Source: Syncephalis plumigaleata (Eukaryota; Zoopagomycota; Zoopagomycetes; Zoopagales; Piptocephalidaceae). From it: 20,718 bases of DNA. Below, piece by piece: positions 1-20,718 of the stretch. The notes below the pieces were generated by a model. The model saw nothing but the letters and a program-made list of their open reading frames with translations. It searched no databases and was not told the origin of the DNA. The stretch covers positions 1 through 20,718 of the forward strand of contig JAIXMF010000250.1 of NCBI GenBank assembly GCA_025201365.1, in the 5' to 3' direction. The position numbers were made by a program, and so were the translations under genes. How positions within the stretch are numbered: position 1 is the first letter of the stretch; each line of letters opens with the position of its first letter.

Positions 1-899
1 CCATTACTCACCGGATAAACAACTCGTAACGACGACGCCATAAATGCCATTGCTGTATTACTTGTCCAATTAGATTATCTTGTGCATCCATAACATTGAT
101 ATGTGTATTGATCCACGTCCATGGACGTTGTAACTAATATTAGACAAATGAATCATTAGAATCAAGTATGAGTGTATGATTGATCCACTATACCTTCAGT
201 ATGACATGACCTTCATTATCCATGATCACCGCTTTAAACGGTCTGTGCGTACGTAATAGTTGACGAGCAATAGCCGAGCTAAATGTCGTCTCCTCCTCGG
301 CCAAATAGGCAACCGGTCGACCTTGATCATCTTCAATGGTATAACGATTGGCTTGTTCAAATCCCTAAATGATAGTAATGATAATAATAATGAGTATTGC
401 TCTCTAACTCTATCTCACCAATCGACACTACTTACAAGAAATAGATTAAGTGGTTCCAATTGACGGCGTATCACGAGTGCCGCTGCATAATGCATCGCCC
501 AGCTAGACCATGTCATATCGGTTGTCGCTGTCGTTGTCGCATTATCATTGACGACTGACGTGGACGTATCTGGTGCCACGCTATTGACACTAGAACCTAC
601 GCGTGTCTCCTTTAACCGATTTAATCGCTGACTACGTAGTTCATTGGCTTTGTTGATTCACGTTGATACAATAAGTGATACTGTATATTGACACGCATAT
701 AGCACTTACCGTCTGCATTACGGGAGGAGCGACGGTCAAAGGCAAATCCGCGTCGACATTGAACTGCCACGCTAGCACCATAATACGACACGAATCGACC
801 ACTAGATCCGTAATGAAGTGCACGTCGATAAATGCCACCACTACATGCTGCGGCAATTAGACAGTTAGTACCTTTGAATCCTTTGTGTAAAATATTCAT
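1..899 (-). CDS. Phospholipid scramblase family protein, mitochondrial Aim25-like (3' end outside window)
   Basis: Spliced gene read on the minus strand: exons 899-710, 647-436, 364-194 and 133-12. Introns are 709-648 (62 nt), 435-365 (71 nt) and 193-134 (60 nt), and a fourth begins at 11 (GTGAGT). Donors are GTAAGT, GTAAGT and GTATAG, and all phases agree, giving 231 residues before the cut. Residues 135-231 carry the family signature: GFEQANRY, AYLAEEE, RQLLRTHRPF, RPWTWIN and QQWHLWRRRYELF closely follow fungal Aim25 and PLSCR-type scramblases (established family resemblance). The first 60 residues are Arg/Ser/Tyr-rich with few acidic residues, as in a mitochondrial presequence, and no TM segment is visible yet because that lies near the C-terminus in this family. 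Start: ATG at 899; no ATG lies in frame just upstream. Inferred role: bidirectional phospholipid movement or membrane maintenance in mitochondria. The last exon or exons are missing. Confidence 0.88.
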
Positions 900-1014
900 A
901 GAAAACGTGTAGTGCAAATGGTAGTGAGGAAATAAACATGCGTCATCATCAAATTTATTGTTGCTGAAATTAATGTACTACCAATTAGTTATAAATAACA
1001 TTTTGTTGATATTT
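900..1014. promoter_or_regulatory. Short upstream region of the scramblase gene, cut short by a retroelement insertion
   Basis: About 115 bp of AT-rich DNA lies between the scramblase ATG and the first copy of the target-site duplication. It must hold the proximal promoter and leader of the scramblase gene, unless the promoter extended further and has been displaced by the insertion. A TATAAATA-like run lies near 990-997. No other motif stands out. Confidence 0.35.
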
Positions 1015-1031
1015 CCTACTTCTGCTATCAA
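1015..1031 (+). repeat. Target-site duplication, left copy (17 bp)
   Basis: CCTACTTCTGCTATCAA is an exact 17-bp direct repeat of 2413-2429. It flanks the zinc-knuckle ORF and its short leader and trailer. The next base differs on both outer and inner sides, so the match is exactly 17 bp. Variable-length duplications of about 10-20 bp without terminal inverted repeats are typical of target-primed (LINE-type) insertion. Confidence 0.85.
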
Positions 1032-2412
1032 AAACTTTTTCTTTTCACTCACTCCACACACCAAATATAAGATCTGTGGTAATGCCGCTCGTCGAAGGCT
1101 TGTCCTTCGCAGAAGCAATGAAGCGGATCTCTAGGAGTGCACTGGGAGTCGATCATAAACAGTCTCTTTTAGGTACTCCTGAGTGTGACCCTGAAAGCGG
1201 CCACCCGCTGCCGCGTACCTTCCTTCCAAATGCCATTGAATTTAACTTTACTGGTGTTCCAGGACTTCCTGACGAATTCTTGAGAGCACTACACGGGAAA
1301 TATGGCGAACGAGTCCGCTCGGTCCGCCGTATGTTGAATTCCAAGTTCCAACTAGGTTTCAAGCCTAACGAGGACCTTACTAAGGTTCTGTTAGATGGCT
1401 TCACATATGGCAGTTTCACGATTCCTATAAATCGCGCTTACGCCCCAAACGCTCATGTACTGTGTATCACGGTATCTGACCTTGCAGTAACAGATCCGGA
1501 CGGAACCACCAAGGCTCTCAAGCAGCATTTCCGCCAATATGGCACCATTGCGGACATTCGTCTGCATTACGCTGGCTCGACGAACTGGCTGGAGCCTTCC
1601 GCTGCTGTTTACTTAGACATATCGGCCGAGCCATCGGTCGCGAAAACAATCGAACGCTGCCCCATCATTCTTGGACAGGTGGCTACACTTCGCTGGCGCA
1701 ATGCGCCTCCCCTCTGCGTTTACTGCAAAGCAACGGGTCACTCAGTCGGTGGCTGTAGCGCTTTACGGCGCAAGAAAGATCGTTTGAAGGCACAAGGCAA
1801 ATCAAACCCCAATCCACGAAGCCGCAAACGTCGGCGTCAAGTAAATTCAAGTTCAAACGAGCAACTCGATGCAACTACTGAATCTCCATCTGCTCCAGAA
1901 GCACCCATGCATGCGGTTTCGACTATTGATACCCATTCTCAAGCTGCCCAGCAGCCTAAGAGCAACTGCGCCAAGTCAGATTCATCTTCATCGACGCATC
2001 GGTCGTCAGATAAAAATAAGCCGCCGTCCCAGACGAAGCCGGCTGAAGATAATACTAAAAAGAAGCTGACTGCAAAGTCAGTAAGTGGAGACAAACCTAT
2101 AACTCGCTCTGTCACAGCCAAGAACATGTTCGCGGCTTTGTGGGAAGGCGCAGCCGAAGAGCAACCAGCGACGAAGCCGGCCGAAGATCCTCCTCATGAT
2201 TGGAACGAAGAGATGGATGATCTAGAAGCCTTGACCGAAGCTGGCCTCATGGATTTCTCTGAATAATGTAGTAACGGACAATCCAGTCTACATCAATGTA
2301 CCAGCCAAAGCACAAATAGTTTGCTAAAACTGTTTTTTAATTTTCCACACTTGCGTATGATTTATTTATTTATGTATTATTAGTTAAAATAAATCTACAC
2401 TATTCTCTCCCC
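1032..2412 (+). mobile_element. Non-autonomous LINE-like retroelement carrying only an ORF1 (solo ORF1)
   Basis: The 1381-bp insert is bounded by the 17-bp direct repeats. It consists of a 50-bp leader, one intact ORF (1082-2266) and a 146-bp AT-rich trailer with TTTATTTATTTATG and an AATAAA at 2388-2393. The right end is a short C run, not poly(A). No inverted repeats, no LTRs and no reverse transcriptase or endonuclease ORF are present. The duplication length and lack of terminal repeats indicate a LINE-type target-primed insertion in trans. Its architecture resembles mammalian HAL1 (ORF1-only L1 derivatives). Perfect duplications and an undamaged ORF suggest a recent event or a retained function. 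A retrocopy of an ordinary cellular mRNA is less likely, given the Gag/ORF1-like protein. Confidence 0.75.
1082..2266 (+). CDS. LINE ORF1-like nucleic-acid-binding protein with CCHC zinc knuckle
   Basis: 394 residues, intronless. The ATG at 1082 is chosen because the two codons upstream are GTG and GTA and it is the first ATG of the insert. Residues about 50-110 form a mixed alpha/beta N-terminal region. Residues about 120-205 look like an RRM-type fold (KQHFRQYGTIADIRLHY, then a VYLDIS strand). A classical zinc knuckle C-x2-C-x4-H-x4-C (CVYCKATGHSVGGC) occupies residues 212-225. A basic stretch follows (RSRKRRRQ), then a long Ser/Thr/Lys/Pro-rich disordered tail that ends acidic. RRM plus knuckle is the standard layout of LINE ORF1 proteins that coat element RNA (established knowledge). 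The C-terminal tail carries no enzyme. GC content is visibly higher than in the flanks, consistent with transfer into the site. It could act as an RNA chaperone for itself or another element, or be domesticated; the sequence alone cannot say. Confidence 0.85.
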   Translation: MPLVEGLSFAEAMKRISRSALGVDHKQSLLGTPECDPESGHPLPRTFLPNAIEFNFTGVPGLPDEFLRALHGKYGERVRSVRRMLNSKFQLGFKPNEDLTKVLLDGFTYGSFTIPINRAYAPNAHVLCITVSDLAVTDPDGTTKALKQHFRQYGTIADIRLHYAGSTNWLEPSAAVYLDISAEPSVAKTIERCPIILGQVATLRWRNAPPLCVYCKATGHSVGGCSALRRKKDRLKAQGKSNPNPRSRKRRRQVNSSSNEQLDATTESPSAPEAPMHAVSTIDTHSQAAQQPKSNCAKSDSSSSTHRSSDKNKPPSQTKPAEDNTKKKLTAKSVSGDKPITRSVTAKNMFAALWEGAAEEQPATKPAEDPPHDWNEEMDDLEALTEAGLMDFSE

Positions 2413-2429
2413 CCTACTTCTGCTATCAA
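2413..2429 (+). repeat. Target-site duplication, right copy (17 bp)
   Basis: Exact copy of 1015-1031, directly following the C run that ends the retroelement. Together the two copies define the insertion point. Confidence 0.85.
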
Positions 2430-3022
2430 GTCATTCATGTCTATCATTATACAAGAAAAGAAGGCATAATAGTTGTTCAATAGAATCCTTTAGAAATAAA
2501 GAGGAAGGCGTGCTTGGCATTGTTAATTGTAGCCACTTACTAGATAAATGTTTATCCAGTATTCCGGATAAACATCTCTTTGTATTTGATGTTAACTGTT
2601 ATCACGCCAAGTATTGCATATACATGTGTAGTCGTTTTTGTACGGCATTATAGTATAAGCCACTGGACAACAGCAGATATACAGAAATGTATTCGTCAAT
2701 ACTGTAAATTATGCAGTGTACACATCTCATCCGCATCATGTAGGAATGATGAATGGAATGGCTTGTCTGAAATAATTATTAGCCATAAGGATTAATCAAT
2801 CAATTCTTGGCTACAGATTACCATAAATAATTTAGCCGGAAGATCCTTCTAACATATCCTTGACCCCATAGGAACGAGATAGCGATACACGCGAAAATGA
2901 CTTTCTTGTTTCTTAGCTTAATTCACGGTAAAGATACAGTGCCACTCATTTCATGATTAGGAAGCACAAGTTTTGTAAATGCTGTTGACAATATCGTCAT
3001 TGCATAAGCACAGAGCAATGAT
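2430..3022. other. Intergenic region, no supported gene; contains a perfect 10-bp hairpin
   Basis: AT-rich DNA. The clearest structure is a perfect inverted repeat, ATGTTTATCC (2548-2557) and GGATAAACAT (2566-2575), with an 8-nt loop. A 68-codon frame with several Cys codons follows on the + strand (ATG 2589, stop at 2795), but I see no family, splice or promoter support for it. Confidence 0.5.
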
Positions 3023-3302
3023 TTAATGACAGTAAAAAACTATACAGTATTCCTGTGGCAATGGGTGTACGCCATTTCTGATCATGCATTCTGTTTGCAT
3101 AGGTAAGACGTTAACCTGCTCAAGTCACCCACGCGCTTCCGTTACCCCAATGCAATGCGCATTTGCCACTGACTAGGTCGAATTTGCCTACATCTACTTG
3201 TATAGCGTAATGAGCATTGCACATGCTCGATACGGAATAACAATGATTGTTTGTAACAATACACAGAACCACAGTAAATACATATATTGTCAAACGAGCC
3301 AT
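3023..3302 (-). CDS. Candidate small secreted six-cysteine peptide (two exons)
   Basis: Predicted exons are 3302-3146 and 3090-3023, with a 55-nt intron 3145-3091. The intron has donor GTAACG, an internal GGTTAAC that matches the same element in a phosphatase intron of this window, and acceptor CAAACAG. The phase is correct across the junction. The product has 74 residues. Residues 1-20 form a good signal peptide (MARL, then a TIYVFTVVLCIV core). The rest holds six Cys at 21, 28, 48, 54, 68 and 73 (spacing x6, x19, x5, x13, x4), as in a peptide with three disulfides. This spacing is not one I can assign to a known defensin class. Unspliced, the frame would stop at 3120 and give 60 residues with fewer Cys. 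A second frame is also open over the first exon, so the call is tentative. Function unknown. Confidence 0.4.
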
Positions 3303-3960
3303 TCAACTACAAAGTATACACGTCATAATTGATTACAACATCGCTACCAATCGCCTGTAGCGTCACACTGAATGTGACTTCATTATGTAGTCATACTGCC
3401 TTGTAATGTACTGCTAGAGGAAGAGAGATAGATAGATAGATAGAAAACAAGACTTACCACTATTTCTGATTAGAATACAACTAATGCCAATGGATATACG
3501 CAGGAAAAACAAGTCACCGTAGTATTCTGCAAGTGAAATGTCACGCTGTTGTTGTCGCTGTGCTTAGCAGGCATATTCTAACGAGAAATTGCTCGTTTTC
3601 CTAAAAAGGTAGCGAAGTGCATTTGGAATTGACATCAATACTATTCTTGGTGAGAAATCTGCAATGCACTTTCCGCTTGTACAAGTTGAGAACGCTTTCG
3701 TATGGATGCGACACACATATACAGGTGAAACGCCTTGCTTGCACAGTGGTATAAGGAAATGGCTAATTCTCCTTCATATCTGCATTCATGGGTGGAATGC
3801 TGCACAATAAACTAGTATGTTCGGGTAGCACGAGAGGCCGACGGTACCAGCTTTGCAGCGATGATACCCGACGATATTTTAATGGCTTCACCCGCACGGC
3901 GGAACGACTTGGAGTGATTACAGAGGTATACTACTGAGAACTATTCATAACATTCATTTT
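3303..3960. other. Region between peptide candidate and oxidase; minus-strand splice-like signals, GATA repeat
   Basis: A minus-strand GTAAGT donor (3457-3452) is followed by a long pyrimidine tract made by the (GATA)n microsatellite and by CTAG/CAG acceptors at 3414/3411, a convincing 44-47-nt intron shape. The frame before the donor is open for about 29 codons and continues to a TGA near 3391. Around 3600-3790 both strands show open frames of more than 50 codons. These may be exons of an unrecognised gene or chance. Small hairpins lie at 3362-3378 (GTCACA/TGTGAC) and 3580-3597 (AACGAG/CTCGTT). Confidence 0.3.
3427..3443 (+). repeat. (GATA)n microsatellite
   Basis: Four GATA units in a row. 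On the minus strand they read as a pyrimidine tract immediately before CTAG/CAG. Confidence 0.9.
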
Positions 3961-3968
3961 TCTTCGTT

Positions 3969-3976
3969 TATATATA
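3969..3976 (+). promoter_or_regulatory. TATA box of acyl-CoA oxidase copy 1
   Basis: TATATATA lies 73 bp upstream of the ATG at 4049, followed by a T-rich stretch, a plausible position for a core promoter with a leader of about 45 nt. Confidence 0.45.
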
Positions 3977-4048
3977 TTTATCTTTTATTGTTATTATCCA
4001 TTTATCTATTATCATTATTTTCGTCGTGTATAATTAGCAGTGTTTAAT

Positions 4049-6247
4049 ATGGCCACTCTTTCAATTAATAGTAGTACTCCCGTTACCCATGTTGATCCAA
4101 AGTCAAAGCAGTGGCAGCAACATCCAACTTTTGCTCATGAAAGAGCGCAAGCATCGTTCGTTGCACGGGATCTTACTCATATCCTTAGTGGTGAGCCTCA
4201 AACGACTAGATCCATTGAGAGCATACAATATATTTTGAAGCAGGAACGGATATTTGACAATACTATTAGCTATCATTTGAACCATGAGCAGCAATACATA
4301 CGTGGGCTGCAAATGATTGAGCGTTTGCAAGAATTGCGTATCAAGCATAACTGGACAAAAGAAGATATGTCCATTGTATATGATGAGGTTAGGGAAGGAT
4401 TGCCCGCGCTATTTAACAATGATGCAGTAATAAAGACACTTGAAACTCAAGCCACCGATGAACAACAAGCAGTGTGGCTTCCATTAGCTAAGAGCTGGGC
4501 CATTCTAGGCTGTTATACTCAGACCGAGATGGCACATGGCTCGAATATTCGTGGCATTGAGACTACAGCCACATTCATACCGGATACCGACGAGATCGAG
4601 TTGAATACACCGACACTGTCCAGCACAAAATGGTGGATAGCCGGTATGGGCAAGACAGCCAATGTGGCATTGATAATGGCACAGCTCGTGTTGCCTGATG
4701 GCAAATATGTCGGTGTGTTCCCGTTCATAGTGCAGATTCGCTCGTTTGCCGAGCACGCACTGCTTCCCGGTGTGGAGACAGGCGACATTGGACCTAATTA
4801 CGGATACAATGCCATTGATATCGGATACTTGTCGTTGAAGGGGGTGCGCATACCGAGAATGAACATGTTGATGCGCCACATAGAATTGACGCGAGATGGA
4901 AGGTTGAAACGACACAAAATGAGCGATCAACGACATACGTACAGCACACTACTCGACAGTCGTATCGGAGTGATTGTAGGAGCGAGTCCGGCATTGGCCA
5001 CGGGATGCACCATTGCTACGCGATACTCGATAGTACGTCGACAATTCAGCGGTTCAGACGCAGATAAGAGCGGGAAGGAGGTGCCCATCCTGGACCATCA
5101 AAGCCAACAGCATCGAGTGCTAGTGCCGATAAGCGAGGCATACGCATTCCACTTTACCGGTCGACGATTGAAGCACTTCTATAAACGAGTTGACTCGCAG
5201 GAACTATCGGCCAATATGGTCAATGGATTATTAGCGGCAGTACACGTATCGGCATCGTCGTTGAAGCCGTACATGGCAAGTAGAACGTCAGAATCACTCG
5301 AGACACTCCGTCGTGCGTGTGGAGGTCATGGATACAGTCAGTTTAGCGGACTTCCATCATTGGTGTCGAGCTACGCGCAATTCAATACGGGAGAAGGTGA
5401 GAACCACGTAATGGCACAGCAAGCAGCACGCGTACTCCTAAAACGATACACCTACCTGCACTCCACACCGAATGCTGCTCGTTCCGTCAGCATCGATGAA
5501 CGATACATGTTGCTTGCACTCAATGGCCAGCTCGATCATAATCGTTGCACAGTCGCCACTCTAGAGGAACTGCGCAATCCACGGGTGTACCTGCACGCAT
5601 TTGAACAATGCGCTGCCTACCATCTGGCTAGTTTACACCGACGCCACGTACAGGGTGCACCATTCTCAGACTGCCACATCGACGTTGAACGACTGGTGCG
5701 TGCACATGCCGAGTTGTATGTGGTGCGCAGCTTCGTCAATGTACTCCATCCCGAGCTACGTGATGGCGATGGCGATGACGTCAGTAGCGGTCAACAGTCG
5801 GGTGAATCGGCATACGACGTCATTCCACCACCGATCCACCAGGTGTTGAGTCGACTATGCGACCTGTTCGCACTCAGTCGAATCCAGGCGCATCTGGGTG
5901 ACCATCTGGAGGCCGGCTATCTTCAGCCGACACATGGCTCATTGGCTAGGGCGGCGGTGCGTCGTTTGCTTCAGGAGATACGGCCAGATGCACTTGCACT
6001 GGTGGACGCGTTCAATGTCTCGGACCGAAGTCTAGGCAGCGCACTAGGTCGATGGGACGGCCGTGTATACGAGGCATTGGCGGCCATGGCACAGGCAGGA
6101 CCGATGAATCGCACCGATGTCACGCCAGGCTACGAGCCAGCGGCGGGTGCACTTGCGATTGACGGTCAGCCGTACAAGGGATTGAAGGGTATATTCGAGG
6201 CGGGCTGGCGTCATGCGGGATATGACCGCATTCCAGCAAGATTGTAG
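4049..6247 (+). CDS. Acyl-CoA oxidase, peroxisomal (copy 1, catalytic Glu present)
   Basis: 732 residues, intronless; ATG 4049 is the first in frame after the TATA box. The family catalyses the first step of peroxisomal fatty-acid beta-oxidation: FAD-dependent oxidation of acyl-CoA to trans-2-enoyl-CoA with release of H2O2. Evidence: CYTQTEMAHGSN (from residue 155), the GDIGP block, RYSIVRRQ, DHQSQQHR, RRACGGHGYS, and NTGEGEN with Glu449 at the position of the catalytic base (Glu421 of rat enzyme). The C-terminus is ARL, a PTS1-type tripeptide (S/A/C-K/R/H-L), so it should be in peroxisomes. Oddities: usually conserved positions differ (GPN for GPK, DIG for DNG, YST for YGT, RIPRMN for RIPREN), so activity or specificity may be altered. 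From base 5444 the gene is nearly identical to copy 2. AATAAA follows at 6261-6266. It is convergent with copy 2. Confidence 0.93.
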   Translation: MATLSINSSTPVTHVDPKSKQWQQHPTFAHERAQASFVARDLTHILSGEPQTTRSIESIQYILKQERIFDNTISYHLNHEQQYIRGLQMIERLQELRIKHNWTKEDMSIVYDEVREGLPALFNNDAVIKTLETQATDEQQAVWLPLAKSWAILGCYTQTEMAHGSNIRGIETTATFIPDTDEIELNTPTLSSTKWWIAGMGKTANVALIMAQLVLPDGKYVGVFPFIVQIRSFAEHALLPGVETGDIGPNYGYNAIDIGYLSLKGVRIPRMNMLMRHIELTRDGRLKRHKMSDQRHTYSTLLDSRIGVIVGASPALATGCTIATRYSIVRRQFSGSDADKSGKEVPILDHQSQQHRVLVPISEAYAFHFTGRRLKHFYKRVDSQELSANMVNGLLAAVHVSASSLKPYMASRTSESLETLRRACGGHGYSQFSGLPSLVSSYAQFNTGEGENHVMAQQAARVLLKRYTYLHSTPNAARSVSIDERYMLLALNGQLDHNRCTVATLEELRNPRVYLHAFEQCAAYHLASLHRRHVQGAPFSDCHIDVERLVRAHAELYVVRSFVNVLHPELRDGDGDDVSSGQQSGESAYDVIPPPIHQVLSRLCDLFALSRIQAHLGDHLEAGYLQPTHGSLARAAVRRLLQEIRPDALALVDAFNVSDRSLGSALGRWDGRVYEALAAMAQAGPMNRTDVTPGYEPAAGALAIDGQPYKGLKGIFEAGWRHAGYDRIPARL
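5444..6090 (+). repeat. Inverted repeat arm 1: 647 bp identical to copy 2
   Basis: Every base from 5444 to 6090 matches the reverse complement of 7471-8117. Positions sum to 13561 throughout, so there are no indels. Mismatches bound the tract at 5443 and 6091. Upstream the genes diverge quickly; downstream there are scattered differences to the stop codon. Confidence 0.95.
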
Positions 6248-6535
6248 ATTGAACACGAGCAATAAAATACCACACTATTATTTGACACTACTAAGGCACC
6301 GTGTGTGCAGCGATGATTGTTGCAATGTTGCTTAATAAACCATTGTCTTTATTCGTATGCTAGATGATATGTCAAGTGTAGTTGTCATGATTGTAACAAC
6401 GACGATGATTGCATGTCATTAATTGATTCGACTATTGACGTCTACACAGCCAATCATACGATAATGGCATATCTGACAGCTGTTGGTATTTACAAGGCAA
6501 GTTGTAATTAGGTGGTGGTGTTATTGCGAGTATTT
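6248..6535 (+). repeat. 3' flank of oxidase copy 1, diverged part of the inverted repeat; poly(A) signal
   Basis: The first 288 bp after the stop codon align with the reverse complement of 6999-7313, with scattered substitutions and small indels. AATAAA at 6261-6266 is the likely cleavage signal, and a second AATAAA lies near 6334. Similarity fades after GAGTATTT (6528-6535). Confidence 0.8.
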
Positions 6536-6998
6536 ATGATGAGTATAGCATTATTCTACTGGAATAATGAAGCAATGTGTATATTAATGAGTAGGTAGTT
6601 GACAAATACAAATCACATATAACAACCGCTATCGTTGTTTGTTATACCATAAGCATTGCTAGTAAGAACAATAATCGTGGCACGTTTGCTGATCTAATGT
6701 TCATCGACATCATTCGTAATGATATGCACATCCATTTAGTAATCATGATTGTTAATGTAATGTAGAATAGACGCGAGGATAAATCCAATAGTAAACGTTA
6801 ATAAATGTGTTTGTCATTATTTATCATGAATATGCATCGAATGAATGTTACTAATACAAGAATACGATTGTGCTTTATTTGTTTGTTAGTAAAATACACG
6901 GTTATATCGCATAAAGTAATGGATATTTTATTATGACTTCGAATGAATGAATTCATGCAACTGCTAATATTCAACATTGCGTGTCATTGAATTAAGCG
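6536..6998. other. Spacer of the inverted repeat
   Basis: 463 bp of AT-rich DNA between the two arms, with no long ORF, no motif I recognise and no similarity between its halves. It would be the loop if the arms paired. Confidence 0.7.
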
Positions 6999-7313
6999 AA
7001 ATACTCACAATTGCAACACCACCTAATTACAACTTGCCTTGTAAACATCAACAGCTGCCAGATGTGCTATTATCGTATGATTGGCTGTGTAGATATCAAC
7101 AGTCGAATCAATTAATGACATGCAGCCATCATCATCATCATCATTGTTATTGTCATCGTTGTTGTTAGAATCATGACAACTACACTCGACATATCATTTA
7201 GCATACGAATAAAGACAATGGTTTATTAAGCAACATTGCAACAATCATCGCTGCACGCATGGTGCCTTAGTAGTGTCAAATAATAGTGTGGTATTTTATT
7301 GCTCATGTTCAAT
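6999..7313 (-). repeat. 3' flank of oxidase copy 2, diverged part of the inverted repeat; poly(A) signal
   Basis: Aligns with 6248-6535 in reverse complement. It is 27 bp longer; much of the difference is a (CAT)n run at 7127-7144 that is only two units long in the other arm. The minus-strand AATAAA is at 7300-7295. Confidence 0.8.
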
Positions 7314-9503
7314 CTACAATCTTGCTGGAATGCGATCGTATCCCGCATGATGCCAGCCCGCCTCGAATATACCCTTCAATCCCTTGTACGGTTGACCGTC
7401 AATCGCAAGTGCACCCGCCGCTGGCTCGTAGCCTGGCGTGACATCGGTGCGATTCATCGGTCCTGCCTGCGCCATGGCCGCCAATGCCTCGTATACACGG
7501 CCGTCCCATCGACCTAGTGCGCTGCCTAGACTTCGGTCCGAGACATTGAACGCGTCCACCAGTGCAAGTGCATCTGGCCGTATCTCCTGAAGCAAACGAC
7601 GCACCGCCGCCCTAGCCAATGAGCCATGTGTCGGCTGAAGATAGCCGGCCTCCAGATGGTCACCCAGATGCGCCTGGATTCGACTGAGTGCGAACAGGTC
7701 GCATAGTCGACTCAACACCTGGTGGATCGGTGGTGGAATGACGTCGTATGCCGATTCACCCGACTGTTGACCGCTACTGACGTCATCGCCATCGCCATCA
7801 CGTAGCTCGGGATGGAGTACATTGACGAAGCTGCGCACCACATACAACTCGGCATGTGCACGCACCAGTCGTTCAACGTCGATGTGGCAGTCTGAGAATG
7901 GTGCACCCTGTACGTGGCGTCGGTGTAAACTAGCCAGATGGTAGGCAGCGCATTGTTCAAATGCGTGCAGGTACACCCGTGGATTGCGCAGTTCCTCTAG
8001 AGTGGCGACTGTGCAACGATTATGATCGAGCTGGCCATTGAGTGCAAGCAACATGTATCGTTCATCGATGCTGACGGAACGAGCAGCATTCGGTGTGGAG
8101 TGCAGGTAGGTGTATCGCTTTAGGAGCACGCGTGCTGCTTGCTGTGCCATTACGTGATTTTTGCCATCTCCTGTGTTAAATTGTAAATAGAAGGTTAGTA
8201 GATCTGGCATTCCACTGAGTTTGCTGTATCCATGTCCGCCACATGCACGACGAAGCGTCTCAAGCGAGCCAGATGTCGTGTCCGTTACATAGGTCTTGAG
8301 TGCCGACGCCGATGCATGCGATTCAGCTAGCAATGCTTTGGCAGCTTCTGGCGACAATGTAGATGATGTCAATCGCTTGTACATCCTCTTCATTCGCTTC
8401 CCTGTAAAGTGGAATGCATACGCTTCGCATATTGGCACGATAACACGGAGCTGCTGGCTCTGATGGTCCAGAATGGGCACCTCAACGGCATTCTTACTCG
8501 AATCCGCATGACTGAACTGACGGCGAACCAAGGAGTAGCGTGTTGTAATGGTTGTGCCATAGGCCAGTGCCAACATGGCATCGGCCACAATGTTAACACG
8601 AGCGTATAGCAAGGTTCCGTATACGTGTCGCTGATCATTACCGCCATGTCGTTTCAACACTCCATCTCGCGTCAGTTCAACACGTCGCATGAACATGTTC
8701 TTCCTTGGTATGCGCACTCGCTTCAACGACAAGTAACCATTATCGATGGCGTTGAATCCAATCTTTGGCCCGATATCACCTGTCTCGACACCAGGAAGCA
8801 GTGTGTGGTCGGCAAACGAGCGAAGCTGCACCATGAACGGGAATACACCGGCACGACTGCCATCTGGCAATATGAGCTGCGCCATAACAACAGCAACATT
8901 GGCGGTCTTGCCTAGTGCACCTGGCCACCATTTCACACTGGACAGCGTTGGTGTATTCAACTCGATCTCGTCGGTATCCGGGATGAATGCGGCTGTAGTC
9001 TCAATACCGCGTACATTCGATCCATGTGCCATTTCGGTCTGAGCATAGCAGCCTAGTATTCCCCAGTTCCTTGCTAATGGAAGCCATACCGCCTTCTGCT
9101 CATCTGATGCCTGTTCCATGATAGTCTTTATAAATAAATCGTCATTAAGTAGTGTTGGCATTCCCTCGTATAGCTCTTTATAAGCAATTGCTATATCATG
9201 AACCGATAGTTTGTGTTTTCTTTGTAACTCCTTGAACCGTTCCATTATTTGCAACCCTCGTACATATAGTTGTTCATGGTTCAAATGGTATTGGGAAGCT
9301 TTATCGAATAGAATTTCTCGCTCTACCAATCGACGAATCGACTCGATATGCTCGGTCTTCTCTTGTCCTCCATTGATGATATGAGTCAATTGACGAGATG
9401 TAAATGATGCCAATGATCGTTCGCGCGCCAAATCCGGGTGTTCCTCCCATTTACGCGTTAATGGTGGCAGATAACTTGTAGCATTTGCTGATATGACATC
9501 CAT
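7314..9503 (-). CDS. Acyl-CoA oxidase paralogue (copy 2, catalytic Glu replaced by Asp)
   Basis: 729 residues from ATG 9503, the start that best matches copy 1. An in-frame ATG at 9548 gives 744 residues with a poly-Asn stretch, and the frame stays open to an ATG at 9677. Family blocks: CYAQTEMAHGSN, GDIGPK, DNGYLSL, HVYGTLLY, RYSLVRRQ, RRACGGHGYS; C-terminus ARL (PTS1-type). These blocks keep residues lost in copy 1 (GPK, DNG, YGT). At the catalytic position, however, the motif reads NTGDGKN: codon GAT (8168-8166, residue 446) gives Asp where the catalytic Glu should be, and the next conserved acidic residue is Lys. Glu-to-Asp at this base severely lowers activity in acyl-CoA dehydrogenase relatives, so the protein may be weak, altered or regulatory (inference). 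The last 800 bp are almost identical to copy 1; the only amino-acid change there is Arg to His near the C-terminus. Confidence 0.92.
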   Translation of the reverse strand: MDVISANATSYLPPLTRKWEEHPDLARERSLASFTSRQLTHIINGGQEKTEHIESIRRLVEREILFDKASQYHLNHEQLYVRGLQIMERFKELQRKHKLSVHDIAIAYKELYEGMPTLLNDDLFIKTIMEQASDEQKAVWLPLARNWGILGCYAQTEMAHGSNVRGIETTAAFIPDTDEIELNTPTLSSVKWWPGALGKTANVAVVMAQLILPDGSRAGVFPFMVQLRSFADHTLLPGVETGDIGPKIGFNAIDNGYLSLKRVRIPRKNMFMRRVELTRDGVLKRHGGNDQRHVYGTLLYARVNIVADAMLALAYGTTITTRYSLVRRQFSHADSSKNAVEVPILDHQSQQLRVIVPICEAYAFHFTGKRMKRMYKRLTSSTLSPEAAKALLAESHASASALKTYVTDTTSGSLETLRRACGGHGYSKLSGMPDLLTFYLQFNTGDGKNHVMAQQAARVLLKRYTYLHSTPNAARSVSIDERYMLLALNGQLDHNRCTVATLEELRNPRVYLHAFEQCAAYHLASLHRRHVQGAPFSDCHIDVERLVRAHAELYVVRSFVNVLHPELRDGDGDDVSSGQQSGESAYDVIPPPIHQVLSRLCDLFALSRIQAHLGDHLEAGYLQPTHGSLARAAVRRLLQEIRPDALALVDAFNVSDRSLGSALGRWDGRVYEALAAMAQAGPMNRTDVTPGYEPAAGALAIDGQPYKGLKGIFEAGWHHAGYDRIPARL
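7471..8117 (-). repeat. Inverted repeat arm 2: 647 bp identical to copy 1
   Basis: Mirror of 5444-6090. It begins 48 bp past the Asp codon that replaces the catalytic Glu, so the active-site difference lies just outside the homogenised tract. Confidence 0.95.
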
Positions 9504-9660
9504 TATCGTGGAAGTGCTTTTATTATTATTATTATTAAATGGTGGCATGGCTGTAGTAAACGAGCTAACTTTATCAGAAAGATACAATATACTTAACAAT
9601 ATCAAGTAGGATTGCAAGTGAAAACGGTACAACGTCACCATACGCACAAGAAATGCAGAG

Positions 9661-9666
9661 TATATA
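9661..9666 (-). promoter_or_regulatory. TATA/CCAAT element of oxidase copy 2
   Basis: On the minus strand CCAATATATAC is seen here, 113 bp upstream of ATG 9548 and 158 bp upstream of ATG 9503. Transcription starting about 30 bp downstream would exclude the ATGs at 9677 and 9641 and favour the shorter protein. Confidence 0.35.
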
Positions 9667-9677
9667 TTGGTATGCAT

Positions 9678-10411
9678 CTAGAGAGAAACAAGGCCTTTGA
9701 GGAATTACTATTATAGTTTTAGAATACGTTGAATTCCGTATCATTATATTATCTTGAAAGATAGAAAGATGGTATTCTAGTCAATGAAGCAGGATATATA
9801 TTGGATGATTTACACCATGATATGAACGAGGTTCTTGCACTTCATTCATTACTATTATTTATGTAATAAATTACATTAACTTGCTCTACAACTTTGTAGT
9901 AATAGCTTTATTTTTCTTAACCTACAACCACTACTAATTAGTAGCAATAGTTCAGTATAATTTAAAAAGTCATATAGCACGAATTAACATGTGAATAATA
10001 TTGCTTGTGATTTTAATTATAGAATGTTGGCTTCTTTTTATGAATAAACACAGTTGAACATACGTTACATTCTCTTGATATGTGATCAATTCAATCACAC
10101 TTCATTCGCTTAACGTGGGAAGCATGCCGCACAATAATAAAGCTTAATAGAGAGAAAAGGGGATGGAATGAGCGAAAGATGGTCATTACCCCATTTCGTC
10201 GTTGTTCTCGCCTTGGAATGAGGCACGCTGACGTGGGTTCACGTGCTCCTGTAGTCTGCTTTAATTTTTATCATAATGGAGTGCGCAACAGCCAACAGTT
10301 GCTTTTCGTTTAACCACCGCATTCTTTTCTTTTTCTTTGATTAGCATTTGTCATTTTTACTACTAAAACACAGTTGTATTTGCGTGTGTGTATGTGTGTT
10401 ATATGATACAG
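9678..10411. promoter_or_regulatory. Divergent promoter region between oxidase copy 2 and a membrane-protein gene
   Basis: AT-rich up to about 10100, then more mixed. It contains TGACGTGGG (10229-10237) and an E-box CACGTG (10240-10245), with a further ACGTGGG near 10113. These are plausible bZIP/bHLH sites for the gene on the right, whose leader appears to start just before a GTAAGA splice donor at 10412. No ORF is supported here. Confidence 0.4.
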
Positions 10412-10586
10412 GTAAGATAAGTATGAAGGTGTTGACTTTTATTCGAAAGAGATAACAAGAGTGCTGTTCTTACAACAGCTGCATGTGCAATATATATAAA
10501 TATTATAAATATTATAAATATTAAAAACTGTTAATAATGTCAAATATACTTACTGGACATGTATTATTATTGCTATACTATTATAG
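10412..10586 (+). other. Probable 5'-UTR intron of the first hairpin membrane protein gene
   Basis: ACAG|GTAAGATAAG at 10412 and TACTATTATAG| ending at 10586 give a 175-nt intron, after which the exon begins G-ATG-ATG. The second membrane gene also has a pyrimidine-rich acceptor just before its ATG. If the intron is not removed, translation could start 17 codons earlier at 10537. Confidence 0.4.
10498..10523 (+). repeat. Tandem 9-bp repeat AAATATTAT x 2.9
   Basis: Three near-perfect 9-bp units, wholly A/T, inside the predicted 5'-UTR intron. Confidence 0.85.
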
Positions 10587-10587
10587 G

Positions 10588-11478
10588 ATGATGAACTATA
10601 GTCAAGCATCGCCTCGTGGCGAACAAGCGAGCATGTCCAATCTTAGGACGAATACGCAGCCATATTTTAGCAGCACTTCCTATCAGAATTCAACCAGTAA
10701 TCACACCACTGCCAACAATCCACCAGGCATGTTTGCATTTATACGTCGAATGACGCAATTGGTGCTTTATCACTTTGTACCGACATTTATAGCGGCAGTT
10801 CGTGTACGCCTCGTAAATATGATCAATCAAACGGTACGACTCATCGGGCGTGGTGTACACTTTTTCGTTGCGGCATCACTGGCCGGCTGGCTTTTACTAA
10901 GTGCATGGTGGATAGCGGCAGCAGTCGGTACAGGAGCATGGGCGGCTGCACTGGTTGCAGCAGCAATCGCTTGGAGTTATCGACTATGGTGTTCTTTGTG
11001 GCCATGGTCTAGTAAAGACACGACTAACAACAACAATAATAACAATAATTCTACTATGTCGCGATCATTCTTTTGGTGGCTTGGCTATGCACTATGGCCA
11101 TTTGCATGGTTGCAAGCTTGGCGCCAACAACGACTGAGACAGCGTCCTTATCGAAACACTCAATCGAGGCAAACATCGTCGTCGCATCATCATCGTCGCC
11201 ATCATCAGCATCAGACCACAAAAGTTTCATCAAGTAAGCGACGTCCATTAACTAGTAACAGTGTCACATCATCGCCATCGCCATCATCTCAATCCTCGTC
11301 AGATTCTTCATCATCTGGCGTGCCAACTCCTAATGGTATGACTTTATCACCGATGCTACCACGTAGACATCGTAGATATACCTCGAATTGCACGTATTCC
11401 AGCGAGGAAGCACATGTTCATGGTCATTGTGACGACATTACGCAGCATGGTGTACATCATGTTCATTTATCAGCTTAG
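10588..11478 (+). CDS. Putative membrane-hairpin protein with Ser- and His-rich tail
   Basis: 296 residues from ATG 10588 (313 if ATG 10537 is used). I do not recognise a named family. Layout: polar Ser/Asn/Thr-rich N-terminus (1-47); amphipathic or hydrophobic helix about 54-72; a long hydrophobic block about 91-130 rich in Ala/Trp/Leu that can form two close membrane spans; poly-Asn (147-154); another aromatic hydrophobic stretch about 161-177 (FFWWLGYALWPFAWL); a basic Arg/Gln segment; then a disordered Ser/His/Arg tail ending in a His cluster (276-293, HVHGHC and HHVH). No signal peptide. The region 56-130 resembles residues 139-184 of the protein at 16935 (LYHFVPTFIAAV against LLHLPLAIFAAV; a GT-x-x-x-A-A pattern), suggesting paralogy. 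A role in shaping or tethering a membrane is only a guess. Confidence 0.7.
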   Translation: MMNYSQASPRGEQASMSNLRTNTQPYFSSTSYQNSTSNHTTANNPPGMFAFIRRMTQLVLYHFVPTFIAAVRVRLVNMINQTVRLIGRGVHFFVAASLAGWLLLSAWWIAAAVGTGAWAAALVAAAIAWSYRLWCSLWPWSSKDTTNNNNNNNNSTMSRSFFWWLGYALWPFAWLQAWRQQRLRQRPYRNTQSRQTSSSHHHRRHHQHQTTKVSSSKRRPLTSNSVTSSPSPSSQSSSDSSSSGVPTPNGMTLSPMLPRRHRRYTSNCTYSSEEAHVHGHCDDITQHGVHHVHLSA

Positions 11479-12464
11479 CATCATTTATTATCAATATTGT
11501 TATCATTATTACTACTACTTTTATTTCTATTATGTTACTTTAACAAACACAACTGTAAACACACCAACTTATGGTGATGTCTATAAATTATTGCTTATCT
11601 CAATGATCTCTATTGACTAGTACCAATTGTTGTGTCGATATCTATATATGTCTTGTTAAACATGTGATTCTGATAGATACGCGTTTATTTAGAATGATAA
11701 GCACTACTGCTGGAGTACAGTTGCTATCGGGTACCATTTTAATTCACATGTCAGAAAGGATAGTAGTGGTGGTGAGATTATTCATGATAGGTGGATACAC
11801 AGACCGCCTTTGGAAGAAGAGCTACTACGTCGGGAGTGGCCGCGATACGTCTCATGATCGTTTACAAGATGCCACCTGCATTAGGAAGGCTGGCACGGCA
11901 GAACCGACGTCATTGTCGACACTCTAGAACGAACGTTCATGTTGACCAGGCCTTGACTATACTACCCCGCTCTTCTCCTTTTCCTTTTCTAAGTTGATAT
12001 GACTGGTTCATTATTCGGATTGTACCTCATCTGTAATGAGCGAACTAATCACGTCTCATTCCTCACTTAACGATGATAGTGATGATGCTATTCTATTATT
12101 AAATAACATAGCACAATTAATTGTAATAATAGTAGCAACATAATAACTAGTAGATGATATGTATATACATTAGTAAGCTAGGTAGATAAATATACATTTA
12201 CTATTGACTACAACGAATTAAAGACAATCAGCGTCGATGGTAGAACACGTTCACATGATCCTATTCTCTTAGTCGCCTATTTCTCTGTGGCACCTTTACG
12301 CTTGAGCCTATTGGTGCAATAACGTCTAGCATTAATAGAGCACATGTTGATAACATATTATTGCTTCTTGAAAAGAATAAACATATGTCACATGCATCGA
12401 GAAGGGTTCGCCATGCGTGGTGAGGCTGTAATGGCTTACCACGTAAATATTAGCTATAATCATT
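11479..12464. other. Noncoding region with a short coding-like block
   Basis: The 3' region of the membrane gene, AT-rich. Between 11693 and 11857 a frame without its own ATG is open (54 codons, TGA at 11855) and its end reads convincingly like protein (PPLEEELLRREWPRYVS). The other two + frames are also open across much of 11791-11857, and GC content is higher than around it. It may be an exon or gene remnant. I found no splice pair joining it to the upstream gene with good signals. Confidence 0.3.
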
Positions 12465-12519
12465 GATGCTAATGATGATGCTAATGGTGATGCTAATGGT
12501 GATGATGCTGATGATAATG
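12465..12519 (+). repeat. Imperfect GATGCTAATGGT tandem repeat
   Basis: Trinucleotide-based repeat with a 12-bp higher unit (GATGCTAATGGT), about 4.5 units with drift. It is read as Asp/Ala/Asn/Gly codons in one frame, but no ATG-started gene covers it. Confidence 0.8.
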
Positions 12520-12889
12520 CAGTAATAACCATCAAGATTATGCTAGGTAAGCAAGCTTTTTAAGCTTGTTATACAACATGAATACATGCTACTTATCCGA
12601 CATTACGGTTCATGTATCGGATAAGGACTGCCCGTTGGTGTGTGCGTCACCAATAGCTGAAGCTACTGAGGAGTATAGAATCATACATACATGGCTGCAC
12701 TGCAGGTGTGACGGCTGCTTCCTGTTACGCATCCACAAAATAGCACATTCGTCATAATCACAAATCGTACAGTCTTTGCAGATTCAAGCTTTCCATGATC
12801 CACACGGGTGGTGACTTGCTCCACAAATCAGTGAAAATTAACGCTGCTCGTTCATTTATAATGCCATTCCGCTCCTTTGTCGGTCGTCT
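12520..12889. other. Intergenic, two inverted repeats
   Basis: CAAGCTT-TTT-AAGCTTG (12552-12568) and CTTATCCGA ... TCGGATAAG (12592-12600 and 12617-12625, 16-nt loop) are perfect palindromes close together. A 59-codon Cys-containing frame (ATG about 12578) overlaps them without other support. Confidence 0.4.
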
Positions 12890-14092
12890 AGCTAGTTCAA
12901 CGTATTCCCCCGCTGTCGTTTCGTTCAATTCGTACTGTTGCTTCTGTCGATATTGCTATTGCTACCATCATAGCAACTATACCGCTGAGGTCAGAGTTTG
13001 CTTTCTCATCGTTGTCGTCATCATTGTTGCAGCTGTTGTTGCCCGCTTTCCTACGCTTTACCCAACGCTACACTGTCTATTTCGTCATTATTGCCGAATA
13101 CCTTGTAGTTGTATACTATTACAAACGGTTCCATTCTTCTTTTTCCCTTTCTCTTTTCTTGAAAACATCCTCTTCTAGCCTTCCTGTAGATTTATAACTC
13201 GTCTCGTACATACATATATACAACCTTGCCATTTCCCTTTCTTACTCTTGTATGTCATCCACCACACACGCGCACTCCTTCTTCATCAATCATACTTGTA
13301 GTTTGTTCGCATTTTGATAAATCATAAAAACAACACACATACTGGTAAGTAGATGATTCTTCTTCTTCTTAACTATACAATAGTTGGAATAATGCCATTC
13401 CTTTCCCTTTCCTCTCCATTGATCCTTTATAGACCCTCGTATTCATCATGGTTGTATTATTGTATTTTATTGTATTATTTTGTCTATTATTATGCATGAT
13501 CATTTGTATTTGCCAAAGAGTACACAACAAAGTGTATAGCTGCTAGTGGTGATGCCACACTGCTGCCACATGCCTCATAAAGAGGTTATGCAATCTAGAC
13601 CATTGATTGCAAATGACGTACATTACTCGCTTTCGCTCTCCCCCGATTCTTTTCCTACCATTTATTTGCCATTTATTCTTATTGCATTACTGCCATCATT
13701 ACCATCAGCAGCAACAACAATAGTAATAATAGTAGTGTATTCCTACACTGATTGCATACAATTTGTGTGGATCATCACACTAAACACTATACAGTTCCAT
13801 CATCGTGCTATTCTTTGTTTCAAATGAGGTCACGTTGTACGTCTCCGCGTGGACGCGTGGGAATTCCATTAGTAGTAGTTAGCAGCAGCAGCTAGTGGCA
13901 ACTCGTGGCGAATTGTTTACTATTCGATCCTGTCGAGCATCATGCCTTCATTCCATCATCACGCCATATTTTCCACGCTTAGTACGCGAGCGTAGTATGC
14001 TCTTTCGTTTCCTAACCGGCTGTGACATCTTGCCTGATGTTATGCTTCTTGCCCCAACCGCGTCAAGTTCACCTGTCCATCGCTTCTATTCG

Positions 14093-14115
14093 AGAAAGAA
14101 AGAGAGAGAGAGAGA
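14093..14115 (+). repeat. (GA)n / GAAA simple repeat
   Basis: GAGAAAGAAAGAGAGAGAGAGAG; the only clear purine run in an otherwise pyrimidine-rich strand nearby. Confidence 0.9.
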
Positions 14116-15383
14116 TCCTTCACCCTCTCCGTGTCATTGTCTCGACTCTGCCGCACAGGCATAAACAGCTATATATTCATTGGCATCGTTCGCCCCTTTG
14201 CTTCTAATCCTCCTCTTCTTTATCCTTTCTTTTGCCTACATTCTGGCCGGCCTTTCTGTGCCTTTATATTATTCTATTGTTTCTTCTTTCACTCTCTCTC
14301 TATATATTTCTTTTTTCTTTTGGCAAACAGCAAACAATCATTGTTTCTTTTTGCGTATTATCCCATACAGTTCTAGTCAGTATACTACGCGGTTTAATCT
14401 GTTAGTTAGTGCATCGATCACTGTGTAGAGTTCGTAGAACACCGTTGCCATTACTATTATACCTAGTATTTGCCAAGTGGTGCCATCTATCGATATCCAT
14501 TTCTTTTCTTTTTGCCTTACCACCACCATCGTGCGCGTATCCAGTGTATGTGTGTGTACGCTTATACACGCGTAAACAAACAAAAAGCGATCTCTCATCG
14601 GAAACTTTTTCATCACTATTTTATTGGTGGTCTAGTTTTTGCAAGTCACAGTTGTTCGTGCTCTAACCAACATTGAATCGTATTGTTACCGACTTTTACT
14701 TTACGTATTCCTTTAAAACTTTTGAAATTAATCCACATATACATTCGTACATTTTTCCATTATACTATATTCCTACATTCTCGACGAATACTCCCCTTGA
14801 ATTTGCTTTATTTTCTTTTCTTTCTACTCTACTGTTTATTTCCATACTCTCCCTTACAAATATATATATATATTGGCACTAAATTAGGCTGGCCATCCCA
14901 TCTTAATTTCTACCATTTCCTTTTTATTACTTACTACCTTGTACGTACGTGTACAATTTGAACACTTTGCAGCAATCCGTTCGTCTCTCCACATCTGTGT
15001 GCGTGGTAAGTAGTAGCAGTAGTAGTAGCATTGATATGTGTGTGTTGATTTGTGGAAACGCCCGACTTGGTGGGTGCTTTGTTTGAATATCTATTTCAAT
15101 AACAACCAACCAACCAATATTGGCGAGGTGCATGTTTCCGCGTGATGACCGCTCATTGACTGAGCCATGTGAGCACGCGCGCATTTGGCGGGTTTTTTCT
15201 TGTTCAATAAGCATGAATTTTATGCGTAGTAGACACACACAGTGATACAACAATAACAACTACTTGTTGTGATATTGCTTATTGGCAACAAACTATCCGT
15301 ATGGCAATTGGCTATTTATTACTACATATCGTAATGTTGACGTGTATTGTCACATTTGAGAACGGAAGAATTGAACAGACATG

Positions 15384-15405
15384 CACACACACACACACAC
15401 ACACA
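15384..15405 (+). repeat. (CA)n microsatellite
   Basis: About 11 CA units. It is complementary to the (TG)n tract at 15521-15556, so the two could pair. Confidence 0.95.
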
Positions 15406-15520
15406 TGCTGTGACGATGATGCTCCTAAAATAAATGACATGATGCTATTCTCTCGTTTCAGATTACGCAGATAAACTGCTTTTCCGGTTCTCTTCCCATC
15501 ATCGACTATTGCATAACACG

Positions 15521-15556
15521 TATGTATGTATGTGTGTATGTGTGTGTGTGTGTGTG
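15521..15556 (+). repeat. (TATG)n/(TG)n microsatellite
   Basis: TATG units running into at least eight TG units, 115 bp downstream of the (CA)n tract. Confidence 0.95.
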
Positions 15557-16010
15557 CCCGCGACCTTGAACATGCCATAGCAATAGAAACAGCAATAATG
15601 TTTGGCAGGCTGTTCAAATATTTCTTTCTTTCTCTACGCGTATCACGCTGAATTGACGAGGAAATCCCCTTTTTAAACGGGTAAATCCTTCCTTCAATCC
15701 TTCCTTTCTTCCTTCTGTTTAACCTGTCCCTTACTGCTAACTAGTGTAGCGATTATTCTTTTACTATTTACCTCCTACCAATTAATCTTGGCATCCACTC
15801 CTTAAGTGCAATTGATTGATTCATTATAGCGTGTTTATTCGTTTGCGTTTTCACTCTTTCTCGTTCTTACTTTCAAGCTATTAACTTGCATTTATCGCCA
15901 TTATCATTGATTGCTATTACGTGGTCATTATATAACTGCTTTGTTGGGTGAGTAGTAAGTAGCGTGTTGTTGTACCAAGTAGTATCGATTCAAATCGACA
16001 GTTGACCGTT

Positions 16011-16026
16011 TGTGTGTGTGTGTGTG
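16011..16026 (+). repeat. (TG)n microsatellite
   Basis: Eight TG units followed by CT-rich DNA. Confidence 0.95.
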
Positions 16027-16477
16027 CCTCTCTCTCTTCCCCTCGCTACTGTTATTTCCATTCCTGTCTGCTTTGTGGTGGCACAAACTGGCCGCGGCCC
16101 TCACTCGGTACGATAACACACACATTCAAGTATCCGTACGCCATTACGAGCATACCACAACAATGACACCACTGTTGTATTTGTGATTTTTCATCATATC
16201 TCTCTCTCTCTTTCTGTGTGTTGTGTTGTGTGTTTACGGGCAAGACAAAATATTTTTATGACAGTATCCTCTTTTCTATCAAGAGTACTTGTGGCCTCTC
16301 TTTCCTTTACTTTTGCGCTTTACGTTTATCCTCCTTTTTTTTGTTGTTCGAGTTGGTCCGTCGGCTCGTCACTTCCCCCTTGTCCCGCAAGCTCTGTCTA
16401 AATTCCTAACACTCCGCGCTCCTCTGGTTATTAGGAATTCCGAAAGCGACTGTTTTTTGTAATTGCGACCTTGCAGT

Positions 16478-16497
16478 TTATTATTATTATTATTATT
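16478..16497 (+). repeat. (TTA)n microsatellite
   Basis: About seven TTA/ATT units, noncoding. Confidence 0.95.
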
Positions 16498-16514
16498 AGC
16501 ATACATACAGTGAA

Positions 16515-16536
16515 GAAAGAAAGAAAGAAAGAAAGA
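16515..16536 (+). repeat. (GAAA)n microsatellite
   Basis: Five to six GAAA units; a purine tract just after the (TTA)n repeat. Confidence 0.95.
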
Positions 16537-16934
16537 ACGCCTATTCTCCTAAGTGCATACTACCCGGAGATATTTGGCTTGGCTCTTCGTCGGCAATATT
16601 TCTTCCTTACTTATCGTGCTTCAATTCGCTTACTCGCTCGCTTATTTCTTGGCCAATTGTTCTTTGCCTAGAGCGTAGTGAATTCGTTTAAAGCAGTGCT
16701 TTTGTGCGCCAACGTCTTCCTCTCCCTTTCTCACTCTTGCTCACTCTCGCCAATATACGTCTTTTGTTCATACGTTATTCCGTGACTAACTTGACTTTTA
16801 TTCAAGTAGAATTATCTATCAATCACTAGACGACTACTATCGCTTGTCCGTCCATCATACTCGACCAATAAGCAAAGTAAACTGCAACTTTTTTGCACAG
16901 GAATAGTATCGTTAAAAGTCACCTTCTAGTTACC

Positions 16935-18269
16935 ATGCAAAGTATGCTACCTGCACTTTCTGTAACTCGACCTGTTCCGGTCAATGCTGTACGATCTGCT
17001 GCCATGAGGAATGCAGCTTATTTGGCGCATGTTGCATCGGCTCACTCATCGGGTGCCAATACCCCGTTACGTGCTGCCTCTCCATTCCTATCCAGCAGTC
17101 TGACTACTACGAATATCAACGATCAGTCCAAGTTATACCGGCAATATCGCTCCTCGCTTGCTTCTGCAGCCCATATGCAACATCAACATCAATCATCTTC
17201 CCCAGTTTCCTCGATCATTACCAGTCAAATTAGTAACGAGCAACCTATCTCAACACTAAAATCCGGCAAGAAATCACGTAAATCAAAGCGTACATCGACA
17301 CGTACCACCGTGCATCACTCTACTTCTACGTTCCCGGCTAAATTGCTGCGTTTCATTCTATTACACTTGCCGTTGGCTATCTTTGCCGCCGTACAACTAT
17401 GCATTGCATTGGTGGTGGCGCCATTTTTGTTGATGTTTGCCATTGGTGTTGCTTGTGGCACCGCTTTTCTCGCTGCACTCCTTGATATGTGGAATCCATA
17501 TTGGTGGCGCTTAGTAAAGGAACACGTAGGATCAGTGTTGCGACCCGCACGTAGCAGCTCATCTCGTCGGTCATCTTCCCCCGCATCATCCACGAGTCCT
17601 TCCCGTTCCTTGTCTAGCAGCAGTACCAGCAGTAGCCATAGCAATGGCAGCGATTCAAAGGAAAAGCAATTGCCCGAGGAGAAACCATTGTATGAACGAC
17701 TCATTGACGATGAACGTCGTCGTGTACGTGATGTCACCGAAAAAGTCCGTGCTCGTCGTCGTCATCAACAAGCCGCCTCACTCTCTCAGCTACCATCAGC
17801 TTCGTCCATTATGGGTGCTAGTCTGGTTACTGGTCTTGCCGGCTCCATTGAGACACCATCATCTTACAGCTCATTGCCCACTCGTCGTCAGCATCGACCA
17901 ACATCGTCCGGTTTACGTATGTACAAAACGGCCACTTATCCACGATCCGCTATGGATGAAGCAGCCTACCAATCCTCATCCGTGGTGAAGAACAGCAAGC
18001 CTATTCTCACCAATGATACTAATTCGAATGGAGGAGCTTCCGCTTCTTATCGTGATGCTACCGCAGAGCTGGCTGCATTATTTAACAATAATAAGCAGAA
18101 GCTTCCTTCATCCGATAGTACTACTACTACTACTACTACTACTGGCACTAGTAGTTTATCTGAAGATTCTACAACAGTACACTTACACTGTTCGCCGATC
18201 TTCATGTGTTCCACCGAGGTAGACGCAGCACGACGCCCGGATCGCGTCGGTATGTCACGTATGGCATAA
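16935..18269 (+). CDS. Putative Ser-rich membrane-hairpin protein
   Basis: 444 residues from ATG 16935, the first ATG after the splice acceptor at 16900. No family recognised. Layout: Ser/Ala/Gln-rich disordered N-terminus (1-108); basic patch 110-123 (GKKSRKSKRTSTR); hydrophobic block 137-184 that fits two membrane spans joined by a tight turn (hairpin), ending in aromatic DMWNPYWWRLV; Ser/Arg-rich linker 203-240; charged amphipathic helix about 246-277 (PLYERLIDDERRRVRDV), possibly coiled; then a disordered Ser/Thr-rich tail with poly-Thr (396-403) encoded by an ACT microsatellite and a short end with VHLHC. The basic patch before the hairpin and the Ser/Arg linker suggest cytosolic termini on both sides (positive-inside rule). 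It shares the hairpin region and overall plan with the protein at 10588. A reticulon-like or ER hairpin role is possible but not shown. Confidence 0.75.
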   Translation: MQSMLPALSVTRPVPVNAVRSAAMRNAAYLAHVASAHSSGANTPLRAASPFLSSSLTTTNINDQSKLYRQYRSSLASAAHMQHQHQSSSPVSSIITSQISNEQPISTLKSGKKSRKSKRTSTRTTVHHSTSTFPAKLLRFILLHLPLAIFAAVQLCIALVVAPFLLMFAIGVACGTAFLAALLDMWNPYWWRLVKEHVGSVLRPARSSSSRRSSSPASSTSPSRSLSSSSTSSSHSNGSDSKEKQLPEEKPLYERLIDDERRRVRDVTEKVRARRRHQQAASLSQLPSASSIMGASLVTGLAGSIETPSSYSSLPTRRQHRPTSSGLRMYKTATYPRSAMDEAAYQSSSVVKNSKPILTNDTNSNGGASASYRDATAELAALFNNNKQKLPSSDSTTTTTTTTGTSSLSEDSTTVHLHCSPIFMCSTEVDAARRPDRVGMSRMA

Positions 18270-18908
18270 TAAGAGCATGTTATATCATCTCACATTCTGC
18301 TTTTTTGTCTGCCTGTCTGTTTGTCTGCCTTTCTGCCTGCCTACTTGCCTGCCTGCCATTCTTTCTTTTTACTTTTTTTTCTCTTCTACATTTGCATTTC
18401 ACTTTGCATATTAATCATCGCATTTACTTTGATGGCATCTATGCCCTTGCGCCGCATGACTGCCATTCTCTTTCTTTTGACGATTTATACAATATCTATC
18501 ATCGATCATAAGCGTACATTTATTTTGTCCAATATACACAATGAATTTGTGATTTCTACACGATTGTAACATCAATCAATCAATTTATTGCAAGTGTGCG
18601 TGTGTCCTTTGTTTATCTAGATTATCTCTTACTCGCATGATGCATTAATTCCATGTTATTCAAATGCATGCATAATTACAATGACAATGATATGTACTAC
18701 AAGAAAGCATATACAATCCATATAGTCTATCTGCTCAATAGACAATTAAGATGCCTGAATCTATTACTCAATGACCGCTGTCATCAATCAATACAAGTAG
18801 TAGAAAGCGGAGTAATAACAAGGAGTTTCAAACTGTTACAAGGCGAATAAACGAGTAGCCTATTCTCTCCTTACACATTTTCTTTCTTGACATTCCATTT
18901 ATCGCACA
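18270..18908. other. Intergenic region with CTGC/TGTC repeat
   Basis: Begins with the 3' UTR of the membrane gene, including a degenerate (CTGC/TGTC)n tract at about 18307-18358 followed by a T/C-rich run. The rest is AT-rich and leads into the phosphatase gene. No convincing ORF. Confidence 0.6.
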
Positions 18909-20697
18909 ATGAAGCATTGGCATACAACTGCAATATTCTTACTAGTATCGGCACCGTTATACGTGCTACATTCATATATTCCTACCGCTGAAGCTTGTCT
19001 ACTTAAGAGGAGAACACTAGCTTCCACTCCAAATTCTTTACTTACCTATACTCAGTCGTTTGTAGAACAAGATGACTGGTATAACACGCATGCACCACTA
19101 GCAACTACTCACGACATTCATGATGTATTTATTGGATATGTTCGCCAGTGTCAGTCAAGTAATAACAACAATAGTAATATTCGACTAATCTCGAGAAAGA
19201 CTGCGTTTGGCTATGGCTTGGTGTTGTATCCTGACCCAGTACGTGATGCCACGGTAGTACATGATAAACCAGCATTAGAGCCACCTTGCGTTGCATCCAG
19301 TAATCAAAGAAGCAATCAACCAAGAATCAAGATCAATTCTGCCAAGTTTGGACGAACAAAAAGATATGGCAACGACTATCTAAGGTACAATTGGACATTG
19401 TTAACGAGGAAGATGAAGATGAAGTGCCTGAATTACTAGACGGTTGGGAAGTAGCAGATCGATATGGTTATGATGCACCACCTGTATTAGCATGGAGAGA
19501 TGTACGATTTATACCGCGTCATTTGATAAGGCGTGATCTCGATGTTACCGGTGGGATGGAAGTAGTATACGACTCACCCATTAGTAAATACTTGGTGGCA
19601 GATGATGGCGGTATACGCTTAGGACAGGGTAAGGACAAGGTGCCATTATTCCAATTAGTGTGTCCACATCAACATCAGAAAACTGGATCTAGTCAGATAT
19701 CCAATGTCGTTGAATGGGATGACGCGGAAAGTGAGACATTTCGTTCGGCGGCTGCACTAGCCTCACGTCGTATTGTAGCGATTGGCGATCTACACGGCGA
19801 TTTCGCCAATACGCTTAACGTGTATCGTATGGCAAATATCATTGACGAGCATAATCATTGGGCTGGTGGTAATCATACGATATTTGTTCAAACGGTAAAT
19901 AACATAAAGAACATATGAGCACTAATGGTTAACGATGTAATAGGGCGATATTGTTGATCGTGGTCACGATACCATTCTGTTATATGAATTTATGCGCGTT
20001 TTGAAAACTGAGGCATACAAGGCAGGTGGACGTGTAGTGCAAGTGTTAGGCAATCATGAGATTATGAATATGGCGGAAGATCTAAGATTCGTAACTGCCG
20101 AGGATTACATGTCATTCGGTGGACCTGAACCGCGTAAGCTTGCATTCTCACAAAAGGGCGAGATTGGCAGGCGACTATACCAGCTACATCTAGTGCATCG
20201 TGTGGGCGATACGGTATTTGCACACGGTGGCATTAACGAGGAATGGGCTGGACGCGGTGTACGATTGACAAATCGGGATACAACACGCGAATTGCCACCC
20301 TATGTAGCAGAGACCGACATATATCGACGCTATTATGGCTGGCCTATATTCGGTGATAATGGACCTGCCTGGTATCGTGGCTATGCAGAAGGAGCGGAAC
20401 ATGTCATTTGCCGTTCTTTGTACAAATCATTAAAGAAGATGAAGGTGAGATATACCAGCAAGTTTATCCATATATATATATATATATATAGACATGGAAT
20501 GCTAATTGTAATGCCAATAGGTTAAGCGAATGGTAGTCGGGCATACATGGCAGGCATCGGGTCGCATTCTACCTCGATGTAATAATCGATTCTTTGTCAT
20601 TGATGTTGGTATATCCTTTGCTTATGGTAGATATCAAGCAGCATTGGAAATTGCACCGAATGGTAAAGTAACTGGAATATATCCGGAATCCAGTTGA
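18909..20697 (+). CDS. Secreted/endomembrane Shewanella-like (SLP) PPP-family phosphatase
   Basis: Proposed CDS join(18909-19238, 19385-19894, 19944-20444, 20521-20697), 505 residues. The last two introns (19895-19943, 49 nt; 20445-20520, 76 nt) are certain by frame and GT-AG. The first (19239-19384, GTACGT...CTAAG) is needed because the frame changes, but its donor could instead be 19254. Residues 1-29 look like a signal peptide (IFLLVSAPLYVLHSYIP). All metal-site motifs of PPP phosphatases are present: GDLHGD (19784-19801), GDIVDRG (19944-19964), GNHE (20049-20060), AHGG (20220-20231), GHT (20539-20547). The NHEIMN motif and the long insertion with FGGPEPR match the SLP branch known from plants, protists, fungi and bacteria. 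It should be a metal-dependent protein phosphatase acting in the secretory pathway or outside the cytosol; substrate unknown. An acidic segment (NEEDEDEVPELLDGWEV) precedes the catalytic domain. The stop lies 21 bp before the window end. Confidence 0.88.
20471..20490 (+). repeat. (TA)n microsatellite in phosphatase intron
   Basis: Ten TA units inside the last intron, between the GTGAGA donor and the TGCTAAT branch-like motif. Confidence 0.95.
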
Positions 20698-20718
20698 ACA
20701 TATCAGCATCATCTAGTG

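Follow-up and report, generated by a model that had tools for sequence, protein, structure and literature searches.

Palindromic pairs, in which tightly linked inverted paralogues share silent variants, have been described in Drosophila for Hsp70Aa/Ab and Amy-p/Amy-d (PMC3924832). In the Amylase pair, as presented there, the homogenized part is limited to the coding sequence and the flanks evolve independently. A second system is the Saccharomyces flip/flop pair YNL018C/YNL034W, described as 4-kb inverted repeats that lie 24 kb apart, contain almost identical full genes and are kept alike by conversion, with a change in orientation as a by-product (PMC9731477). The locus analyzed here, a convergent (tail-to-tail) pair of acyl-CoA oxidase genes that we call X and Y, resembles the Drosophila pairs so described in that its genes are linked and inverted and share silent variants, and its limited tract recalls Amylase. 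Unlike those pairs, X and Y are convergent, are homogenized over half of the coding sequence plus the 3' flank while the other half is saturated, and appear to exchange with a second pair. Like the published flip/flop genes, they are homogenized inverted copies, here with a possible change in the orientation of the intervening DNA. However, the X/Y arms are 1.1 kb long, the spacer is 463 bp and the genes are half diverged; any re-inversion is deduced here from two pairs, whereas flip/flop is known from strains. We found no paper in a collection of open-licence articles that combines acyl-CoA oxidase, gene conversion and inverted genes. Gene conversion is a known process, of which X/Y offers an unusually clear record of the steps. 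What is distinctive is the homogenization of half a gene beside a saturated other half, together with exchange between two nested pairs.

The window, by which we mean the whole 20.7-kb stretch of DNA analyzed, is an entire contig (JAIXMF010000250.1, here C169) of a 32.6-Mb genome assembled in 383 contigs. EF-1alpha of this genome contains a stretch matching the opisthokont insertion and has the yeast structure 1f60 as its best solved relative; the source is likely to be a fungus. It is 98.97% identical to C223:1868406-1886704, C223 being a long contig of 1.95 Mb, and to the left of an insertion described below it aligns with C223:1867394-1868422. Since C169 is about 99% identical to, and syntenic with, C223:1867394-1886704, we take it to be the alternative haplotype of this interval. 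Other short contigs pair with long ones in a similar way, at 97.3 to 99.0%, around ACOX-like genes. The window copies are designated Y2w and X2w and their C223 counterparts Y2c and X2c. The window holds two linked inverted paralogues, and C223 carries a second such pair 18.8 kb (about 19 kb) away, pair 1, with members X1c and Y1c. The broken frame of Y1 may reflect either a pseudogene or an assembly error. Coordinates are collected in Table 1.

Table 1. Features of the X/Y locus and of pair 1 (window positions unless a contig is named)
Feature	Position	Strand	Remarks
X1	C223:1851205-1853418	+	Pair 1 member
Y1	C223:1854458-1856706	-	Pair 1 member; broken frame, X-like N terminus, Y-like remainder
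Gene Y (Y2w)	4040-6247	+	Open frame; 735 codons from GTG at 4040, ATG at 4049; C terminus ...PARL
Gene X (X2w)	7314-9677	-	Open frame; 787 codons counted from first ATG
Catalytic-base codon, Y	5393-5395	+	GAA, Glu; aligned to 1is2 residue 421
Catalytic-base codon, X	8166-8168	-	GAT, Asp504; Asp in both X2 alleles
Left homogenized arm	5405-6535	+	Codon 456 of Y to stop, plus 3' flank; from mismatch list, inverted repeats and block identities
Right homogenized arm	6999-8156	-	Same part of X; same basis as left arm
Identical core (647 bp), left copy	5444-6090	+	Ends set by SNVs private to Y2w
Identical core (647 bp), right copy	7471-8117	-	Exact sequence match
Most recent tract (putative), outer bounds	5405-6168	+	From site patterns and trees; right copy 7393-8156; first orthologue-type SNV at 6169
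Older, partly decayed tract (putative)	4448-4914	+	80% inverted repeat with 8647-9113; over FAD-binding middle domain
Partner of older tract in X	8647-9113	-	80% inverted repeat
Spacer	6536-6998	.	463 bp between arms; direct relative to second-pair spacer, surrounding genes inverted

Both genes encode acyl-CoA oxidases, Y being of the peroxisomal type. No intron was seen in the open frame of Y; translation of X possibly starts nearer 9500. In both proteins the Pfam models ACOX_C_alpha1, ACOX and Acyl-CoA_ox_N score above cut-off and Acyl-CoA_dh_M falls slightly below it (32.9 and 32.1 bits against 33.3), so that three of the four models of the ACOX1-type set (N-terminal, middle, C-alpha1 and C-terminal ACOX) are found above cut-off. 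Comparison with ACOX relatives in the PDB gave E values of 2.5e-110 for Y and 3.3e-118 for X. The two proteins resemble ACOX1-type enzymes (PDB 2fon, 1is2 and 1w07) in all domains and in length; paralogues in the same genome stand at 33 to 39%. X and Y are 62.7% identical over 445 aa of the N half, where the nearest other paralogue (on contig C112) shares 38 to 42% with either; over the C half that paralogue shares 32%, below its N-half value. These identities indicate that X and Y are sister genes, and a fusion with a distant paralogue is therefore needless.

Plotting dS along the genes, a check proposed in the sequence-only reading, revealed two levels. In the 448 codons before the step, Y2w and X2w differ at a pS of 0.711 (dS about 2.2, saturated) with a dN of 0.29; in the 280 codons after it, dS is 0.029 and dN 0.002. 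Synonymous divergence drops from saturation to about 0.03 in one step, just 3' of the catalytic codon. The C223 genes behave likewise, with a 5' pS of 0.739 and a 3' dS of 0.039 for Y2c/X2c, and 0.713 and 0.029 for Y2c/X1c. In the 3' part the window paralogues are as close as alleles are, or closer (dS 0.060 for Y2w/Y2c and 0.040 for X2w/X2c). In the 5' half dN is low compared with dS, so both gene types appear to be constrained. Third-position GC is 0.55 in the 3' half, against 0.46 to 0.50 in the full-length copies.

The 5' halves had been said to differ widely. On average they do, as the N-half protein identity attests, but codons 150 to 300 or so are intermediate. In 50-codon windows of the 5' half, pS is 0.73 to 0.95 at either end (three windows each) and 0.40 to 0.58 over codons 150-300; synonymous differences number 49.5 of 106.2 (0.47) in the middle and 168.4 of 202.5 (0.83) in the other 5' windows (Fisher p = 5e-11). 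Our reading is that an older conversion tract, of intermediate age and partly decayed, lies here. Local constraint on synonymous sites would be an alternative to conversion for this block.

The identity of 5444-6090 with the reverse complement of 7471-8117, first noticed from the letters of the window, was confirmed base for base. Near-identity proved wider than that. Over 5405-6400 the arms differ at 13 of 996 bases (5434, 5443, 6091, 6169, 6210, 6223, 6226, 6256, 6301, 6304, 6363, 6374 and 6393), and when 13 mismatches were placed at random in 996 bases, a clean run of at least 647 arose in 3 of 200,000 trials. The similarity extends beyond the stop codon: 5378-6408 matches 7153-8183 at 98%, and a further inverted match joins 6401-6535 to 6999-7133 at 89%. 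Identity had also been thought to end sharply at 5443 and 6091. These are instead single mismatches, each private to Y2w among the six copies, and hence uninformative about where a tract ends. The true 5' step is at 5404/5405, with 8 mismatches in 5383-5404 and 23 in 5338-5377, and it falls nine bases behind the codon aligned to rat ACOX residue 421. In pair 1 the corresponding step comes about 27 bases sooner: the X copy resembles Y from roughly 5377 on the window scale and carries four bases found in it alone. The two pairs therefore do not owe their edges to one event. MAFFT aligned Y2w and X2w with a gap near columns 2325-2338, which was discarded as an alignment effect, the raw sequences being identical there; in column counts it divides the 647-base run in two.

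Did X and Y exchange sequence after the two haplotypes had split? The 647-base stretch is present in six copies in the genome, two per pair and haplotype seen, and within columns 1974-2977 of their alignment 35 ungapped sites have two states. Six of the 35 are common to Y2w and X2w alone (5527, 5553, 5570, 5707, 5781 and 6118). Another five, all in 6169-6374, are of orthologue type, common to X2w and X2c alone; the two classes do not overlap (5527-6118 against 6169-6374; Fisher p = 0.002). The remainder comprises five sites that separate Y2c and Y1c from the rest, two that unite Y2w with X1c, two shared by Y2w, X2w and X1c, one shared by Y2w, X2w and X2c, and singletons (five in Y2w, five in X2c, three in X1c and one in X2w). 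Within the tract, no site in the six-copy alignment groups X2w with X2c against the Y copies. Shared variants are thus confined to the tract, and the flanks follow orthology. Over columns 1973-2460, Y2w and X2w differ at 2 of 473 positions, Y2w and Y2c at 13 of 475, and X2w and X2c at 10 of 475, so that the paralogues are closer than the alleles of this one genome. Here the second haplotype and pair 1 took the place of the sister species that the sequence-only reading had proposed for such a comparison.

Block trees (HKY, 200 bootstraps) form the same mosaic. Columns 1500-1945 separate X from Y (bootstrap 100), columns 1973-2460 split Y2w and X2w from the other four copies (bootstrap 99), and columns 2460-2977 unite X2w with X2c (bootstrap 96). 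The undivided 3' block gives Y2w and X2w a bootstrap of just 62, because its 3' end follows orthology. Since site 6118 is shared, the tract must pass 6091. The six SNVs private to both window arms, which carry the whole of the haplotype argument, imply an exchange postdating the haplotype split, and they support X-Y conversion on the window haplotype. At three tract sites (columns 2050, 2155 and 2357) Y2w agrees with X2c but not with Y2c and Y1c, a weak hint that conversion may have run from X to Y. Against this hint, X1c has the Y base at column 2155, and the five sites at which X2c stands alone are open to either reading.

Mismatches between the alleles peak in the cassette, where they number 118 of 5611; the flanks have 21 of 12665. 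We considered this peak as evidence of imported variants and dropped it. Divergence is patchy in this assembly: in another haplotig pair, C164/C362, full 500-base bins (18 in all) contain anything from 1 to 65 mismatches. Given this patchiness, and since highly divergent stretches stay as separate contigs, the peak is not independent evidence. The middle of the C164/C362 comparison (C164:3001-13000 against C362:255001-265000) is repeat rich, with many weak matches to itself, each about 1 kb long and 70 to 76% identical.

The two pairs also appear to have exchanged sequence with each other. Y1c and Y2c are free of mismatches over the 1029 columns that cover the 3' part and over the 445 that precede it, and BLAST finds 10 mismatches in 2094 between Y1 and Y2 on C223. 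The alleles Y2w and Y2c differ at 28 of the same 1029 columns; the exchange between pairs is therefore younger than the haplotype split. In the body X1 and X2c differ at 18 of 942 columns, but in columns 601-1050 (three bins) they are no more than 77 to 87% alike, which implies that the inner parts of the cassettes were exchanged later than their outer ends.

The spacer adds an unexpected pattern. Between the two pairs it is 97.6% identical in direct orientation and 55% identical when inverted, the level of shuffled sequence. The window spacer, in direct orientation, is 96.3% identical to its C223 allele and 96.5% identical to pair 1, against 0.55 inverted, and its orientation is the same in both haplotypes of pair 2. 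In the last 135 arm columns beside the spacer, Y1c equals X2c, these being the two right-hand arms. Columns 3116, 3122, 3125 and 3127 sort by side, not by gene, on C223; in the window column 3125 alone sorts cleanly by side, and other sites there are mixed. The pattern fits a crossover between arms that flips the spacer, and it also fits conversion running across the spacer. Together, the older middle block, the near-complete identity of Y1 and Y2 and the direct spacer point to repeated recombination.

The sequence-only reading had proposed gene conversion between inverted neighbours, and the dS step, the similar noncoding flanks and the six shared derived SNVs bear it out. We think it very probable that an old inverted duplication was followed by repeated ectopic gene conversion of the 3' parts, including conversion between pairs. 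An acyl-CoA oxidase gene would have been duplicated tail to tail, giving X and Y. A break in one arm would then be repaired from the inverted neighbour. Heteroduplex would form only where the sequences still match, so that the diverged 5' halves would be excluded and diverge further. The 3' part of one gene, repeatedly copied onto the other between the inverted arms, would for that reason stay almost identical; the 5' halves would remain different, being too diverged for efficient pairing and constrained at the protein level. The last such event on the C169 haplotype may have covered 5405-6168 at most. The same process would have operated between the two pairs, and resolutions that included the spacer could have left it direct between outer gene halves that are inverted. 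We infer conversion in preference to other copying routes, and likewise a pairing threshold as the cause of the step; any selective role would be a further supposition.

The main risk to the conversion reading is the assembly of C169. Perhaps cross-mapped or collapsed reads, or polishing, allowed one C169 arm to be overwritten by the consensus of the other? C169 is a short, separate contig in a genome with six near-identical arms, and to the right of about 12000 it has no mismatch to C223 and differs only by a few one-base gaps near its end. However, both C223 pairs show the same 5'/3' step, their arms keep differences of their own (23 to 30 columns of 1029 to 1035), and C169 retains arm-specific bases on either side of the core. 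Such an artefact could perfect the last 647 bp, but not the dS level of 0.03 common to both pairs. The same worry arose in yeast, where, by the published account, independent long-read assemblies of seven strains agreed (PMC9731477). We regard an artefact as unlikely.

A one-off origin, in which X and Y would have acquired one 3' half through a single late event, an inverted duplication or a fusion, seems to us less likely still. It too predicts a single dS step, but the sites private to both window arms require exchange after the split, tract ends differ between the pairs, Y1c joins an X-type N terminus to a Y-type remainder, and the block at 4448-4914 has a separate age. Purifying selection strong enough to hold the 3' half alike at the DNA or protein level, acting without exchange, has next to no chance of being the explanation: some protein constraint is expected of a C-terminal half with the ACOX domain, but near-identity extends to synonymous sites and to the 3' flank, and the nearest other ACOX paralogue is less similar over this half than over the N half.

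The sequence-only reading had also noted a homogenized C-terminal part beside a diverged active-site part. That contrast stands, and the last diverged codons include the position of rat ACOX Glu421, which we take to be the catalytic base. Glutamate occupies this position in Y and in X1, as in ACOX1-type enzymes; X2 differs from them in having Asp, and X2w also has a Lys two residues beyond it. In related dehydrogenases a glutamate is described as acting as the base (PMC5798300), and ACOX isoforms of C. elegans are reported to pair as heterodimers that differ in substrate preference (PMC6719183). Might homogenization be useful? A common C-terminal half could permit X-Y heterodimers while the substrate-binding and catalytic half specializes, X2 with its Asp. 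We give this idea little credence. If it were true, the conversion edge behind the catalytic codon would reflect selection against overwriting tracts, and the common half would correspond to the end of C-alpha1 plus the ACOX domain.

The locus offers a clean natural record of ectopic conversion: it can be followed in two haplotypes and two pairs, and it combines tracts of several ages with an unexpected spacer orientation. The passage from saturated to near-zero dS within a few codons suits it to asking what limits conversion, mismatch or selection at the catalytic codon. Trees built from whole ACOX genes would blend two histories.

Two further features emerged when the window was compared with C223. 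Over 12001-20718 the window has no base mismatch to C223 and only a few single-base gaps, compared with 1 to 4% per 500 bases in the cassette; this part may be either a homozygous stretch or the product of shared reads. At 1031-2413 the window holds an insertion of about 1.38 kb that is missing from the C223 allele and is flanked by a 16-bp direct repeat (1016-1031 and 2414-2429). Its open reading frame (1076-2266) had no Pfam match, and a CCHC-like motif is visible by eye. Copies of the insertion occur on contigs C104 (100%), C112 (99%) and C124 (99% over most of it), and it is probably a young mobile element.
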